From positions 1 to 64,000 of the forward strand of contig JAKPGY010000115.1 of the NCBI GenBank assembly GCA_029550685.1: a DNA stretch of 64,000 nucleotides. Reading direction: 5' to 3'. Positions within the stretch are counted from its first letter, which is position 1; the number at the start of each line of letters is the position of its first letter. Both the position numbers and the translations under genes were made by a program. This DNA comes from Bacillota bacterium. GTDB lineage: Bacteria > Bacillota > Syntrophomonadia > Syntrophomonadales > Syntrophomonadaceae. Shown one piece after another: positions 1 to 64,000 of this stretch. Under the pieces are notes generated by a model, which had not been told where the DNA came from, made no database searches, and worked only from the letters and a program-made list of their open reading frames with translations.

Positions 1-85
1 GCTCGCAATGACCCAAACGATGGCTTCCGGTTCTGTCATCGGCCGTTCCGGCACTACCGATGTTCACTATCGTTCACGGCTAATG

Positions 86-117
86 TTGCGAGGAGCATAG
101 CGACGTGGCGATCTCTT
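86..117 (+). repeat. BIME-like interspersed repeat, solo copy
   Basis: The core reads GCGAGGAGCATAGCGACG followed by TGGCGATCTC. It matches the copies at 4687-4721 (same strand) and 5081-5111 (opposite strand). It is non-coding and lies downstream of the FAD dehydrogenase gene. The function is unknown. Similar GCGAGGAGCGAAGCGACG repeats are common between genes in anaerobic Bacillota, from memory. Confidence 0.6.
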
Positions 118-142
118 TAAATGGACTTCTTCGACAGTCTGT

Positions 143-173
143 AAGGGGGAAGAGAAAACTCTTCCCCCTTTTT
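143..173 (+). terminator. Rho-independent terminator
   Basis: A perfect 12-bp stem (AAGGGGGAAGAG / CTCTTCCCCCTT) with an AAAA loop is followed by a T run on the + strand. It best terminates a transcript entering from the left edge. It may also act weakly on the minus-strand gene that ends at 201, but the T tract on that side is poor. Confidence 0.75.
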
Positions 174-200
174 GATGCTTGGCATGAGTATAGTTAGTAT

Positions 201-1577
201 TTAATTGCTGAGCAAATCCCGGGCGGCTACTACTCCGGAGACGCTGGCCTGGATGAGGCCGCGGGTCACTCCGGCACCATCGCCCACTGCCCAGAGACCA
301 TCAATATCGGTTTTAAGGCCGTTGGTCAAGCGGGGGCGAGCGGAATAGAATTTGGCTTCGATACCATACAGGAGAGTATGGTCGGAAGCCACTCCTGGCA
401 TAGCTTGATCCAGTGCTTCCAGACATTCGCAGATACCTACCAGGTAGCGATGAGGTAGTACCAGGGACAGATCGCCAGGTACAGCACCTTTAAGGGTGGG
501 TTCTACCAGGCCTCGTTCAATGCGGCTCTGGGTGGAACGGCGCCCTCTTTTAAGGTCTCCGAAGCGCTGTACAATTATACTGCCGCTGAGCATGTTGGCC
601 AGGCTGGCAATACAGCGTCCGTAGATAATGGGCTGATCAAAGGGCTCAGTAAACTCCTGGCTGACCAGTAAAGCAAAATTGGTGTTATTGCTGCTGTGGG
701 CTTCAGCGAAAGCATGACCGTTAACGGTGACAATTCCGTTGGTATTCTCCATGACCACATGTCCATTAGGATTTACGCAGAAAGTACGTACTATATCATC
801 AAACTGCCGGGTGTTATAGACAATTTTTGGTTCCCAGATATTATCGGTAAATTCCTGCATGGTAACCGCAGGTACTTCTACTCTTACCCCCAGGTCCACC
901 TGGTTATTATGGAGTGTTAACCCTAAGCGAACTGCTTGCTCGGTAAACCAATGGGCTCCATCCCGTCCGGGAGCCAGAATTATGTTAGGGGCATAATAGG
1001 TGTCTTTATTAGTAATCACGCCTTTAATCTGGTTATTTTCTGCCAGGATATCCTGAACGGTTTCGCCAGTCTTAATGGTAACCTGCGATTCCAAGTGTTT
1101 ATACATATTACTCAGCACCTGGAGGGTGTTTTCAGTACCCATATGGCGAATCCGGGCAGGAATGAGTCTTAGTCCAGCCCGGGCTACCCGGTGCTGCAAA
1201 TCCTGCACTATTTCATTGTCCTGACCAAAAACCCTATCCGGTGCGCCGAATTCTACATATATATTGTCTACATAAGTGATCAGCTGTTCCAAATTATCCT
1301 TGCTCATGTAGTTGTGTAACCAGCCGCCGAACTCAGTGGTCAAGGTTAGCTTTCCGTCGGAAAAAGCTCCGGCACCACCCCAGCCGCTCATTATTGAACA
1401 GGGTTTACAATTAATACAGGAGGGAGCATCTTCCCCGATAGGGCAGCAGCGGTTCTGAACGGCTTTGCCTTTTTCCAACAGCAGAACTTTTATATTAGTG
1501 CTGCGGCATATCTCCATGGCAGCAAAAATACCCGCTGGGCCTGCACCGACAATGATTACATCAAATGTTTTTTCCAT
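201..1577 (-). CDS. FAD-dependent dehydrogenase (COG2509-like)
   Basis: This 458-residue protein opens with a dinucleotide-binding fold: VIIVGAGPAGIFAA near residues 8-21, then an acidic residue at the end of strand 2. A Cys-rich stretch with the motif CCPIGEDAPSCINCKPC sits near residues 44-60. The C-terminal GLWAVGDGAGVTRG (about 430-443) is a second FAD-contacting motif. This arrangement fits the uncharacterised FAD-dependent dehydrogenase family COG2509; substrate and partner are unknown. The start ATG at 1577 has a GGGGGGA ribosome site. The gene is transcribed away from holA and stands alone. Confidence 0.85.
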   Translation of the reverse strand: MEKTFDVIIVGAGPAGIFAAMEICRSTNIKVLLLEKGKAVQNRCCPIGEDAPSCINCKPCSIMSGWGGAGAFSDGKLTLTTEFGGWLHNYMSKDNLEQLITYVDNIYVEFGAPDRVFGQDNEIVQDLQHRVARAGLRLIPARIRHMGTENTLQVLSNMYKHLESQVTIKTGETVQDILAENNQIKGVITNKDTYYAPNIILAPGRDGAHWFTEQAVRLGLTLHNNQVDLGVRVEVPAVTMQEFTDNIWEPKIVYNTRQFDDIVRTFCVNPNGHVVMENTNGIVTVNGHAFAEAHSSNNTNFALLVSQEFTEPFDQPIIYGRCIASLANMLSGSIIVQRFGDLKRGRRSTQSRIERGLVEPTLKGAVPGDLSLVLPHRYLVGICECLEALDQAMPGVASDHTLLYGIEAKFYSARPRLTNGLKTDIDGLWAVGDGAGVTRGLIQASVSGVVAARDLLSN

Positions 1578-1765
1578 ATTTATCCCCCCGGCATAATATC
1601 TGACTTACACCCTCAAATATGGCCTTTTTAGTTTATGCCATCCTAAACGATTATAGCATATTTGGTATATTTCAACAGGCTAAAGAAGGCGGTGCCTTAG
1701 TTATCGAGGTGTTGTGGTAAAATGATATCAGGTTAAGAAGATTAGCAATGCAGGGGGACACACCT

Positions 1766-2743
1766 ATGGCTGAGCCTGGACTTTATTACCTGTGGGGAGA
1801 AGAGGCTTACCGTATCGATGAGGAAATCAATAATATCGTCAAGCGCTGGCAGGCTGAATGGGGACAGGAGCCGGAAGTTGTATATATTGACAGCACCGAG
1901 TTAAGCCCGCAGCAGCTAATGGAAAGCCTGGAATTTAGCCCGCTTTTTGCCCTGCAAAGGGTAGTGGTAATAAAAGATCCTGCTTTTTTAGGCAAAACCG
2001 GCCGGCAGACCAGCCGGATACGTGGCTTTCAGGATATTCTGGAAAACTATATGCAAGAAATGCCGGCTGGACAAATCCTGATTTTGACTTCCAGTGAACG
2101 CAATGCCACCAACCCTTTAGTAAAGCTGGTGGAAAAGAAAGGAAAGGTAATACCATGTCCTCGTTTAGGGGAAGCCGAACTTGCTAAATGGGTTGAGCAG
2201 CAGTTTGCCAAGCAAGAACGCCAAGCTGAGCGTAAATTAATAAATAGTCTGGTGCGCAGCGGTCAGGATATGTATTACCTGAAAAACTTGATTGATAAAC
2301 TATGCCTGATGGTGCCCACTGGTATTATTCCTGCCAGCTGTTTGGAAGGCCAGATGGAAACCCGGGAGGAAATAAAAATATTCGGGTTAATAGATGGGCT
2401 TACGGCTCGTAATCCCCAGAAGGCTCTCCATGCCTATCATCGCCTGCGGGCTCAGGGTGAAGATAATATTCCTATGCTGGCTATGATCAATCGCCAGTTT
2501 CAAACCTTGGCCTTGGTTAAGTACCATCAGGAAAAAGGGCTTAACCGGGCAGAAATTGTCCAAACCACCGGGCAAAAGGATTATACGGTGCGTAAAATGA
2601 TGGAGGTTACCCGCAATTATTCCTGGGAGGCGTTGGAAAAGGTTTTTGCTCTGCTGCTGGAAACGGATGTAGGCATCAAAAGCACCAGCCAAGATGCGGA
2701 CCTGCTCATGGAAATGCTGCTGGTCGGCTGCTGTGAAACTTAA
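1766..2743 (+). CDS. holA: DNA polymerase III delta subunit (clamp loader)
   Basis: HolA is the delta subunit of the clamp-loader complex, which opens the beta clamp for loading on DNA. The protein is about 325 residues, usual for the family. It starts GLYYLWGEEAYRIDEEI, the degenerate AAA+ N-terminal region typical of delta, and has the ESLEFSPLFALQRVVVIKDP segment. The ATG at 1766 is chosen over 1748 because AGGGGG at 1752-1757 gives a proper ribosome-site spacing and lies inside the longer reading. The neighbour rpsT, convergent on the other strand, matches the Bacillus order (yqeN-rpsT-spoIIP-yqxA). Confidence 0.92.
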   Translation: MAEPGLYYLWGEEAYRIDEEINNIVKRWQAEWGQEPEVVYIDSTELSPQQLMESLEFSPLFALQRVVVIKDPAFLGKTGRQTSRIRGFQDILENYMQEMPAGQILILTSSERNATNPLVKLVEKKGKVIPCPRLGEAELAKWVEQQFAKQERQAERKLINSLVRSGQDMYYLKNLIDKLCLMVPTGIIPASCLEGQMETREEIKIFGLIDGLTARNPQKALHAYHRLRAQGEDNIPMLAMINRQFQTLALVKYHQEKGLNRAEIVQTTGQKDYTVRKMMEVTRNYSWEALEKVFALLLETDVGIKSTSQDADLLMEMLLVGCCET

Positions 2744-2761
2744 TTGAGTGCCAGCTAAAAA

Positions 2762-2836
2762 GACGGTTCTTTCTGTCATGTCAGAAGCAGATTAAATGGT
2801 GAAACCAATTAGATGAACATGACAGACAGAACCGTC
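2762..2836. repeat. Long palindromic REP-like element
   Basis: Two 20-bp arms (2762-2781 and 2817-2836) are inverted copies with one mismatch, core GACGGTTCT and CTGTCATGT. They are separated by 35 bp. The element sits between the convergent holA and rpsT genes. Its hallmark GGGACGGTT, read on the minus strand, recalls the palindromes around the transposase at 48167-48934. It could form a hairpin in either transcript. Confidence 0.75.
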
Positions 2837-2848
2837 CCTTCTTGCGTA

Positions 2849-2874
2849 TAAAAAAACCTGCCGGGTGACAGGTT
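2849..2874 (-). terminator. rpsT Rho-independent terminator
   Basis: Read on the minus strand, an 8-bp stem (AACCTGTC / GGCAGGTT with one G-U pair, loop ACCC) is followed by a run of T. It begins immediately after the rpsT stop codon. Confidence 0.8.
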
Positions 2875-3150
2875 TTAGTTCGATGATTGAGTCAGCTTAT
2901 TAAACTTAATAGCCAGGGCTGATTTTTTGCGAGCTGCATTATTCTTATGAAGAATTCCTTTTGAAACGCTTCTATCGATTAAGGAGGTTGCTTCCACCAG
3001 TCTAGCCCGGGCGGATTCAATATCATTGCTGGCCAGGGAAGCCTCGTATTTCTTAATAGCAGTCTTCAGCCGGCTTTTATAGGCCTTATTGCGCAGGCGG
3101 TTTGCTTCGGCAATACGAGCCCGTTTAGCCGGAGTCTTGCTTTTTGCCAC
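2875..3150 (-). CDS. rpsT: 30S ribosomal protein S20
   Basis: S20 binds 16S rRNA early in 30S assembly. The 91-residue basic, helix-rich protein starts MAKSKTPAKRARIAEANRLRN and has the family segment around VSKGILHKNNAARKKSALA near residues 60-80. An AAAGGAGGTGAAC ribosome site precedes the ATG. The gene is monocistronic, with its own promoter at 3186-3214 and its own terminator. Confidence 0.97.
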   Translation of the reverse strand: MAKSKTPAKRARIAEANRLRNKAYKSRLKTAIKKYEASLASNDIESARARLVEATSLIDRSVSKGILHKNNAARKKSALAIKFNKLTQSSN

Positions 3151-3185
3151 ATGTTCACCTCCTTTAAAGTTTGCCTAACAGGAAT

Positions 3186-3214
3186 ACTATAGCATTACCC
3201 TCATCAAAAAGCAA
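3186..3214 (-). promoter_or_regulatory. Sigma-A promoter of rpsT
   Basis: On the minus strand TTGCTT (3209-3214) and TATAGT (3186-3191) are separated by exactly 17 bp. The site lies 36 bp upstream of the rpsT start. Confidence 0.7.
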
Positions 3215-3310
3215 GAATTGCTAGCGGAATAAATTTGCTCTTAAAGTCGTTCTAACCACCGCCTGTCCACCATAAATTTTAAGAGACCGTTACGGGAAAG
3301 AGGTGGACTA

Positions 3311-4357
3311 GTGGGGCGCAACAGTGTTCTGGTATTTCTAAAAAGCATGGTAATGGTTCAGTTGTTTTTTATTACATTGCTGGCTGGGGTCACTCTGGAT
3401 ATAAATAAAATTATCTGGCAGAACCATTCCCTGGTAAGCCGTGTTCCTGCAGTTATGCAGGGAATGCAGGTCAATCTAAAGGAAAATCAAGCTGCAGCCT
3501 TGGTGCGTAATGTTAATGTTATGCTAGCGGGACCGGACCTCTGGCCTTGGACAGATAACTCCTATTTCAGCAAAAAACTGCCCCGGGATATGATGGCCAG
3601 CAACATACAGGTTCTGGCCAGCGCCGACTGGGACGATGCCGGCCCGGAAGAGACGGATGCCCTGCCCGGAACCTACGAACTGCCGGCCATTGTGCAGGGG
3701 GATGAACCTAACCCTCTGTCCGCCCAAGATATTTTACGGTTAAGGGACTGTAAGGTAGCTCTGTATTGCACTCATTCAGCGGAGACCTACACTCCCGATA
3801 GCGGCAAAGCACGCCTGGACGGTAAAGCGGGGCTGATAACCAAAGTAGCTGAACAGGTGGCGGCAAGTCTTCGCCAGCAAGGAGTTAATGCCATATTCTA
3901 CGATGAAATTCACGACTTTCCTGAATATGATAAAAGCTATACCAATTCCCGGTCAACGGTCAAGCGCATAGTAAAAGAGCAGGAGCAACTGGTGGCCCTG
4001 TTTGATGTTCACCGGGACCATATTCCGGGTATGGAGGAAGCCGAGACGGTTAAAATAGATGGTAAGCTCAGTGCTCGTATTCTGATTGTAGTTGGAACAG
4101 ATGAGCGCAAACCTCATCCAGATTGGGAAAAGAATTTGGAGTTTGCCAATCGCATAGCTGAATACGGTGAGCAGTTGTATCCGGGGCTTATTAAAGGAGT
4201 GCGCATCAAAGCAGGAACCTATAATCAGGAGTATCACCAGCGGGCTTTGCTAATAGAAATAGGAAGTGATTTGAATCGTTTCGATCAAGCCCAGTATGCG
4301 GCTCAGCTATTTTCTGATATACTCATAAGAGTTTTGGCGGAGGAAAAAAATGAGTAG
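3311..4357 (+). CDS. spoIIP: Stage II sporulation protein P (SpoIIP)
   Basis: SpoIIP is an amidase/endopeptidase that, with SpoIID and SpoIIM, thins septal peptidoglycan during forespore engulfment. The 348-residue protein has an N-terminal membrane anchor (about residues 10-30). The catalytic domain contains ALYCTHSAETYTP near 150-162, where the His and Glu are family zinc/catalytic residues, and LVALFDVHRDHIP near 230-242. A GTG start follows GAAAGAGGTGG. The last codons overlap the next gene by 8 bp, so the two are probably cotranslated. The germination protease gene gpr, which precedes spoIIP in Bacillus, is absent here. Confidence 0.93.
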   Translation: MGRNSVLVFLKSMVMVQLFFITLLAGVTLDINKIIWQNHSLVSRVPAVMQGMQVNLKENQAAALVRNVNVMLAGPDLWPWTDNSYFSKKLPRDMMASNIQVLASADWDDAGPEETDALPGTYELPAIVQGDEPNPLSAQDILRLRDCKVALYCTHSAETYTPDSGKARLDGKAGLITKVAEQVAASLRQQGVNAIFYDEIHDFPEYDKSYTNSRSTVKRIVKEQEQLVALFDVHRDHIPGMEEAETVKIDGKLSARILIVVGTDERKPHPDWEKNLEFANRIAEYGEQLYPGLIKGVRIKAGTYNQEYHQRALLIEIGSDLNRFDQAQYAAQLFSDILIRVLAEEKNE

Positions 4358-4640
4358 ATTTGGGCAGGTATTATTAATTGGGTTAATCCTTACTCTGACT
4401 ATCTGCGGCCTTAACATAAGCAATGAAGCTATCAACCAGTTGACGGCCAGCCAGCGGCCTCCCGTTATTGGGCTGCAGGCCGATGAATCCAAGGTGGAAT
4501 TTCATGTAGCCGGGCAGCAATATACAGTAGCCGGGGACAAGCTGCAGCGGGCGGAAGCAGTTGTCAAAACTGCCTATGAAAAAACCGTAAACCATTTGGA
4601 GAGAATATGGAGCATATTCAAAGTTTTATTTCTCACCTGA
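4350..4640 (+). CDS. YqxA-like small membrane-anchored protein (DUF3679 type)
   Basis: This 96-residue protein has an N-terminal hydrophobic segment (about residues 6-22) and a short extracytoplasmic remainder. It overlaps the end of spoIIP, the position of yqxA in Bacillus. The position is the main evidence; sequence match to DUF3679 is inferred. Its role is unknown, presumably sporulation-linked given the overlap. Confidence 0.65.
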   Translation: MSRFGQVLLIGLILTLTICGLNISNEAINQLTASQRPPVIGLQADESKVEFHVAGQQYTVAGDKLQRAEAVVKTAYEKTVNHLERIWSIFKVLFLT

Positions 4641-4686
4641 TACAATTGTACCAGTGGTGCAGGACACGATGAAAGAAACATAAACC

Positions 4687-4721
4687 TGTCATCGCGAGGA
4701 GCGAAGCGACGTGGCGATCTC
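4687..4721 (+). repeat. BIME-like interspersed repeat
   Basis: The copy reads TGTCATCGCGAGGAGCGAAG followed by CGACGTGGCGATCTC. An inverted copy at 5081-5111 lies on the far side of the structured repeat 4749-5028, so the pair looks like terminal inverted repeats. The other copy of that structured repeat lacks these flanks, so independent insertion is more likely. Confidence 0.65.
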
Positions 4722-4748
4722 TATGCCGATCCACGCTAACCACGACAT

Positions 4749-5028
4749 GGTAGGAGTGCTAGCCGGGATGCAGGGGTATTAGCCGGCTCGCTCCAAGACT
4801 CCTCACTTGCAACACATCGGCTTACTTCGGTGCGAAGCGGACCGCTTGGATTCGGCATCCAGCACTCAGTCCTCGCTGCTCGAAACGTCCTGTTTCTCGC
4901 TCCGCTTCGCAGCCCTCAATTTCGCCGTGGGTTGCAACAGCTCGTCGTAGTCACTCGCCCGGCTAATACGCCTGCTTAAGCCTTACCGCGATGTTTTCGT
5001 TCATCATGGTCTGGACCAAAGGTGATAA
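4749..5028 (+). repeat. Structured non-coding repeat, copy 1
   Basis: This 280-bp block is closely repeated, in the opposite orientation, at 27418-27697. It carries a near-perfect 16-bp inverted pair (CAGGGGTATTAGCCGG at 4771-4786 and CCGGCTAATACGCCTG at 4959-4974), a nested 10-bp pair (GCGAAGCGGA at 4832-4841 and TCCGCTTCGC at 4901-4910), and a small inner hairpin near 4881-4896. No plausible protein is encoded. It fills most of the gap between the yqxA-like gene and murJ. The other copy is demonstrably an insertion, so this one is likely mobile or formerly mobile too. Confidence 0.8.
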
Positions 5029-5080
5029 TAGCGAGGGCAGCAAAGCAATCTCAAAAGAGGATTATAGGTGATACAGAAAA

Positions 5081-5111
5081 GAGATCGCCACGTCGCTTCG
5101 CAGCCTCGCAA
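5081..5111 (-). repeat. BIME-like interspersed repeat, inverted copy
   Basis: GAGATCGCCACGTCGCTTCG followed by CAGCCTCGCAA is the reverse complement of the repeat at 4687-4721, with small differences. A decayed relative (AGCGAGGGCAGCAAAGCAAT) can be seen at 5030-5049. Confidence 0.6.
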
Positions 5112-5220
5112 TATTAAGAGTGAGCGTCCGTGAACATCAGAAGTCCCCGAAGGGGGCGATGACATAGAGAGGTCTATTTTCACAACAACCTGAAAGCAGT
5201 TCACGGTGGGAGTTGACGAC

Positions 5221-6777
5221 GTGGCGCATACTGGCAAACATATGGCCCGGGCAGCATTTCTGCTCATGATTACCGTTATTCTGTCCCGGATACTTGGCTA
5301 CGGCCGGGAAGTAGCGCTGTACACCCTGTTTGGGCAAAACTACATTACCGATGCCTACCGGGCGGCTTTTTCCATTCCCGATTTGATCTACATGCTGCTG
5401 GTGGGCGGTGCTTTAAGCTCAGCGTTAATACCTGTATTCTCATCCTATCTCGCTAATAGGAAAGAGGAGGAAGGCTGGGAAGCCGTTAGTATTCTTACCA
5501 GCTGGGTTTTGCTGGTCATGCTGGTCTTGATAGCAGTTGCCTATTTCTATACCCGCCCTCTAATCATCCTGCTTACTCCCGGTCTGCCTGAGGAATATAT
5601 CACCCTGGCGGCCAGCCTGACCCACATAATGCTGGTGCAAACCTTTTTCATGGCTTTAAATGGATTGGCTATGGGAATTCTCAACAGCTACCAGCATTTT
5701 GCCTCTCCCGCTTTGGGCAGCCTGGTTTATAATGCCGTCATTATAATAGTAGGCTTTCTTGGTTATGAACAATGGGGTATCGCTGCTTTTGCTTATGGAG
5801 TAGCCCTGGGAGCGGCTTTAAATTTGGCGGTGCAGATTCCAGCCCTGAAAAGAACCGGGGTGCGTTATCGCTTTACTCTCTGTATTGATCATCCCGGCTT
5901 TGTCAAAATTGTGGGGTTAATGATACCGGTTATGGCCGGACTGGGCGTGGCTCAGTTAAACCTTTTTGTAACTCAGAATATTGCTTCCCACCTGGGCAGC
6001 GGGGTGTTAAGTTCTTTGAACCTGGCCCAGCGTATTATGAACCTGCCGGTGGGCATTTTTGCCGTATCCATAGGAACGGCGCTGTTTCCCACTTTGGCCA
6101 GCCTGATTGCCCGGGGAGAAATGGAAGGATTCCGGCGCTATACCTCTCTGGGTATAAGGGCTACGCTGCTGTTAGGGGTGCCAGCTTCCCTGGGGTTGTT
6201 AGCCATAGGGCAGCCCTTGGTGAGTCTTTTGTTTGAACAGGGAGAATTTACTGGAGAAATGGTCACAGCTACCACTCAGGCTCTCAACTACTACCTATGG
6301 GGGTTGGCAGCCTATGCCTGTATGCAGGTGGCGGTACGGGGCTTCTACGCTTTGAAAGCCCCTACCATTCCAGTAATATCAGCAGTGCTGGCCATATTGG
6401 TTAATGTGGTGCTGTCCGTACAATTAGGCTACCGGTGGGGAGCACCGGGGCTAGCCCTGGCTTACTCCATAGCTGGTTGGATCGACCTGTTTATCCTGCT
6501 GGCCGCGTTGCGCTGGAAAGTAGGCCCCATAGGAGGCAGCAAGATTGCCCTGGGTTTTATAATATCTTTGGGGGCCGGGGCTGTTATGTTTTTTGCGGTT
6601 ATGGGAGTTATGGCCGGCTTGTCATCAGTTATAATTGTTACCGGTAAGGGTATGCAGCTGCTGATGATTGGGGCCGCGATTGTTGCCGGGGTTTTGGTGT
6701 ATGCTCCAATTATATTGGGGTTTAAACTGGAGGAGACGGAAGTGATAATACGCCTGCTTCGCAATCGCTGGGCTTAA
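5221..6777 (+). CDS. murJ: Lipid II flippase MurJ
   Basis: MurJ is a MOP-superfamily flippase that moves lipid II across the membrane for peptidoglycan synthesis. The protein of about 518 residues has roughly 14 hydrophobic segments and the family opening SRILGYGREVALYTLFGQ, followed by DAYRAAFSIPDLIYMLLVGGAL. A GTG at 5221 is preferred over 5206 because GGTGGGA (5205-5211) then sits at good spacing. An ATG at 5242 is a further alternative. murJ is not at this position in Bacillus. The repeat-rich gap upstream suggests local rearrangement. Confidence 0.9.
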   Translation: MAHTGKHMARAAFLLMITVILSRILGYGREVALYTLFGQNYITDAYRAAFSIPDLIYMLLVGGALSSALIPVFSSYLANRKEEEGWEAVSILTSWVLLVMLVLIAVAYFYTRPLIILLTPGLPEEYITLAASLTHIMLVQTFFMALNGLAMGILNSYQHFASPALGSLVYNAVIIIVGFLGYEQWGIAAFAYGVALGAALNLAVQIPALKRTGVRYRFTLCIDHPGFVKIVGLMIPVMAGLGVAQLNLFVTQNIASHLGSGVLSSLNLAQRIMNLPVGIFAVSIGTALFPTLASLIARGEMEGFRRYTSLGIRATLLLGVPASLGLLAIGQPLVSLLFEQGEFTGEMVTATTQALNYYLWGLAAYACMQVAVRGFYALKAPTIPVISAVLAILVNVVLSVQLGYRWGAPGLALAYSIAGWIDLFILLAALRWKVGPIGGSKIALGFIISLGAGAVMFFAVMGVMAGLSSVIIVTGKGMQLLMIGAAIVAGVLVYAPIILGFKLEETEVIIRLLRNRWA

Positions 6778-6868
6778 AGCTGCAGGCCGGTGAACAATTG
6801 AACCACAGCCGGGAATTGGGTATAATTTAGTCCATAATTTGTTAGTAAACCTCCTGGAGGAATCATAG

Positions 6869-8668
6869 TTGCAAGAAAACATTCGCAATTTCAGTATTAT
6901 CGCCCATATAGATCATGGCAAATCTACTCTGGCAGACCGCCTGCTGCAGTTTACCGGTGCACTAAGTGAGCGGGAAATGCGGGAGCAGTTCCTGGATAAA
7001 ATGGATCTGGAACGGGAAAAGGGCATTACCATCAAGCTCCAACCGGTCAGACTCAACTACCGGGCAGCCGATGGAAAGGATTATATATTGAATCTCATCG
7101 ATACTCCCGGTCATGTGGATTTTTCCTATGAAGTATCCCGCAGTTTGGCATGCTGTGAAGGAGCATTGCTGGTGGTGGATGCTTCCCAGGGTATTGAAGC
7201 TCAAACCCTGGCTAATGTATATATGGCTATGGATCTCAACCTGGAGATCGTAGGAGCGGTAAACAAAATAGACCTTCCCGGCGCTGACCCTGAAAAGGTT
7301 AAACAGGAGATGGAGGATGTACTGGGCCTGGATCAAAATGATATTGTCGCTATTTCCGCTAAACTGGGCCTGGGTATTGACGAAGTATTGGAAGCCATTG
7401 TCAAGTTAATACCTCCTCCCCAAGGCGATGAACAGGGACCGCTGCAGGCACTGATTTTTGACTCTTATTTTGATTCTTATAAAGGTGCGATTTGCTACTT
7501 CCGTGTGGTATCGGGTCAGCTAAAGAAGGGAGATATCATTCGTATGATGTCTTCGGGTAAGGAATATGAGGTTGCCGAACTGGGTGTCTTGTCACCTTAT
7601 ATGACGGAAGTTGAAGTATTAAAAGCTGGTGAAGTAGGTTATCTGGCGGCTGGTATTAAAAATGTCAGCGACACCAAGGTGGGAGATACCATTACCCTGG
7701 CTGACCGGCCAGCTGCTGAACCACTGCCCGGCTATAGAGAAGTTAAACCTATGGTATACTGCGGCTTGTATCCTTTGGAGAACAATGACTATGAAAAACT
7801 GCGAGATGCCTTGGATAAGCTGAAGCTTAACGATGCCTCTCTTCTCTATGAACCGGAAACTTCGGAGGCTTTGGGATTTGGTTTTCGCTGTGGTTTTTTG
7901 GGGCTGCTGCACCTGGAAATTATTAAGGAACGCCTGGAGCGGGAATATGACCTGAGCCTGCTGGCTACTGCTCCCAGTGTAATTTACCAGATTATGCTTA
8001 CCGATGGCAGCATAGTCTATGTATCCAACCCTACTTACTGGCCAGCACCGCAAAAAATTGAGCAGGTTTTTGAACCTTTTGTCAAAGCCTCCATTATGGT
8101 GCCCAATGAATACGTGGGACCGGTTATGGAGTTGTGCCAGGATAAACGGGGCAGTTTTGTAAATATGGAATATCTAAGTACCCAGCGGGTTATGATCACT
8201 TACAAGCTGCCGCTGTCAGAGATTCTCTATGATTTTTTTGATGCTCTTAAATCAAGAACCCGCGGGTATGCCTCTCTAGATTACGAACTCAGCGGTTATG
8301 AGCCGGCTGATCTGGTCAAGCTGGATATCTTCCTGAACGGAGAAGTTGTGGATGCCCTAAGCATGATAGTCCACAGGGAAAGAGCTTATTACCGGGCTCG
8401 TAATGTTACTGAAAAACTGCGCCGCATAATACCCCGGCAGATGTACGAGGTAGTTATCCAAGCTGGAATCGGAACCAAAATTATCGCCCGGGAGACCATT
8501 AAAGCGATGCGCAAGGACGTTCTGGCCAAGTGCTACGGGGGAGACATTACCCGGAAGAAAAAACTGTTGGAAAAGCAAAAGGAAGGTAAAAAGCGAATGA
8601 AACAGATTGGACGGGTGGAAGTTCCCAAAGATGCTTTTCTGACTGTTTTACAGGTGGACGATGATTAA
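6869..8668 (+). CDS. lepA: Elongation factor 4 (LepA), GTPase
   Basis: LepA is a ribosome-associated translational GTPase linked to back-translocation and 30S biogenesis. The 599-residue length is typical. The G-domain shows [10 protein letters not shown] (G1), [12 protein letters not shown] (G3) and NKIDLPGA (G4). The C-terminal domain has [20 protein letters not shown] and [20 protein letters not shown], diagnostic of LepA. The start is TTG behind CTGGAGGAATCATAG. The gene overlaps hemW by 8 bp, the same lepA-hemW-hrcA order as in Bacillus. Confidence 0.97.
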
Positions 8669-9821
8669 CCAGCAGGATTATCGAGGGATATACATTCATA
8701 TTCCCTTTTGTAAGGCCAAGTGCAACTATTGCGACTTCTATTCGGTACCGCTGACTGCTGCGGACTGGCTGGAGAAGTATACCAGGGGGCTGGCTGCTGA
8801 GATTGAGCAGCGAGCCTCTTCTTATGATGGTCAGCCTATCCATACGGTTTATTTTGGCGGTGGTACCCCCAGCCTGCTTACCCCTGCCCAGATCGAAAGG
8901 CTGCTGACCAAGTTGGATCAGGCCTTCGGGTTGAACAGCCATATGGAGATCACCATGGAAGCAAATCCGGCCACTATTGATTTTAAGTATTTGCGCGGCT
9001 GCCGCCTGGCGGGGATCAATCGTCTATCCCTGGGAGTACAGAGTTTTGTTGACCGGGAACTGCGCCTTCTGGGAAGATTACATTCTGCCCAGGACAGTGA
9101 GAAAGCTGTCCGGGATGCCTATGCAGCCGGCTTCCATAATATAAATTTGGATTTAATTTATGGTATCCCCGGACAAACTATAAGTGACTGGGTATTTAAT
9201 CTGCGCCAGGCAATGGCTTTAGATCCCCAACACCTGTCTTTATACCTGTTGCAGCTGGAACCGTATACCCCACTAGGCAGGCGAGTTGAGGCAGGCCAGC
9301 TGTATATGCTGGAAGATGAACAGGAGTACCAGCTTTACCGGACCAGTCAGGAACTGCTGGCTCAGAAGGGTTATCAGCAGTATGAGATTTCTAACTTTGC
9401 CGTACCAGGATGGGAATGCCAGCACAATCTACTCTATTGGGACAGCCGGGAATATATAGGTTTGGGAGCCGGGGCGGTTTCTTTCATCAACCGGGTTCGT
9501 TTCCGCAATACCAACCTGCTGGACCGATACCTGCAGGCCGGAGCCGGTTACCCGCTGGGTTTTTGGCAAGGTGAAATCCTGGAGAAAATGACTGAGGACC
9601 AGCGCTGGATAGATGCCGTAGTCCTGGGTCTGCGCACTACCAGGGGTATAAATCTGACTGATTTTAATAAACGTTTTGGGGTGGATCTGGAACAGGTATA
9701 TTCTGGGGTTATCCATGAACTGGTGACAGGAGGCTTTATGATGATCAGTGATGGTTATTTGCGCCTGGCACCATCTGCCTATTTCATATCAAACCAGGTC
9801 TTAGGCCGGTTTATCCAGTGA
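8661..9821 (+). CDS. hemW: Radical SAM heme chaperone HemW
   Basis: HemW binds heme and an iron-sulfur cluster and delivers heme to proteins. The radical SAM motif [11 protein letters not shown] near residues 17-27 has Phe after the third Cys. This is the HemW pattern rather than the extra Cys of the true oxygen-independent coproporphyrinogen oxidase Hem[11 protein letters not shown] near residues 70-79 is the SAM-binding glycine motif. The protein has 386 residues. It overlaps the end of lepA, implying translational coupling. Confidence 0.92.
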
Positions 9822-9830
9822 TCCCATGCC

Positions 9831-9859
9831 TTGACAAAGCTCATAGCAGGTGATATTTT
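9831..9859 (+). promoter_or_regulatory. Sigma-A promoter of the hrcA-dnaK operon
   Basis: TTGACA (9831-9836) and TATTTT (9854-9859) are separated by exactly 17 bp, directly upstream of the CIRCE operator. Confidence 0.8.
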
Positions 9860-9871
9860 TTAATAAAATGG

Positions 9872-9898
9872 TTAGCACTCGACGACAAAGAGTGCTAA
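9872..9898 (+). promoter_or_regulatory. CIRCE operator (HrcA binding site)
   Basis: TTAGCACTC, 9 bp, GAGTGCTAA is a perfect match to the CIRCE inverted repeat bound by HrcA. It lies between the promoter and the hrcA start, so HrcA should repress the whole chaperone operon, including its own gene. It can also form a hairpin in the mRNA leader. Confidence 0.97.
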
Positions 9899-9913
9899 CA
9901 GGGGTGATCAGTT

Positions 9914-10927
9914 ATGACTTTGGATGAGCGAAAACGGCAAATACTCCAATCTATAATCAAAGATTATGTGGAAACGGCTGAACCGGTTGGATCCAGGGCT
10001 GTAGTACGCAAACATGATCTGAAAATATCTGCGGCAACGGTTCGCAACGAAATGGCTGATTTGGAGGAAATGGGCTACCTGGAGCAGCCACACACTTCGG
10101 CGGGGCGAATACCATCAGAACAGGGATTCCGTTACTATGTGGACTGTATGATGGAGAATGAGAGCTTATCTGAGGAGCAGATTGAGGAATTAAGAAAAGC
10201 CATTACCAGCAGTGTCCGCGATCTGGACCAGGTTATAGCTCATATTGCCCAGTTTTTGTCGCAAATAACTCGCTATACTTCTTTTATTGTTGTACCTTCA
10301 GTTAATACCACTCAATTTCGCTATTTACAGCTTCTTCCTTTAAATCCTGGGCAGGCTCTGATAATCCTGGTAACTGATCTGGGATTAATCATGCACCGTA
10401 AAATAGAGATTCCTCCCAATGTTACCAACGAGGACCTGGAGAATATCGGAAGCTTATTTAATAAAGTATTTGCCAGCCGCCGTCTTGATGAACTGAGGCG
10501 TACTGACCTAAGAGCTTTAAGAGAGGAGCTATATCAGAGACGAAAGGTCATTGACAGTGCTCTGGATGCTCTGGAGCTGCTGCTGCAGAGTTCCAGGGAT
10601 GAGCGGGTGGTAGTCAGCGGGGTCCTGAACATGCTCAATGAGCCGGAATTCAAAGACCTGGAAAAACTGCGCCGCTTTTTGTCTTTGCTGGAAGAAGAAG
10701 GGGCCATTAAGAACCGCTTGCCTCAGGATATTGGCGAACATGTAAATATAAGCATTGGCCGGGAAAATCCCGATGATATGAAGGATATGAGTGTGGTTAT
10801 AGCCGGCTATAAGTCCTACGGGGAAATGGGCAAAATCGGGGTGATTGGGCCGGTGCGGATGGAATACTGGAGAGCAGCGGGCACGGTGGAAGCAGTTCGC
10901 GACCTTATCAAAGAAGTGCTCTACTAG
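9914..10927 (+). CDS. hrcA: Heat-inducible transcription repressor HrcA
   Basis: HrcA represses class I heat-shock genes through CIRCE. The 337-residue protein begins [25 protein letters not shown], the winged-helix N-terminus, and contains [19 protein letters not shown] and [19 protein letters not shown] (residues about 35-75). The C-terminus has [11 protein letters not shown], typical of the family. It is the first gene of the operon, with a perfect CIRCE 16 bp upstream of its ATG. Confidence 0.97.
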
Positions 10928-10954
10928 CAGATTAAAACCGGTACGGAGGAATGT

Positions 10955-12514
10955 ATGGCAGATAAGCCGGTTAAGGCCAATCAACAAGGTGAAGACAGAT
11001 TTCAAACTTTATTAAATAATGCCAATGCAGCCAGGGTTATCTCCCAGGCTGTGGAGGGTACTCTTGGACCACGAGGCTTGGATGTAATGATGGTAGACCG
11101 TTTTGGTGGCGTAGTGATAACCAATGACGGGGTAACCATCTTAAATCTTATGGAAGTAGGGCACCCGGCGGCCCAAATGATAATTAATACAGCTCGCTCC
11201 CAGCAAAAAGAAGTAGGGGATGGAACTACCACCACTACCATACTGGCTGGTGCCATGATTGCCGAAGGCTGTGCTCAGGTATTAAAGGGAGTTCCGGTAA
11301 CTAGAATAGTGGAAGGAATCCGGCTGGGGGTGGAGGCATGTTCCCTGTGGATAGACGAGATTTCTCGCCCCATCACTGATTTGGATGATCCTGAACTGGC
11401 TGCTATTGCCAAGATAGCCGGGCGCGGGGAGCAGGAACTGGCTGGGCAAATTATTGAAGGAGCTAAAATACTGGGAAAAGATATGCTGCTGAATCCAGAG
11501 TATAAATATGCCGATGCTGTTTATGCCAGGGAAGCAGCTGACAACAAAGTATTCCGGGGGGTTGTCATAAATAAACAGCCTGTTAACCGGGAAATGCCCC
11601 GCCAGCTACAGGATGCCATTATCCTGGTCATTGATGATGCCCTGGCGCCGGAGGAGATTAACGTAGAGGCCTTGAAGACCGAAGCCGGTTTTCAATATTA
11701 TCGCCAGTCCCGGGAAGACTATAAAAATAATCTGGCGCGCCTGGGCCAAATGGGAGTAAATATGGTCTTAGTTGATCGCAGTATTGATGATATTGCTGAA
11801 GAAATATTGACTGATGCTAATATAATGGTACTGCAGAGAGTATCATCCCGGGAATTGGAACGCTTATGCCGACACACCGGGGCTCGTAAAGTTAAACGCA
11901 CCGCCTTGAACCGTGATCCCGTCAGTCTGAGAGCCTATTTGGGAAGGGCGGAGAAGGTAATTGTAGATGAAAAACTGGAAGGGACCATGGTTCTCAATGG
12001 TAAAGGGGAAAGCCAGGTTACGGTTTTGGTAGGAGCCGCAACTACCGAAGTAGTTGATGAACGGGAACGTATGGCCCGGGATGCAGCCGCCGCAGTGCAG
12101 GCAGCTTTAAAGGGAGGAGTGGTTCCTGGAGGCGGTGCCCTGGAAGTATGGCTGTCATCTCGCTTGGAAGATCTGGCCCGTCAGCAGGAAGGCCTGATAT
12201 CCTATGGCATTCTGTGTGTAAAAGAAGCTTTAACCAGGACCTTTTTATGCATGGCTGCCAATGCTGGTTTTAATCCCTTGGAGAAGTTGGGGGATATCAC
12301 AGCTATGCAGCGTAAACATAGAGTTAACAGCATATCATTTGATGTAAATACTGGTCAGCCCGTAGATATGGTGGAAGTAAAAGTGCTTGATCCGGCTCTG
12401 GTAAAGTGCCATGCCATTGAAGCTGCCGGAGAGGTAGCTGCTGCCATTTTACGCATTGAAACCGTGATTAAAATGAAAGATGAAACTACCGACCATCCTC
12501 CGATGGTTGAATAG
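10955..12514 (+). CDS. Group III (archaeal-like) chaperonin of the TCP-1/cpn60 family
   Basis: This 519-residue protein is a cpn60/TCP-1 chaperonin. It has TLGPRGLDVMMVD near 36-48, VITNDGVTIL near 54-63, the ATPase motif GDGTT at residues 88-92, and ARDA with the hydrolytic Asp about residue 375. Its sequence resembles archaeal thermosomes and the group III chaperonins of Carboxydothermus-type Bacillota rather than GroEL. No groES gene is adjacent, as expected for chaperonins with a built-in lid. It sits between hrcA and grpE under CIRCE, the position reported for group III chaperonins. It presumably folds proteins together with the DnaK system. Confidence 0.88.
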   Translation: MADKPVKANQQGEDRFQTLLNNANAARVISQAVEGTLGPRGLDVMMVDRFGGVVITNDGVTILNLMEVGHPAAQMIINTARSQQKEVGDGTTTTTILAGAMIAEGCAQVLKGVPVTRIVEGIRLGVEACSLWIDEISRPITDLDDPELAAIAKIAGRGEQELAGQIIEGAKILGKDMLLNPEYKYADAVYAREAADNKVFRGVVINKQPVNREMPRQLQDAIILVIDDALAPEEINVEALKTEAGFQYYRQSREDYKNNLARLGQMGVNMVLVDRSIDDIAEEILTDANIMVLQRVSSRELERLCRHTGARKVKRTALNRDPVSLRAYLGRAEKVIVDEKLEGTMVLNGKGESQVTVLVGAATTEVVDERERMARDAAAAVQAALKGGVVPGGGALEVWLSSRLEDLARQQEGLISYGILCVKEALTRTFLCMAANAGFNPLEKLGDITAMQRKHRVNSISFDVNTGQPVDMVEVKVLDPALVKCHAIEAAGEVAAAILRIETVIKMKDETTDHPPMVE

Positions 12515-12525
12515 AGGTGAAAACA

Positions 12526-13107
12526 GTGGAAGAAAAAGAGTATGTAGCCGTGCCTGAGGCTGAATCGGAAGGGACCGCAGCTGATACCAATGAAGCCAAC
12601 CAGCCCAGGGAACCTGAGAATGCAGCAGAAGAAGTTACCCCTGATGAAAATGCGTTGCAGGAGGAGATTAATCGCTTAAAAGAGCAAGTTGCTGCCTATT
12701 ATGACCAGTACCTGCGCTCTTTGGCAGAAGTGGATAATGTTCGCAAACGCGCTCTGCGAGAAAAGGAGGAATATCTAAAGTTTGCTTCTGTACCAATTAT
12801 CCAAAAACTTTTGCCGGTAATGGATGACTTGGAAAGAGCTCTGACCATGTCCGAATCCAGCCGGGATTATGATGCCCTGTATAGAGGACTGCAAATGATT
12901 GGCAAACGTATGCAGGATATTATCGAGGGTGAAGGAGTACAAGTTATTGAAGCACTAGGTAAACCTTTTGACCCTCAGTTTCACCAGCCTTTAATGGTTG
13001 AATCAAGTACAGAGCATCCGGAAAACACCGTTATTGAGGAATTACAGAAAGGATATATACTGCATGGAAAAGTAATTCGCCCCAGTCTGGTCAAAGTCAG
13101 CAATTAA
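12526..13107 (+). CDS. grpE: Nucleotide exchange factor GrpE
   Basis: GrpE releases ADP from DnaK. The protein of about 193 residues has an acidic N-terminal tail, a long coiled-coil around LQEEINRLKEQVAAYYDQYLR, then AEVDNVRKRALREKEEYLKFA. The C-terminal beta domain ends with the family segment VIEELQKGYILHGKVIRPSLVKVS. The GTG at 12526 is chosen because GAGGTG (12514-12519) is then its ribosome site; the upstream GTG at 12517 lies within that site. It follows the chaperonin gene by 11 bp. Confidence 0.95.
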   Translation: MEEKEYVAVPEAESEGTAADTNEANQPREPENAAEEVTPDENALQEEINRLKEQVAAYYDQYLRSLAEVDNVRKRALREKEEYLKFASVPIIQKLLPVMDDLERALTMSESSRDYDALYRGLQMIGKRMQDIIEGEGVQVIEALGKPFDPQFHQPLMVESSTEHPENTVIEELQKGYILHGKVIRPSLVKVSN

Positions 13108-13158
13108 AATTATATACATTTACATTTTTCATTGGCATAAACATGGAGGTGTTGAAAT

Positions 13159-14952
13159 ATGGGTAAAGTTGTCGGCATAGACTTGGGAACAACCAACTCA
13201 TGTATTGCGGTGATGGAAGGCAAAGATACAGTGGTTATCGCCAACGCTGAAGGAGAACGGATCACTCCCTCAGCAGTAGGCTTCTCTAAATCCGGAGAAA
13301 GGTTGGTAGGAAGAATAGCTAAGCGGCAGGCCATTACCAATCCAGAACGTACGGTGTTATCTATAAAAAGACATATGGGTACCGACTATAAAGTGGATAT
13401 AGATGGGAAAAAATATACACCCCAGGAAATATCGGCTATGATTCTTCAGAAACTTAAAACCGATGCCGAGGCTTATTTAGGTCAGCCCGTAACCCAGGCG
13501 GTGATAACCGTGCCTGCCTACTTCACTGATTCCCAGCGGCAGGCAACCAAAGATGCCGGCAAAATTGCGGGTTTGGAAGTGCTGCGTATTATAAACGAAC
13601 CAACCGCAGCTGCTCTGGCTTATGGACTTGACAAGGATGAAAGTCAGACCATCCTGGTATTTGACCTAGGCGGCGGAACCTTTGATGTTTCCATTCTGGA
13701 ATTAGGTGATGGAGTATTTGAAGTTAAAGCTACAAGTGGTAATAACCGCTTAGGCGGTGATGACTTCGATGAACGCATTATTAACTGGCTGGTAGAAGAG
13801 TTTAAAAAGGATAATGGTATTGACCTGAGAAATGATAAAATGGCCATGCATAGACTCAAAGAGGCTGCTGAGAAAGCCAAACATGAACTATCCGGAGTGC
13901 TGACTACTGATATAAATATTCCCTATATTACTGCTACCCAGGAAGGCCCGCTGCATTTGGAGCGCACCTTAACCCGGGCCAAGTTTAACGAAATGACCGC
14001 TGACCTGGTAGAAAAGACTATGGGACCCACCCGGCAGGCTTTAAAAGATGCGGGCTTGAAGCCATCGGATATCGATAAGGTTATTCTGGTGGGAGGTTCT
14101 ACTCGTATTCCAGCGGTTCAGGATGCAATAAAGGAATACTTGGGCAAAGAGCCTTTTAAAGGTATAAATCCTGACGAAGTAGTGGCCATAGGGGCGGCCA
14201 TCCAAGCTGGTGTTTTGGCCGGAGATGTCACCGATGTGGTATTACTGGACGTAACCCCCCTGTCTTTGGGAATTGAGACTTTGGGAGGCGTGTTTACTCG
14301 CATAATTGAGCGTAATACCACTATTCCCACTTCCAAGAGTCAGATTTTCACCACCGCAGCTGATAACCAGACGTCCGTGGATGTACATGTTCTGCAGGGA
14401 GAACGCAAAATGGCCAGCGACAACGTAACTCTGGGACGTTTCCAGCTGACCGGTATTCCTCCTGCGCCTCGTGGGGTACCGCAGATCGAGGTTAAGTTTG
14501 ATATCGACGTAAACGGTATAGTGCATGTTTCTGCTAAAGATTTGGCTACCAATAAAGAACAGACCATCACCATTACTTCTTCATCAGGTTTGAGCGATGA
14601 AGAAATTGAGCGCATGGTTCGTGACGCTGAGAAGTATGCAGAAGAGGATGAAAAACGACTTAAGATAATTGAGGCTCGCAATACTGCCGACAGCATGGTT
14701 TACCAGGCGGACAAAACTCTAAAGGACTTTGCCGACAAGATCAACGAAGATGAGAAACAGAAAATCGAACAGGCCAAGCAGGATTTGGAAGAAGCCCTGA
14801 AAGGAGAGGACGTTGATCTGATTTCTGCTAAGACCCAAGCTTTAACCGAAGCCATCTATGCGGTATCAGCTAAAATGTATGAGCAGGCCAACCCTCAAGA
14901 TGCCGCCGATGACGTAGTTGATGCCGACTATAGTGTTCCTGAGGATGATTAA
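13159..14952 (+). CDS. dnaK: Chaperone protein DnaK (Hsp70)
   Basis: DnaK is the ATP-dependent Hsp70 chaperone working with DnaJ and GrpE. The 597-residue protein shows [13 protein letters not shown] (phosphate 1), [14 protein letters not shown] (phosphate 2), [12 protein letters not shown] (connect 1) and [12 protein letters not shown] (adenosine). The substrate-binding domain has [17 protein letters not shown]. The C-terminus is shorter than in E. coli but ends with the acidic tail [13 protein letters not shown], as in many Gram-positives. A GGAGGTG site precedes the ATG. Confidence 0.98.
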
Positions 14953-15017
14953 AAGGATGATTAAAAAACGCGCCCGAAGGGTCAAAATGCAATATAATGA
15001 ACTGGAAGGGTGCATAG

Positions 15018-15043
15018 AACCCGGAAGCCTCGGTTTCCGGGTT
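15018..15043 (+). other. Intercistronic hairpin between dnaK and dnaJ
   Basis: AACCCGGAA and TTCCGGGTT form a perfect 9-bp stem with an 8-nt loop. No T run follows, so it is unlikely to be a simple terminator. It may protect or partially terminate the mRNA and set the DnaK:DnaJ ratio. That role is an inference. Confidence 0.6.
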
Positions 15044-15073
15044 TACCCTGTCTAATCAGGAAGGTGGAATAGT

Positions 15074-16228
15074 ATGTCTAAACGCGATCTCTACGAGGTA
15101 TTAGGTGTTTCACGGCAAGCCAGTGCTGACGAAATTAAAAAGGCTTACCGTCAGCTGGCGCGCAAATACCACCCCGACGTAAATCGCGAAGACCCTGATG
15201 CCAGTGAAAAGTTCAAAGAAATTTCCGAAGCTTATGAAATACTCAGCGATCCTCAGAAACGGGCTGCCTACGACCGCTTTGGCCATGATGCCTTTGATCC
15301 AACCCGTGGTGCGGGTGGCTTCGGAGGTGGTTTCGGAGGTGGATTCGGCGGATTCGATTTCGACGATCTGGGCGGTGGATTTGGCGATTTATTTGATATG
15401 ATTTTTGGCACCGGATCCAGCCGGGCTCGTCAGCGTAGTAATAGACCTCAGCGTGGTGCAGATCGGGAAATCCGTATGGAAATTACTTTTGAAGAAGCTC
15501 TATTTGGGGTGGAGAAGGATATCCAGATATCCCGGGTGGAAAAGTGTGACCACTGCAAAGGTACCGGAGCTCAGCCAGGTTCTGCAGTGAACACATGTCC
15601 TACATGTAAAGGCAGCGGTCAGGTTCGCAGTGCTCAATCCACTCCTTTTGGCCGGTTTGAAACGGTACGTACCTGCAGTCGCTGCAATGGAGAAGGTAAG
15701 GTGATTGAGAAGCCCTGCAGCAAGTGCCGGGGTACTGGACATGTGAAAAAGGCCCGCACCATTAATGTTAGAATACCGGCGGGAGTTGATACCGGATCAC
15801 GTATTCGCCTGCAAGGTGAAGGAGAACAAGGCTTAAGAGGGGGACCGCCAGGTGATCTGTATATTACTCTGATCGTACGTGAACACCCACGGTTTGAACG
15901 GGATGGCACTACTTTGATAACTCAGCTGACCATTGATTTCGTGCAGGCCGCTTTAGGAGATACTGTTGAAATAGAACTGCCCGGAGGAGCCAGCCACGAG
16001 CTGCATATTCCTGAGGGTACTCAGCCCGGTGATGTGTTGACCGTACGCGGCAAAGGAGCACCTAGTCTGCACAGCCAACGTCAGGGCGATTTGAAAGTGG
16101 TTATACAAGTAAGCATACCTAAAAAACTGAGCAAACGTCAGAAAGAATTGCTCATCAGCTTCCATGAAGAAGATGATAAACCAGGTAAGAAAGGTATATT
16201 CGAGAAATTCAGGGACGCTATGGGCTAG
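15074..16228 (+). CDS. dnaJ: Chaperone protein DnaJ (Hsp40)
   Basis: DnaJ stimulates DnaK ATPase activity and presents substrates. The 384-residue protein has a J domain with HPD near residue 34, a Gly/Phe-rich linker (about 76-110), and four zinc-finger repeats ([32 protein letters not shown]; about 156-222). Two C-terminal substrate-binding beta domains follow. This is class A DnaJ. The GGAAGGTGG site precedes the ATG. Upstream hairpin 15018-15043 separates it from dnaK. Confidence 0.98.
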
Positions 16229-16242
16229 AAAGGTGTAGCAGT

Positions 16243-17166
16243 ATGAAGTGGAAGGAGATCGCGGTTCTCACCACCGGTATTTGTTTGGAACCGGTGGCCG
16301 GCATTTTTCATCAGCTAGGGTCTGGTGGTGTGGTAATAGAAGACCCTCAGGCTGCCCGGCAGTATGTAAGCCGGGATCACTGGAATCCGGAAAGTATATC
16401 CTGCGATGTGCTGGGCCATGATTTTATAGTGATAAAGGCTTATTTTCCGGATGAAAGACAGGTTATGGAAGAGTTGGATGACCGTCTCAAAGAGGTGGAG
16501 AGACAATTCAACTCCCAGTGTAAGGTGTATGTTAACGAGGTTAATGATGAAGACTGGGAACAGTCCTGGAAGAAATACTATCATACCTTTAAAGTAGGCC
16601 AGCGTCTGGTAATAAAACCGTCCTGGGAGTCCTACCAGCCATCTGCCGGTGAAGTAGTGATTAACATTGATCCCGGGATGGCTTTCGGTACGGGTATCCA
16701 CGCTTCTACCCGGTTTTGTCTGATCTTTATTGAACAGTACATCAAAGGCGGAGAAGCGGTAGTGGATGCAGGATGCGGCTCGGGCATTCTTTCTATTGCT
16801 GCCGCCAAGCTGGGAGCGGCTAAAGTACAGGCTATGGATATCGACGAACTGGCAGTTCGCATTGCCCGGGAAAATATTAAGCTTAACGGCCTGGAGGACA
16901 TTATCGAAGTGGAAGCAGGAGATATTCTCGCCGCCTTAAGCAATTTTTCACCTCAGGTTATTTTAGCCAACATAACTGCAGAAGTAGTGGCCCATTTAAT
17001 TCCTGTTGCCGCTCAGGTTCTTCCCCCGGGAGGTTGGTTTTTTGGGTCAGGAATTGTGGATAGCCGCTGGCCAGGAGTCAAGAAGCAGTTGGACAACCAT
17101 GGCTTTGAAATAGAACAGTTGCTCACCGATGTGGATTGGGTAGGAGTAGCTGCCCGTAAAACATAG
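16243..17166 (+). CDS. prmA: Ribosomal protein L11 methyltransferase
   Basis: PrmA methylates ribosomal protein L11 using SAM. The protein has 307 residues. The N-terminal L11-recognition domain carries EDWEQSWKKYY. The methyltransferase core has GMAFGTGIHAST, DAGCGSGILSIAA (SAM-binding motif I) and NITAEVV. It follows dnaJ by 14 bp, the same dnaJ-prmA-rsmE-mtaB order as in Bacillus, so it is likely read from the heat-shock operon. Confidence 0.95.
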   Translation: MKWKEIAVLTTGICLEPVAGIFHQLGSGGVVIEDPQAARQYVSRDHWNPESISCDVLGHDFIVIKAYFPDERQVMEELDDRLKEVERQFNSQCKVYVNEVNDEDWEQSWKKYYHTFKVGQRLVIKPSWESYQPSAGEVVINIDPGMAFGTGIHASTRFCLIFIEQYIKGGEAVVDAGCGSGILSIAAAKLGAAKVQAMDIDELAVRIARENIKLNGLEDIIEVEAGDILAALSNFSPQVILANITAEVVAHLIPVAAQVLPPGGWFFGSGIVDSRWPGVKKQLDNHGFEIEQLLTDVDWVGVAARKT

Positions 17167-17197
17167 CATGGCAAGTGGTGCGAAAGGGGTGGCATCT

Positions 17198-17947
17198 TTG
17201 CACCGCTTTTTTGTAGATCCTGAAGATATTATTGACCAGCAAGTGTATTTTTCCCCAGCCGAATCCCGTCATATCGAACGGGTGTTGCGGTTGCGCCCAG
17301 GAGAAACTGTTGTGGTATTTGACGGAAGTGGCTGGGAATACCAGGTGCAGCTGCTGGGGCGCGAATCTTCGGGAACCCTGGCAGGTCAAATACTGAACCG
17401 GGAATTCCAGGACCGGGAATCACCATTCAAATTGGTATTAGTGCAGGGAATAGCTAAAGGCGAAAAAATGGATACTATCATCCAAAAGGCAGTAGAGATA
17501 GGGATAGACAGTATTCATCCCATCCTGACTGAACATACCGTAGTCCAGTTGGAAGGTTCCAAGCGCCAGCAGAGGCAGGAACGCTGGCAGGCGATTTCCC
17601 GGCAGGCTTGCAAACAATGCCGCCGCAATCATGTTCCTCCAGTCTTTCCTCTGACCAGCATGGAGTCATTTCTGGAGCAGCATTCCGATCAGCCCATTCT
17701 AATGCTATATGAAGCTGAACAGGAATGTACTTTGAGGAAGGTATTGCAGAATGATCTGCTCCCCAAGCAGATACAACCCTGGTACCTTATGGTTGGCCCG
17801 GAAGGTGGATTTTCCAAAGCGGAAGCAGCATTGGCCCAGGAAATGGGTGCTTTGCTGGTAGGCTTGGGACCTCGAATCCTAAGGACGGAAACCGCTGGAC
17901 TATTAGCAGCTGGCATTATTCTTTATGAATTGGGAGACCTAGGTTAA
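17198..17947 (+). CDS. rsmE: 16S rRNA m3U1498 methyltransferase RsmE
   Basis: RsmE methylates U1498 of 16S rRNA. The SPOUT trefoil knot is visible in the C-terminal third: VGPEGGFSKAEAALAQE and LGPRILRTETAGLLAAG. A TTG start at 17198 (giving LHRFFVDPEDI) is preferred to the ATG at 17168. AAAGGGGTGG (17183-17192) lies just upstream of it, and family members start with the RFFVD segment. The protein is then about 249 residues, normal for RsmE. Confidence 0.93.
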   Translation: MHRFFVDPEDIIDQQVYFSPAESRHIERVLRLRPGETVVVFDGSGWEYQVQLLGRESSGTLAGQILNREFQDRESPFKLVLVQGIAKGEKMDTIIQKAVEIGIDSIHPILTEHTVVQLEGSKRQQRQERWQAISRQACKQCRRNHVPPVFPLTSMESFLEQHSDQPILMLYEAEQECTLRKVLQNDLLPKQIQPWYLMVGPEGGFSKAEAALAQEMGALLVGLGPRILRTETAGLLAAGIILYELGDLG

Positions 17948-17976
17948 ACTCTGGTTTTGGAAATGTGGAGGTACAT

Positions 17977-19281
17977 ATGAAAACGGTAGCCTTTCATACT
18001 CTGGGATGCAAGGTAAACCAGGTAGAAACTGAACAGATCAAAGACGACTTAATTCAAAAGGGCTACCAGGTGGTTGATTTTTCGCAGCCGGCTGATTTAT
18101 ATATAATTAATACCTGTACTGTCACTCATGTGAGTGATCGCAAATCGCGAGCAGTTATCAGGCGGGCCTTAAGAACCAATCCGGAAGCCACAGTGGTGGT
18201 AACCGGATGTATGGCCGAGCTGGAACCAGAAAAAATAGCTGGCATGAAAGGGGTTAATTGGGTAGTCGGTAATCGGGACAAACACCGGATAGCTCAAATT
18301 ATAGACTCACAGGACGAGTCCAGGGCGGCCGGCGGATTGATCCGGGAACCGATTAGCAGTCAAGATCCACTGGAGCCGGTGTATTATCACCGTCATCATG
18401 AGCGAACCCGAGCCTTTGTCAAAATTCAGGATGGCTGCCAGAGTTTCTGTACTTATTGTATTGTCCCTTATACGCGCGGTCCGGTGCGCAGTAAAGACCC
18501 CGATCTGGTAGTTCGGGAATTTAAACAGTTGATAGAGATGGGTTACCGGGAAATCGTATTAACAGGTATTCATGCCGGCCAGTACGGCAAATCCCTGCCA
18601 GGTTGGAGCCTGGATAGGCTAGTGGAGAAAATCCTAGAGTCGGTAAAAGGGAAATACCGGATTCGCTTGAGTTCTATTGAACTGGGGGAAATCAGTAATG
18701 GACTTATAGAATTAATGAGGGACGAGCCCCGCTTGTGCCGGCACCTGCATATTCCTCTGCAAAGTGGAAGTGATACTGTTTTAAAACGGATGGGACGTCG
18801 CTATGACCGGGAGGAGTACCGCCGCCGGGTATTGGAAACGGCAGAACTGGTTCCGGATATTGGACTGGCAGCTGATGTTATGGTAGGATTTCCAGGGGAA
18901 ACCGAAGAGGACTTTGATGCAACTTTACAGCTGCTGCAGAGCTTGCCATTGTTAGATCTGCATGTTTTCAAGTATTCACCCCGGCCGGGAACACCGGCAG
19001 CTTCGTTTCCAGATCAGGTGGATGAGCGGGTAAAAAACCAGCGAAGCAGCATTCTGCTTGATTTGGCTAGAAGGAAACACGAAGCATTTTTAAACAGCAT
19101 GATTGGTAAGTCGTTGACCGTCTTAGTAGAAACATGCCAGTCGGGAAAGTGCAGTGGTTTTAGTGACAATTATATTGAAATTGAGTTCTCCTCACCCCAT
19201 GACCTGTGCGGTCAATTTGTAGAAACGGTTATTAATGGCATGAGCCAAAACCGTGCAGTAGCAAGACTATTAAGGCCATGA
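17977..19281 (+). CDS. mtaB: tRNA t6A37 methylthiotransferase MtaB
   Basis: MtaB converts t6A37 to ms2t6A37 in tRNAs reading ANN codons. The UPF0004 domain has Cys in HTLGCKVNQVE, NTCTVTH and VTGCMAELEPE. The radical SAM cluster motif is CQSFCTYCIVPYTRGPVRS near residues 150-168. A C-terminal TRAM-like region follows. The ATG at 17977 is chosen because TGGAGGT sits upstream; the earlier GTG at 17965 overlaps that site. It ends the conserved chaperone/RNA-modification block. Confidence 0.94.
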   Translation: MKTVAFHTLGCKVNQVETEQIKDDLIQKGYQVVDFSQPADLYIINTCTVTHVSDRKSRAVIRRALRTNPEATVVVTGCMAELEPEKIAGMKGVNWVVGNRDKHRIAQIIDSQDESRAAGGLIREPISSQDPLEPVYYHRHHERTRAFVKIQDGCQSFCTYCIVPYTRGPVRSKDPDLVVREFKQLIEMGYREIVLTGIHAGQYGKSLPGWSLDRLVEKILESVKGKYRIRLSSIELGEISNGLIELMRDEPRLCRHLHIPLQSGSDTVLKRMGRRYDREEYRRRVLETAELVPDIGLAADVMVGFPGETEEDFDATLQLLQSLPLLDLHVFKYSPRPGTPAASFPDQVDERVKNQRSSILLDLARRKHEAFLNSMIGKSLTVLVETCQSGKCSGFSDNYIEIEFSSPHDLCGQFVETVINGMSQNRAVARLLRP

Positions 19282-19302
19282 GAAGCTGGAAAGGGGAAAA
19301 TC

Positions 19303-19671
19303 ATGGGTAGCAAGGATATTGGACGTAAACTTCAACAAGCCCGTGAGGATGCTGGGTTAAGTCAGGAGCAATTGGCTAGTATGCTGGGTTGTGCCCAATC
19401 AACACTATCCAACTACGAGAAAGGCAAGCGCCGAATATACCTCACGCAGTTGGAGAACATTGCAGAAATACTTAACAAACCCATTGAGTATTTTTTAGAG
19501 AGTAATCATAATGAACCGATAAAACATTTCAATCAAGTGGATACCAACATAGATGAACCAGAACTGCTGCAGATAGTCAACGCCTTATACGACTTACCCC
19601 GTGAGCAGAGAAAATCAGTAATGGACTACATTATCTGGCAGAAATCACGCCGCACACTTCAGGAAGGGTAA
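19303..19671 (+). CDS. XRE-family transcriptional regulator
   Basis: This 122-residue protein has an N-terminal Cro/C1-type helix-turn-helix (IGRKLQQAREDAGLSQEQLA, then LGCAQSTLSNYEKGKR, residues about 5-45). A C-terminal helical region with NALYDLPREQRKSVMDYI is typical of small XRE repressors. It lies 21 bp after mtaB and 12 bp before an acyl-CoA dehydrogenase gene. Its placement suggests control of that pair, but no operator could be assigned. Confidence 0.85.
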   Translation: MGSKDIGRKLQQAREDAGLSQEQLASMLGCAQSTLSNYEKGKRRIYLTQLENIAEILNKPIEYFLESNHNEPIKHFNQVDTNIDEPELLQIVNALYDLPREQRKSVMDYIIWQKSRRTLQEG

Positions 19672-19683
19672 GGGGGGAAGTAA

Positions 19684-20862
19684 ATGTTCCGAGATACTAT
19701 TTCGCCGGCAGATAAAGAGTTGGTATTTTTTACCCGGGATTTGGTTACCCGGCGAATTGCTCCTCAGGCAATGACCTATGATACCCATGGAAATGACTTT
19801 TTTGATAGTTCAGCTCTGGATATACTGGCTGAACACAATCTGCTGGCTCCCAACATTTCGCCTGACTATGGCGGAAGAGGATTAAGCAATCTGGTTACCG
19901 CCATGATATTGGAAGAAATAGCAGCTGGCTGTGCAGGTGTAGCCATTGCAGTAGCTGCCAACCTTCATGCTGTCAGCCCCCTGATGGTAGCGGGCACTAA
20001 GGAACAACGTAACCAGTACCTGCCCTTATTGACCAATGGTAAAACCGGTCTGGGCGCTATAGCTATGGTTGATACGGGAGTTAATCTGGATATCCTGCTG
20101 CAAACCGAAAAAGTATTCATACGCGGTTCTTCATTAAAAGCCGAACTAAATGGTGAAAAACAGACTATCATTAATGGCGGCAAGGATTATGTTATGAATG
20201 CAGCTACCGCTCAGTTCATTACTACTCTGGCAGAGTATACCAATGACGGCAGCCAAGGGTCTTCCGGGTTTCAAGTGATGGTGTTGCCTATGGGCACACC
20301 GGGACTTTCTATTGGAAATACCCGCCAGAAATTAGGATTGCGCTATTGCAGTACCGCTGAAGTTAATTTTGAGGATCTTAAAGCCGAACCCCACCATATG
20401 ATCGGTTCATCAACTCAGGGATTGGATATATTCAAAGAGTGTCTCTACCGGACCGTACCTTTTGTGGGAGCCGTCTGCGTAGGAGTAGCCCGGGCAGCTT
20501 ACCAGCACGCCCTGGAGGTGTCCAAGGAGAGGATGATTACAGGTCATCCGGTATTTGAGGAAAGCGCTGTAAGTCACAGTCTGGTGAATATGGCCGGCCA
20601 GCTGAATGCTGCCCGCCTCAGTGTTCACCAGGCCTGCTGGAATATTGACGAAGGCCGCGATTTTACTTTGACCTCTCCCCAGGCTAAGATAGTCTCCAGC
20701 CAGGCAGCCCAGAATATTACCTGGCGTGCTATGGAAATTGTGGGCGGCCAAGCATATGTCAGTGGTAACAAAGCCGAAAAATATCTGCGTGACGCCAAAA
20801 TGCTGTCTATTGTTGATGGTAGTGAGCAGTTTCATAGGTGCTTGCTAGCCTCACAATTGTAG
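19684..20862 (+). CDS. Acyl-CoA dehydrogenase family protein, Asp at catalytic-base position
   Basis: This 392-residue protein has the acyl-CoA dehydrogenase layout. Its N-terminal helical domain has ISPDYGGRGLSNLVTAMILE. A middle beta domain and a C-terminal helical domain (KAEKYLRDAKMLSIVDGSEQ) follow. In medium-chain enzymes the catalytic Glu lies in IYEGT; here the equivalent reads IVDGS, so Asp378 replaces Glu. The helix-G alternative position, used by isovaleryl-type enzymes, appears to be Thr. It may be active with Asp or may need its neighbour. The second paralogue starts 21 bp downstream, suggesting an operon and perhaps a mixed complex. Substrate unknown. Confidence 0.85.
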   Translation: MFRDTISPADKELVFFTRDLVTRRIAPQAMTYDTHGNDFFDSSALDILAEHNLLAPNISPDYGGRGLSNLVTAMILEEIAAGCAGVAIAVAANLHAVSPLMVAGTKEQRNQYLPLLTNGKTGLGAIAMVDTGVNLDILLQTEKVFIRGSSLKAELNGEKQTIINGGKDYVMNAATAQFITTLAEYTNDGSQGSSGFQVMVLPMGTPGLSIGNTRQKLGLRYCSTAEVNFEDLKAEPHHMIGSSTQGLDIFKECLYRTVPFVGAVCVGVARAAYQHALEVSKERMITGHPVFEESAVSHSLVNMAGQLNAARLSVHQACWNIDEGRDFTLTSPQAKIVSSQAAQNITWRAMEIVGGQAYVSGNKAEKYLRDAKMLSIVDGSEQFHRCLLASQL

Positions 20863-20883
20863 ACTCAAGGAAGGAGACGTGCT

Positions 20884-22056
20884 ATGGCTTTATATTTTTT
20901 GAGTGATAGTGACCGTGAACTAGTAATGGAAGTGCGAGAGCTTGCTTCCACTCAAATCGCTCAACGGGGTAACTATCTCGACATGATTGGCGACCAGGAA
21001 CCGGACTGGGTTATTCCGGCTCTGTTGGCAGAGCGCAATCTTTTAGCACCAACCATTCCCGAAAGCTATGGCGGCAGGGGGCTGTCAATGATGGCTACCG
21101 CTGCAGTAATAGAAGAGTTAGCAGCAGGGTGCGCCGGGGCTGCGGCTATTGTAGTGGCTAACAACTATGCTATAACCCCCGTTCTGGTAGCAGGCAGCAA
21201 ATCATTACAGGAGAAGTTCCTTCCTTTAATGACTCAGCGGGAGCCCCATCTGGCTAGTCCCGTAATTAACGACGTTCCCAGTGAAACGGATTTGGATCAC
21301 AAAGGGCCTATCCCGGAAGATATAACCCGTATTTCTACCACAATTCGTTTGGAAGGTAACCAGGTAGTTATAAATGGCAGCAAGGACTATATTTTAAATG
21401 GAGCTATGGCAGATTTCATGGTTTTGCTGGCCCGCAACATTGATTCCCGCCGCAAATCACGACTGCAGTTTGTGCTGGTTCCTGCCAATACTCCGGGTAT
21501 CAATATTGTCGAACCGGTAATGAAAATAGGTATGCGATCTGCCCATGCAGTAAGACTGCAGTTTAACGATGTTGCTGTGCCGGAAGAGTATCGGCTCGGC
21601 CGGCCCGGAGGAGGGTATTTCCTGCTGTTGCAGACCTTTGACCGCAATCTGGCTTTAGTAGGAGCAGTTGGAGTGGGAGTTGCCCGAGCTGCTTACGAGT
21701 TGGTGCGCGATCTAGCCCGGGAAAAGAACCTCCTGGGTAAAAACACCACCGCTAATTCCTATTTTGCTACTGCTTTGGCGGACATGAGCGCCTATATAGA
21801 TGCTGCCCGGTTGTCAGTAGCCCGGGCTGCCTACCATATTGACCAGGAGGGCAATTATTCGCGAGTTTCTACTATGGCTAAACTTTATGCTACCCGGGTT
21901 GCCCAACAGGTAACCTCCCGAGCGGTTGACTTAGTAGGACGTATGGGGTTTTTGGTGGGGCACCCAGCGGAAAAATTCCTGCGTGACGCTCAAATGTTAT
22001 CTATGATTGCCGGCAGTGATTACCTGCACCGCAAGACCGTAGCAGATCAGCTCTGA
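20884..22056 (+). CDS. Acyl-CoA dehydrogenase paralogue lacking the canonical catalytic Glu
   Basis: This 390-residue paralogue of the preceding gene aligns along its length (PESYGGRGLSMMATAAVIEE; AEKFLRDAQMLSMIAGSDY). The catalytic-base motif reads MIAGS, so Ala376 stands where Glu is expected. The helix-G position appears to be Asn, so neither usual base is present. The FAD-binding framework looks intact. A non-catalytic partner subunit, as in some actinobacterial alpha2beta2 dehydrogenases, or unusual chemistry are both possible. GGAAGGAGACG precedes the ATG. Confidence 0.85.
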   Translation: MALYFLSDSDRELVMEVRELASTQIAQRGNYLDMIGDQEPDWVIPALLAERNLLAPTIPESYGGRGLSMMATAAVIEELAAGCAGAAAIVVANNYAITPVLVAGSKSLQEKFLPLMTQREPHLASPVINDVPSETDLDHKGPIPEDITRISTTIRLEGNQVVINGSKDYILNGAMADFMVLLARNIDSRRKSRLQFVLVPANTPGINIVEPVMKIGMRSAHAVRLQFNDVAVPEEYRLGRPGGGYFLLLQTFDRNLALVGAVGVGVARAAYELVRDLAREKNLLGKNTTANSYFATALADMSAYIDAARLSVARAAYHIDQEGNYSRVSTMAKLYATRVAQQVTSRAVDLVGRMGFLVGHPAEKFLRDAQMLSMIAGSDYLHRKTVADQL

Positions 22057-22094
22057 TAACTTGTTCTACAATACGGCGAATAATATGTAGATAA

Positions 22095-22141
22095 CAGATA
22101 AACAGGTGACAAAGAATTGTTTTAAGAAACCTGTTTATCTG
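22095..22141 (+). promoter_or_regulatory. 13-bp perfect inverted repeat upstream of the HIT gene
   Basis: CAGATAAACAGGT (22095-22107) and ACCTGTTTATCTG (22129-22141) are exact inverted copies 21 bp apart. A TAGAAT hexamer follows at 22143-22148. No T run follows, so an operator or leader hairpin is likelier than a terminator. The binding protein is unknown; the nearby XRE regulator is one candidate. Confidence 0.5.
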
Positions 22142-22205
22142 GTAGAATGGATTCAGCAAATAGTCTAACCAGTTATCGAATCAATCAATAACAGGAGGTG
22201 AAAAT

Positions 22206-22556
22206 TTGTCAGAGGGCGATTGCTTATTTTGTAAAATTGCCAACCAGGAAATACATGCCAATGTGGTATTTGAAGATGATAAACTGGTAGCCATTAAGGA
22301 TATCGATCCCGTGGCTCCTGTGCATATACTTCTCATTCCCAAGTCTCACCGGGCTTCCTTAAATGCAACTACTGCAGAGGACATTGAACTACTGGGCCAT
22401 ATTCAGCTGACAGCAGCTGCCATTGCTAAGAAATTGAATGTGGCTGAAGAAGGATACCGGTTATTATGCAATTGTGGACCGGCCGGGGGACAAGCGGTGA
22501 TGCATATTCATTACCATCTACTAGGTGGGCGTGACCTGGGGTGGCCTCCCGGCTAA
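22206..22556 (+). CDS. hinT: HIT-family (histidine triad) nucleotide-binding protein
   Basis: HIT proteins hydrolyse purine nucleotide phosphoramidates. The 116-residue protein starts CLFCKIANQEIHANVVFED and ends with the triad MHIHYHLLGG, where the alternate His residues form the active site. A strong AGGAGGTG precedes a TTG start. It is next to rpsU, a common pairing in Clostridia. Confidence 0.93.
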   Translation: MSEGDCLFCKIANQEIHANVVFEDDKLVAIKDIDPVAPVHILLIPKSHRASLNATTAEDIELLGHIQLTAAAIAKKLNVAEEGYRLLCNCGPAGGQAVMHIHYHLLGGRDLGWPPG

Positions 22557-22632
22557 TCTTGACTGCTATGTATAAGAAATAGTAAAATGGATGGGCATTT
22601 ACCTAGCCTGGTCGTACGAGGGGAGGGAAACA

Positions 22633-22809
22633 ATGAGCGAAGTTAAAGTTGGGAAAAATGAATCCCTGGATAGCGCATTAAAACGTTTTAAGCGTTCCTG
22701 CCAGAAGTCTGGGGTTATGCAAGATATTCGTAAGCACGAACATTATGAAAAACCAAGTGTTAGAAGAAAAAAGAAATCTGAAGCTGCACGTAAGAAGAAA
22801 AAATTTTAA
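22633..22809 (+). CDS. rpsU: 30S ribosomal protein S21
   Basis: S21 is a small basic protein of the 30S platform. The 58-residue reading starts [19 protein letters not shown] and ends in a Lys-rich tail. The ATG at 22633 follows GGGAGGG. The longer in-frame reading from 22591 is rejected because it lacks a ribosome site and does not match the family. Confidence 0.95.
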
Positions 22810-22888
22810 TTATTAAAATATCTCTGGTTGACCTCGGGATATGGGCCAATCGATGAAGTATCGCAGCAGAATATAATAATTGATAATA

Positions 22889-22919
22889 AACCTGGCGGCC
22901 TAAAGCTGCCAGGTTTTTT
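22889..22919 (+). terminator. Rho-independent terminator after rpsU
   Basis: CCTGGCGGC and GCTGCCAGG pair (one mismatch) around a short loop and are followed by TTTTTT. Confidence 0.85.
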
Positions 22920-22937
22920 CAATCGGGGGTGTGAGTA

Positions 22938-23048
22938 TTGAGTTTTATGAATAAAGGCACACAACGCCAGAAAAGAATGGTAACTATTATTGTTGCCATC
23001 GTTATAGTGACCTTTTTAGTGAGCATTGTTTCCTTCGCATTCTATTAA
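22938..23048 (+). CDS. 36-residue single-span membrane peptide
   Basis: TTG start at 22938 behind GGGGGTG (22925-22931); an ATG three codons later at 22947 is an alternative with poorer spacing. The product has a basic, polar N-terminus (NKGTQRQKRM) and then one hydrophobic span (VTIIVAIVIVTFLVSIVSFA). Small membrane proteins of this shape (DUF4044-like) occur in Bacillota, but the family assignment is a guess. It sits just past the rpsU terminator, so it needs its own promoter or readthrough. Confidence 0.55.
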   Translation: MSFMNKGTQRQKRMVTIIVAIVIVTFLVSIVSFAFY

Positions 23049-23088
23049 TAGCGAGTAGAAACAAAGGGTAAGACCGGTCAAGGAAGAA

Positions 23089-23161
23089 GGGGCGGTTTCT
23101 GTCATATATCTCAAGTTTTTTACCTTGAGATGAGTTGAATCGACATGACAGGGACCGACCC
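23089..23161. repeat. Long palindromic REP-like element
   Basis: Outer arms of 17 bp (23089-23105 and 23145-23161) are inverted with three mismatches (GGGGCGGTTTCTGTCAT). An inner perfect 8-bp hairpin (ATCTCAAG / CTTGAGAT) lies inside. A run of T follows at 23162-23168, so it may also terminate transcription. It resembles the element at 2762-2836. Confidence 0.7.
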
Positions 23162-23300
23162 TTTTTTTAAATCACCTGTGAGTGTTCCCCAAAAGTAGGC
23201 CTATAAGGAATATTGATCCAGCATCAAGGAATTGTCTAGAAAATATAGAATATTTAAATAAGTCAGTTAATTACCAGGAAAGGATAGGGGGAAGATCAGG

Positions 23301-24707
23301 GTGTTCAAACTTAGTACCTTACCTCAGAAATACCTGGATGTTATCGAGACTATTTTTAATGAGTTTGATGGTGCTCTGGTTATCGACGAAAACGGAATCA
23401 TCCGTATCATCACCGATTATTACTGCCGGGAAAGTGGTTTGTCCAAGGATAAGGTACTGGGCTGTAGGGTGGATGAGGTTTTTCCTCATACTCGTATGCT
23501 GGAGGTGTTGCGCACTGGTAAACCTATCATTGCTGATATATGGGAACTGAACGGGAAAACCCAGGTGGTATCCCGGGTACCAATTACTACGGAAGGCAGG
23601 ATTATTGGTGCAGCCGGGTTCAATATTTTCCGTTATTTAGATGATGCCCGGGGATTTGCTCGTCGTATTTCCAATATGTTTTCGGAATTAAAATATTATA
23701 AAGAGGAAGTCAAGCGTTTGTCATCGGCCAAGTATTCCTTAGCTTCCATAGTGGGCAGAAGTGATGCGATACTGGAAGCCAAAGAACAGGTGCGTATGAT
23801 AGCCTGTACTACTATACCGGTGTTGATCACTGGAGAAACCGGCACAGGAAAAGAACTGTTTGCTCATGCTATTCATCAGGAAAGCAACCGCCGGGAATAT
23901 CCCCTGATTAGAGTAAACTGTGCTTCGATTCCCGATAATTTACTGGAAAGCGAATTATTTGGCTATGAAGAAGGGGCTTTTACTGGGGCACGTAAAGCAG
24001 GTAAACCCGGTAAATTCGAACTGGCTGATAAAGGTACGCTATTTCTGGACGAAATTTCTGAGTTGTCCTGGATGTCTCAAGCCGGGCTGCTGCGAGTGCT
24101 GCAGGAGAAAGAACTGGAACGAGTGGGAGGCACTAAGACTATTTCCGTAGATGTACGGATAATCTCGGCTACCAACGGTTCTCTACGTGATATGGTAAGC
24201 CAGGGAAAATTCCGCAAGGACCTGTTCTTCCGTTTAGATGTTTTCCCGATTAACATCCCGCCTCTGCGAGAGAGAATGGAGGATTTGGAACCTCTTACCG
24301 AGTTCTTTATTAATCAATACAACCAGGAAAACGGAGGAAGGATAGAAGGTATTTCCAAGGAGGCTCTGGCCCGGTTGCATCAATATCACTGGCCGGGCAA
24401 TGTACGGGAATTGCACACTGTGATCGAACGAGCTTGCATCGATACCGGGGCAGGGAAAATAACCCTGAACAATTTATTGCGATTTGCCAATCAAAGGACA
24501 GGCGCCAATAACCGTAGTAGATACCAGGGGTTTGATCTGGCCAAGGCCCGGGAAGAAGCAGAAAAGCAGACCATCTTACGGGCTATAAAAGCCTGTGGAG
24601 GCAACAAGACCCAGGCTGCTCAATTATTAGGGCTTAGCCGTAGTACTTTATACTATAAAATGGAACAGTATCATCTCGATATTTCGCCGGCAGGATATTC
24701 TAAATAA
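23301..24707 (+). CDS. Sigma-54-dependent transcriptional activator with PAS domain
   Basis: This 468-residue enhancer-binding protein has an N-terminal PAS-like sensor (about residues 15-115) and an AAA+ domain. The AAA+ domain carries Walker A GETGTGKE (178-185), the sigma-54 contact loop GAFTGA (225-230) and Walker B GTLFLDE (245-251). A Fis-type helix-turn-helix at the end contains NKTQAAQLLGLSRSTLYYKM. It should activate sigma-54 RNA polymerase in response to a small-molecule or redox signal. A matching -24/-12 promoter lies downstream at 24869-24884, so the CoA-transferase gene is the likely target. The start is GTG. Confidence 0.93.
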   Translation: MFKLSTLPQKYLDVIETIFNEFDGALVIDENGIIRIITDYYCRESGLSKDKVLGCRVDEVFPHTRMLEVLRTGKPIIADIWELNGKTQVVSRVPITTEGRIIGAAGFNIFRYLDDARGFARRISNMFSELKYYKEEVKRLSSAKYSLASIVGRSDAILEAKEQVRMIACTTIPVLITGETGTGKELFAHAIHQESNRREYPLIRVNCASIPDNLLESELFGYEEGAFTGARKAGKPGKFELADKGTLFLDEISELSWMSQAGLLRVLQEKELERVGGTKTISVDVRIISATNGSLRDMVSQGKFRKDLFFRLDVFPINIPPLRERMEDLEPLTEFFINQYNQENGGRIEGISKEALARLHQYHWPGNVRELHTVIERACIDTGAGKITLNNLLRFANQRTGANNRSRYQGFDLAKAREEAEKQTILRAIKACGGNKTQAAQLLGLSRSTLYYKMEQYHLDISPAGYSK

Positions 24708-24715
24708 TTTGTAAA
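24698..24715 (+). promoter_or_regulatory. Candidate activator site 1 (degenerate)
   Basis: TTCTAAATAATTTGTAAA resembles the two better sites at 24729 and 24798 in its AT-rich centre and spacing. It overlaps the stop codon of the activator gene. Weak on its own. Confidence 0.25.
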
Positions 24716-24728
24716 TCGTTTAGCACAT

Positions 24729-24746
24729 TGTCTAATAATTAGAACA
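24729..24746 (+). promoter_or_regulatory. Candidate activator site 2
   Basis: TGTCTAATAATTAGAACA is an imperfect palindrome sharing TGT-N2-AATAATT-N3-ACA with the site at 24798. It lies about 125 bp upstream of the -24/-12 promoter, a normal distance for an enhancer site. Confidence 0.4.
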
Positions 24747-24797
24747 CCGGAAACGATAAACTACAGCAGTGGCACAGGTAGAACATCTGGCCAAGGG

Positions 24798-24815
24798 TGT
24801 ACAATAATTTGTACA
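24798..24815 (+). promoter_or_regulatory. Candidate activator site 3
   Basis: TGTACAATAATTTGTACA has perfect 7-bp arms (TGTACAA / TTGTACA). It lies 69 bp from the site at 24729 and about 55 bp upstream of the -24 element. Confidence 0.5.
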
Positions 24816-24868
24816 TCAAGCGGGGTTGTTTCATCCACTTTGCAGGTGAAAACCGCATTTATAGGAAC

Positions 24869-24884
24869 TGGCATGGTTTGTGCT
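24869..24884 (+). promoter_or_regulatory. Sigma-54 (-24/-12) promoter
   Basis: TGGCATGGTTTGTGCT matches the consensus TGGCACG-N4-TTGCW at most positions. The invariant GG and GC are exactly 10 bp apart. The CoA-transferase ATG lies 40 bp downstream behind AGGGGGT. It lies inside the over-extended reading frame upstream of 24924, which supports the later start. Confidence 0.75.
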
Positions 24885-24923
24885 ATACCTCCTGTTGAAT
24901 TCATTTTCATAGGGGGTATTATA

Positions 24924-26273
24924 ATGGCGATTTCAGAAAAGCGACTACCAAAAACACAGGTCAAGTATGCTAATTGGCAAGAAGAATACCAGGCTAAATT
25001 AATGGATGCAGCAGACGCAGCAGTTTTGATTCGCAACAATGATGTAATCATGATGGCAGGAGGCACATGTATTCCCCATGATTTTTCGGTGGCTTTGAGC
25101 AATAGGGTCTCAGAACTGAAAAACGTTACTATCTGCCTGGGATTGGCACTAAAACTGTATGAATACATGCAGCCCCAGTATCAAGAGAACATCCACATTG
25201 AAACTCCTTTTGTGGGACCAGTAGAACGTATGTGCATGGAGTGGAAAACCGCCCAGTATATACCGGTCCACTTAAACCAGCTGGCTCAATGGATGGATTA
25301 CCGGAAACCTAACGTAACTGCTTTTGTGGTTACCCCTCCTGATGAAAACGGGTATATGAACCGTTCCTGTTTCGGCGGTCTGGTTCCCCGGCGGGCTATT
25401 AACCGTGCTGATCTGGTAATTGCCGAGGTTAATCCCCGCACTCCCTGGCTGGTCAGCGATGATCTGAAGATCCATGTTTCTGAAGTCGATGTTATTTTGG
25501 AATCGGATGCTGACCTAGTGGAAATACCGGATATTCCTATCACCGATGTGGAAAGACAAATCGCTGGTTATATCGCTGACATGATTCCTGATGGTTCAAC
25601 GGTTCAGCTGGGATTGGGAGGCTTGGCCAATGCAATCGGCTATCTCCTGCATGACAAAAAAGATCTGGGAATTCACACGGAAGTAGTACAAAACTCTATC
25701 ATGGAATTGATGGAATTGGGAGTAGTTAATAACAGCAAGAAAAACATTAATCCTGGCATTACTACCGGTACTTTCTGTGTAGGCAATGCCAAGCTGTGGG
25801 ATTATGTGAACCACAACCCCAAATTCTGGTTTACGGAAGTGGAATATAATAATGATCCTTACGTAATAGGGCAGCACGACAATTTGATATCGATTAACAA
25901 TGCCTTGATGATGGATTTGACCGGCCAGGTAGCTTCAGAATCTATTCGTCACCGTCAATACAGTGGCACCGGTGGGCAGGTAAACTTTATCTGGGGCGCT
26001 CACTTCTCGAAAGGCGGCAAAAGCATTCTCGCCCTTAACTCCAGCTTTACCGACCAGGATGGCAAACTGAAATCCCGGGTGGTACCTTTCCTTCCGGCCG
26101 GCACCATTGTGTCAACATCCCGTAATGATGTGGAATACGTGGTTACCGAATACGGAGTAGCCAATCTGCGTTTTAAGAGTGTAAGTGAGCGTATTAAGGA
26201 AATGATTAGTATAGCTCATCCTCAGTTTAGGGATGAACTGCGTTTCCAGGCCCAAAAAATAGGCTGGGTTTAA
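24924..26273 (+). CDS. Acetyl-CoA hydrolase/transferase family CoA-transferase
   Basis: This 449-residue class I CoA-transferase resembles butyryl-CoA:acetate and 4-hydroxybutyrate CoA-transferases. It has TVQLGLGGLANAIG followed by GIHTEVVQNS. Glu253 aligns with the catalytic Glu that forms the CoA thioester. GTGGQVNFIWGAHFSKGG forms the CoA-binding turn. It would exchange CoA between acetate and a short-chain acyl-CoA in the cytoplasm. The start at 24924 has an AGGGGGT site. The upstream sigma-54 promoter and activator gene suggest inducible expression. Exact substrate is not settled. Confidence 0.88.
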   Translation: MAISEKRLPKTQVKYANWQEEYQAKLMDAADAAVLIRNNDVIMMAGGTCIPHDFSVALSNRVSELKNVTICLGLALKLYEYMQPQYQENIHIETPFVGPVERMCMEWKTAQYIPVHLNQLAQWMDYRKPNVTAFVVTPPDENGYMNRSCFGGLVPRRAINRADLVIAEVNPRTPWLVSDDLKIHVSEVDVILESDADLVEIPDIPITDVERQIAGYIADMIPDGSTVQLGLGGLANAIGYLLHDKKDLGIHTEVVQNSIMELMELGVVNNSKKNINPGITTGTFCVGNAKLWDYVNHNPKFWFTEVEYNNDPYVIGQHDNLISINNALMMDLTGQVASESIRHRQYSGTGGQVNFIWGAHFSKGGKSILALNSSFTDQDGKLKSRVVPFLPAGTIVSTSRNDVEYVVTEYGVANLRFKSVSERIKEMISIAHPQFRDELRFQAQKIGWV

Positions 26274-26395
26274 GTTTATACTGTTAAGCTTCTGCTTAGC
26301 GTTTATGTAGTAACTGTATTTCATCAGCATAAACCATCTGGTTCAAGGTAGGGGGATTTTGGGTTTTACCCATATAGATCCGCTGTCAGAAAAGA

Positions 26396-26426
26396 GGAAG
26401 TGCCGTAAAATGGCGCTTCCTTTTTT
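26396..26426 (+). terminator. Rho-independent terminator after the CoA-transferase
   Basis: GGAAGTGCC and GGCGCTTCC pair with one G-T pair around GTAAAAT, followed by TTTTTT. Confidence 0.85.
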
Positions 26427-26729
26427 AATAATGAGGAAATAAGCTATGAAGGATATTACCATATCGCTAACGCTCCCGCAATGATACGAAAGAAGACTTA
26501 TGGTTACTGCACTTAACCGTGCCTCTGATGTTTCTTTTGGTGGTTATCTGGGTTATGAGCCGTAGGCGAGGCAATCTCTTATTTTATTTTTGACATTCTG
26601 TGAGTGAGCGTTAGGAAAATGATGCTTCCTCTTGGTTTGGTACCTCTATAGGGGTACTCCTTTTATTATCCAAAAAGAATAAAAGGCTGTGAGATTATAT
26701 TATGTAACAGAGAAGTGTCCTTGGTCGGA
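26427..26729. other. Intergenic region without recognisable gene
   Basis: No supported coding sequence is seen. A decayed copy of the BIME-like repeat (GAGCCGTAGGCGAGGCAATC) lies near 26557-26576. The rest looks like eroded sequence next to the SDR pseudogene. Confidence 0.6.
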
Positions 26730-27819
26730 TTAGTCTTCATAAATCATTTTTCGGGTCATCCCGCCATCTACTACCAGTTAATGCCGGTGACGAAATCATT
26801 GCCTGGAGCAGTCAGTACAGGCAGGCTCGGGCAATATCCTCCGGCTTTCCTACCCGCCGGGCTGGATGCTGTTCATGGTCAATGGGGCGTAATTGGTCAT
26901 AATCTCTTGTTTCAATCCAGCCTGGAGATATGCAGTTAACCGTAATTCTATCTTTGCTTAAAGAAGCTGCCAGGGCATGGGTAAGGGCCACAATTCCTCC
27001 CTTGGTAGCGGCATAGGCTTCGGAATTAGGCTCGGACATAAGGGCTTGGGTGAAGGCAATATTGACTATAGACCCATCTTCTTTATTCTGGCGCATATAT
27101 TGGGCGGCTTCCCGTGAACCCAGGAAAACACTTCTTAAGTTGGTATTCAGCAGATCATTCCATTCCTCTACAGTTAAATCATAGAGTGATTTAAACAGCC
27201 CTTTGCCGGCATTGTTGATTAAAAGATCTATGCGTGCGTATGTTTCATAGGCCACCTTCATTAACCGGACAATATCTTCCTCCCGGCGCACATCGGTGGG
27301 AACAAATATCGCCTCACCGCCCTGTTTATAAATCAGCAAGGCTGTCTCCTGTCCGTTTTTTTCATCTGCATCGGCTATAACCACCCGGGCACTTTCAGCG
27401 GCATACTGTACAGCAATTATCACCTGTGGCGCAGACTACGATGGACGAAAACATCGGGCACGGCTTACGCAGGAGTATTAGCCGGGCGAGTGACTACGAC
27501 GAACCGTTGCAACCCACGGCGAAACTGAGGGCTGCGAAGCGGAGCGAGAAACAGGATGTTTCGAGCAGCGAGGACTGAGTGCATGGATGCCGAATTCCAA
27601 GCGGTCCGCTTCGCACCGAAGCAAGCCGATGTGTTACAGGTGAGGAGTCTTGGAACGAGCCGGCTAATACCCCTGCATCCTGCCTAACACTCCTGCCAAG
27701 CTTAGCGGAAGCTAAAGCTTCCGCTAAGCTTAGATGAAAGTCATTTTCACAGCAATACCTTTCCCAATGTCATGGGCAGCACCGGTTACAATTACGGTTT
27801 TACCTGAAAAGTCCATCAT
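26730..27819 (-). pseudogene. Short-chain dehydrogenase/reductase, disrupted
   Basis: The N-terminus (MMDFSGKTVIVTGAAHDIGK, start at 27819 behind AGGAGG) carries the SDR nucleotide motif. It is cut after GIAV by a 331-bp insertion (27418-27748). Removing the insertion and one 8-bp copy restores GIAVQYAAESARVVIADADE in frame. The middle has NNAGKG and the catalytic YAATK. Near the 3' end the frame breaks after ACLY at 26812. Remnants of the usual C-terminus continue in other frames: GNDFVTGIN, then LVVDGGMTRKM ending at 26730. At least two frameshifts plus an insertion mean the gene is dead. Confidence 0.88.
27418..27748 (-). mobile_element. 331-bp non-coding insertion, structured repeat copy 2
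   Basis: The insertion is bounded by the 8-bp duplication ACAGCAAT (27410-27417 and 27749-27756, + strand). Positions 27418-27697 repeat the block 4749-5028 in reverse. The inverted pair CAGGAGTATTAGCCGG (27470-27485) / CCGGCTAATACCCCTG (27660-27675) is kept. The remaining end holds a perfect 15-bp hairpin (27698-27731, AAGCTTAGCGGAAGC with loop TAAA) absent from copy 1. No terminal inverted repeats and no open reading frame are apparent, so movement would depend on a protein supplied in trans or on an RNA intermediate. Confidence 0.82.
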
Positions 27820-27990
27820 ATTCACATCCTCCTGCCTCTATTAATTTAAGGTAACAAAACCCAGGCCTTGATAGTACAAGAATGACATGAGTTGTGTTTG
27901 GATAATTCTGCCGGAGGGCATGTGGTTTGCCCGGCTAGCATATATTTGTATGACGAGTGGTGGAATAGAGCTCTGACAGGGGGGAAGACG

Positions 27991-28269
27991 ATGAATCGGC
28001 GCAAGGAAACTATTACTAAAGCTATGGCTGAGTTCCTGGAAATACCCAAAGATCTGGTTCTGGATCTGCCGAAAATTACTATTATAGGCCGCAATGAAAT
28101 CTACCTGGAAAACCACCGCGGCATTATTGAGTACTTGCCTAACCGGCTCAGGATTAATTTGTCACGGGGCTTTATCGAAATCGAAGGAACTGATTTGGAA
28201 ATAAAGGCTTTGATGGCAGATGAGATCAGTATCAATGGATTGGTCCACAGTGTGAGGTATCACGATTAA
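27991..28269 (+). CDS. yqfC: Sporulation protein YqfC
   Basis: YqfC is a small mother-cell sporulation protein of unknown biochemistry. The 92-residue reading contains the family core PKITIIGRNEIYLENHRGI, then EYLPNRLRINLSRG and ISINGLVHSVRY. The ATG at 27991 follows GGGGGGAAGACG. It is followed by yqfD with a 19-bp gap, the order found in Bacillus. No convincing sigma-E promoter was identified. Confidence 0.9.
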   Translation: MNRRKETITKAMAEFLEIPKDLVLDLPKITIIGRNEIYLENHRGIIEYLPNRLRINLSRGFIEIEGTDLEIKALMADEISINGLVHSVRYHD

Positions 28270-28288
28270 GTCAAAGGAGAAATAGCCG

Positions 28289-29518
28289 GTGATTAATCGC
28301 TTTTTTGAACAAGTGGGCGGCATCATCCGGGTGCGATTGCAGGGTAAGAACCTGGAGAAAATTATTAATATGGCCCTAGCTCGGGGCATGTTTATCAATG
28401 ATATCAAACGCGAAGAAGATGGCCTTCATTTTAAGATACGCAGCAGCGCCTACTCTGCTCTCAAGAGCATAGCGGAGGAAAATGGCTACCAGCTGGAAGT
28501 AACCGAAAAAAAAGGCATTCCTTTTTACCAATCTCTCTTAAAACGAAGATTGGGATTTGTGATCGGGGCCTTGATCTTCATAGTAGCTTTATACTGTCTG
28601 TCATCATTTGTATGGTTTATCGAGATCAGCGGTTCCAAAAACGTTGACCCCACCCGCATTCTGGTAACTGCCGCCCGCTATGGGCTATACCAGGGAGCGG
28701 CCAAATGGAATTTCAGTCGCAGTGAAGTTGAAGAAGGACTGCTGCGTGATATAGAGCAACTGACCTATACTAAGGTAGAGGTACGGGGTGTAAAGGCCAA
28801 CATTGAAGTGGTGGAGAAGGTTCTGCCCCGTGATGAAATTACCGGGCCTTGTCATCTGGTAGCCTCCCGGGATGGTATTGTAGAAGAAGTTCTGGTCCTA
28901 GAAGGTCAGGCTAATGTTGCTGCCGGTGATGTGGTGGCCGCTGGGGACATATTGATATCAGGAATAGTCTTTCCCCAGGTAAGCCCTTACATCGTGCCTG
29001 ATCCTGAGCAAGAAGGCACTCAGACTAGTATGCCCTACACCGTGAGGGCCAGAGGACAAGTGGAAGCCCGGGTTTGGTACGAAGGGTACGGGGAATGCCC
29101 GCTGGTACAGGAGAGAGTGACTCCAGGCCGGGTGGTAACCAAATACTATCTGGAAACTCCCTGGCGGACTTTTGCTTTGAAGGACAGCAGCCAAGTGTTT
29201 GCTCTTGCTGAAGAAGAACATAAGCGCAGGACTTTACCCACTCCGCTGGGTAAAATAGTCCTGCACGAACTGGTCATCACCGAACAGGTGAAGGAAATGA
29301 CGGAAGTGTCAGCCCCTGAAGCGGAGAACATAGCTGCTGAGAGGGCTGGAAAGGTACTGAAAGCCAAAATTGCATCTCATAAGGATATTAAAAATATAAC
29401 CCGGGAAGTGATTTCATCGCCCAGTGATCCTATTATAAGAGTTAAACTGACCGCAGAAGTTATTGAGGACATTGCCATGCCTGAACTCATTAGTGGAGCG
29501 CAACATAGCCAGCCGTGA
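28289..29518 (+). CDS. yqfD: Sporulation protein YqfD
   Basis: YqfD is a mother-cell membrane protein of sporulation, unknown mechanism. The 409-residue protein has a cytoplasmic N-terminal region and one transmembrane span near residues 85-110 (LGFVIGALIFIVALYCLSSF). A large extracytoplasmic domain contains SGSKNVDPTRI. Length and order (yqfC-yqfD-phoH-pgpH-ybeY) match Bacillus. Confidence 0.92.
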   Translation: MINRFFEQVGGIIRVRLQGKNLEKIINMALARGMFINDIKREEDGLHFKIRSSAYSALKSIAEENGYQLEVTEKKGIPFYQSLLKRRLGFVIGALIFIVALYCLSSFVWFIEISGSKNVDPTRILVTAARYGLYQGAAKWNFSRSEVEEGLLRDIEQLTYTKVEVRGVKANIEVVEKVLPRDEITGPCHLVASRDGIVEEVLVLEGQANVAAGDVVAAGDILISGIVFPQVSPYIVPDPEQEGTQTSMPYTVRARGQVEARVWYEGYGECPLVQERVTPGRVVTKYYLETPWRTFALKDSSQVFALAEEEHKRRTLPTPLGKIVLHELVITEQVKEMTEVSAPEAENIAAERAGKVLKAKIASHKDIKNITREVISSPSDPIIRVKLTAEVIEDIAMPELISGAQHSQP

Positions 29519-29572
29519 TTTTGATATGATATAATAACGTAAACATTTTTTCCGAATGGAGGAATATCCTTT

Positions 29573-30544
29573 TTGACTGACAAAGAGACCAGGATTTCTA
29601 TAGGGGATAATTCTCTGGCTGCCATACTGTTTGGCACTGGCGACGAGAATTTCCGTTATCTTCGCAGTATATCCGCAGCTGAGATTTCCGCCCGGGGATC
29701 AGATGTCTATATTAAAGGTAATGAGGAAGATGTAAATTTTGCTGCCGATTTAATAAACAGTCTGCTGGATATAGTGGAAAATGAGCACCAGTTGACTGTT
29801 AATGATATAAACTATATGTTTAATTTGTTAAAGCGTGGTGATCATAGCCGCCACAAGGATATTGTATCAGGCACTCTTTTGAACACAGTACGAGGCAAGG
29901 CCATCAAGGCCAAAACTTTAGGTCAAAAACGGTATGTTCAAGCTATTCTCCGTGATGATGTGGTGTTTGGTATAGGACCAGCCGGAACCGGAAAAACCTA
30001 TTTGGCCGTAGTGATGGCAGTAAGAGCACTGCGCAGCAAGGAAGTTGAGAGAATTATACTGGTAAGACCTGCAGTTGAGGCCGGGGAAAAGCTGGGCTTT
30101 TTGCCTGGCGATTTTATTGAAAAGGTTAATCCCTATTTAAGACCTCTGTATGATGGGCTGTTTGATATTCTAGGGGTAGATGTAACCCAGCGTTATTTGG
30201 AAAAAAACATTATAGAAGTGGCTCCTTTGGCTTATATGCGGGGAAGAACCTTAAACGACGCCTTTATAATACTGGACGAAGCTCAAAATACTACCCCACA
30301 GCAGATGAAGATGTTTCTGACCCGGCTGGGTTTTGGGTCAAAAGCAGTCATTACTGGGGATATTACCCAGGTTGACTTGCCTAAAGATGAATATTCCGGC
30401 TTGATTGAAATACGCAAGATTTTGGCTAACGTAAAAGGAGTTTCTTTCGAGTATTTGTCCAAAGAGGACGTAATCAGGCATCCTTTAGTACAGCAGATCA
30501 TTGATGCCTATGAGCAGTACGAATCACAGGAAAGCCGCTTATAG
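29573..30544 (+). CDS. phoH: PhoH family ATPase
   Basis: PhoH-like proteins are RecA-fold NTPases linked to RNA metabolism. The 323-residue protein shows Walker A GPAGTGKTYLAV near residue 140 and Walker B AFIILDEAQNTTPQQMK. A KH-like N-terminal region precedes them. The start is TTG behind GGAGGAATATCC. Same operon as ybeY, a frequent genomic and functional partner in rRNA processing. Confidence 0.94.
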   Translation: MTDKETRISIGDNSLAAILFGTGDENFRYLRSISAAEISARGSDVYIKGNEEDVNFAADLINSLLDIVENEHQLTVNDINYMFNLLKRGDHSRHKDIVSGTLLNTVRGKAIKAKTLGQKRYVQAILRDDVVFGIGPAGTGKTYLAVVMAVRALRSKEVERIILVRPAVEAGEKLGFLPGDFIEKVNPYLRPLYDGLFDILGVDVTQRYLEKNIIEVAPLAYMRGRTLNDAFIILDEAQNTTPQQMKMFLTRLGFGSKAVITGDITQVDLPKDEYSGLIEIRKILANVKGVSFEYLSKEDVIRHPLVQQIIDAYEQYESQESRL

Positions 30545-30581
30545 AGGCTTGGAAAGCTGGACCTGATGAAGGAGCTTTATA

Positions 30582-32771
30582 ATGCGCGTACCTTCGATCC
30601 TTAATTGGATAGGCAATACGATCGCAAACTTTTTTCGCCACTCCACCACCCAAAAAGTGCTGGGGATACTGCTGTTTTTCTCCATAACTATCTTGATAGT
30701 ATTCAGCAGTTTCAGCCCCAAGCAAGTCATGCTAAAGGTGGACGAAGTAGCCCGGGAAGATATACAGTCCAAGATTAATGCGGTAGTAATAGATGAAAAA
30801 CAGACGGAAGAATTGCGCAAACAGGCTGCCGAACGGGTGCAAAAAGTCTACCAGGAGGACAAGTATGCCCTGGCTAATACCACCAATGATATCAACAGCT
30901 TTTTTAGTACCGTGAACGAGATCTTGGCTGCCGAGGGTGAACACGACACCCAGCTGCAGGAACTGGTCGAAAGTACTAACGCACTCAGGGATGAAGCTAA
31001 CTTGCAGCTGCATAGCCCTACTCTGGCTCAATATATCATCAACGCCCGCCCTGAGGATTTGGAGCTTATTCGCCAGGCAGCCCTGTCAGTAGTGCAAAAT
31101 CTACTAAGCAAACCGGTAACTGAAGAGGCGCTGCCGGATATTTACCAGCAAGCCCATGCGCAGGTTGACTCCATGGGTTACTCGCGAACTGCTCGTGACA
31201 TTATAAAACTGGTGGCTATTAACAGCTTGCGCCCCAATCTTATTTACAACGCCGAAGCTACGGACCAAGCTATTCAAGAAGCTACTGAAGCAGTACAGCC
31301 GGTACAGAAGAACATTAAGGCTGGCGAGATAATTGTACGGGCGGGTGATAGAGTTACCGCGGAGCAGATTTCCATTCTGGAACAGCTAGGCATTCAGCGC
31401 ACCCAGAGTTATACTTCTACTCTGGTGGGAGCAGGAATCTTTGTCCTGTTGTCCTTTTGGCTGGTTATTCAGTTCTTACGCCGCTATTATCAGGATATAT
31501 TCAAGGATGACCGGCTGATGCTGCTGATTGGTTTGATATTCATCATTATTCTGCTGTTGACCAGGTTTTTAACCATGATAAAAATAAGCAACAATGCAGA
31601 GATAAATGCCTTGGTAGGTTATTTGGCACCGGTAGCAGCAGGATCTATGCTAATCGCTATTCTGCTGGATAATCGTTTAGCTCACTTCCTGACCTTGATA
31701 GTGGCCTTATATGTAGGGTTACTCACCGAGGGCAACCAGTTGTTTTATGGGATAACTGCCTTTGTAGGCGGGACAGTAGGTGTGTTCCAGGTATACCGGC
31801 TCAGCCAGACCTCTGATTTGGCTAAATCAGGGCTTTACATAGCTCTGGCTAATATCGTCACTATTTTAACCCTATCGATGATCGGGGGGAGTTCTTCATG
31901 GAACACCATACTAGTGGGAATTGTTATAGGAGCGGTTAACGGTATTCTTTCAGCCATCCTGATGATTGGTGCACTACCTTTCCTGGAAAGTGCCTTTTCT
32001 ATTACCAGTATGATAAAGCTCTTGGAGTTGTCCAATCCCAACCACAGTTTATTGAAAAGATTGCTGCTGGAGGCTCCCGGCACTTATCATCACAGCTTGA
32101 TGGTGGGAAATCTAGCGGAAGCTTCGGCGGAGGCGGTGGGTGCCAACCCCTTACTGGTTAGAGTAGGAGCTTATTACCACGATATAGGTAAATTAAAGCG
32201 GCCCGAGTATTTTGTGGAAAACCAGCGAGGATTTGATAACCCTCATGAAAAGATTGCTCCAGCGTTAAGTGCGCTGATAATAACTTCCCATGTTAAAGAC
32301 GGAGTGGAACTGGCCCGGGAGGCTCGTTTACCTGACGTGGTAATTGATTTTATTGCCCAGCACCATGGTACCAGCTTGACTAAATATTTTTACAGCCGGG
32401 CTCTGGAAGAGGACCGTGATGGTTCCATAAGCCCGGATAGTTTCCGCTATGAAGGGCCCAAACCCCAGACTAAAGAAGTAGCACTGGTGATGTTAGCTGA
32501 CTCGGTGGAGGCTGCTATACGCTCGTTGCAGGAGCCAACCGAAGCTAAAATAAGAGACATGGTTAAAAAGATCATTAAAGACAAGTTAAATGATGGACAG
32601 TTGGAAGCCTGCGACCTTACTTTCAAAGACTTGGATACTATTACTCAGTCGTTCTGCACTATCCTGGAAGGTGTTTACCATAAAAGGATTGAGTATCCGG
32701 AAGTAATTGTAAAAGAGCTTGAAAGAAGGCGGGAAACTCATGGAAACTCTGATCATCAATCAACAGAATAA
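30582..32771 (+). CDS. pgpH: 7TM-HD phosphodiesterase (PgpH/YqfF family)
   Basis: PgpH-family proteins hydrolyse cyclic di-AMP. The 729-residue protein has one N-terminal span and a large extracellular domain (about residues 60-270). A group of about seven spans (270-480) leads into a cytoplasmic HD domain with HHSLMVGNLAEAS, GAYYHDIGKLKRP and VIDFIAQHHG. The HD residues for metal binding are intact. The end overlaps ybeY by 32 bp. In Syntrophomonas-type organisms it would set c-di-AMP levels that influence osmolyte and wall homeostasis; that role is carried over from Listeria and Bacillus. Confidence 0.93.
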   Translation: MRVPSILNWIGNTIANFFRHSTTQKVLGILLFFSITILIVFSSFSPKQVMLKVDEVAREDIQSKINAVVIDEKQTEELRKQAAERVQKVYQEDKYALANTTNDINSFFSTVNEILAAEGEHDTQLQELVESTNALRDEANLQLHSPTLAQYIINARPEDLELIRQAALSVVQNLLSKPVTEEALPDIYQQAHAQVDSMGYSRTARDIIKLVAINSLRPNLIYNAEATDQAIQEATEAVQPVQKNIKAGEIIVRAGDRVTAEQISILEQLGIQRTQSYTSTLVGAGIFVLLSFWLVIQFLRRYYQDIFKDDRLMLLIGLIFIIILLLTRFLTMIKISNNAEINALVGYLAPVAAGSMLIAILLDNRLAHFLTLIVALYVGLLTEGNQLFYGITAFVGGTVGVFQVYRLSQTSDLAKSGLYIALANIVTILTLSMIGGSSSWNTILVGIVIGAVNGILSAILMIGALPFLESAFSITSMIKLLELSNPNHSLLKRLLLEAPGTYHHSLMVGNLAEASAEAVGANPLLVRVGAYYHDIGKLKRPEYFVENQRGFDNPHEKIAPALSALIITSHVKDGVELAREARLPDVVIDFIAQHHGTSLTKYFYSRALEEDRDGSISPDSFRYEGPKPQTKEVALVMLADSVEAAIRSLQEPTEAKIRDMVKKIIKDKLNDGQLEACDLTFKDLDTITQSFCTILEGVYHKRIEYPEVIVKELERRRETHGNSDHQSTE

Positions 32772-33210
32772 AGTAAACTATACCCGTGAATTGCAGCAAA
32801 TTATCAAAAAAGTGGCTAATACAGTAGCGCGTACGGTTAAGTTAGCAAAAAATACCGAAGCCAGTATTTTGATTGTGGACAATAGTTATATTCAGGAGTT
32901 AAATTTCATCTACCGTGGGCAGAATACACCTACGGATGTTCTATCCTTTGCCATGAACGAATTAGGAGAAGAGGAACCGGATTTTGATTTTTCGGGAGAA
33001 GTCAATGTACTGGGGGATATAGTCATTTCCCTGGAAAAAGCCCAGGAACAGTGCCAGGAATACGGGCATAGTCTGGAAAGAGAACTGGGTTACCTGGTAG
33101 TGCACGGCATGTTGCACCTTTTGGGTTATGATCATGAGACCGAGGCAGAACGCAAGCTGATGAGAGAATTAGAGGAGAAAATTATGTCAGCAGCCAAATT
33201 GGAGCGTTGA
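32740..33210 (+). CDS. ybeY: Endoribonuclease YbeY (rRNA maturation factor)
   Basis: YbeY is a zinc endoribonuclease for 16S rRNA 3'-end maturation and ribosome quality control. The 156-residue protein has LSFAMNE and the metal motif HGMLHLLGYDHE near residues 115-126. The ATG at 32740 is preferred to 32719 because AAGGCGGG lies upstream and it matches family length. It overlaps the end of pgpH, implying coupling. Confidence 0.95.
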   Translation: METLIINQQNKVNYTRELQQIIKKVANTVARTVKLAKNTEASILIVDNSYIQELNFIYRGQNTPTDVLSFAMNELGEEEPDFDFSGEVNVLGDIVISLEKAQEQCQEYGHSLERELGYLVVHGMLHLLGYDHETEAERKLMRELEEKIMSAAKLER

Positions 33211-33213
33211 CCT

Positions 33214-33570
33214 ATGGGGAAAACAAGCCTGAGGAGCAGCTTTAGCTATGCGATAGTGGGGATTATATATGCCCTGGTGCGGGAGCGTAATATGCGCATT
33301 CATTTCCTGGCCGCCTGTGCCGCAGTAGCTCTGGGGATTTGGTTGGATATAAGCCGTATGGAATGGGGACTGCTGTCCTTGACCATAACTCTGGTAATAG
33401 CCGTAGAAATGGTCAATACAGCGGTGGAGAAAACGGTGGATATTATAACTGGGGAGTATCATCCTCTGGCTAAAGCAGCTAAAAATGTGGCTGCCGGAGC
33501 AGTGTTATTGACAGCGATTAATGCCCTGGTTATGGCGTACATAATATTTGTTCCGCACCTGCTGCGCTGA
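33214..33570 (+). CDS. dgkA: Undecaprenol/diacylglycerol kinase
   Basis: This 118-residue integral membrane kinase has three spans. The family signature EMVNTAVEKTVDIIT lies near residues 68-82, followed by KAAKNVAAGAVLL. In Gram-positives this enzyme phosphorylates undecaprenol to recycle the wall carrier lipid. It follows ybeY by 3 bp, the same ybeY-dgkA-cdd-era order as Bacillus. Confidence 0.94.
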   Translation: MGKTSLRSSFSYAIVGIIYALVRERNMRIHFLAACAAVALGIWLDISRMEWGLLSLTITLVIAVEMVNTAVEKTVDIITGEYHPLAKAAKNVAAGAVLLTAINALVMAYIIFVPHLLR

Positions 33571-33591
33571 GGATTGATTTGGGGGAGAATA

Positions 33592-33972
33592 ATGAACGAA
33601 AAAGAACTAATAAAAATAGCCCGTCAGGTTCAGCCCAACGCCTATGCACCCTATTCACATTTTTTCGTAGGGGCAGCTCTTTTAACAGCCGGGCAAAATG
33701 TGTATACTGGGGTGAATGTAGAGAATTCGTCTTACGGACTAACGGTGTGTGCTGAAAGAAATGCGGTTTTTAAAGCTATAAGCGAAGGGGATAATCAGTT
33801 CGAAGCTATAGCTGTGGCAGGTAGCGCTGAGGGATTTACCTATCCTTGCGGGGCTTGCTTGCAGGTATTAGCCGAATTTAACCCCCAAATAAGAGTTATC
33901 GTATGTGATAGCCAGGACAAGATTAGAATTCACAGCTTAACCGAATTATTACCGCAGATGTTTTTGTTGTAA
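33592..33972 (+). CDS. cdd: Cytidine deaminase
   Basis: Cdd deaminates cytidine to uridine for pyrimidine salvage. The 126-residue protein shows the zinc motifs CAERNAVFKA and PCGACLQVLAEF, with the catalytic Glu in CAE. The ATG at 33592 follows GGGGGAGAATA; the upstream reading from 33574 lacks a site. A pyrimidine-salvage partner, deoC, lies two genes downstream. Confidence 0.96.
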   Translation: MNEKELIKIARQVQPNAYAPYSHFFVGAALLTAGQNVYTGVNVENSSYGLTVCAERNAVFKAISEGDNQFEAIAVAGSAEGFTYPCGACLQVLAEFNPQIRVIVCDSQDKIRIHSLTELLPQMFLL

Positions 33973-33991
33973 TGTAGGAGGGCTAATATAC

Positions 33992-34873
33992 GTGAAATCT
34001 GGATTTGTAAGCATTGTAGGCCGACCCAATGTAGGGAAGTCCACATTGTTAAATACATTAATTGGACACAAGATTGCTATTGTCTCTGAAAAGCCACAGA
34101 CTACCCGTACACGCATTCAGGGTATACATACCTGTGAGCAGGGTCAGATAATTTTTATAGATACACCGGGAATCCACAAGCCCAAACACCGTTTGGGTGA
34201 ATACATGGTACAAGTTTCCACTCGCACTATGAATGAAGTGGATATTATCTACTATATGACCGATGTAACCCGTCCCTTTGGCGGAGGTGAACAATTCATA
34301 CTGAATAAGCTTAAAGATGCTGGGGTACCGGTTTTCTTACTGGTCAACAAAATTGATCTGGTGACTGATCAGGAAGTAGAAGATTTTATTCGCCCTTTTA
34401 TTGGATATATGGGTTTTTCCAAAGTTATTCCCATATCGGCCGCCCTGGATATTAATCTGGACCGGCTTGTACAGGAAACCTTTGCCATGCTTCCTGATGG
34501 CCCTCTATATTATCCTGAAGGTGATTTTACTGACCAACCAGTGTCTTTTATTGCTGCAGAGCTTATTCGGGAAAAGGCTTTGATACTTACCCGCGATGAG
34601 GTTCCCCATTCACTGGCCGTGGAAATAGTGGAGTTTAAGCAGCAGGGCCAAGACAAAGTTTACCTTCGGGCGATCATATATACCGAACGGGATTCCCAAA
34701 AGGGTATTATAATCGGGAAAAACGGCCAGATGCTTAAAACCATTGGTGAACAATCCCGGCAGGAAATAGAGCGAATGCTGGATTGCCATGTTTACCTGGA
34801 CCTGTGGGTAAAAGTTAAAAAGAACTGGCGGGACAGTGAAACCAACCTGAACCAGCTGGGCTACCGTTTATAG
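33992..34873 (+). CDS. era: GTPase Era
   Basis: Era binds the 3' end of 16S rRNA and couples GTP hydrolysis to 30S assembly. The 293-residue protein has GRPNVGKSTLLNTL (G1), DTPGIHKPKHRLGEYM (G3) and NKIDL (G4). The C-terminal KH domain has IIIGKNGQMLKTIGEQSR. It starts with GTG behind a GGAGG site. Part of the phoH-ybeY-dgkA-cdd-era cluster. Confidence 0.97.
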   Translation: MKSGFVSIVGRPNVGKSTLLNTLIGHKIAIVSEKPQTTRTRIQGIHTCEQGQIIFIDTPGIHKPKHRLGEYMVQVSTRTMNEVDIIYYMTDVTRPFGGGEQFILNKLKDAGVPVFLLVNKIDLVTDQEVEDFIRPFIGYMGFSKVIPISAALDINLDRLVQETFAMLPDGPLYYPEGDFTDQPVSFIAAELIREKALILTRDEVPHSLAVEIVEFKQQGQDKVYLRAIIYTERDSQKGIIIGKNGQMLKTIGEQSRQEIERMLDCHVYLDLWVKVKKNWRDSETNLNQLGYRL

Positions 34874-34893
34874 TTTATAAAGGAAGTAGAACT

Positions 34894-35565
34894 ATGCTAA
34901 ACCTAGCCTCCTATCTGGACAGTACCAATTTAAAACCGGATGCACAGTGGCCTGATATTGAGAGACTGTGCCAGGATGCCATTGATTATCAAATGGCAGC
35001 GGTATGTGTTCATCCCTATTGGATTGCCAGGGCTCGTGAAGTCTTAGCCGGAACTCAGGTGCGACTGGCGGCTGTAGTAGGTTTTCCCCTGGGAGCCAAC
35101 CTGATTGACACCAAGATCTTTGAAGCTCGCCAGGCTCTGGAAGACGGGGCCACCGAGATCGATATGGTTCTCAACCTGGCAGCTTTGACAGCCGGGGATT
35201 ACTCTTGGCTGGAAAAAGAGGTCCGGGGCATGGTAAGCCTGAAACTTGATTATCCCCTGGTATTGAAAGTGATAGTGGAAACGGCTCTTTTAAACCCCTG
35301 GCAGTTAGCGAACATAACCCAATACTTAGGAGACTGGGGGGCCGATTATATTAAGACTTCCACCGGCTTTGCTCAGCGGGGAGTATCCTTGGAAGATATG
35401 CAAATTATTAGGTCCAATCGAAATCCTGCTTTGAAAATTAAGGCCAGCGGGGGAATTCGCACCCTGGATTTCGCCCTGCAGTTAATCAATGCCGGAGCAG
35501 ACCGTATTGGTACCAGCCAGGCCATGTCTCTGATACGGGAAATGGAAGGCAGGCGGCAGGATTAG
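34894..35565 (+). CDS. deoC: Deoxyribose-phosphate aldolase
   Basis: DeoC splits 2-deoxyribose-5-phosphate to acetaldehyde and glyceraldehyde-3-phosphate. The 223-residue TIM-barrel protein has EIDMVLNLAAL, LKVIVETALL and YIKTSTGFA, where this Lys forms the Schiff base. KASGGIRTLDFA holds the proton-relay Lys. It lies 20 bp after era and 5 bp before the next gene. Confidence 0.95.
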   Translation: MLNLASYLDSTNLKPDAQWPDIERLCQDAIDYQMAAVCVHPYWIARAREVLAGTQVRLAAVVGFPLGANLIDTKIFEARQALEDGATEIDMVLNLAALTAGDYSWLEKEVRGMVSLKLDYPLVLKVIVETALLNPWQLANITQYLGDWGADYIKTSTGFAQRGVSLEDMQIIRSNRNPALKIKASGGIRTLDFALQLINAGADRIGTSQAMSLIREMEGRRQD

Positions 35566-35570
35566 AGGCT

Positions 35571-36488
35571 ATGGCGCGTGGTGGGAAAGCGGTTCTCCTG
35601 GGGGCTCTGGTTATCATCTATATAGCTGTGGCCACCCACAATCCTCCCTCCTGGTTTAAGTCCTTAGGATACAATCAAGTTCTGGATGCTTATGGCAAGC
35701 TTACTGCCCACCATGCTCCTTTGCAGTGGATTTTTAATCCTGGACTGCGTTCAATCCCTAATCAAACCAGTTCTGCCTATGCCCTAATTCCCAATGAAGA
35801 TAATAATCACCAGCAAAGAATTGAATCAGCCCTGGAAAATGATCCACTAGCCCTGATTGAATCTTCAGCTGTAGATGCTTGGCATACCACCAGTAAAGGA
35901 CAAGAGGCGCTGGGATTGATTCGGGAACGGGCTTATAGAGCCGTGGTTTTTGACGGCGGTCATCATCTGCCTACTCTGGGTTTGGAACCTGATGTTCTGC
36001 TGATTCCGGTTCTTAGGGATACTGCGGTTCATTCCTATATGCGCGATGGCATGTCAGTGCAGGTTCTGCAGCAGCTGCTGGAAAAAATAAATTCTCCCAG
36101 TGTGGCGGTAACTGTATCCCGCTGGTTAGTAGTAAAACGACCCAGCAGCCTGGAAACCCTTACGGAAAGGATCATTGCCGGGGCAGGCCCCAGGGAAGAT
36201 GATCAAGACCATGGATTTGAGCCCTGTGCTTCTCCGGGCATGAGCTGGTATAACGGGTATATTATGGCCTATGTTAGCGGAACCAAACAGGAAAACCCTG
36301 CCGTTTATGCTGCCCGGATCCGGACCCTGAACCAGGAAATTAAAGAAGTATTCGTGGCCTTTAATTATAATAATATTGATCAGCATGAAGCTGCCCAATG
36401 GGCATGCCAGGTGGCGACCCATTTAGGAAGACCGGTTACGGTGGTGAACCGCCCGGTTAAGGTAATTGATCTTTTAAGAGGCAGGTAA
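35571..36488 (+). CDS. Membrane-anchored protein of unknown function
   Basis: I do not recognise a family for this 305-residue protein. The N-terminus has one hydrophobic span (AVLLGALVIIYIAVA, about residues 7-21), so the rest is probably outside the membrane. The mature part is mixed alpha/beta with AVVFDGGHHLPTLG near 123-136, EPDVLLIPVLRDTAVHS and a C-terminal VTVVNRPVKVIDLL. The His-His near 131 could bind a metal. It is packed between deoC (5-bp gap) and recO (4-bp gap), so cotranscribed with era-deoC-recO. The ribosome site is weak (AGAGG close to the ATG). Confidence 0.75.
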   Translation: MARGGKAVLLGALVIIYIAVATHNPPSWFKSLGYNQVLDAYGKLTAHHAPLQWIFNPGLRSIPNQTSSAYALIPNEDNNHQQRIESALENDPLALIESSAVDAWHTTSKGQEALGLIRERAYRAVVFDGGHHLPTLGLEPDVLLIPVLRDTAVHSYMRDGMSVQVLQQLLEKINSPSVAVTVSRWLVVKRPSSLETLTERIIAGAGPREDDQDHGFEPCASPGMSWYNGYIMAYVSGTKQENPAVYAARIRTLNQEIKEVFVAFNYNNIDQHEAAQWACQVATHLGRPVTVVNRPVKVIDLLRGR

Positions 36489-36492
36489 GGCT

Positions 36493-37257
36493 GTGTATTA
36501 TAATGCCCCGGTAATAATTATAAAATCTATTGATTTTGGAGAGGCTGACAAACTGGTTACAGTGTTTTCCGAGCAGTACGGCAAGCTGCGGGCAGTAGCC
36601 CGGGGCATCAAAAAGCCTAAGAGCAGCCTGCGCTCATGTTTACAGCCATTTTGTTACTCCCAGCTTCACTTTTATCAAGGACGGGATCTGGAGTTGATTA
36701 CCCAGGGCCGGCTGTTAGACTTCTTTGGCAACGCCCGGGAAGATCTGGAGAAGACTCTCTATAGCGTTTATCTTATGGAACTTCTCGACAAGTCGCTTAT
36801 GGATAGGATGCCGGCTCCCGAACTGTTTCGCCTGACCCTGGATACCTTGCGCGCTATTAACCACGGTGGACTTAATCCTTTATTGATACGCCGCTTTGAG
36901 CTTAATCTGGCCATACACCTGGGATATCGTCCGGTCTTGGATCAGTGCGTAGCCTGCGGGCAAAACCAGGACCTAACAGGTTTCAACCTGGCGGAGGGAG
37001 GAATGATTTGCCGGAAATGTGCCACTGCTGACACCTACCGCCTAATCCCCCTGTCCGGCGAATGTTTGGCTATTCTTCGCCAGTTGGAAAAGGCCAGCAG
37101 CGCTATGTTGACAAGGTTAAGAGCATCGGACACTGCTTTAGACCAAATGGAGCACTTCCTGGAACAATACCTGGAATATTTCTTAGAAAGGCAGTTTAAA
37201 TTAAAGGAAACTATCCGCTACCTGAAACCTTCCCGGCGGCGCATTGACAACCCCTGA
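36493..37257 (+). CDS. recO: DNA repair protein RecO
   Basis: RecO loads RecA on single-stranded DNA with RecR. The 254-residue protein has an N-terminal OB fold (VIIIKSIDFGEADKLVTVFS) and the segment KLRAVARGIKKPKSS. A zinc site is formed by CVACGQNQDLTGFNL and MICRKC near residues 155-180. The start is GTG. It follows the unknown 305-residue gene by 4 bp. Confidence 0.95.
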   Translation: MYYNAPVIIIKSIDFGEADKLVTVFSEQYGKLRAVARGIKKPKSSLRSCLQPFCYSQLHFYQGRDLELITQGRLLDFFGNAREDLEKTLYSVYLMELLDKSLMDRMPAPELFRLTLDTLRAINHGGLNPLLIRRFELNLAIHLGYRPVLDQCVACGQNQDLTGFNLAEGGMICRKCATADTYRLIPLSGECLAILRQLEKASSAMLTRLRASDTALDQMEHFLEQYLEYFLERQFKLKETIRYLKPSRRRIDNP

Positions 37258-37265
37258 AGGGATGG

Positions 37266-37295
37266 TTAAACTAATAGCAAATTTGTGCTTATAAT
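37266..37295 (+). promoter_or_regulatory. Likely promoter of the glyQS T-box leader
   Basis: TATAAT at 37290-37295 is a consensus -10. An 18-bp spacer separates it from a weak -35 (TTAAAC, 37266-37271). Transcription would begin near 37302, giving a leader of about 260 nt. Confidence 0.5.
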
Positions 37296-37301
37296 TTTTC
37301 A

Positions 37302-37524
37302 TATCTGACGATGAAAAAGAGGAGTAGAAAATAACATCCTTAAACAGAGAGCCGGTGGCGGCTGAGAACCGGTAGGGGTTATTTTTGAAGGCGCTTTGGA
37401 GTCACAGGAGGAACGCTGCTTGGGCAGTTAGTAAAACCTGATCCAACGAAGGTGGGCTTTAGCAAAGCCAATCAGGGTGGAACCGCGGGTTATCCCGTCC
37501 CTGCTTTATCAGGGACGGGTTTTA
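37302..37524 (+). promoter_or_regulatory. Glycine T-box riboswitch (glyQS type)
   Basis: The T-box sequence AGGGTGGAACCGCG lies at 37474-37487. The base after GGTGG is A, which pairs with the U discriminator of tRNA-Gly. GAAGGCG at 37387-37393 places a GGC glycine codon in the specifier context. Stem I can pair AAAATAAC with GTTATTTT. A terminator (CCCGTCCCTG / CAGGGACGGG, then TTTT) spans 37494-37523 and competes with the T-box antiterminator. Uncharged tRNA-Gly should prevent termination and turn on glyQ-glyS. Confidence 0.92.
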
Positions 37525-37559
37525 TCATTTTAAACCAACGAAGGAGGAATACTTGCTCG

Positions 37560-38471
37560 ATGAACTTTCAGGAGATAATTCTGAACCTGCAAAATTACTG
37601 GGCTCGGCAGGGCTGCATCATTCAACAGCCTTATGACGTAGAAAAAGGTGCAGGTACTATGAATCCGGCTACATTTTTACGTGCCATTGGCCCCGAGCCC
37701 TGGAACGTAGCTTATGTAGAGCCTTCCCGCCGGCCTACCGACGGCCGCTATGGCGAAAACCCCAATCGCCTCCAGCATTACTATCAATACCAGGTAATCC
37801 TGAAACCATCTCCGGACAATGTTATTGATTTATACCTGGATAGTTTAAAGGAACTGGGCATCCAACCAGAGGAGCATGATATTCGCCTGGTGGAGGACAA
37901 CTGGGAATCACCTACCCTGGGTGCCTGGGGTCTGGGTTGGGAAATCTGGCTGGATGGCATGGAAGTCACCCAGTTTACTTACTTCCAGCAGTGCGGGGGA
38001 TTTGACTGCTACCCGGTGTGCGCGGAAATTACGTATGGCCTGGAACGGATAGCCATGTTTATTCAGAACAAGGAAAGCGTCTTCGATATCGAGTGGGTGG
38101 ATGGCATCACTTACGCTGATGTACACCACCAGGGAGAAGTGGATTATTCCCACTATAACTTTGAATGTGCTGATGTATCTACTTTGATGACTATGTTTAA
38201 CCTATGTGAAAAAGAGGCTTTCGCTGTAGCCGATAAAAAACTGGTTCAGCCGGCCTATGATTATGTTCTCAAATGCTCCCATCTATTTAACCTGCTGGAT
38301 GCCCGCGGGGCTATCAGTGTAACTGAGCGCACCGGGTATATCGGCCGGGTGCGTAATTTGGCCCGCCGGGTAGCTATTGAATACCTGGAGCAGCGCAAGC
38401 GCCTGGGATACCCCTTGCTTAAGGATGAGCAGCTGCGCCAGCAGGTTCTGTCTGCAGAGGAGGTGGAATAA
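37560..38471 (+). CDS. glyQ: Glycyl-tRNA synthetase alpha subunit
   Basis: GlyQ is the class II catalytic subunit of the alpha2beta2 glycyl-tRNA synthetase. From ATG 37560 the protein is 303 residues, the normal length. It has [19 protein letters not shown] and [21 protein letters not shown] in motif 2. The longer reading from 37452 runs through the T-box and is rejected. AAGGAGG at 37541-37547 is the ribosome site. It is followed by glyS after one base. Confidence 0.97.
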
Positions 38472-38472
38472 G

Positions 38473-40533
38473 ATGGCCAAGGATCTTTTACTGGAAATCG
38501 GTGTGGAAGAAATGCCTTCTGCTTATATGCCCGGAGCGGTACGGGATCTGCAGGAACTGGCCCAGCAGCGTTTGGGTGAAGCCCGTCTGCAGTGGGAGCA
38601 GCTGGATGTATATGCTACACCCCGCCGGTTGGTACTTTATGTAAAGCAGCTAGCAGAGCAACAAAGTGATGCCATAATCGAGAATCGTGGTCCCAAAAAG
38701 CAGATGGCCTTTGATGAGCAAGGCAATCCCACCAAAGCCTGTCAGGGCTTTGCCCGTGGTCAGGGAGTAAAGGTGGAGGATCTTCAAATTAAAGAGGTAA
38801 ACGGCATAGAGTATGTTTTTGCCGTTAAAAATTTGACGGGACAGCCTGCCGGGCAGGTGCTGCCCGATCTATTAACAGGCCTGATTACTTCCATGCCCTT
38901 CCCCAAATCAATGCGCTGGGGGTATTACCACACTCGTTTTGCCCGGCCCATTCGCTGGCTGGTAGCCTTATTTGACGATCAGGTAATTCCTATTGAAATT
39001 GAGAACCTGACCAGCGGACGAACCACCTGGGGACATCGCTTCCTGGCTACAGAACCATTGACCATAGCCGACCCTCAGGATTACATGCGCCAGATGGAGT
39101 CTCATTATGTGGTATTGAACCAACAGGTGCGTAGGGAAATGATCTGGAAGCAGGTATTGGAGGCAGCAGCTCAGGCAGGTGGAGTACCTATGGAAAACCC
39201 GGACCTGCTGGAGGAAATCAATTACCTGGTAGAATATCCAACTGCTTTTACCGGCCGTTTTTCCGAATCATACTTGCAGGTGCCTCCGGAGGTATTAACT
39301 ACCACCATGATCGCTAACCAGCGCTATTTCCCGGTATATGATGAGTCAGGCCATCTGATGCCAGCTTTTGTAGCGGTACGCAACGGTGGCCAGGATCACC
39401 TGCATAATGTTCAGGCGGGCAATGAAAGGGTACTAAGGGCTCGTCTGGAAGATGCCCTGTTCTTCTGGAATGAAGATAATAAAAAACCGCTGGAAGCTTT
39501 TAACCAGGGATTGCCCCAAGTTCTATTCCAGGAAAGGCTGGGCAGTTTGGAACGCAAAGTGCAAAGAGTGGAAGCTATTGCCCTTAATTTATGCCAGGAT
39601 ACTGGTCTGGGTAAACCTGAATTGGTAAAAAGAGCAGCTCAGTTGAGCAAATCTGATCTATTAAGCAGTATGGTATACGAGTTCCCGGAACTGCAGGGAA
39701 TAATGGGTCGGTATTATGCTCAGAACAGTGGGGAAGATCCCCAGGTTGCCCAGGCTATTTTTGAGCATTATTTACCTCGCTTTGCTGGTGACCAGCTGCC
39801 CCAAAGTGATGTGGGGATAGTATTGAGCCTGGCCGAGAAAATTCACAATTTAATGGGCTGTTTCTGCATAGGCATCAAACCCACCGGATCCCAGGATCCC
39901 TATGCCCTGCGCCGGCAAGCTCTGGGACTGGTACACATTATCATGGAGCACCAGCTGAATATTGATCTGCAGCGAGTTTTCGGAGAAGCCTACCGCCAGT
40001 TTAGTGAGGTCCAGCCTGATGTGGATGAGGAAACCGCTGTTCAGGAGCTGTTGGATTTCGTTCTGCAGCGCATGAAAGGAGTTCTGGCCGAGCAGAAGTT
40101 TTCCTATGATGTCATTGACAGCGTTATGGCCAAAACGACTGGTTACCTGCAGGACATATATACCCGAGCCCAGGTGGTCCAGGAACTGAAAAAGTCTCCT
40201 CAGTTTGAGGATTTAATGGTGGTGTTCAACCGCAGCCATAACCTCAGTAAAAAGTGGGAACAGACTACGGTGCAAACCGGTGTTCTGGAAGATGACAGCG
40301 AAAAAGAGCTGTACCAGCAGCTAGCAGCGGTTCGGTCCCGCCTGACTGACCCCATAGATTATCAAGAACTGATCAAGGACCTGACCGGACTACGCCCCTA
40401 TCTGGACCGGTTTTTTGAAGCAGTAATGGTTATGGTTGAAAATGAGAAGCTGAAGGAAAATCGACTCAGTTTACTGCGCTCCATAGCGGTGCTCTGTCAA
40501 CAAGTAGCAGATTTCAGCAAAATAGTTCAATAA
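38473..40533 (+). CDS. glyS: Glycyl-tRNA synthetase beta subunit
   Basis: GlyS is the tRNA-binding subunit of the heterotetramer. From ATG 38473 it is 686 residues, with family segments DLLLEIGVEEMPSAYMPGAV, SMRWGYYHTRFARPIRWLVA and KPTGSQDPYALRRQALGL. The upstream reading from 38377 overlaps glyQ and lacks a site; AGAGGAGGTGG precedes the chosen ATG. glyQ and glyS are separate genes here, as in Bacillus. Confidence 0.97.
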   Translation: MAKDLLLEIGVEEMPSAYMPGAVRDLQELAQQRLGEARLQWEQLDVYATPRRLVLYVKQLAEQQSDAIIENRGPKKQMAFDEQGNPTKACQGFARGQGVKVEDLQIKEVNGIEYVFAVKNLTGQPAGQVLPDLLTGLITSMPFPKSMRWGYYHTRFARPIRWLVALFDDQVIPIEIENLTSGRTTWGHRFLATEPLTIADPQDYMRQMESHYVVLNQQVRREMIWKQVLEAAAQAGGVPMENPDLLEEINYLVEYPTAFTGRFSESYLQVPPEVLTTTMIANQRYFPVYDESGHLMPAFVAVRNGGQDHLHNVQAGNERVLRARLEDALFFWNEDNKKPLEAFNQGLPQVLFQERLGSLERKVQRVEAIALNLCQDTGLGKPELVKRAAQLSKSDLLSSMVYEFPELQGIMGRYYAQNSGEDPQVAQAIFEHYLPRFAGDQLPQSDVGIVLSLAEKIHNLMGCFCIGIKPTGSQDPYALRRQALGLVHIIMEHQLNIDLQRVFGEAYRQFSEVQPDVDEETAVQELLDFVLQRMKGVLAEQKFSYDVIDSVMAKTTGYLQDIYTRAQVVQELKKSPQFEDLMVVFNRSHNLSKKWEQTTVQTGVLEDDSEKELYQQLAAVRSRLTDPIDYQELIKDLTGLRPYLDRFFEAVMVMVENEKLKENRLSLLRSIAVLCQQVADFSKIVQ

Positions 40534-40626
40534 AAAATAAAGCAAACAGGATTTCTTTTTGCCGAAATAGTATATATAATTATTATGATTTAACCCAAAA
40601 AGTATAGCATAATTAGGCGGGGGAAT

Positions 40627-41265
40627 ATGATCGAGCTGAGTGAACGGCAAGAGAAAATCGTGGAGATAGTCAGGGAAAATGGACCAATTACCGGAGAAAA
40701 GATCGCTGAGATGTTAGCTGTATCCAGAGCTGCTCTGCGTCCGGATCTAGCCGTTTTGACTATGTCAGGTTTTCTGGAAGCTAAGCCGCGGGTTGGTTAT
40801 ACTTTCAGAACTGAGGGAGTAGAGAACCAGATTCGCCGGGTGCTTAACCAGTATAGAGTACGTGACATCCAGTCAAGACCGGTGATTGTAAAAGAAACCT
40901 GTAGTATTTACGATGCCATAGTGACACTGTTCGTAGAGGATACCGGCAGCATATTTGTAGTGGATAATGACAACTTCTTGTCAGGAATAGTATCTCGTAA
41001 AGACCTTCTTAAGACCACCTTGGGACAGGCGGATATCCATAAAGTTCCGGTCAGTGTCATTATGACTCGTATGCCTAACATTATTACCACGAATTTAGAA
41101 GAAACTGTAGTAGAAGCTGTTAAGAAAGTGGTGGAACATGAGGTGGACAGCCTGCCCGTGGTAAGATGCTTTTTGGATGCTGAAGGTAGCGAAAAGCTTG
41201 AGGTGGTCGGCAAAGTTACTAAAACCAATATTGCCAGACTATTCTTGGATATAGCCAGTATGTGA
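40627..41265 (+). CDS. ccpN: CcpN-type repressor (HTH plus CBS pair)
   Basis: CcpN represses gluconeogenic genes in Bacillus, sensing adenine nucleotides through CBS domains. The 212-residue protein has an N-terminal winged helix (SERQEKIVEIVRENGPITGE, then AVSRAALRPDLAVL) and two CBS repeats (about residues 80-205; FVVDNDNFLSGIVSRKDLL is one core). It directly precedes ppsR, the same pairing as ccpN-yqfL in Bacillus, and lies close to PEP synthase and PPDK. Repression of those genes is a reasonable inference. Confidence 0.9.
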   Translation: MIELSERQEKIVEIVRENGPITGEKIAEMLAVSRAALRPDLAVLTMSGFLEAKPRVGYTFRTEGVENQIRRVLNQYRVRDIQSRPVIVKETCSIYDAIVTLFVEDTGSIFVVDNDNFLSGIVSRKDLLKTTLGQADIHKVPVSVIMTRMPNIITTNLEETVVEAVKKVVEHEVDSLPVVRCFLDAEGSEKLEVVGKVTKTNIARLFLDIASM

Positions 41266-41283
41266 AACGAGGGGGTATAAGTT

Positions 41284-42105
41284 TTGACCAATCACTTACC
41301 TGGAGTCTATATTGTATCGGACTCCATAGGTGAGACCGCGGAAATGGTAGTAAGAGCTGCGGCCAGCCAATTCAATTCGGGTAATATGGAGATCCGCAGA
41401 GTTCCCAATATATCTGATAAGGAAACTCTGAAAGAGATCGTTAATCATGCTCGGGATATGGGCTTTATGATTGCTTACACACTGGTTGTGGACGAGTTGG
41501 CAGCTTATCTACAGGAAGAAGCAGATATAGCAGGTGTAGTGTGTATTGATATCCTGGGACCTTTGATAGAAGCCTTCAAAAAGATAAGTGCTATTGAACC
41601 CAAAAAGGAGCCGGGTTTATTGCGTAAAGTGGATGAAATGTATTACCGCCGGGTGGAAGCGGTAGAGTTTGCAGTCCGCTATGATGATGGCAAAGATCCG
41701 CGAGGCATTAATCTGGCTGATATTGTGTTGGTTGGCGTATCCCGCACCTCCAAAACACCACTGTCCATGTATTTGGCTCACAAGAGAATAAAGGTGGCCA
41801 ATGTGCCTTTGGTGCCTGAGGTAGCTCCTCCAGAGGAACTGTTTGCCGCTGAAAGAGGAAAAGTAATTGGGTTAACTATCCAACCGGAACAATTAAACCA
41901 TATTCGCGCCGAACGGCTGAAAACCTTAGGATTGAAGGGGCAGGCCAGTTATGCTAATTCAGAACGTATTTTGGAAGAATTGGAGTTTGCTCACCAGGTA
42001 ATGAAGCGCTTGGGCTGTCCAGTCATTGATGTGACTAACAAGGCTGTGGAGGAAACGGCCAGTAAGATATTGGAAATATATTACCGGAGGTTAAGTAATG
42101 TCTAG
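41284..42105 (+). CDS. ppsR: Bifunctional PPDK/PEP synthase kinase-phosphorylase
   Basis: This DUF299 protein phosphorylates a Thr next to the catalytic His of pyruvate phosphate dikinase or PEP synthase with ADP. It removes the phosphate with Pi. The 273-residue protein starts YIVSDSIGETAEMVVRAA and has the nucleotide motif VGVSRTSKTPLSMYLA near residues 150-165. The start is TTG behind a GGGGG site. The two possible targets are immediately downstream: PEP synthase (GGRTCHAA) and PPDK (GGMTSHAA). Confidence 0.93.
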   Translation: MTNHLPGVYIVSDSIGETAEMVVRAAASQFNSGNMEIRRVPNISDKETLKEIVNHARDMGFMIAYTLVVDELAAYLQEEADIAGVVCIDILGPLIEAFKKISAIEPKKEPGLLRKVDEMYYRRVEAVEFAVRYDDGKDPRGINLADIVLVGVSRTSKTPLSMYLAHKRIKVANVPLVPEVAPPEELFAAERGKVIGLTIQPEQLNHIRAERLKTLGLKGQASYANSERILEELEFAHQVMKRLGCPVIDVTNKAVEETASKILEIYYRRLSNV

Positions 42106-42276
42106 TCAGATATGAGTGAGACCAAGGGGGAGTGGTAAAGCCTAGATAACAAAACAAGTTTGGAACGCTGTATTTAGGGCAAGTCAACCCAAGGCCTGTC
42201 TAGAATCTTCCTCGTTTTGAGGATGGTAGTTGGATCTATACGTGACGTGGTAATTCATGAAGAAGGATCTGATATA

Positions 42277-44619
42277 ATGGGTTATCGTTTTATTAAATGG
42301 TTTGAGGAGCTGTCCAAACAAGATATAGCTTTAGTTGGCGGCAAAGGGGCCAACTTAGGTGAACTTACCCAGGCAGGTATACAAGTACCGCCTGGTTTTT
42401 GCGTTACTGCCTATGCATACCGGTACTTTATTCAATCCACCGGTTTGCAGGAAAAAATTCGCGCCTTAATGGCGGAAACTAACATCAATGATACCCGAGA
42501 CTTAGATGAAAAAACCTCGGTGATCCGGCAAATGATCACCTCAACTCCTATGCCCATCGAAATCAAAGAAGAAATTTGTTCTGCTTATGAGATATTGAGC
42601 AATGCGGGTAGTTATCCCAGGGTGGCTATACGCAGTTCGGCTACCGCGGAAGACTTACCGGATGCTTCCTTCGCCGGACAACAGGATACTTACCTGAACA
42701 TAATGGGAACCCAGGAAGTAGTGCTGTATGTGCAGAAGTGCTGGGCTTCTTTATGGACATCCCGGGCTGCCTACTATCGCCAGACTCAGAATTTTGACCA
42801 TTTTGATGTTTACTTGTCGGCAGTGGTGCAAAAGCTGGTCACAGCGGACAAGGCCGGGGTAGCTTTCACATCCAACCCGGTAACTAACAACCTGGATGAA
42901 ATTGTCATCAACGCTAGTTGGGGCTTAGGTGAAGCGGTGGTGTCAGGTTTAGTTACCCCTGATGATTATATTGTGGAAAAAGGGACCTGGAATATTAAAC
43001 AAACCATAGTTGCTGACAAGAAAACCATGGTGATAAGAGATCCAGACAAGGAAATCGGTACCAGCGCTGTGCCCGTCAGTGAAAGACTAGGTAATGAATA
43101 TGTTACCCAGCAGTGCCTTTCTGACCAGGATATTATACGTTTGGCCCAGATATGTTCCCGTATAGAAAAACACTATAATATGCCCATGGACATAGAGTGG
43201 GCATATGATGCCATCGATAATCAATTCTATTTGCTTCAGGCACGTCCGATTACTACATTTAGAGAGGAGAAACCGGAAATGAACACCGTCAAAAAAGAAG
43301 ATCTCGAAGTGTTAGTTAAGGGAATGCCGGCATCTCCGGGAATTGCTTTTGGTAAGGTTAATATTATTAGAGGTAATGATATCTCTACCGTTCAGGAGGG
43401 AGATATTCTGGTAACGGTTATGACCAACCCTGATATGGTTCCGGTAATGAGCAAAGCGCGGGCTATCATTACTGATGAAGGAGGACGGACCTGCCACGCG
43501 GCCATTGTGTCAAGGGAATTAGGGGTTCCCTGTATTGTTGGCTGCCATAGTGCTACTCAGGTTCTCCAACCGGGGCAGGAAGTTACCGTTGATGCTACCC
43601 GGGGGGTGGTCTATAAAGACCTGGTAGATCTCGGGCAGATCAAAAAGGAAAGTGCTGCTGTTGCAGGATTATCACCAGAACTATTAAGACAATTATTCCC
43701 GGTCTGCGGAACCAAGATATACATGAATTTGGGGAATCCCTCCCTGATAGATAAATACAAGGATTTACCCTTTGACGGAATTGGTCTTATGCGAGTGGAA
43801 TTTATTTTTACTAATATCATAAAAGCTCATCCGCTGTATTTGATTAAAACCGGTCAACAGCAGTTTATGATCGACAAGCTAGCTGAAGGGCTGGTAACTG
43901 TAGCGCAGGGTGTCTATCCTCGTCCGGTGGTAGTAAGAATGAGCGATTTCCGTACCAATGAGTTCCGGGGGTTAAAAGGAGGGGAAGAAGTCGAGCCTGT
44001 TGAGAATAATCCCATGATCGGCTGGCGCGGGGTTTCCCGTTACATTTCCCCTGAATACCTGGAAGGTTTTCGCTTGGAATGCAAGGCTATGCGCAAAGCC
44101 CGGGAAGAATACGGTTTGTTAAACATTTGGGCTATGCTGCCCTTTGTCCGTACCACCTGGGAATTGGAGCAGGTAAAGAAGATTATGGAAGAGGAAGGCT
44201 TAAGACAAGGCTTGGACTTTAAACTCTGGATTATGGCTGAAGTACCAGCAGTTATATTTATGGCGGATGAGTTTAGCCAGATGGTGGACGGTTTTAGCAT
44301 TGGCAGTAATGATTTAACCCAGTTGACCCTGGGTGCCGATCGGGACTCCGGAGTACTGGATGGCATGGGCTATTTCGATGAACGGGATCCCGCCGTAAAG
44401 CGGGCTATAGCTCATCTGATTAAAACCGCCCATAAATACGGTAAAACCGTTTCCATATGTGGACAGGCTCCCTCTCTTTATCCTGAATTTACTGAATTTC
44501 TGGTTAAGACCGGTATTGACAGTGTAAGTGTAAATCCCGACCGGGTAATTCAAACCCGCAGACTGGTGGCTTCGGTGGAACAGAAGACTATATTGCAGTT
44601 ACTGAGGGAGAGGCATTAG
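42277..44619 (+). CDS. ppsA: Phosphoenolpyruvate synthase
   Basis: PpsA makes PEP, AMP and Pi from pyruvate and ATP. From ATG 42277 it is 780 residues. The N-terminal ATP-grasp domain has LVGGKGANLGELTQAG and VAIRSSATAEDLPDASFAGQ. The central phosphotransfer His is in DEGGRTCHAAIVSREL. The C-terminal PEP/pyruvate domain ends with VSICGQAPSLYP, whose Cys is catalytic. AGAAGGATC precedes the ATG. The earlier reading from 42217 has no site. Confidence 0.92.
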   Translation: MGYRFIKWFEELSKQDIALVGGKGANLGELTQAGIQVPPGFCVTAYAYRYFIQSTGLQEKIRALMAETNINDTRDLDEKTSVIRQMITSTPMPIEIKEEICSAYEILSNAGSYPRVAIRSSATAEDLPDASFAGQQDTYLNIMGTQEVVLYVQKCWASLWTSRAAYYRQTQNFDHFDVYLSAVVQKLVTADKAGVAFTSNPVTNNLDEIVINASWGLGEAVVSGLVTPDDYIVEKGTWNIKQTIVADKKTMVIRDPDKEIGTSAVPVSERLGNEYVTQQCLSDQDIIRLAQICSRIEKHYNMPMDIEWAYDAIDNQFYLLQARPITTFREEKPEMNTVKKEDLEVLVKGMPASPGIAFGKVNIIRGNDISTVQEGDILVTVMTNPDMVPVMSKARAIITDEGGRTCHAAIVSRELGVPCIVGCHSATQVLQPGQEVTVDATRGVVYKDLVDLGQIKKESAAVAGLSPELLRQLFPVCGTKIYMNLGNPSLIDKYKDLPFDGIGLMRVEFIFTNIIKAHPLYLIKTGQQQFMIDKLAEGLVTVAQGVYPRPVVVRMSDFRTNEFRGLKGGEEVEPVENNPMIGWRGVSRYISPEYLEGFRLECKAMRKAREEYGLLNIWAMLPFVRTTWELEQVKKIMEEEGLRQGLDFKLWIMAEVPAVIFMADEFSQMVDGFSIGSNDLTQLTLGADRDSGVLDGMGYFDERDPAVKRAIAHLIKTAHKYGKTVSICGQAPSLYPEFTEFLVKTGIDSVSVNPDRVIQTRRLVASVEQKTILQLLRERH

Positions 44620-44951
44620 GACAGGTTTGGGACGGATCCCACTGATGCCTGGCCAAGCTTTTGGCAAGTACTTAACCGGCTTATAAACTAGAAAAATAAT
44701 GCAGGTTATATAGATTTTATAGTACTGTTGTGCTATATTTTAGGATGTGAGTTATCTCCCTTATTTTAGAGAATTACGGAGAATTTACCGTATATCTTTA
44801 TCATAAGGGAATTACTTTTATATGCCGGGGTATTAATATACTCGGCTATTTTTGGCTTTATCAAATGCAAGCCTCAAGACCGTGTCATGGCTAAAACTTG
44901 GTTTTAAAAGTTGCTTTTATGCAACGTGAGTGATAGGAGGTTAATGCTAGC
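44620..44951 (+). other. Intergenic leader upstream of PPDK
   Basis: No gene is seen in this 332-bp gap. A short hairpin (GTTGC / GCAAC) lies just before the AGGAGG ribosome site of PPDK, and a small inverted repeat (ACGG / CCGT) lies near 44776-44791. A promoter and CcpN-type control may be here, but no site could be assigned with confidence. Confidence 0.5.
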
Positions 44952-47588
44952 GTGAAGTATGTTTACTTGTTCGAAGAAGGCAAATCAGATATGAAAATGC
45001 TGCTGGGAGGCAAGGGCGCTAATCTAGCGGAAATGACCCGCATCGGTCTGCCGGTTCCGCCAGGTTTTACGATTACCACTGAAGCCTGCAACATTTATTT
45101 ATCCTCCGGGGGAACTTTGCCTGACACGGTACTGGAACAGACTTTCACAAGTCTGAATGCTTTAGAAAAACGAACCGGGAAGGGATTTGGGGACAAACAC
45201 AACCCTTTATTGGTGTCGGTTCGTTCGGGAGCCGCCATTTCTATGCCAGGTATGATGGATACTATATTAAATCTAGGCCTGAATGACGAGACCGTACAGG
45301 GATTAGCTGAGCTAACTGGTGACCCGCGTTTTGCCTATGACTGCTATCGCCGCTTCATTCAGATGTTCAGCAATGTAGTATTGGATATAGATCATTCTCT
45401 CTTTGACGATATAGTTGAAAAACATAAACGTAAACTCAGCCTCATTTTTGATTACGAAATACCTGCCTCGGAGCTCCAATCTATTATCATTGAATATAAA
45501 AGCATGGTCCAGCAGGAAAAAGGCTTTGAATTTCCCCAGGATGTGAAGGAACAGCTGATTATGGCTATAAAAGCGGTTTTCAATTCCTGGAACAACCAGC
45601 GAGCCATTGTGTACCGGCGCCTCAACAAAATTGACGATAGTTTGGGAACTGCCGTGAATGTGCAGTGTATGGCTTTTGGCAATATGGGCCAGGACTGCGG
45701 TACTGGAGTAGCCTTCACCCGGAATCCCTCCACTGGTGAAAAGACTTTATATGGTGAATTCTTAATTAATGCTCAGGGTGAAGATGTAGTAGCCGGTATT
45801 CGAACTCCCATGCCCATCGCTAAACTAAAAGAGGAACTGCCCGAAGTATACCAGCAGTTCATAGATACCTGTCAGAAACTGGAGAACCATTACCGTGATA
45901 TGCAGGACATTGAGTTTACGGTAGAAAAGGGTACCTTGTACATGTTGCAGACTCGTAACGGCAAACGCACTGCCCGCGCTGCAGTCAAGGTAGCTGTTGA
46001 TATGGTGAATGAAGGACTCATAAGCATAGAAGAGGCTCTGCAGCGAGTGGACGCTGAGCAGCTTAACCAACTCTTGCACCGGCAGATAGACACTAGTGTT
46101 CATGTGGATGCTATTGCCAAGGGTTTGCCGGCTTCCCCGGGAGCGGCCTGTGGAAAAGTGGTTTTTGATGCGAATATAGCGGAAAAATTGGGTGGAGCCG
46201 GGGAAAAGGTGGTCCTGGTCCGCAATGAGACCACACCTGACGACATTCATGGGATAATTCATGCCCAGGGGGTGCTCACCTCACGGGGCGGCATGACCTC
46301 TCATGCTGCCGTAGTAGCCAGAGGCATGGGAAAACCATGTGTATGCGGATGCGAAGCTATAAAAATAGATCCCTCCGGCAATCAGTTTATGGTCAATGGT
46401 TTGGTGGTAAAAGAGGGAGACATAATCACCATTGATGGGGCTACCGGTAATGTTATGCTAGGAGAAGTTCCCATGATAGAACCGACTTTATCTGATGAAT
46501 TTGAGACTCTCTTGGAGTGGGCTGATCAGGTTAAAACCGTCATGGTCCGAGCAAATGCCGATACCCCTGAAGATGCCGCCAAGGCTAGAGAATTCGGCGC
46601 TCAGGGCATTGGACTTTGCCGGACTGAACATATGTTTATGGCTCAAGAAAGGCTGCCCTATGTGCAGGAAATGATTTTGGCGGAGAGCATAGAGGAAAGA
46701 GAAAAGCCTTTGGCTAAACTTTTGGAGTTCCAGCGTCAGGATTTCTATGGCATACTGAAAGCCATGGCCCCGCTGCCGGTTACTATCCGGTTACTGGATC
46801 CGCCTTTGCATGAGTTTTTACCTGATCACGAATCACTGCTGCTGGAAATAGCCCAACTGACCCACGAGAATGCCGATAATAAATTAATCCTGGCCAAAGA
46901 AGAAATGCTTAAGAAGATCAACAGCCTGTCGGAGGCTAACCCCATGCTGGGTCACCGGGGGTGCCGTTTGGGCATCACTTATCCCGAGATTTATCGCATG
47001 CAGGCCCGGGCTATTTTTGAAGCTATGCTGCAGCTGAAAAAGGAAAATATAGATGCCTTTGCAGAGATCGAGATACCACTGGTAATGGATATCAGTGAAT
47101 TAGCTATCCTTAAAGCAGAGATTAACGACATATATGAAGAAATCAAGGCTGAAAGCGGTGAAGAATTGAAATATGCAGTGGGAACCATGATAGAACTTCC
47201 CAGGGCTTGTATAACCGCTGATAAAATTGCTACCGAAGCTGAATTCTTCTCCTTTGGTACCAATGATTTAACCCAGACTACACTGGGATTCAGCCGCGAC
47301 GATGCCGAAGGCAAGTTCATTCCCGTGTATCTGGAGAAAAAGATTATCCGTGACAATCCCTTTGCCGTTCTGGATCGCGAGGGAGTAGGAGAGTTAATGC
47401 GGATAGCCGTAGAAAAGGCCCGCTCAGTGAAACCCGATATACTGATGGGTATATGCGGAGAGCATGGCGGAGAACCCAGTTCCATAGAGTTCTGCCACAT
47501 GATTGGTCTGAACTATGTAAGCTGTTCACCCTACCGGATTCCGGTAGCCAGACTGGCCGCCGCCCAGGCCGCTATCAATCACAAATAG
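44952..47588 (+). CDS. ppdK: Pyruvate, phosphate dikinase
   Basis: PPDK interconverts pyruvate, ATP and Pi with PEP, AMP and PPi. The 878-residue length is typical. The N-terminal nucleotide domain has MLLGGKGANLAEMTRIGLPVP and SVRSGAAISMPGMMDTILNL. The phosphotransfer His is in SRGGMTSHAAVVARGMG, with the regulatory Thr two residues before it. The C-terminal barrel has MLGHRGCRLGITYPEI and the catalytic Cys in MGICGEHGGEP. A GTG start follows AGGAGG. It is the second PEP-forming enzyme next to the same regulator. Confidence 0.97.
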   Translation: MKYVYLFEEGKSDMKMLLGGKGANLAEMTRIGLPVPPGFTITTEACNIYLSSGGTLPDTVLEQTFTSLNALEKRTGKGFGDKHNPLLVSVRSGAAISMPGMMDTILNLGLNDETVQGLAELTGDPRFAYDCYRRFIQMFSNVVLDIDHSLFDDIVEKHKRKLSLIFDYEIPASELQSIIIEYKSMVQQEKGFEFPQDVKEQLIMAIKAVFNSWNNQRAIVYRRLNKIDDSLGTAVNVQCMAFGNMGQDCGTGVAFTRNPSTGEKTLYGEFLINAQGEDVVAGIRTPMPIAKLKEELPEVYQQFIDTCQKLENHYRDMQDIEFTVEKGTLYMLQTRNGKRTARAAVKVAVDMVNEGLISIEEALQRVDAEQLNQLLHRQIDTSVHVDAIAKGLPASPGAACGKVVFDANIAEKLGGAGEKVVLVRNETTPDDIHGIIHAQGVLTSRGGMTSHAAVVARGMGKPCVCGCEAIKIDPSGNQFMVNGLVVKEGDIITIDGATGNVMLGEVPMIEPTLSDEFETLLEWADQVKTVMVRANADTPEDAAKAREFGAQGIGLCRTEHMFMAQERLPYVQEMILAESIEEREKPLAKLLEFQRQDFYGILKAMAPLPVTIRLLDPPLHEFLPDHESLLLEIAQLTHENADNKLILAKEEMLKKINSLSEANPMLGHRGCRLGITYPEIYRMQARAIFEAMLQLKKENIDAFAEIEIPLVMDISELAILKAEINDIYEEIKAESGEELKYAVGTMIELPRACITADKIATEAEFFSFGTNDLTQTTLGFSRDDAEGKFIPVYLEKKIIRDNPFAVLDREGVGELMRIAVEKARSVKPDILMGICGEHGGEPSSIEFCHMIGLNYVSCSPYRIPVARLAAAQAAINHK

Positions 47589-47592
47589 AAAT

Positions 47593-47670
47593 GAAGCAAG
47601 GGGACGAATGAAGCAAGGGGACGTTCTTTTTGCTTCCTGGGTGAAGCAAGGGGACGTTCTTTTTGCCTCC
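47593..47670 (+). repeat. RAYT-associated palindromic repeats, block A
   Basis: Two full units (about 47610-47637 and 47643-47670) and one truncated unit (47593-47607) are present. The unit starts GAAGCAAGGGGACGTTC and ends TTTTTGCTTCC; its ends GAAGCA and TGCTTC pair. The orientation matches block B and is opposite to block C. Confidence 0.85.
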
Positions 47671-47738
47671 CTATTGCTTTCTATAAATTACCCAAATACC
47701 TTTCATACTAGAATAAAAACCGATAAAGGCGGTGTACC

Positions 47739-48092
47739 ATGCCCAAGCAGCAAATATATACCATGAGTTTCGCCAAAGTCTATCCCCTTTATGTGGCCAA
47801 GGCTGAGAAAAAAGGGCGTACCAAAACAGAAGTCGATGAGATCATCCGCTGGCTGACCGGATACAGCCAGGAAGAGTTGGAAGCCCACCTGGAAAAGCAG
47901 ACCGATTTTCAGACCTTCTTCGGGCAAGCACCCCATATGAATCCTGCCCGGGCCCTGATCAAAGGTGTAGTTTGCGGTGTGCGGGTAGAAGAGATTGAAG
48001 AACCCCTTATGCGGGAAATTCGCTATTTGGATAAGCTGATTGATGAACTGGCCAAGGGAAAAGCCATGGATATGATTATGCGGAAACAATAA
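47739..48092 (+). CDS. DUF2200 domain protein
   Basis: This 117-residue protein reads [23 protein letters not shown] in short overlapping parts: [11 protein letters not shown], then [16 protein letters not shown]. It continues [12 protein letters not shown] and [20 protein letters not shown]. These are the family features of DUF2200, whose function is unknown. It lies between two repeat blocks, so it may be a passenger gene in the RAYT locus or an older resident that the repeats invaded. It starts at ATG 47739. Confidence 0.85.
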
Positions 48093-48098
48093 CCAGGC

Positions 48099-48160
48099 GG
48101 AAGCAGGGGGACGTTCTTTTTGCTTCCTGGCGGAAGCAGGGGGACGTTCTTTTTGCTTCC
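48099..48160 (+). repeat. RAYT-associated palindromic repeats, block B
   Basis: Two near-identical 29-bp units (48099-48127 and 48132-48160) read GGAAGCAGGGGGACGTTC and end TTTTTGCTTCC. They lie just past the stop codon of the transposase gene, in direct repeat. Confidence 0.9.
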
Positions 48161-48166
48161 TTATCA

Positions 48167-48934
48167 CTACGCCTTGAATACGATATTAGGACTGATTCCA
48201 GTTACGCGAGCTATCTGCCGCTGAGTTACCCCTGTGCTTTGTTTGATCTGATGTAATATCTCATCTCTTTTTACTTTATCAAATTCCAGTAATCTCTCTA
48301 TAGGTTCACCATTCATCATGGCTTCAATCTCTGCTTTTACCTCGTTATCTGTTTTACTGGTTTTGATTTCATCATCAAGACATTGATCGTCATTCTCCAT
48401 TTGCATAAACTCTCTAAATATCCGAACTGCTTCTGCTCTTGTTTTGTGCATGAATTCTAAAATAAAATCAGTGTTGACCAATTCGTGTGGATGCTCACTA
48501 TAATATGCTTGGATACTGCTCCAAGGATAGTCTTCAGGTGATTTAACTATTTTAGCCTTAACCGGATTATGGTGAATATACCGAACTACTGTTAACAGAT
48601 AAGCATCGTCTTCAACGCATTCACTTCCGAAACGTCCCTGGAACACATGGCCAATTCTATTGTATTTCCGGTTATACCACCATGCATAACTAGTTCCAAT
48701 CCTACTCATGATTCGCGAAATCGAATCTTTGCCTTCATGCACCAAAAGATGAACATGGTTATTCATCAAGCAATAGCCGTATATCTTATACTGTGCTTCT
48801 ATTTTCTTTTGTGCCAGTATTTCCAGGAACCGCTGATAATCATCTTCGTCATAAAAAATATTCTGCCGGTTGACTCCTCTTAAGACTACGTGATAAATGC
48901 CACTCTCACTCTGCTTTCTCGGTTTTCTTGCCAT
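48167..48934 (-). CDS. REP-associated tyrosine transposase (RAYT)
   Basis: This 255-residue Y1-type transposase has the HUH pair HVH at residues 60-62 (CLMNNHVHLLVHEG). The catalytic Tyr is near residue 119 (VVRYIHHNPVKA). A C-terminal helix-turn-helix-like region follows (GVTQRQIARVTGISPNIVF). RAYTs cut single-stranded palindromes of their own REP family. Blocks A, B and C supply such palindromes, in opposite orientation on the two sides of the gene. The ATG at 48934 follows GGGGAGG. The catalytic residues look intact, so it may be active. Confidence 0.92.
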   Translation of the reverse strand: MARKPRKQSESGIYHVVLRGVNRQNIFYDEDDYQRFLEILAQKKIEAQYKIYGYCLMNNHVHLLVHEGKDSISRIMSRIGTSYAWWYNRKYNRIGHVFQGRFGSECVEDDAYLLTVVRYIHHNPVKAKIVKSPEDYPWSSIQAYYSEHPHELVNTDFILEFMHKTRAEAVRIFREFMQMENDDQCLDDEIKTSKTDNEVKAEIEAMMNGEPIERLLEFDKVKRDEILHQIKQSTGVTQRQIARVTGISPNIVFKA

Positions 48935-48980
48935 AGGTTACCTCCCCATATTATGTTTATAATACCAAATAATAGAAGAT

Positions 48981-49115
48981 GAAGCAAAAGCAGCGTCCCC
49001 CTGCTTCCCGTCCAAAGGAAGCAAAAAGAACGTCCCCGTGTTTCCCCCAAAGGAAGCAAAAAGAACGTCCCCGTGCTTCCCCCAAAGGAAGCAAAAAGAA
49101 CGTCCCCGTGCTTCC
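48981..49115 (-). repeat. RAYT-associated palindromic repeats, block C
   Basis: Four units (48981-49007, 49017-49045, 49052-49080, 49087-49115) read GGAAGCAAAAAGAACGTCC and end CGTGCTTCC on the + strand. They are the reverse complement of blocks A and B. Spacers are 6-9 bp. The first unit is divergent. The regular spacing is not CRISPR-like because the spacers are too short. Confidence 0.88.
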
Positions 49116-49140
49116 CTGTGCTTCCGTGCTTAATAAAATC

Positions 49141-49156
49141 TTAAGAATTTCCTAAG
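49141..49156 (+). promoter_or_regulatory. Candidate operator of the VanR-like regulator
   Basis: TTAAGAATTTCCTAAG shares TTAAGA-N6-TAAG with the site at 51049-51064. It lies 8 bp upstream of TATAAA (49164-49169), as expected for a PhoB-type activator site overlapping the -35 region. It precedes the regulator gene, so autoregulation is suggested. Confidence 0.45.
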
Positions 49157-49231
49157 AAAAAGCTATAAAATGGAATATTGTTTCGCGTTACAATGATGGT
49201 GGGGATATAGAATCAGAAGGAAGATGACGCA

Positions 49232-49933
49232 TTGGATGCCAAGATTTTGATAGTTGATGACGAACAAGCTATTGCGGATTTGGTGGAAGTTTACTTGAAG
49301 AACGAAAACTACCAGGTTTTTAAGTTCTATAATGGACAGGATGCCCTGAAGTGTATCGATAATGAAAAGCTGGATTTAGCCATACTGGACGTAATGCTTC
49401 CCGATGTGGACGGTTTTTCGATCTGCCAGCACATTCGGGAGAAGCATAATTTCCCGGTTATCATGCTGACCGCCAAAGAAGAAGAAATTGACAAGATTAC
49501 CGGGCTGACCTTGGGTGCGGACGACTATATCACCAAACCCTTTCGACCCTTGGAACTAGTTGCCCGGGTAAAGGCTCAGCTGCGGAGATTTACCAAATAT
49601 AATTCTGCAGAGCCAAAACAGGAAGAACGGGTAATTGCTTTTTCTGGCTTGGTATTGAACCTGGATACCCATGAATGCACCTTGAATGAAAAAAAGCTGT
49701 CCCTCACTCCCACGGAGTTCTCCATTCTTTGGGTCCTGTGTTCTAACCGGGGACGGGTAGTCAGCTCGGAAGAATTGTTCCGGGAGGTATGGGGAGACAA
49801 GTATTACACCAACAACAATACGGTGATGGTTCATATCCGGCATTTGAGGGAAAAAATGCATGACAGTGCCGAACATCCAAAATACATTAAGACTGTATGG
49901 GGGGTTGGCTATAAAATTGAAAAGCAAATCTGA
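49232..49933 (+). CDS. OmpR-family response regulator, VanR-like
   Basis: This 233-residue response regulator has KILIVDDEQAIADLVEVYLK and the phospho-acceptor Asp53 (LAILDVMLPDVDGFSICQ). ITGLTLGADDYITKPFRPLEL closes the receiver. A winged-helix DNA-binding domain follows, with KLSLTPTEFSILWVL. The receiver resembles VanR closely. The start is TTG behind AGAAGGAAGA. It overlaps the sensor kinase gene by 17 bp. No vanHAX ligase genes are nearby, so it is a wall-sensing system rather than an obvious resistance cassette. Confidence 0.9.
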   Translation: MDAKILIVDDEQAIADLVEVYLKNENYQVFKFYNGQDALKCIDNEKLDLAILDVMLPDVDGFSICQHIREKHNFPVIMLTAKEEEIDKITGLTLGADDYITKPFRPLELVARVKAQLRRFTKYNSAEPKQEERVIAFSGLVLNLDTHECTLNEKKLSLTPTEFSILWVLCSNRGRVVSSEELFREVWGDKYYTNNNTVMVHIRHLREKMHDSAEHPKYIKTVWGVGYKIEKQI

Positions 49934-51041
49934 AACCCTCTTGAGAATTGGTCTTATTATTTGTGCCATCGTTTTAGCCGGTTGGGGCATGCTGTGGTTG
50001 GTTGACCAGGGATTTAACGGAGTAATCAAAGAATGGATTTATAAGATAGTATATGTTGACCCTGATTCTGCCGGACTAGGAAAAGTAGGAGCAGTATTTA
50101 AAAGCTGGGGGGAAATAAAGGAATTCCTTATCTATACCTTTGTTACAGCCATTATTATAGTAGCTATATGCAGTATTGCTTCAGCCTATTTTTATGCACG
50201 GTACAGAAGTCAAAAAGATATCTCTTTTATTACCCAAGTCATGAATTCCTATTTAAATTCAGATACTGATGACTTAACACTGCCCAATGAGTATTCTCAA
50301 TTTGAGGCACAGCTTGTTAAAATAAAGTCTGTTGCCCTGAAGCATGAGCAGCTTATGCAGATGGAAATGCAGCGCAAAAACGATCTCATTACTTATCTGG
50401 CCCATGACTTGAAAACGCCTCTGGCTTCGGTAATCGGCTATTTAAGCCTGTTAAGCGAAGCTCCCGACCTGCCAGTAGAGCAAAGAAACAAATACACCGG
50501 TATCGCCTTAGAGAAAGCTTATCGACTGGAAGAACTGATCAATGAGTTTTTTGATATTACCAGATTTAATCTGCAGACTATTGTTTTGAACAAGGGCAAG
50601 ATAAAACTGGCCTTTATGCTTGAGCAGCTGGCTGATGAGTTTTATCCCTTGCTAACGCCCCAGGGAAAACAGGTGACCATCCATGCCCCGGAGGACCTGA
50701 TCCTGGTTGGTGACGCTGATAAGCTGGCTCGCGTTTTTAATAACATCCTGAAAAATGCCATTGCCTACAGCTATGCCAACAGCACTATTACCATTACAGC
50801 TGCCCGGCAAGGGGACAATGTAAGTATTACTTTCACAAACCAGGGGGATCCTATTCCTTCACAGAAACTTGCTACTATCTTCGAAAAGTTTTACCGGCTG
50901 GATGCCGCTCGTTCCACCGCAACCGGGGGAACAGGGTTGGGTTTAGCAATCGCACAGGAGATTGTTTTGGCTCATGGCGGAACTATCACCGTGGAAAGCA
51001 ACCCAGAACACACTACCTTCACGGTAAATCTGCCCTCATAA
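49917..51041 (+). CDS. Sensor histidine kinase, VanS-like
   Basis: The kinase has two membrane spans (about residues 10-30 and 70-90) around a short extracellular loop. The phospho-acceptor His153 lies in LAHDLKTPLASVIGYL. INEFFDITRFNLQ is a VanS-like segment. The ATP domain has NILKNAIAYSY and GGTGLGLA. The TTG at 49917 is chosen because GGGGGG lies upstream; the reading from 49860 would add 19 residues inside the regulator gene. It should phosphorylate the preceding VanR-like regulator in response to a cell-wall signal. Confidence 0.85.
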   Translation: MKSKSETLLRIGLIICAIVLAGWGMLWLVDQGFNGVIKEWIYKIVYVDPDSAGLGKVGAVFKSWGEIKEFLIYTFVTAIIIVAICSIASAYFYARYRSQKDISFITQVMNSYLNSDTDDLTLPNEYSQFEAQLVKIKSVALKHEQLMQMEMQRKNDLITYLAHDLKTPLASVIGYLSLLSEAPDLPVEQRNKYTGIALEKAYRLEELINEFFDITRFNLQTIVLNKGKIKLAFMLEQLADEFYPLLTPQGKQVTIHAPEDLILVGDADKLARVFNNILKNAIAYSYANSTITITAARQGDNVSITFTNQGDPIPSQKLATIFEKFYRLDAARSTATGGTGLGLAIAQEIVLAHGGTITVESNPEHTTFTVNLPS

Positions 51042-51048
51042 GAAATTC

Positions 51049-51064
51049 TTAAGAGATTTATAAG
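51049..51064 (+). promoter_or_regulatory. Candidate operator upstream of the D,D-carboxypeptidase
   Basis: TTAAGAGATTTATAAG matches the site at 49141-49156 at all ten fixed positions (TTAAGA-N6-TAAG). TATAAA at 51105-51110 is a possible -10. The spacing to that hexamer differs from the first site. Confidence 0.4.
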
Positions 51065-51133
51065 TTGGAGTTCCAAAATTGCTCCCTATTTTGTGATTAA
51101 TTGATATAAAAACGCAATAGGGAGATGTTTTAT

Positions 51134-52090
51134 ATGGTACGAAAAGCAAAAAGGAAAGAATCAGGCATAAGCATCATTATATCAGCTTTGCTGATAGCCA
51201 TAACTGTTTTGGCTTTCATATCCTTCATCGACCCTGGAGACCGGGACCAATGTCCGTTTGGGGAAGACTTTGAAGAAATGAATCCCCAGCCTAGTTCATC
51301 GGTCTCTATACCCTTGGACAGGCTCAACAGTCCTTACGCTATTCTGATTGGCTTAAATGATGGATTGGTTGTGGAGAAGAATAGTGAAGAAGTTATTTAT
51401 CCTGCTTCTTTGACCAAAATAATGACAGCGGTGGTAGCTTTAGAGAATCTGCCGGATCTGGAGAAGGAAATCATACTTACCGGTGCAATGTTTGAGGGGT
51501 TGCATGAAGCCAATGCTTCTATGGCTGGTTTCCAGCCGGGTGAAAAGGTAAGGGCCACAGACCTATTATTTGGGGCTATGCTTCCCAGCGGGGCCGAGTG
51601 CTGTAGGGCACTGGCCACCGAAATTGCGGGTTCGGAACAGGACTTTGTAAAGATAATGAATCAAAAGGCGGTAGAACTGGGTATGGATAACACCCATTTC
51701 ACCAATGCCGTCGGACTTCATCATGACAATCACTACACAACCGTCAAGGATGTAGCTGTTTTGCTTAGCTATGCACTGCAAAATGATACTTTCCGGGAGA
51801 TATTCACTTCCACCCGCCATTCTACTCCATCAACCAATATTCATCCCGATGGGATAACCTTTTACAGTACCTTGTTTCAGGAACTCGACGATCCCCAAAT
51901 TACCGGGGGAGAGCTCCTGGGGGGGAAAACCGGATATACCGATAAAGCGGGACTATGCCTGGCCAGTCTAGCGAAAGTGGGAGGGCAGGAATACATATTG
52001 GTTACAGCGGGCGCTAGAGGAGATTACCATACCGAACAGTATAATATCACCGATGCTTTAATGGTATACAATAGCTTGGGAAGAAATTAG
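51134..52090 (+). CDS. dacA: D-alanyl-D-alanine carboxypeptidase (S11 family)
   Basis: This penicillin-binding carboxypeptidase trims the terminal D-Ala of peptidoglycan stems. The 318-residue protein has an N-terminal membrane/signal segment (about residues 12-30). The active-site SxxK is SLTK in YPASLTKIMTAVVALE. KTG is in LGGKTGYTDKAGLC. The SxN motif reads SGA (LPSGAECC), so its usual Asn is Ala. The ATG at 51134 is preferred to 51125 because GGGAG then has good spacing. It follows the VanRS-like pair and shares a candidate operator, so induction by wall stress is plausible. Confidence 0.88.
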   Translation: MVRKAKRKESGISIIISALLIAITVLAFISFIDPGDRDQCPFGEDFEEMNPQPSSSVSIPLDRLNSPYAILIGLNDGLVVEKNSEEVIYPASLTKIMTAVVALENLPDLEKEIILTGAMFEGLHEANASMAGFQPGEKVRATDLLFGAMLPSGAECCRALATEIAGSEQDFVKIMNQKAVELGMDNTHFTNAVGLHHDNHYTTVKDVAVLLSYALQNDTFREIFTSTRHSTPSTNIHPDGITFYSTLFQELDDPQITGGELLGGKTGYTDKAGLCLASLAKVGGQEYILVTAGARGDYHTEQYNITDALMVYNSLGRN

Positions 52091-52268
52091 ATCAGTGCAC
52101 AACCATATAGTTTTTGGTTATTCAATCAACAACCCGGCTAGCAAAACCTATCGTTCTGTAATTATAAATGGACCTAAAAAAGGGATTTATATCTATAACG
52201 TAGTATTACCTATTCATAGAATTATCACCTAAAAAACAGACTGTTACCAGTATTAATAAATACCTGTT

Positions 52269-52296
52269 CCTTTGGCAGATGCCAGAGGTTTTTTTT
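52269..52296 (+). terminator. Rho-independent terminator ahead of the dgt-like gene
   Basis: CCTTTGGCA and TGCCAGAGG pair with one G-U pair, followed by eight T. It lies 20 bp before the next start codon and about 180 bp after the carboxypeptidase gene. It may end the dacA transcript or attenuate the next operon. Confidence 0.75.
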
Positions 52297-52316
52297 CCAC
52301 CATGAGGAGGGCACCT

Positions 52317-53396
52317 ATGGAAATCAGACTGGAAATTGAACAGAGGGAATTAAAGACCTTAAGTCCGCTGGCCAGCCTATCCAGCGGGTCTAAAGGCAGG
52401 GCTGTGGAAGAACCTCCTGATCCTATCCGCACCAACTACATGTTGGATAGGGACCGGGTAGTTCATTCCAAGTCTTTTCGCCGCTTAAAACATAAAACCC
52501 AGGTCTTTATTGCCCCCCGAGGTGACCATTATCGCAGCCGTCTGACTCACACCCTGGAAGTTAATCAAATTGCCAAGACTATAGGTGCCGGACTTAATCT
52601 GAACCTGGATCTGATTGAGGCAATAGCTCTAGCTCATGATGTAGGCCACACTCCCTTTGCTCATGCAGGGGAACAGGTCCTGGACCAGTTAATGGCCAAA
52701 GGCTTTCGTCATAACGTAAACAGTATTCGGGTACTGACCCGGGTGGAACAGCATAAAGGCCGCCCTGGACTAAACCTGACCCAGGAGGTGTTAGATGGGG
52801 TCCTGTATCACAGCGGGTATGGCAAAGATGGGCCGCGGCCCAGTACCCTGGAGGGGCAGGTAATCAGATTAAGTGATAAGATTGCCTATGTTCAGCATGA
52901 TATCGATGATTCTATTCGTGCTGGGCTGCTTACTTTGGAAGACTTACCCAAATCCTGCCTGGAGGTCCTGGGAGATACCCATAGTAAACGCATTGCCACA
53001 TTGGTCACGGATACCATTTATCATACCCGTACCATGATGGAAAAATCACCCCAGTCGGTTAAGGTAGAACCCAGTCCGGTGGTGGAAAAAGCTTTACGCC
53101 AGCTGCGGGAATTTATGTTTGAAACTATTTACGAGGGAGCGGTATGCCAGGCGGAACGATCCCGGGCCAGTTTTGTAATCGAGCATTTATTTAAGTATTA
53201 CCTGCACCATCCCGATAAAATGACTCCCTTATATCGTCAGATAGCTGATGAAGAGGGGCTGGAACAGGCCGTGGCTGATTATATTTCCGGGATGAGCGAT
53301 GCTTATTGTATTGCTGCTTTTGAGGATATATATGTGCCGCAGTCGTTGGTTCCAGGAAAAGCCAGTGATACTTACAATAAATCTTCCCTAGCATAA
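52317..53396 (+). CDS. dgt: Deoxyguanosinetriphosphate triphosphohydrolase-like protein
   Basis: Dgt-like enzymes hydrolyse dNTPs to nucleosides and triphosphate. The 359-residue HD-domain protein has SRLTHTLEVNQIAKTIG and LAHDVGHTPFAHAGE, the metal-binding His/Asp set. The segment DPIRTNYMLDRDRVVHSKSF is typical. The ATG at 52317 follows AGGAGG. It comes before dnaG and rpoD, an order seen in Clostridia. Confidence 0.92.
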   Translation: MEIRLEIEQRELKTLSPLASLSSGSKGRAVEEPPDPIRTNYMLDRDRVVHSKSFRRLKHKTQVFIAPRGDHYRSRLTHTLEVNQIAKTIGAGLNLNLDLIEAIALAHDVGHTPFAHAGEQVLDQLMAKGFRHNVNSIRVLTRVEQHKGRPGLNLTQEVLDGVLYHSGYGKDGPRPSTLEGQVIRLSDKIAYVQHDIDDSIRAGLLTLEDLPKSCLEVLGDTHSKRIATLVTDTIYHTRTMMEKSPQSVKVEPSPVVEKALRQLREFMFETIYEGAVCQAERSRASFVIEHLFKYYLHHPDKMTPLYRQIADEEGLEQAVADYISGMSDAYCIAAFEDIYVPQSLVPGKASDTYNKSSLA

Positions 53397-53466
53397 TATT
53401 AACTTAACAGCTTTTCAACATTTTTGGAGGATTTTCGTCAAACACAGCGAATACATGGTGAGGTAT

Positions 53467-55251
53467 ATGAGTAGAATTTATGAAGATGTTATAAAAGAAA
53501 TAAATTCACGGTTGGAAATTGTCGATATAGTATCTGAAACCGTGCATTTGACCCGTAAAGGTAACCGTTACTGGGGACTGTGTCCTTTTCACCAGGAGAA
53601 AACTCCTTCTTTTTCAGTTACTCCAGATCGAAACCTGTTCTATTGCTTTGGGTGTCAAGCTGGTGGCGATATGGTTACCTATATTATGAAACGGGAAGGC
53701 TTGGAATTCAGGGAAGCGGTAGAATACCTGGCCAACCGTGCTGGAGTCACCGTGCAGAAAGAAACCGCGGCAGTGCGCCGCAAACAGGACCAGATCCGCG
53801 GAGTTATGGCTGCCAACCAGGCAGCGGCTCAGTTTTATCACCAGGTATTACTCAGTTCTGAAGGGAGAAAGGGGCTTGAATACCTGCATCAGCGACATTT
53901 GAGCCTGGAAATCATAGAAAGGTTTTGCCTGGGTTATGCACCTGATAAGTGGAATACTATTGAGGATTTTTTATTTAAAAAGGCTTTTTCTCAGGAACAG
54001 GTGAAATCAACCGGACTTATTAAACGTAGTGATCAACAAAACCGTTATTATGATTTATTCCGGGATCGAGTTATATTTCCTATTCACGACCAACGAGGTG
54101 AGGTAGTAGGCTTTGGGGGAAGAGTTCTTAATGACAGTTTGCCCAAGTACCTAAATACTCCAGAAACTGAGCTGTTTTCCAAACGCAGAAACCTATACGG
54201 TCTGTATCAAGCCCGGCAGGCTATGCGGTCTCTTAATCAGGCTATAGTTGTGGAAGGATATATGGATTGCCTCAGGCTGCACCAGGCGGGAATAGAAAAC
54301 ACGGTGGCTTCTTTAGGTACGGCTCTGACCCAGGAACAGGCGCGGTTACTGAGAAGATTTGTCGAAGAGGTAATACTGCTGTTTGATGGGGACGAAGCCG
54401 GTCAGAGACAAGCCCTGAGGGCAGTCCAGATCTTGCATGCTGAAGGACTAAAGGTTTGGGTGGTGTCGCTTCCTGCTGGAAAAGACCCCGATGAATACCT
54501 GGATTTGCATGGAAAAGAGGAATTTTTGCAATATATACAGAATAGTAAAGTGGATCATATAGAATTTAAACTAAATAGATATATTAATAATGAGCCCGAA
54601 TTACACCTGGAGGCATGTATTAGGATTATAAAAGCATTGCAGGAAGATATCGCATCCTTGGAAAGTGAACTGGAAAAAGATTATTATACTCGTTTGTTGT
54701 CCAGGCGCCTGCAGGTAGAGGAAAATCTGGTACGCCGCGAGCTTAATAAATTGGGCGGATCAGGTAGAAACTCAGCTCTGAATAAAAATGGAATATTCAG
54801 GGATAATACTAGATACGGTAAAACTAGCTTAGAAGAGCGTTTACTGGTATCTATGCTGAAAAACCCTGAGATTTTCACAGAAATTCAAAGATCAGTAGGA
54901 CTTAATATTTTTCAACAGAAGGAGTATCGACAGTTAGTAAAGAGTTTTGCTGATCTGCGGCCCATAAGTCAGGAAAGTTGGGGGGAACTAGGTACTATAG
55001 CTCGACAGGAGGGATTTACCTCGGCGTACGCCCGGGTAATGTTTTTAATGGAAGAAGAAAAAGGTCTTACCCTGTTAGAAGTACAGGGTATTATTCGCCG
55101 GATACAAATGCGGCGTAGGGAACTCCGCTGGCAGAAGTTTCAGGAACGCCTGAATCAAATGAGTGAGGACGCTGATTTCGATCAGTTGCTCAGGTTTATC
55201 CTGGATCTCGATGCATTTATCAATCCAACCCATAAAGGGGTGACATCATGA
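53467..55251 (+). CDS. dnaG: DNA primase
   Basis: DnaG makes RNA primers at the replication fork. The protein of about 594 residues has a CHC2 zinc ribbon ([12 protein letters not shown] and [11 protein letters not shown]), the catalytic TOPRIM fold ([16 protein letters not shown] and [15 protein letters not shown]) and a C-terminal helicase-binding region. The start could be ATG 53467 or 53455; neither has an ideally spaced site, so the first codons are uncertain. Its stop overlaps the rpoD start (ATGA), so the pair is coupled. Confidence 0.95.
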
Positions 55252-56324
55252 AAATGGACCGAAAACTGGCCGAGTCAATCAGCGCGCTGGCTGAAAAGGG
55301 TAAAAAGAAAAAGAACCTTACCTATGAGGAAATCATCGAAGATCTACAAGGGTTTAATCTGGACCCCGATCACATAGATGATATTTTTGAGCACTTGCAA
55401 TCTCTGGGAATTGGTGTGGGATCTGAAGGCGATATTGAAGAAGATGCCGATCATGAGAACATCGAAAATGAAGATGTCACTATACCGGATGGCATTGAAA
55501 TAGATGATCCTGTCCGTATGTATCTTAAGGAGATTGGGCGGGTGCCCCTGCTCACCGCTGAGGAAGAAATCGAACTGGCCAACCGTATTGAGGCTGGAGA
55601 CGATGAGGCCCGCCGCCAATTGGTGGAAGCTAATCTTCGCTTGGTAGTAAGCATAGCCAAGCGTTATGTAGGCCGCGGCATGCTTTTCCTGGACCTTATT
55701 CAGGAAGGTAATCTGGGGTTGATGAAAGCCGTGGAGAAGTTTGATTACCGCAAAGGTTTTAAGTTCAGTACTTATGCTACCTGGTGGATTAGACAGGCTA
55801 TCACTCGTGCTATTGCAGATCAGGCCCGCACTATTCGTATACCGGTACATATGGTGGAGACTATTAACAAGCTGTCCCGGGTACAGAGGACATTACTCCA
55901 GGAAAAAGGACGAGAACCTACCCCAGCGGAAATCGCCGAGGCCATGGATATCCCAGTGGAGAGAGTCATTGAAATTATGAAAGTTGCCCAGGAGCCGGTT
56001 TCTCTGGAAACTCCTATTGGCGAAGAAGATGACAGTCATCTGGGAGATTTTATTACTGATGAGGACGCAGAATCTCCGGAAGAATCTGCTTCATTTGTAC
56101 TGTTGCGGGAACACCTGGATGGAATTCTCAATACCTTAACCGATAGGGAGGAAAAGGTCTTAAGACTGCGTTTTGGGCTGGATGATGGGCGGCCGCGCAC
56201 CCTGGAAGAAGTTGGCCAGGAGTTTGGCGTAACCCGGGAGCGTATCCGCCAGATTGAGGCTAAGGCCTTGCGCAAATTGCGCCATCCTTCCCGAAGCAAA
56301 AAGCTGAAAGATTATATAGAATAA
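55248..56324 (+). CDS. rpoD: RNA polymerase sigma factor RpoD (SigA)
   Basis: This is the housekeeping sigma factor. The 358-residue protein has a short region 1.1, region 1.2 with [17 protein letters not shown], and region 2 with [20 protein letters not shown], which recognises the -10. Region 4.2 has [19 protein letters not shown], which recognises the -35. The good sigma-A promoters in this window match it. It overlaps dnaG by 4 bp. Confidence 0.98.
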
Positions 56325-56338
56325 TCTCCGTAGGGAAG

Positions 56339-56368
56339 TTGACAAGAGGCTATCCGCCGTTATATAAT
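56339..56368 (+). promoter_or_regulatory. Sigma-A promoter of tRNA-Asn
   Basis: TTGACA (56339-56344), an 18-bp spacer and TATAAT (56363-56368) are both perfect hexamers. Transcription starts just before the tRNA. Confidence 0.9.
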
Positions 56369-56385
56369 GTGAGTCGTTGGGACTT

Positions 56386-56460
56386 TCCTCGATAGCTCAA
56401 CGGTAGAGCATCCGGCTGTTAACCGGAGGGTTGTAGGTTCGAATCCTACTCGGGGAGCCA
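56386..56460 (+). tRNA. tRNA-Asn (GTT)
   Basis: The acceptor stem TCCTCGA pairs with TCGGGGA. The anticodon loop is CTGTTAA, giving anticodon GTT, and the T-loop is TTCGAAT. CCA is encoded. The length is 75 nt. It has its own promoter and terminator. Confidence 0.96.
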
Positions 56461-56474
56461 TTTAGCAGACTACA

Positions 56475-56508
56475 GCGGTAACCCCCTGTATGAGAGTTAC
56501 CGCTTTTT
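56475..56508 (+). terminator. Terminator after tRNA-Asn
   Basis: GCGGTAAC and GTTACCGC form a perfect 8-bp stem, followed by TTTTT. Confidence 0.85.
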
Positions 56509-56536
56509 ACTTGAAAGCTTGGATAGATAATATCTA

Positions 56537-56565
56537 TTGACGTTTTACCGCAGATTTAATATACT
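56537..56565 (+). promoter_or_regulatory. Sigma-A promoter of the three-tRNA cluster
   Basis: TTGACG (56537-56542), a 17-bp spacer and TATACT (56560-56565). Confidence 0.8.
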
Positions 56566-56590
56566 ATCACATGCAAGGTCGCGGTAATAC

Positions 56591-56666
56591 GGGCCTATAG
56601 CTCAGTTGGTAGAGCTACCGGCTCATAACCGGTTGGTCCCAGGTTCGAGTCCTGGTAGGCCCACCA
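56591..56666 (+). tRNA. tRNA with CAT anticodon (Met or Ile2)
   Basis: The acceptor stem GGGCCTA pairs with TAGGCCC, and the anticodon loop is CTCATAA. Discriminator A and encoded CCA are present. It lacks the C1-A72 mismatch of initiator tRNA. Pairs C4-G69 and C5-G68 resemble determinants used by TilS to modify the Ile2 anticodon, so it may be tRNA-Ile2 read as AUA. Elongator Met remains possible. Confidence 0.9.
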
Positions 56667-56681
56667 TTTGAGAAGTGTGAT

Positions 56682-56773
56682 GTGGGAGGTTGGGAGTGAG
56701 AACTTAGAAGGTGGAAGTGAGAATACGACTTCTGCCATCCGGCTTCAGACTTCCGATTTCCGACTTCCGATTC
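56682..56773 (+). repeat. Imperfect purine/pyrimidine repeat between tRNA genes
   Basis: The left half has GGGAGTGAGAA and GGAAGTGAGAA in tandem. The right half has three ACTTCCGAT-type repeats. The two halves are roughly complementary and could pair. Such spacers occur between tRNA genes, but the origin here is unknown. Confidence 0.5.
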
Positions 56774-56848
56774 GGCCCCGTGGTCAAGCGGTTAAGACAC
56801 CGCCCTTTCACGGCGGTAACAGGGGTTCGAGTCCCCTCGGGGTCACCA
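56774..56848 (+). tRNA. tRNA-Glu (TTC)
   Basis: The acceptor stem GGCCCCG pairs with CGGGGTC (one G-T pair). The anticodon loop is CTTTCAC, giving anticodon TTC. T-loop TTCGAGT and encoded CCA are present. Length 75 nt. Confidence 0.96.
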
Positions 56849-56851
56849 TTT

Positions 56852-56927
56852 GGGCGGTTAGCTCAGTTGGGAGAGCACCTGCCTTACAAGCAGGGGGTCA
56901 CTGGTTCGAGTCCAGTATCGCCCACCA
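56852..56927 (+). tRNA. tRNA-Val (TAC)
   Basis: The acceptor stem GGGCGGT pairs with ATCGCCC. The anticodon loop is CTTACAA, giving anticodon TAC. T-loop TTCGAGT and encoded CCA are present. Length 76 nt. It follows tRNA-Glu by 3 bp. Confidence 0.96.
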
Positions 56928-56940
56928 TAAATGTTAAAAA

Positions 56941-56967
56941 AGCCTGTCATATACCTGACAGGCTTTT
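56941..56967 (+). terminator. Terminator after the tRNA cluster
   Basis: AGCCTGTCA and TGACAGGCT form a perfect 9-bp stem with loop TATACC, followed by TTTT. Confidence 0.85.
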
Positions 56968-57025
56968 CGATTTTCTGCCCCGGATGCGTTCCGGATATTT
57001 TGCGCCAGTTACCCCCCGACAATCT

Positions 57026-57901
57026 TTACAATTCATAAGATCTAGGCCATACTAAAACTTTTTCGCCGCCTTGTCCTCTGACCAGCACTCGGGCATATTC
57101 AGCTGCATCATCGGTACTAAGAGCTACTGCTTCTCCCGGGTAGCCACTAGGTTTCAGGTGGATCCAGGAGCCAACATCAAAAAAAGTGTCCAGAGGGTTA
57201 TCGGAGTGCCCCACTTGCAGCATCGCACGAACATGTTCACAATCGCTGTCATTTTTAACTAGGAAAGTGGCTTTGGTCCGGGCACCTAAAGGTATGGGTG
57301 TAGATGCTTCCAGGGGAGCACACTGGGAGGGATCTGGAATAACCAGCGTTTCCTGGTCATAAATTTTCAGTTTTTCATCTGTAAATTTGATATGCAGCAC
57401 CGGCCAGACCTCTCGATCCTCAAAGTTTGTACTGCGAAAGCCCACTAAATTATTATTTCTTTCATTTCCTTTAAGCAATAAACCATGGTTGGGTATGGAA
57501 CCATCGTACCAACCTATTACCAGATCAGTAATATCTATACGAACTTTTCCGTCGGGAGGACCGGAGAAAATGGTGACGACGCCATCTGGTGTTGATTTGG
57601 CCTTAGGCTGATTGTTCCAAGTTACCGAATACTGGTTCCAACTACCTAACAGGCGGTGAACAGTAACATTTATCGGTTTTCCCGAAACCTCATTGCGGTA
57701 AATGGTTAGCTCCAGGGTAGCCTCTTCTATGGTGCTGGCGGGGGGAATTTTATCTACATTAAACTGCAGCAGGGATCGGTAATCGTCACCTGGCTTTAGA
57801 TACTGGCTAACGAACAGAGCGATTTCACCGCCGAAGTTCTGGCTGGCATACCATTCTGATACATAGGCATCCTGGAAAGGCAGTATTGATACTTTGGCCA
57901 T
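57026..57901 (-). CDS. DNRLRE-domain protein with a C-terminal beta domain
   Basis: The 291-residue protein has an N-terminal DNRLRE-like beta sandwich: FQDAYVSEWYASQNFGG, YRSLLQFNVDKIPPAST and SWNQYSVTWNNQPKA (about residues 8-170). DITDLVIGWYDGSIPNHGLL is typical of the fold. The C-terminal part (about 190-291) is beta-rich and unassigned. No signal peptide is seen, so export would need another route. DNRLRE proteins are often surface or spore-coat associated; that location is inferred. It diverges from the DUF4489-like gene. Confidence 0.8.
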   Translation of the reverse strand: MAKVSILPFQDAYVSEWYASQNFGGEIALFVSQYLKPGDDYRSLLQFNVDKIPPASTIEEATLELTIYRNEVSGKPINVTVHRLLGSWNQYSVTWNNQPKAKSTPDGVVTIFSGPPDGKVRIDITDLVIGWYDGSIPNHGLLLKGNERNNNLVGFRSTNFEDREVWPVLHIKFTDEKLKIYDQETLVIPDPSQCAPLEASTPIPLGARTKATFLVKNDSDCEHVRAMLQVGHSDNPLDTFFDVGSWIHLKPSGYPGEAVALSTDDAAEYARVLVRGQGGEKVLVWPRSYEL

Positions 57902-58162
57902 AGTATCGTCCTCTTTATAGAGAATTCTACCTTAGCATACGTGAGTGTAAGGATATTTGTTACTGTTAGCCGGAAAATTTCCTTAGTATCCACATTTAAT
58001 ATACATATAACTAAATTGGAATTTATGCCAAACAATGTAACCTTATGGTGGGGAGTTTAATAAGATGTGGTAGAAAAGCGATAAACCGAACCTAAGATCT
58101 AACATAAAATGGTAGTTCTTGGGGAAGGTGCTTGAAATTAAAACCAACAGGAGGTATGAGAA

Positions 58163-58708
58163 ATGACCAATTATAAGGATGATGGGTGCAAGGATTATTA
58201 TCCTCCTCCCCATCGGCGTCCTCGTCCGAAAATCAACCAGACTATTTTAGCCTGTGGAAATGGCAGTGGCCTGATTATTCCCGACCATAATGAGGAAAAT
58301 TCTCAACTTTTTAATCCCTATACTATTGCCAGTGTCTCCATCGACACCTCGGAATTGAAGAAGGCCAACGTAAAAATTGAATTCTCCAGTATTATTACAT
58401 TCCGTGAAAACGATGGTGCCGATCTGCGCTTGACTTTCCAATTGAGCAAGTCCTATCAGTTTGGCAGCAAGATCCCGCTGGGCACCTGGACATTTGAAAG
58501 AGATTTCGAATTTGATGAAGATGTCGAGACTACCGACTCCTTTGCCTTCCATTTCTGCGAGTGCGATGCCTGCCCTGGCTGTGCCTATTACACAGTCGAA
58601 CTCATTAACGTAGAAAGCGATGGAGTAGATTTCGCGGCCATCACCAGTCCGATGATAAGTGCTGTAGCAGTTGGCCCTCTGGATGACGACCACGATGATT
58701 ATTATTAA
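58163..58708 (+). CDS. DUF4489-like protein
   Basis: This 181-residue protein has a polar, His/Pro-rich head and a beta-rich body with QTILACGNGSG, VSIDTSELKKANVKIEFSSII and CECDACPGCAYYTVELIN. The body matches the DUF4489 pattern seen in Clostridia. A Cys cluster lies near residues 150-160. The acidic tail ends DDDHDDYY. AGGAGGTATGAGAA precedes the ATG. It could be a spore or surface protein; no function is known. Confidence 0.75.
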   Translation: MTNYKDDGCKDYYPPPHRRPRPKINQTILACGNGSGLIIPDHNEENSQLFNPYTIASVSIDTSELKKANVKIEFSSIITFRENDGADLRLTFQLSKSYQFGSKIPLGTWTFERDFEFDEDVETTDSFAFHFCECDACPGCAYYTVELINVESDGVDFAAITSPMISAVAVGPLDDDHDDYY

Positions 58709-58722
58709 AATTTAACCAGAAG

Positions 58723-58753
58723 AACCCGGGATTGTCCCGGGTTCAGCTTTTTC
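58723..58753 (+). terminator. Terminator after the DUF4489-like gene
   Basis: AACCCGGGA and TCCCGGGTT pair perfectly with a TTG loop, followed after four bases by TTTTT. Confidence 0.8.
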
Positions 58754-58771
58754 TGGTAACTAATTACGGTT

Positions 58772-59206
58772 TTACTTGGCGGGAAGATAGTTTAATTGTT
58801 CAAAGCGCTGGATAAGCTCCTCCCGCAGCTGCTGCCCATTCTCATAGTCATCAGGCTGCACCCTGTGTTTATTACCGGTACTGGTTTCGATTAAAAAAGA
58901 CGGTCCGCTAAACAATGACATTAGACGGCTGGTTTTTACTTTTTTGATCTCGGCAAAGGTTATACAACGGTTTTCCCCGTTTTGGCCCAAAATTATAATT
59001 TTATCATCTAGTTCAACATAGTCCCCCACTCGTTTTTGAGCTCGTGAGCGGGCGCTCATAAGTATTGCCAAGCCAAGCAAGGCTATAGCGAAGCCTGCTA
59101 AAGCAGAATACAGCCGCCACACTGCAAAACCGGCGATCAGCAATAACAGCAGCCAAACCCAATTGTCGGAGTAGCGAGTTTTTTCGGTTACTTCATAGCG
59201 GGTCAA
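58772..59206 (-). CDS. Membrane protein with two spans and a PH-like tail
   Basis: The 144-residue protein has two hydrophobic spans (about residues 17-34 and 37-50). A beta-rich cytoplasmic tail includes IIILGQNGENRCITFAEI and SFLIETSTGNKHRVQ, similar in shape to bacterial PH-like domains. The start is TTG behind AAAGGGCGTG. Function is unknown. It is downstream of two exported-protein genes on the same strand. Confidence 0.7.
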   Translation of the reverse strand: MTRYEVTEKTRYSDNWVWLLLLLIAGFAVWRLYSALAGFAIALLGLAILMSARSRAQKRVGDYVELDDKIIILGQNGENRCITFAEIKKVKTSRLMSLFSGPSFLIETSTGNKHRVQPDDYENGQQLREELIQRFEQLNYLPAK

Positions 59207-59243
59207 TACATCACGCCCTTTCCTATGCCATCACTTTCCCTCC

Positions 59244-59816
59244 TTATTGTGGCAGGAAAGAGTACTCTTGGCAAGGGCTTACTATAGCGTAAGGGCACTC
59301 CATTAAGGTGAAGGATTCGATCAGCCAACCGGAGGGGTAATTACCTATGATAACCTGGTAGTGATAACAGTCACCCGATTGGTAACAGTCACGATAGTCT
59401 CTCTGAAATATTACCGAACCATCATCCAAGGTGCGATAATAAAGATCGTTAAAGTCGGCTTCAGTAAGAATAGGAAATCCTTCGCCGGGAATTAACTGAA
59501 GACGCTGGTATTCAGAATTCCAACGGGTTAAATACAAAAGGAGATTGTTGCTGAAAGCACAGGTAAAGCCTTGCTGCAGGTAGGACTGAGCCTGTTCGAC
59601 GCTGCGGCCGTGAATGGGAAAAAGCAAATCGCCGATCTGATCGCGTTCACTCAGGAATTCTTCATAGACAGCCAGGCATTTAAGCAATTGGGCATAAACC
59701 GGGGCTTGCTGATCGGTAACCGGTTCAACCGGCATAAGTTCAGGACAGGCTGCAGCCGGATGGGTTAGCAGGCACGTTATTATAATAGCAGCCAGTAAGT
59801 ATTTGCCAGCGGTCAA
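59244..59816 (-). CDS. Secreted protein of unknown function
   Basis: I do not recognise a family. A signal peptide (AAIIITCLLTHPAAA) is followed by a Cys at the likely cleavage site and about 165 further residues with scattered Cys (CLAVY, CAFSN, CYQSGDCYHYQ, CPYAIVSPC), possibly in disulfides. The TTG at 59816 is chosen because AAGGAG lies at good spacing; a GTG at 59825 overlaps that site. It reads toward the membrane protein gene. Confidence 0.7.
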   Translation of the reverse strand: MTAGKYLLAAIIITCLLTHPAAACPELMPVEPVTDQQAPVYAQLLKCLAVYEEFLSERDQIGDLLFPIHGRSVEQAQSYLQQGFTCAFSNNLLLYLTRWNSEYQRLQLIPGEGFPILTEADFNDLYYRTLDDGSVIFQRDYRDCYQSGDCYHYQVIIGNYPSGWLIESFTLMECPYAIVSPCQEYSFLPQ

Positions 59817-59982
59817 GGTAATCACTCCTTTGCATAGAGTGACTTCTATTATAGGTATACTGGGGTGTATTAACTGGCGAAATGACTGCTGCCAGGTCGA
59901 CAGTTTGGCCGCTATACAGGTAGCTTTCTCTAATATCTACCAATTTAAGAGAGGAGAGAGGCCCAATTAAATCGAGTGCGGG

Positions 59983-60597
59983 TTATTCCTCAAGCCCCAT
60001 TACGTGCTCATAGGTTACGACCGGCATTACCTCGGGATTCCATTTAAGGTTAGCGATTTTATGCGGTATTTCGGTCCTAAAAGTATTCTCGTTTTTTCCT
60101 AACTCCCTAGTATCGTCTCCTAAAACCTGCTCCGCCGCTTCCCGGGTGATAGGAACACCCCCATAACCATAATCTGCTTGAACCAGGTTAATTTCCACCG
60201 CATCTAGCTGATCTAAGAGCATAAACAGGATCACCACATCCTGCATCTGTTTTGTATGATCGATATGATATGACTGTCCCTCTGTCAAGTTCAGCTGGTA
60301 ATCGATTCGTAGAAGGTGCTGGTTTTGAAAAGCATATTCAACCCGGTCTACCCGCAGTTCTTTGGCGTATTGGAGCCCAGCGATCAATTCGTTGATCTTG
60401 GCGGAATCGTTCAGAGAAGTATTTTTACATGTATAGAGAAGTGCATAATCGTAAAGACCGTTTTCTTGACTGGATTTCTCACTTAACTCCGGTTGTTGAG
60501 GTTGGGGGGATACTCTATCACTGTTATCGCCAGCACAGCCTCCTATCGGCAGTATGAGCAACAGCACCAGCAGTTTGGCCCAATGCTTGTACAGCAT
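59983..60597 (-). CDS. Lipoprotein with DUF4825-like domain
   Basis: The 204-residue protein has a lipobox (LPIGGCAG, Cys about residue 22), so it is membrane-anchored by lipid. The mature part has LYTCKNTSLNDSAKINELIAG, then LRIDYQL, features of DUF4825. The ATG at 60597 follows GGGGGGA. Function is unknown. It stands 5' of the secreted protein gene on the same strand, about 165 bp apart. Confidence 0.8.
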   Translation of the reverse strand: MLYKHWAKLLVLLLILPIGGCAGDNSDRVSPQPQQPELSEKSSQENGLYDYALLYTCKNTSLNDSAKINELIAGLQYAKELRVDRVEYAFQNQHLLRIDYQLNLTEGQSYHIDHTKQMQDVVILFMLLDQLDAVEINLVQADYGYGGVPITREAAEQVLGDDTRELGKNENTFRTEIPHKIANLKWNPEVMPVVTYEHVMGLEE

Positions 60598-60636
60598 ACC
60601 TATTATCCCCCCCAGTATTTTTTCATTTAAGAAGAT

Positions 60637-60698
60637 AAGGGGACGTTTATCCCGCCTTCTTCTTGTCTCCCAAGGGAATACAGGATAAACGTTCCCTT
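60637..60698. repeat. Long palindromic REP-like element
   Basis: AAGGGGACGTTTATCC (60637-60652) and GGATAAACGTTCCCTT (60683-60698) are inverted with one mismatch. The GGGGACGTT core matches the repeats around the RAYT. It sits between the lipoprotein and degV genes. Confidence 0.75.
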
Positions 60699-60725
60699 GT
60701 TTTTCTATAGCTTCCCTTGGTGCAT

Positions 60726-61574
60726 TTACCCTTGCTCGACTACACAGACTCCCAACAAGCCTGGTCCAGTGTGGACTCCCAGTGCCGGACTGATATCAGA
60801 GGCAATCAACTCTTTAATATTGGGGAGCTGCTGAAACCTTTCCAGCAACCGCTGAAATTCTTCACGGGCTCCTCCGTGCATTACCGCCAGCTTAATGGGA
60901 CCTTTTTGTACTGCATGCTCCACAATCTCGGCTAATTTTTCAATGGATTTTTTGCGGCCACGGGCTTTAGCGTAGGTATAATATTTACCTTCTTCGTCTA
61001 CGGAAATAATTGGCTTGAGATGCAGGAACTGCCCAAGCATAGCAGCTACTGAACCAATACGCCCGCCTCTGCGCAAGTATTCCAGGGTTTCCAGAACATA
61101 GTAAACCTTAACCCGGGACTGCAGTTGCTGTATATTATCTATGGTTTTTGTAAAGCCAAGGCCGGAGGCTATGTCCCGGGCTGCTTCCAGCACCATCCAT
61201 CCAGTACCAATAGAAAGGGTACGGGTGTCCAAAACTTTAATGACCAGATCCTCAAATTCCCGAGCCATCGCCTGAACCATGTCAAAGGTTCCTGACAAGG
61301 CACTGGAAAGATGCAATGCTAATACATGAGTAAACCCCTCTTGGCGTATCTCTTCCAATAGATTGCTTACCTCCTGGGGAGTAGGCATGGAGGTAGTAGG
61401 TATTTCATCAGGCATACGTTCATAGACTTCCTGGGGTTGAATATTAATTCGGTCATGATAAGTTTTTTCCGGATAGATTACCGATAAAGGCAGCACCTTT
61501 ATACGAAACCTTTCGATCAGTTCCTTGGGTAGGTCACAAGCACTATCGGTAAGCAAAGCAATTCTCTCTAACAA
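60726..61574 (-). CDS. DegV-family fatty acid-binding protein
   Basis: DegV proteins (FakB) present fatty acids to the FakA kinase. The 282-residue protein has ALLTDSACDLPKELIERF and TSMPTPQEVSNLLEEI. VLALHLSSALSGTF and LEYLRRGGRIG are family signatures, and GPGLLGVCV ends the fold. A TTG at 61574 is preferred because AGGAGG then sits 6 bp upstream; the reading from 61595 includes that site. No fakA gene is adjacent. Confidence 0.9.
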   Translation of the reverse strand: MLERIALLTDSACDLPKELIERFRIKVLPLSVIYPEKTYHDRINIQPQEVYERMPDEIPTTSMPTPQEVSNLLEEIRQEGFTHVLALHLSSALSGTFDMVQAMAREFEDLVIKVLDTRTLSIGTGWMVLEAARDIASGLGFTKTIDNIQQLQSRVKVYYVLETLEYLRRGGRIGSVAAMLGQFLHLKPIISVDEEGKYYTYAKARGRKKSIEKLAEIVEHAVQKGPIKLAVMHGGAREEFQRLLERFQQLPNIKELIASDISPALGVHTGPGLLGVCVVEQG

Positions 61575-61753
61575 AATTATCCTCCTCAATCTCAATAAAA
61601 TTTTTTAAATTTTCTCCTGTACCCATCATAACCATACCAGAGACAAGGTTCAATAAAAATAGGAAAATAGCGCTGATAGCTTGACATGGGCCTATGCTAT
61701 TAGCTAGAATCAACAAGTAAAGTAATTTGCCTTGTCACCATGGAGGCAGGACT

Positions 61754-62095
61754 ATGCTCGACAAGCTGGAACAGATTATTTTGCTGAAAGATTTTTATGG
61801 TCCTCTGCTGACGGAGCGTCAACAGGAGGTTCTCAATCTTCATTATGAGCAGGATTGGTCCTTGTCAGAAATAGCCAGCCAGTATAATATAACCCGGCAG
61901 GCGGTGTATGATTTGTTGAAAAGATCAGAGCGTTCATTGCTGGAATATGAAGAACGTTTGCACCTGGTAAAACGATTTCAGGACACCCAGGCGCAAATTG
62001 AAGAAGTGTATAGATTACTGAATAGTCCACAAGCGGACCGAGCCACTATCCAAAAAGCAGTGGACATACTGCGCCAGGTGAGTGACTCTATCTAG
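61754..62095 (+). CDS. ylxM: YlxM-family SRP-associated protein
   Basis: YlxM is a small helix-turn-helix protein that regulates SRP activity in Gram-positives. The 113-residue protein has LTERQQEVLNLHYEQDWSL and ASQYNITRQAVYDLLKRSE. The ATG at 61754 follows TGGAGGCAGG. It is 16 bp before ffh, its usual partner. Confidence 0.93.
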   Translation: MLDKLEQIILLKDFYGPLLTERQQEVLNLHYEQDWSLSEIASQYNITRQAVYDLLKRSERSLLEYEERLHLVKRFQDTQAQIEEVYRLLNSPQADRATIQKAVDILRQVSDSI

Positions 62096-62111
62096 GTAAA
62101 GGAGAGGTACG

Positions 62112-63455
62112 GTGGCATTTGAAGGATTGTCAGACAGGCTGCAGGATATCTTTCGCAAGCTGCGCGGCAAAGGCAAGATAAGCGAAGAAGATGTAAAAGT
62201 AGCCATGCGCGAAGTTCGACTGGCCCTGTTAGAAGCCGATGTCAACTTTAAGGTGGTCAAAGACTTTGTCGCCCGGGTAAAGGACCGGGCTGTCGGCCAG
62301 GAAGTGCTGGGCAGTCTCACCCCTGGACAGCAAATTGTGAAAATAGTCCACGATGAAATGACTGCATTAATGGGAGGTTCTGAAAGCAAGCTCAACTTGT
62401 CATCCAAACCTCCTGCGATAATTATGGTGGTTGGCCTGCAGGGCGCCGGGAAGACTACTACCGTAGCCAAGCTGGCGAAAACTCTGACTAAACAGGGGCG
62501 CCGCCCCCTTTTAGTGGCATGCGATATATATCGCCCTGCTGCAATCAAACAACTGCAGGTTTTGGGAGAGCAGACTGGTACTCCGGTTTTTTCCATGGGT
62601 CAGCAGAACCCGGTTAATATAGCCCGGGCTTCTCTGGAGCACGCCCGCATAAATAACCGTGATATAGTGATACTTGACACCGCCGGTCGTCTGCATATCA
62701 ATGAAGAACTGATGGAGGAGTTAACCAGTATTAAAGAACAGGTTAATCCTGATGAGATTCTGCTGGTAGTTGATGCCATGACCGGACAGGATGCGGTTAC
62801 TGTTGCCGAGAGTTTTCATGCCCAACTGGGACTGACTGGGGTTATATTGACCAAACTGGATGGTGATACCCGGGGTGGAGCAGCTCTCTCCGTTAAAGCA
62901 GTTACTGGATGTCCCATTAAGTTTGTGGGTACCGGTGAGAAGCTGGATGCTCTGGAACCCTTTCATCCCGATCGTATGGCCTCAAGAATTCTGGGTATGG
63001 GGGATATTCTCAGCTTGGTAGAAAAAGCCCAGGCTAACTTCGACCAGGAAAAAGCCAGGGAAATGGAACGCAAGATCCGCAAGCAGGAATTTACCCTGGA
63101 AGATTTTTTGCAACAGATGCAGCAAATGCGGTCTATGGGTCCTTTGGACGAACTGCTGGGGATGATCCCCGGCATGGGCAAGCAGATGAAGGAACTAAAA
63201 GGTCAGGTGGATGAGAAAGAACTGGCCCGGATAGAGGCCATTATTCAATCAATGACTCCAGCTGAGCGCCGCGATCCCAGTATTATTAACGGCAGCCGCA
63301 AAAAGAGAATAGCGCGGGGCAGCGGGACTCGTGTCCAGGAGGTTAACCGGCTGTTAAAGCAATTCGAAGAGTCTCGTAAACTAATGAAACAGTTTGCGGA
63401 CCTTGGAGCCAAGAAAGGCCGGCGGGGTATGCCCCCCATCAAATTCCCGTTTTAA
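62112..63455 (+). CDS. ffh: Signal recognition particle protein Ffh
   Basis: Ffh is the SRP GTPase that binds signal sequences and 4.5S RNA. The 447-residue protein has an N-domain, a G-domain with GLQGAGKTTTVAKLA and DTAGRLHINEELM, and a Met-rich M domain (MQQMRSMGPLDELLGMIPGM). A GTG start is used. The gene is in the ylxM-ffh-rpsP cluster as in Bacillus. Confidence 0.97.
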   Translation: MAFEGLSDRLQDIFRKLRGKGKISEEDVKVAMREVRLALLEADVNFKVVKDFVARVKDRAVGQEVLGSLTPGQQIVKIVHDEMTALMGGSESKLNLSSKPPAIIMVVGLQGAGKTTTVAKLAKTLTKQGRRPLLVACDIYRPAAIKQLQVLGEQTGTPVFSMGQQNPVNIARASLEHARINNRDIVILDTAGRLHINEELMEELTSIKEQVNPDEILLVVDAMTGQDAVTVAESFHAQLGLTGVILTKLDGDTRGGAALSVKAVTGCPIKFVGTGEKLDALEPFHPDRMASRILGMGDILSLVEKAQANFDQEKAREMERKIRKQEFTLEDFLQQMQQMRSMGPLDELLGMIPGMGKQMKELKGQVDEKELARIEAIIQSMTPAERRDPSIINGSRKKRIARGSGTRVQEVNRLLKQFEESRKLMKQFADLGAKKGRRGMPPIKFPF

Positions 63456-63543
63456 TTAAGTTAGTCCAAGAATACCCCATTAATTGGGGATTCTGGCTGT
63501 ATAAATTGACTCTACCAGGTTAAGTTTTCGAGGAGGTGAATTC

Positions 63544-63810
63544 ATGGCAACCAAAATCAGATTGAGAAGGATGGGCGCTAAGAAAAGACCATTTTACCGT
63601 ATTGTTGTAGCAGATGCCCGTTCTCCCCGGGATGGACGGTTTATTGAAGAAATAGGTTATTATGATCCAGCTACCACCCCGGCAACCGTAAAAATTGATG
63701 AGGAAAAAGCCTTAAAATGGCTGGCTAATGGAGCCAAACCCTCGGATACGGTTAAATCTTTATTACAAAAACAAGGGGTTATGGCAAAATTTGCTGCAAG
63801 CCGCAAGTAG
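63544..63810 (+). CDS. rpsP: 30S ribosomal protein S16
   Basis: S16 supports 30S assembly. The 88-residue protein starts [20 protein letters not shown] and contains [24 protein letters not shown] precedes the ATG. It is followed by the KH-domain gene khpA after 22 bp, the usual order. Confidence 0.97.
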
Positions 63811-63832
63811 TCGAAAAACAGGGGGTGAAAAG

Positions 63833-64000
63833 ATGAAGGAACTGGTTGAATTCATCGCCAGATCCCTGGTAGACAACCCCGATGATGTGCAGGTCATCGA
63901 ACACGAAGAGGAAGGCTCTATCATCATCGAACTGCGGGTGGCTCCCGATGATATGGGAAAAGTCATCGGCAAACAAGGGAAGATTGCCAAGTCTATTCGT
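63833..64000 (+). CDS. khpA: KH-domain RNA-binding protein KhpA, partial
   Basis: The first 56 codons are present; the gene runs off the right edge. It reads MKELVEFIARSLVDNPDDVQ, then VAPDDMGKVIGKQGKIAKSI. The GKQG loop is the KH RNA-contact motif. KhpA with KhpB binds many RNAs and influences cell size in Gram-positives. The ATG at 63833 follows GGGGGTGAAAAG. Confidence 0.93.
   Translation, partial: MKELVEFIARSLVDNPDDVQVIEHEEEGSIIIELRVAPDDMGKVIGKQGKIAKSIR

Follow-up and report, generated by a model that had tools for sequence, protein, structure and literature searches.

The locus examined here raises the question of what role could be played by two consecutive open reading frames (ORFs) whose products have the fold of acyl-CoA dehydrogenases (ACADs) and carry the catalytic base of these enzymes at neither of its two usual positions. 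They lie in the 64,000-nt stretch of DNA analysed (the window), which corresponds to positions 1–64,000 of contig JAKPGY010000115.1 (assembly GCA_029550685.1, Syntrophomonadaceae). The two ORFs, named A and B, follow a gene coding for an XRE-type regulator. The features on which the question turns are the following:

19303–19671 (+): XRE/SinR-like regulator, 122 aa; HTH_3 domain (2.1e-15) and match to SinR (1b0n)
19684–20862 (+): A, putative ACAD-like pseudoenzyme, 392 aa; PF00441, PF02771 and PF02770; 11 orthologues
20065–20133 (+): segment of A (residues ~128–150) in place of the TEPxAGSD FAD loop, from alignments; prediction of low confidence
20815–20817 (+): codon GAT for Asp378 of A, motif IVDGS, at the MCAD Glu376 position by alignment
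20884–22056 (+): B, putative ACAD-like pseudoenzyme, 390 aa; Pfam ACAD domains; 10 orthologues
21259–21339 (+): segment of B (residues ~126–152) in place of the TEPxAGSD FAD loop, with ~10 extra residues, from alignments and pLDDT
21940–21942 (+): codon for Arg353 of B, GG changed to GR at the FAD-ADP motif, by alignment
22009–22011 (+): codon for Ala376 of B, motif MIAGS, at the MCAD Glu376 position by alignment

A and B are intact ORFs that share a reading frame, the stop of A and the start of B being 21 bp apart. The stop of the XRE gene is 12 bp upstream of A, and a purine-rich, ribosome-binding-like sequence precedes both A and B. A scan for promoters and terminators around this cassette gave counts close to the shuffle mean. 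The N-terminal, middle and C-terminal ACAD domains were detected over the Pfam cut-off in both proteins, and the closest solved structures to either of them are ordinary short- and medium-chain ACADs. The AF2 model of A had a pTM of 0.82. A and B share fold and domains with ACADs of the MCAD/SCAD type, including PDB 7p98 (Foldseek TM ~0.8 for A; 26–29% identity), but differ from them in lacking both Glu376 and the helix-G Glu, in having a replaced flavin loop and, in the case of B, in a broken ADP motif.

A preliminary description of this DNA had assigned an Asp (Asp378) in the first gene and an Ala (Ala376) in the second to the site of the catalytic base, and had considered the alternative base in helix G to be missing. 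Alignment to MCAD bore out both points. The Glu376 column holds Asp378 in A and Ala376 in B, while MCAD position 255, which corresponds to the helix-G base of IVD and LCAD, is occupied by Thr257 in A and by Asn255 in B. Among Syntrophomonadaceae and their relatives, all 11 A orthologues have the Asp and all 10 B orthologues the Ala, an invariance that excludes chance or a sequencing error as their origin. Ser380 and Gln382 were, like Asp378, invariant in the A orthologues. A Glu at either catalytic position (MCAD 376 or helix G) was found neither in A and B nor in any of the orthologues aligned to them (11 for A, 10 for B).

The parallel that had been drawn with the Asp base of cyclic ACADs turned out to be weak. 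In the cyclohex-1-ene-carboxyl-CoA dehydrogenase of PDB 7p98, whose catalytic base we take to be Asp91, the Glu376 column is a Thr, and Asp91 aligns with His95 of A. The idea that Asp378 is a base of the cyclic-ACAD type was therefore rejected. No literature on Asp91 of 7p98 was found among open-access papers.

The changes extend to the flavin site. In the alignments, the TEPxAGSD flavin loop is replaced in all A and B orthologues, and the position of MCAD Ser142 is Leu in A and Glu (once Ala) in B. The AlphaFold models had pLDDT values <50 at residues 130–148 of A and 129–150 of B, in both cases within the replaced loop, and were also unconfident at the C-terminus. Further, B has lost residues on the ADP side of FAD: Arg281 is changed to Asn, Lys or Gln, Phe284 to Leu, and Gly353 to Arg, the latter in 10 of 10 orthologues (GG to GR in the FAD-ADP motif). 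In A, Arg281 and the GG motif are mostly kept. The loss of Thr168 was considered as a sign of inactivity and dropped, since a 415-aa metabolic ACAD also lacks it; residue 168 is hydrophobic in A, in B and in that enzyme, and alone is not diagnostic.

The A-B pair is kept at a single locus in genomes of the same genus and of the same family, located between mtaB and, mostly, a HIT gene; the gene run 5′ of the locus in the relatives is grpE-dnaK-dnaJ-prmA-rsmE. Relatives containing the pair include Syntrophomonas sp. DTU018, S. zehnderi OL-4 and Thermosyntropha lipolytica DSM 11003, and both genes were present at the ten loci (10/10) at which the contig extends far enough. The dN/dS ratios of A and B relative to three congeners were 0.05–0.10, similar to those of nearby housekeeping genes (prmA, rsmE and mtaB). 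As judged from their sequences, A and B are conserved pseudoenzymes under strong purifying selection, not genes in decay.

The XRE protein has an N-terminal HTH followed by a short C-terminal helical tail, and lacks a ligand-binding domain. A profile built for it (A4) matched SinR (1b0n) over positions 6–116, tail included, with an E-value of 2.6e-8. When 63 genomes of the order were searched with this profile at a cut-off of 1e-18, 41 matches were obtained (E 7e-57 to 4e-41); the gap in scores was sharp, nothing being found between 4e-41 and the cut-off. An ACAD gene in the same strand lay directly 3′ of the XRE gene in 39 of these 41 matches, the distance between the gene models being 1–22 bp in 38 of them and 67 bp in one. 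In the 40th (locus L096), the adjoining ACAD gene is interrupted by the end of the contig. At locus L088 (5023–5379, genome G020), the XRE gene is retained between mtaB and the HIT gene, and both A and B are missing. An ACAD profile (A5) applied to the 63 genomes gave 49 matches with E-values of 5e-139 or lower; beyond these came a fragment cut by a contig end (2e-114) and three matches from another family (1e-111 to 2e-114) that were not linked to XRE. Apart from the B genes, a fragment at a contig start and these three unlinked matches, every ACAD-profile match lies directly behind an XRE gene. No XRE gene of this type was found beside the other ACAD loci of the source genome.

When the search was widened to the phylum, 398 sampled genomes yielded four further XRE matches outside the order, three of them with an ACAD gene (L103, L104 and L105). 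At L106 (5866–6482, minus strand, genome G170), the XRE gene is followed by an internally deleted ACAD remnant in which the N- and C-terminal ends are joined in frame; a large glycyl-radical-enzyme-like gene lies beside the two. Since the XRE gene stands alone in G020 and is accompanied by a remnant at L106, the regulator may act by itself in these two lineages, the ACAD partner not always being needed.

A tree of 77 ACAD proteins, 51 of them XRE-linked, placed the linked ones in a single clade (support 100/100), apart from the other 26. The A, B and A+B clades each received a support of 99–100, and A and B stem from one ancient duplication (100/99). Position 376 is occupied by Glu in 22 of the linked proteins, by Asp in 11, by Ala in 10 and by Gly in 8, the Gly clade being sister to A+B (94/91). 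The tree of the XRE proteins separated the same groups with lower support (98 for the Gly clade; the group of the analysed locus was unsupported). The helix-G Glu was absent from every XRE-linked ACAD group; the adjacent metabolic ACAD of 415 aa has Glu255 in helix G in 11 of 11 cases. The 22 linked proteins with Glu376 also keep the FAD motif, and could function as enzymes or as sensors of a redox type. The Gly376 proteins (L082-L084, L089, L046, L050, L045 and L092) have an intact FAD motif and a Gly in helix G, and constitute a second base-less set; their genes adjoin that of a 530-aa ACAD and, in several cases, acyl-CoA synthetase genes. With Glu, Gly, Asp or Ala at the base position, catalysis appears to be dispensable in the linked clade. 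The distribution is best read as an ancestral Glu probably lost either once, before the split between the Gly clade and A+B, or more than once after it. The regions 5′ of 33 XRE genes were searched for operators in the form of gapped palindromes; no shared motif clearly exceeded shuffles, apart from a weak GTAATA-N2-type dyad in the Gly clade (six sequences).

A regulator gene lying beside its targets is the usual layout of local regulators. The Glu and Gly cassettes usually adjoin acyl-CoA genes, often divergently transcribed, in two types of context: either the 415-aa ACAD gene and a butyryl-CoA:acetate CoA-transferase-like gene, or the 530-aa ACAD gene and an acyl-CoA synthetase gene. The source genome has a second cassette, Glu-bearing (L085), near an ACAD/acyl-CoA gene pair of such a kind. 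The Asp/Ala cassette of the analysed locus lies within a run of chaperone and RNA-modification genes, with no obvious target adjoining it. Between hrcA and grpE-dnaK-dnaJ lies a gene for a 519-aa chaperonin (10955–12514) of archaeal-like (group II/III) appearance; some Firmicutes carry archaeal-like chaperonins in their dnaK operon. Downstream of the cassette, positions 23301–26273 include a sigma-54 activator gene and then a butyryl-CoA:acetate CoA-transferase-like gene, the latter scoring 314 bits, under the family cut-off of 675. The unit formed by these two genes is also present at loci L032, L033 and L036 of relatives, and is missing from others. It is followed by an ORF (26812–27423, minus strand) for a 203-aa short-chain dehydrogenase-like protein that apparently lacks the N-terminal nucleotide-binding start and the C-terminus, and is possibly a pseudogene.

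The XRE neighbour and the wider linked family point to regulation, a role that the preliminary description had not contemplated. We consider it rather probable that the ACAD-fold protein is an acyl-CoA-sensing partner acting in trans on the XRE regulator, and that at this locus it has been duplicated and has lost catalysis. The three-gene cassette (XRE, A, B) would descend from a more widespread two-gene cassette containing the XRE gene and then that of a dedicated ACAD-fold protein. The latter would bind acyl-CoA and control the DNA binding of XRE through the C-terminal helical tail, as SinI does on SinR, which would place β-oxidation and CoA-transfer genes under acyl-CoA-responsive control. 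In the lineage of the analysed locus, the sensor would have been duplicated to give a probable A:B heteromer, with loss of the general base (Asp/Ala) and replacement of the flavin loop. It is the association of the genes that suggests complex formation, acyl-CoA binding, an effect on DNA binding and the target genes. Against this explanation count the lack of a shared operator in the search described, the XRE genes of L088 and L106 with no intact ACAD gene, the location of the Asp/Ala cassette away from an obvious target, and the 22 linked ACADs with Glu376 and the FAD motif. A broader proposal, which we hold more tentatively, is that the ACAD fold could serve the XRE family in trans as a sensor of acyl-CoA, or of the acyl/enoyl-CoA ratio, allowing syntrophic fatty-acid oxidisers to read the state of β-oxidation. 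As part of this proposal, the family might retain the successive steps: Glu plus FAD motif, loss of the base to Gly, and duplication into an Asp/Ala pair that lacks the flavin motif.

Control of the XRE protein by an ACAD-fold partner appears most likely given the full-length match to SinR and the precedents of SinR–SinI and BzdR. SinR is also a small HTH regulator with a C-terminal helical domain, and formation of the SinI–SinR heterodimer abolishes its binding to DNA (PMC3163267). SinR is thus controlled in trans, and the ACAD-fold protein would be the putative counterpart of SinI, as suggested by gene linkage. SinI of B. subtilis, however, is a 57-aa protein, not an enzyme fold that binds acyl-CoA. 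In BzdR, an HTH-XRE regulator, the effector domain is of shikimate-kinase origin and binds benzoyl-CoA; its evolution required that the enzyme activity be lost (PMC3602430). BzdR/BoxR and the present system have in common an XRE DNA-binding domain and an enzyme-derived fold, which recognises a CoA thioester in the former and is proposed to do so here. They differ in that BzdR/BoxR are one fused chain with a shikimate-kinase fold, while here the ORFs are separate and the fold is a duplicated ACAD.

Other explanations were weighed against that of an ACAD-fold sensor. That A and B are decaying duplicates heading for loss would fit the disappearance of their catalytic and flavin residues and the relative at L088 without either gene, but is very improbable in view of their dN/dS ratios, the invariance of the altered residues and a synteny conserved across several genera. 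The preliminary description had envisaged a heteromer with one structural subunit. The heteromer itself is plausible, as A and B come from one duplication and occur together wherever the contig extends far enough; the partition into one active and one structural subunit is not supported by the FAD residues, since A lacks the flavin loop and B the ADP-side residues. In the known α2β2 ACADs, both the catalytic Glu and the flavin belong to the α subunit, β contributing the binding of the ADP part of FAD (PMC11153573). ChsE4-ChsE5 and ChsE1-ChsE2, from cholesterol breakdown, resemble A and B in being encoded by two diverged ACAD genes with catalytic features missing in one of them. Their composite site, however, keeps the Glu, flavin and ADP parts, whereas neither of the possible A/B sites has the full FAD/base set, and A/B have an XRE gene attached. 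The classical form with one active subunit was therefore rejected.

A and B could still form a heteromeric ACAD catalysing an unusual reaction, with Asp378 as base or acid, B structural, and XRE a mere local repressor. Their joint presence at 10/10 loci, their common duplication, the invariance of Asp378, Ser380 and Gln382, and the Arg281 and GG motif mostly kept in A agree with this. It is nevertheless unlikely, because no complete site is obtained either way and XRE linkage is also seen in the sister clade, which has Gly at the two base positions. Of about the same low probability is that XRE simply regulates the ACAD genes in the conventional way: the Glu proteins would be enzymes, the Asp, Ala and Gly ones moonlighting or substrate-binding proteins, and none would have a transcriptional role. 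Regulator genes commonly precede their target genes in an operon, and the 22 linked ACADs with Glu376 and the FAD motif suit this explanation. It would leave the regulator without any sensor, although its partner has an acyl-CoA-binding fold; moreover, genuine metabolic ACADs usually adjoin the cassette as separate genes, and the XRE–ACAD pairing survives the loss of the base.

The regulation of metabolism in syntrophic fatty-acid oxidisers has been described as little known (PMC4324140), and no description of a transcription regulator based on an ACAD was found in the open-access literature searched. If the proposed role of the ACAD-fold protein is correct, an acyl-CoA sensor derived from a β-oxidation enzyme would provide a direct molecular handle on regulation in these oxidisers. 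It would also be a case of transition from enzyme to regulator whose stages (base kept, replaced and doubly lost) are all represented by extant members, each step being testable. In these genomes, some genes annotated as ‘acyl-CoA dehydrogenase’ may then code for regulatory proteins.
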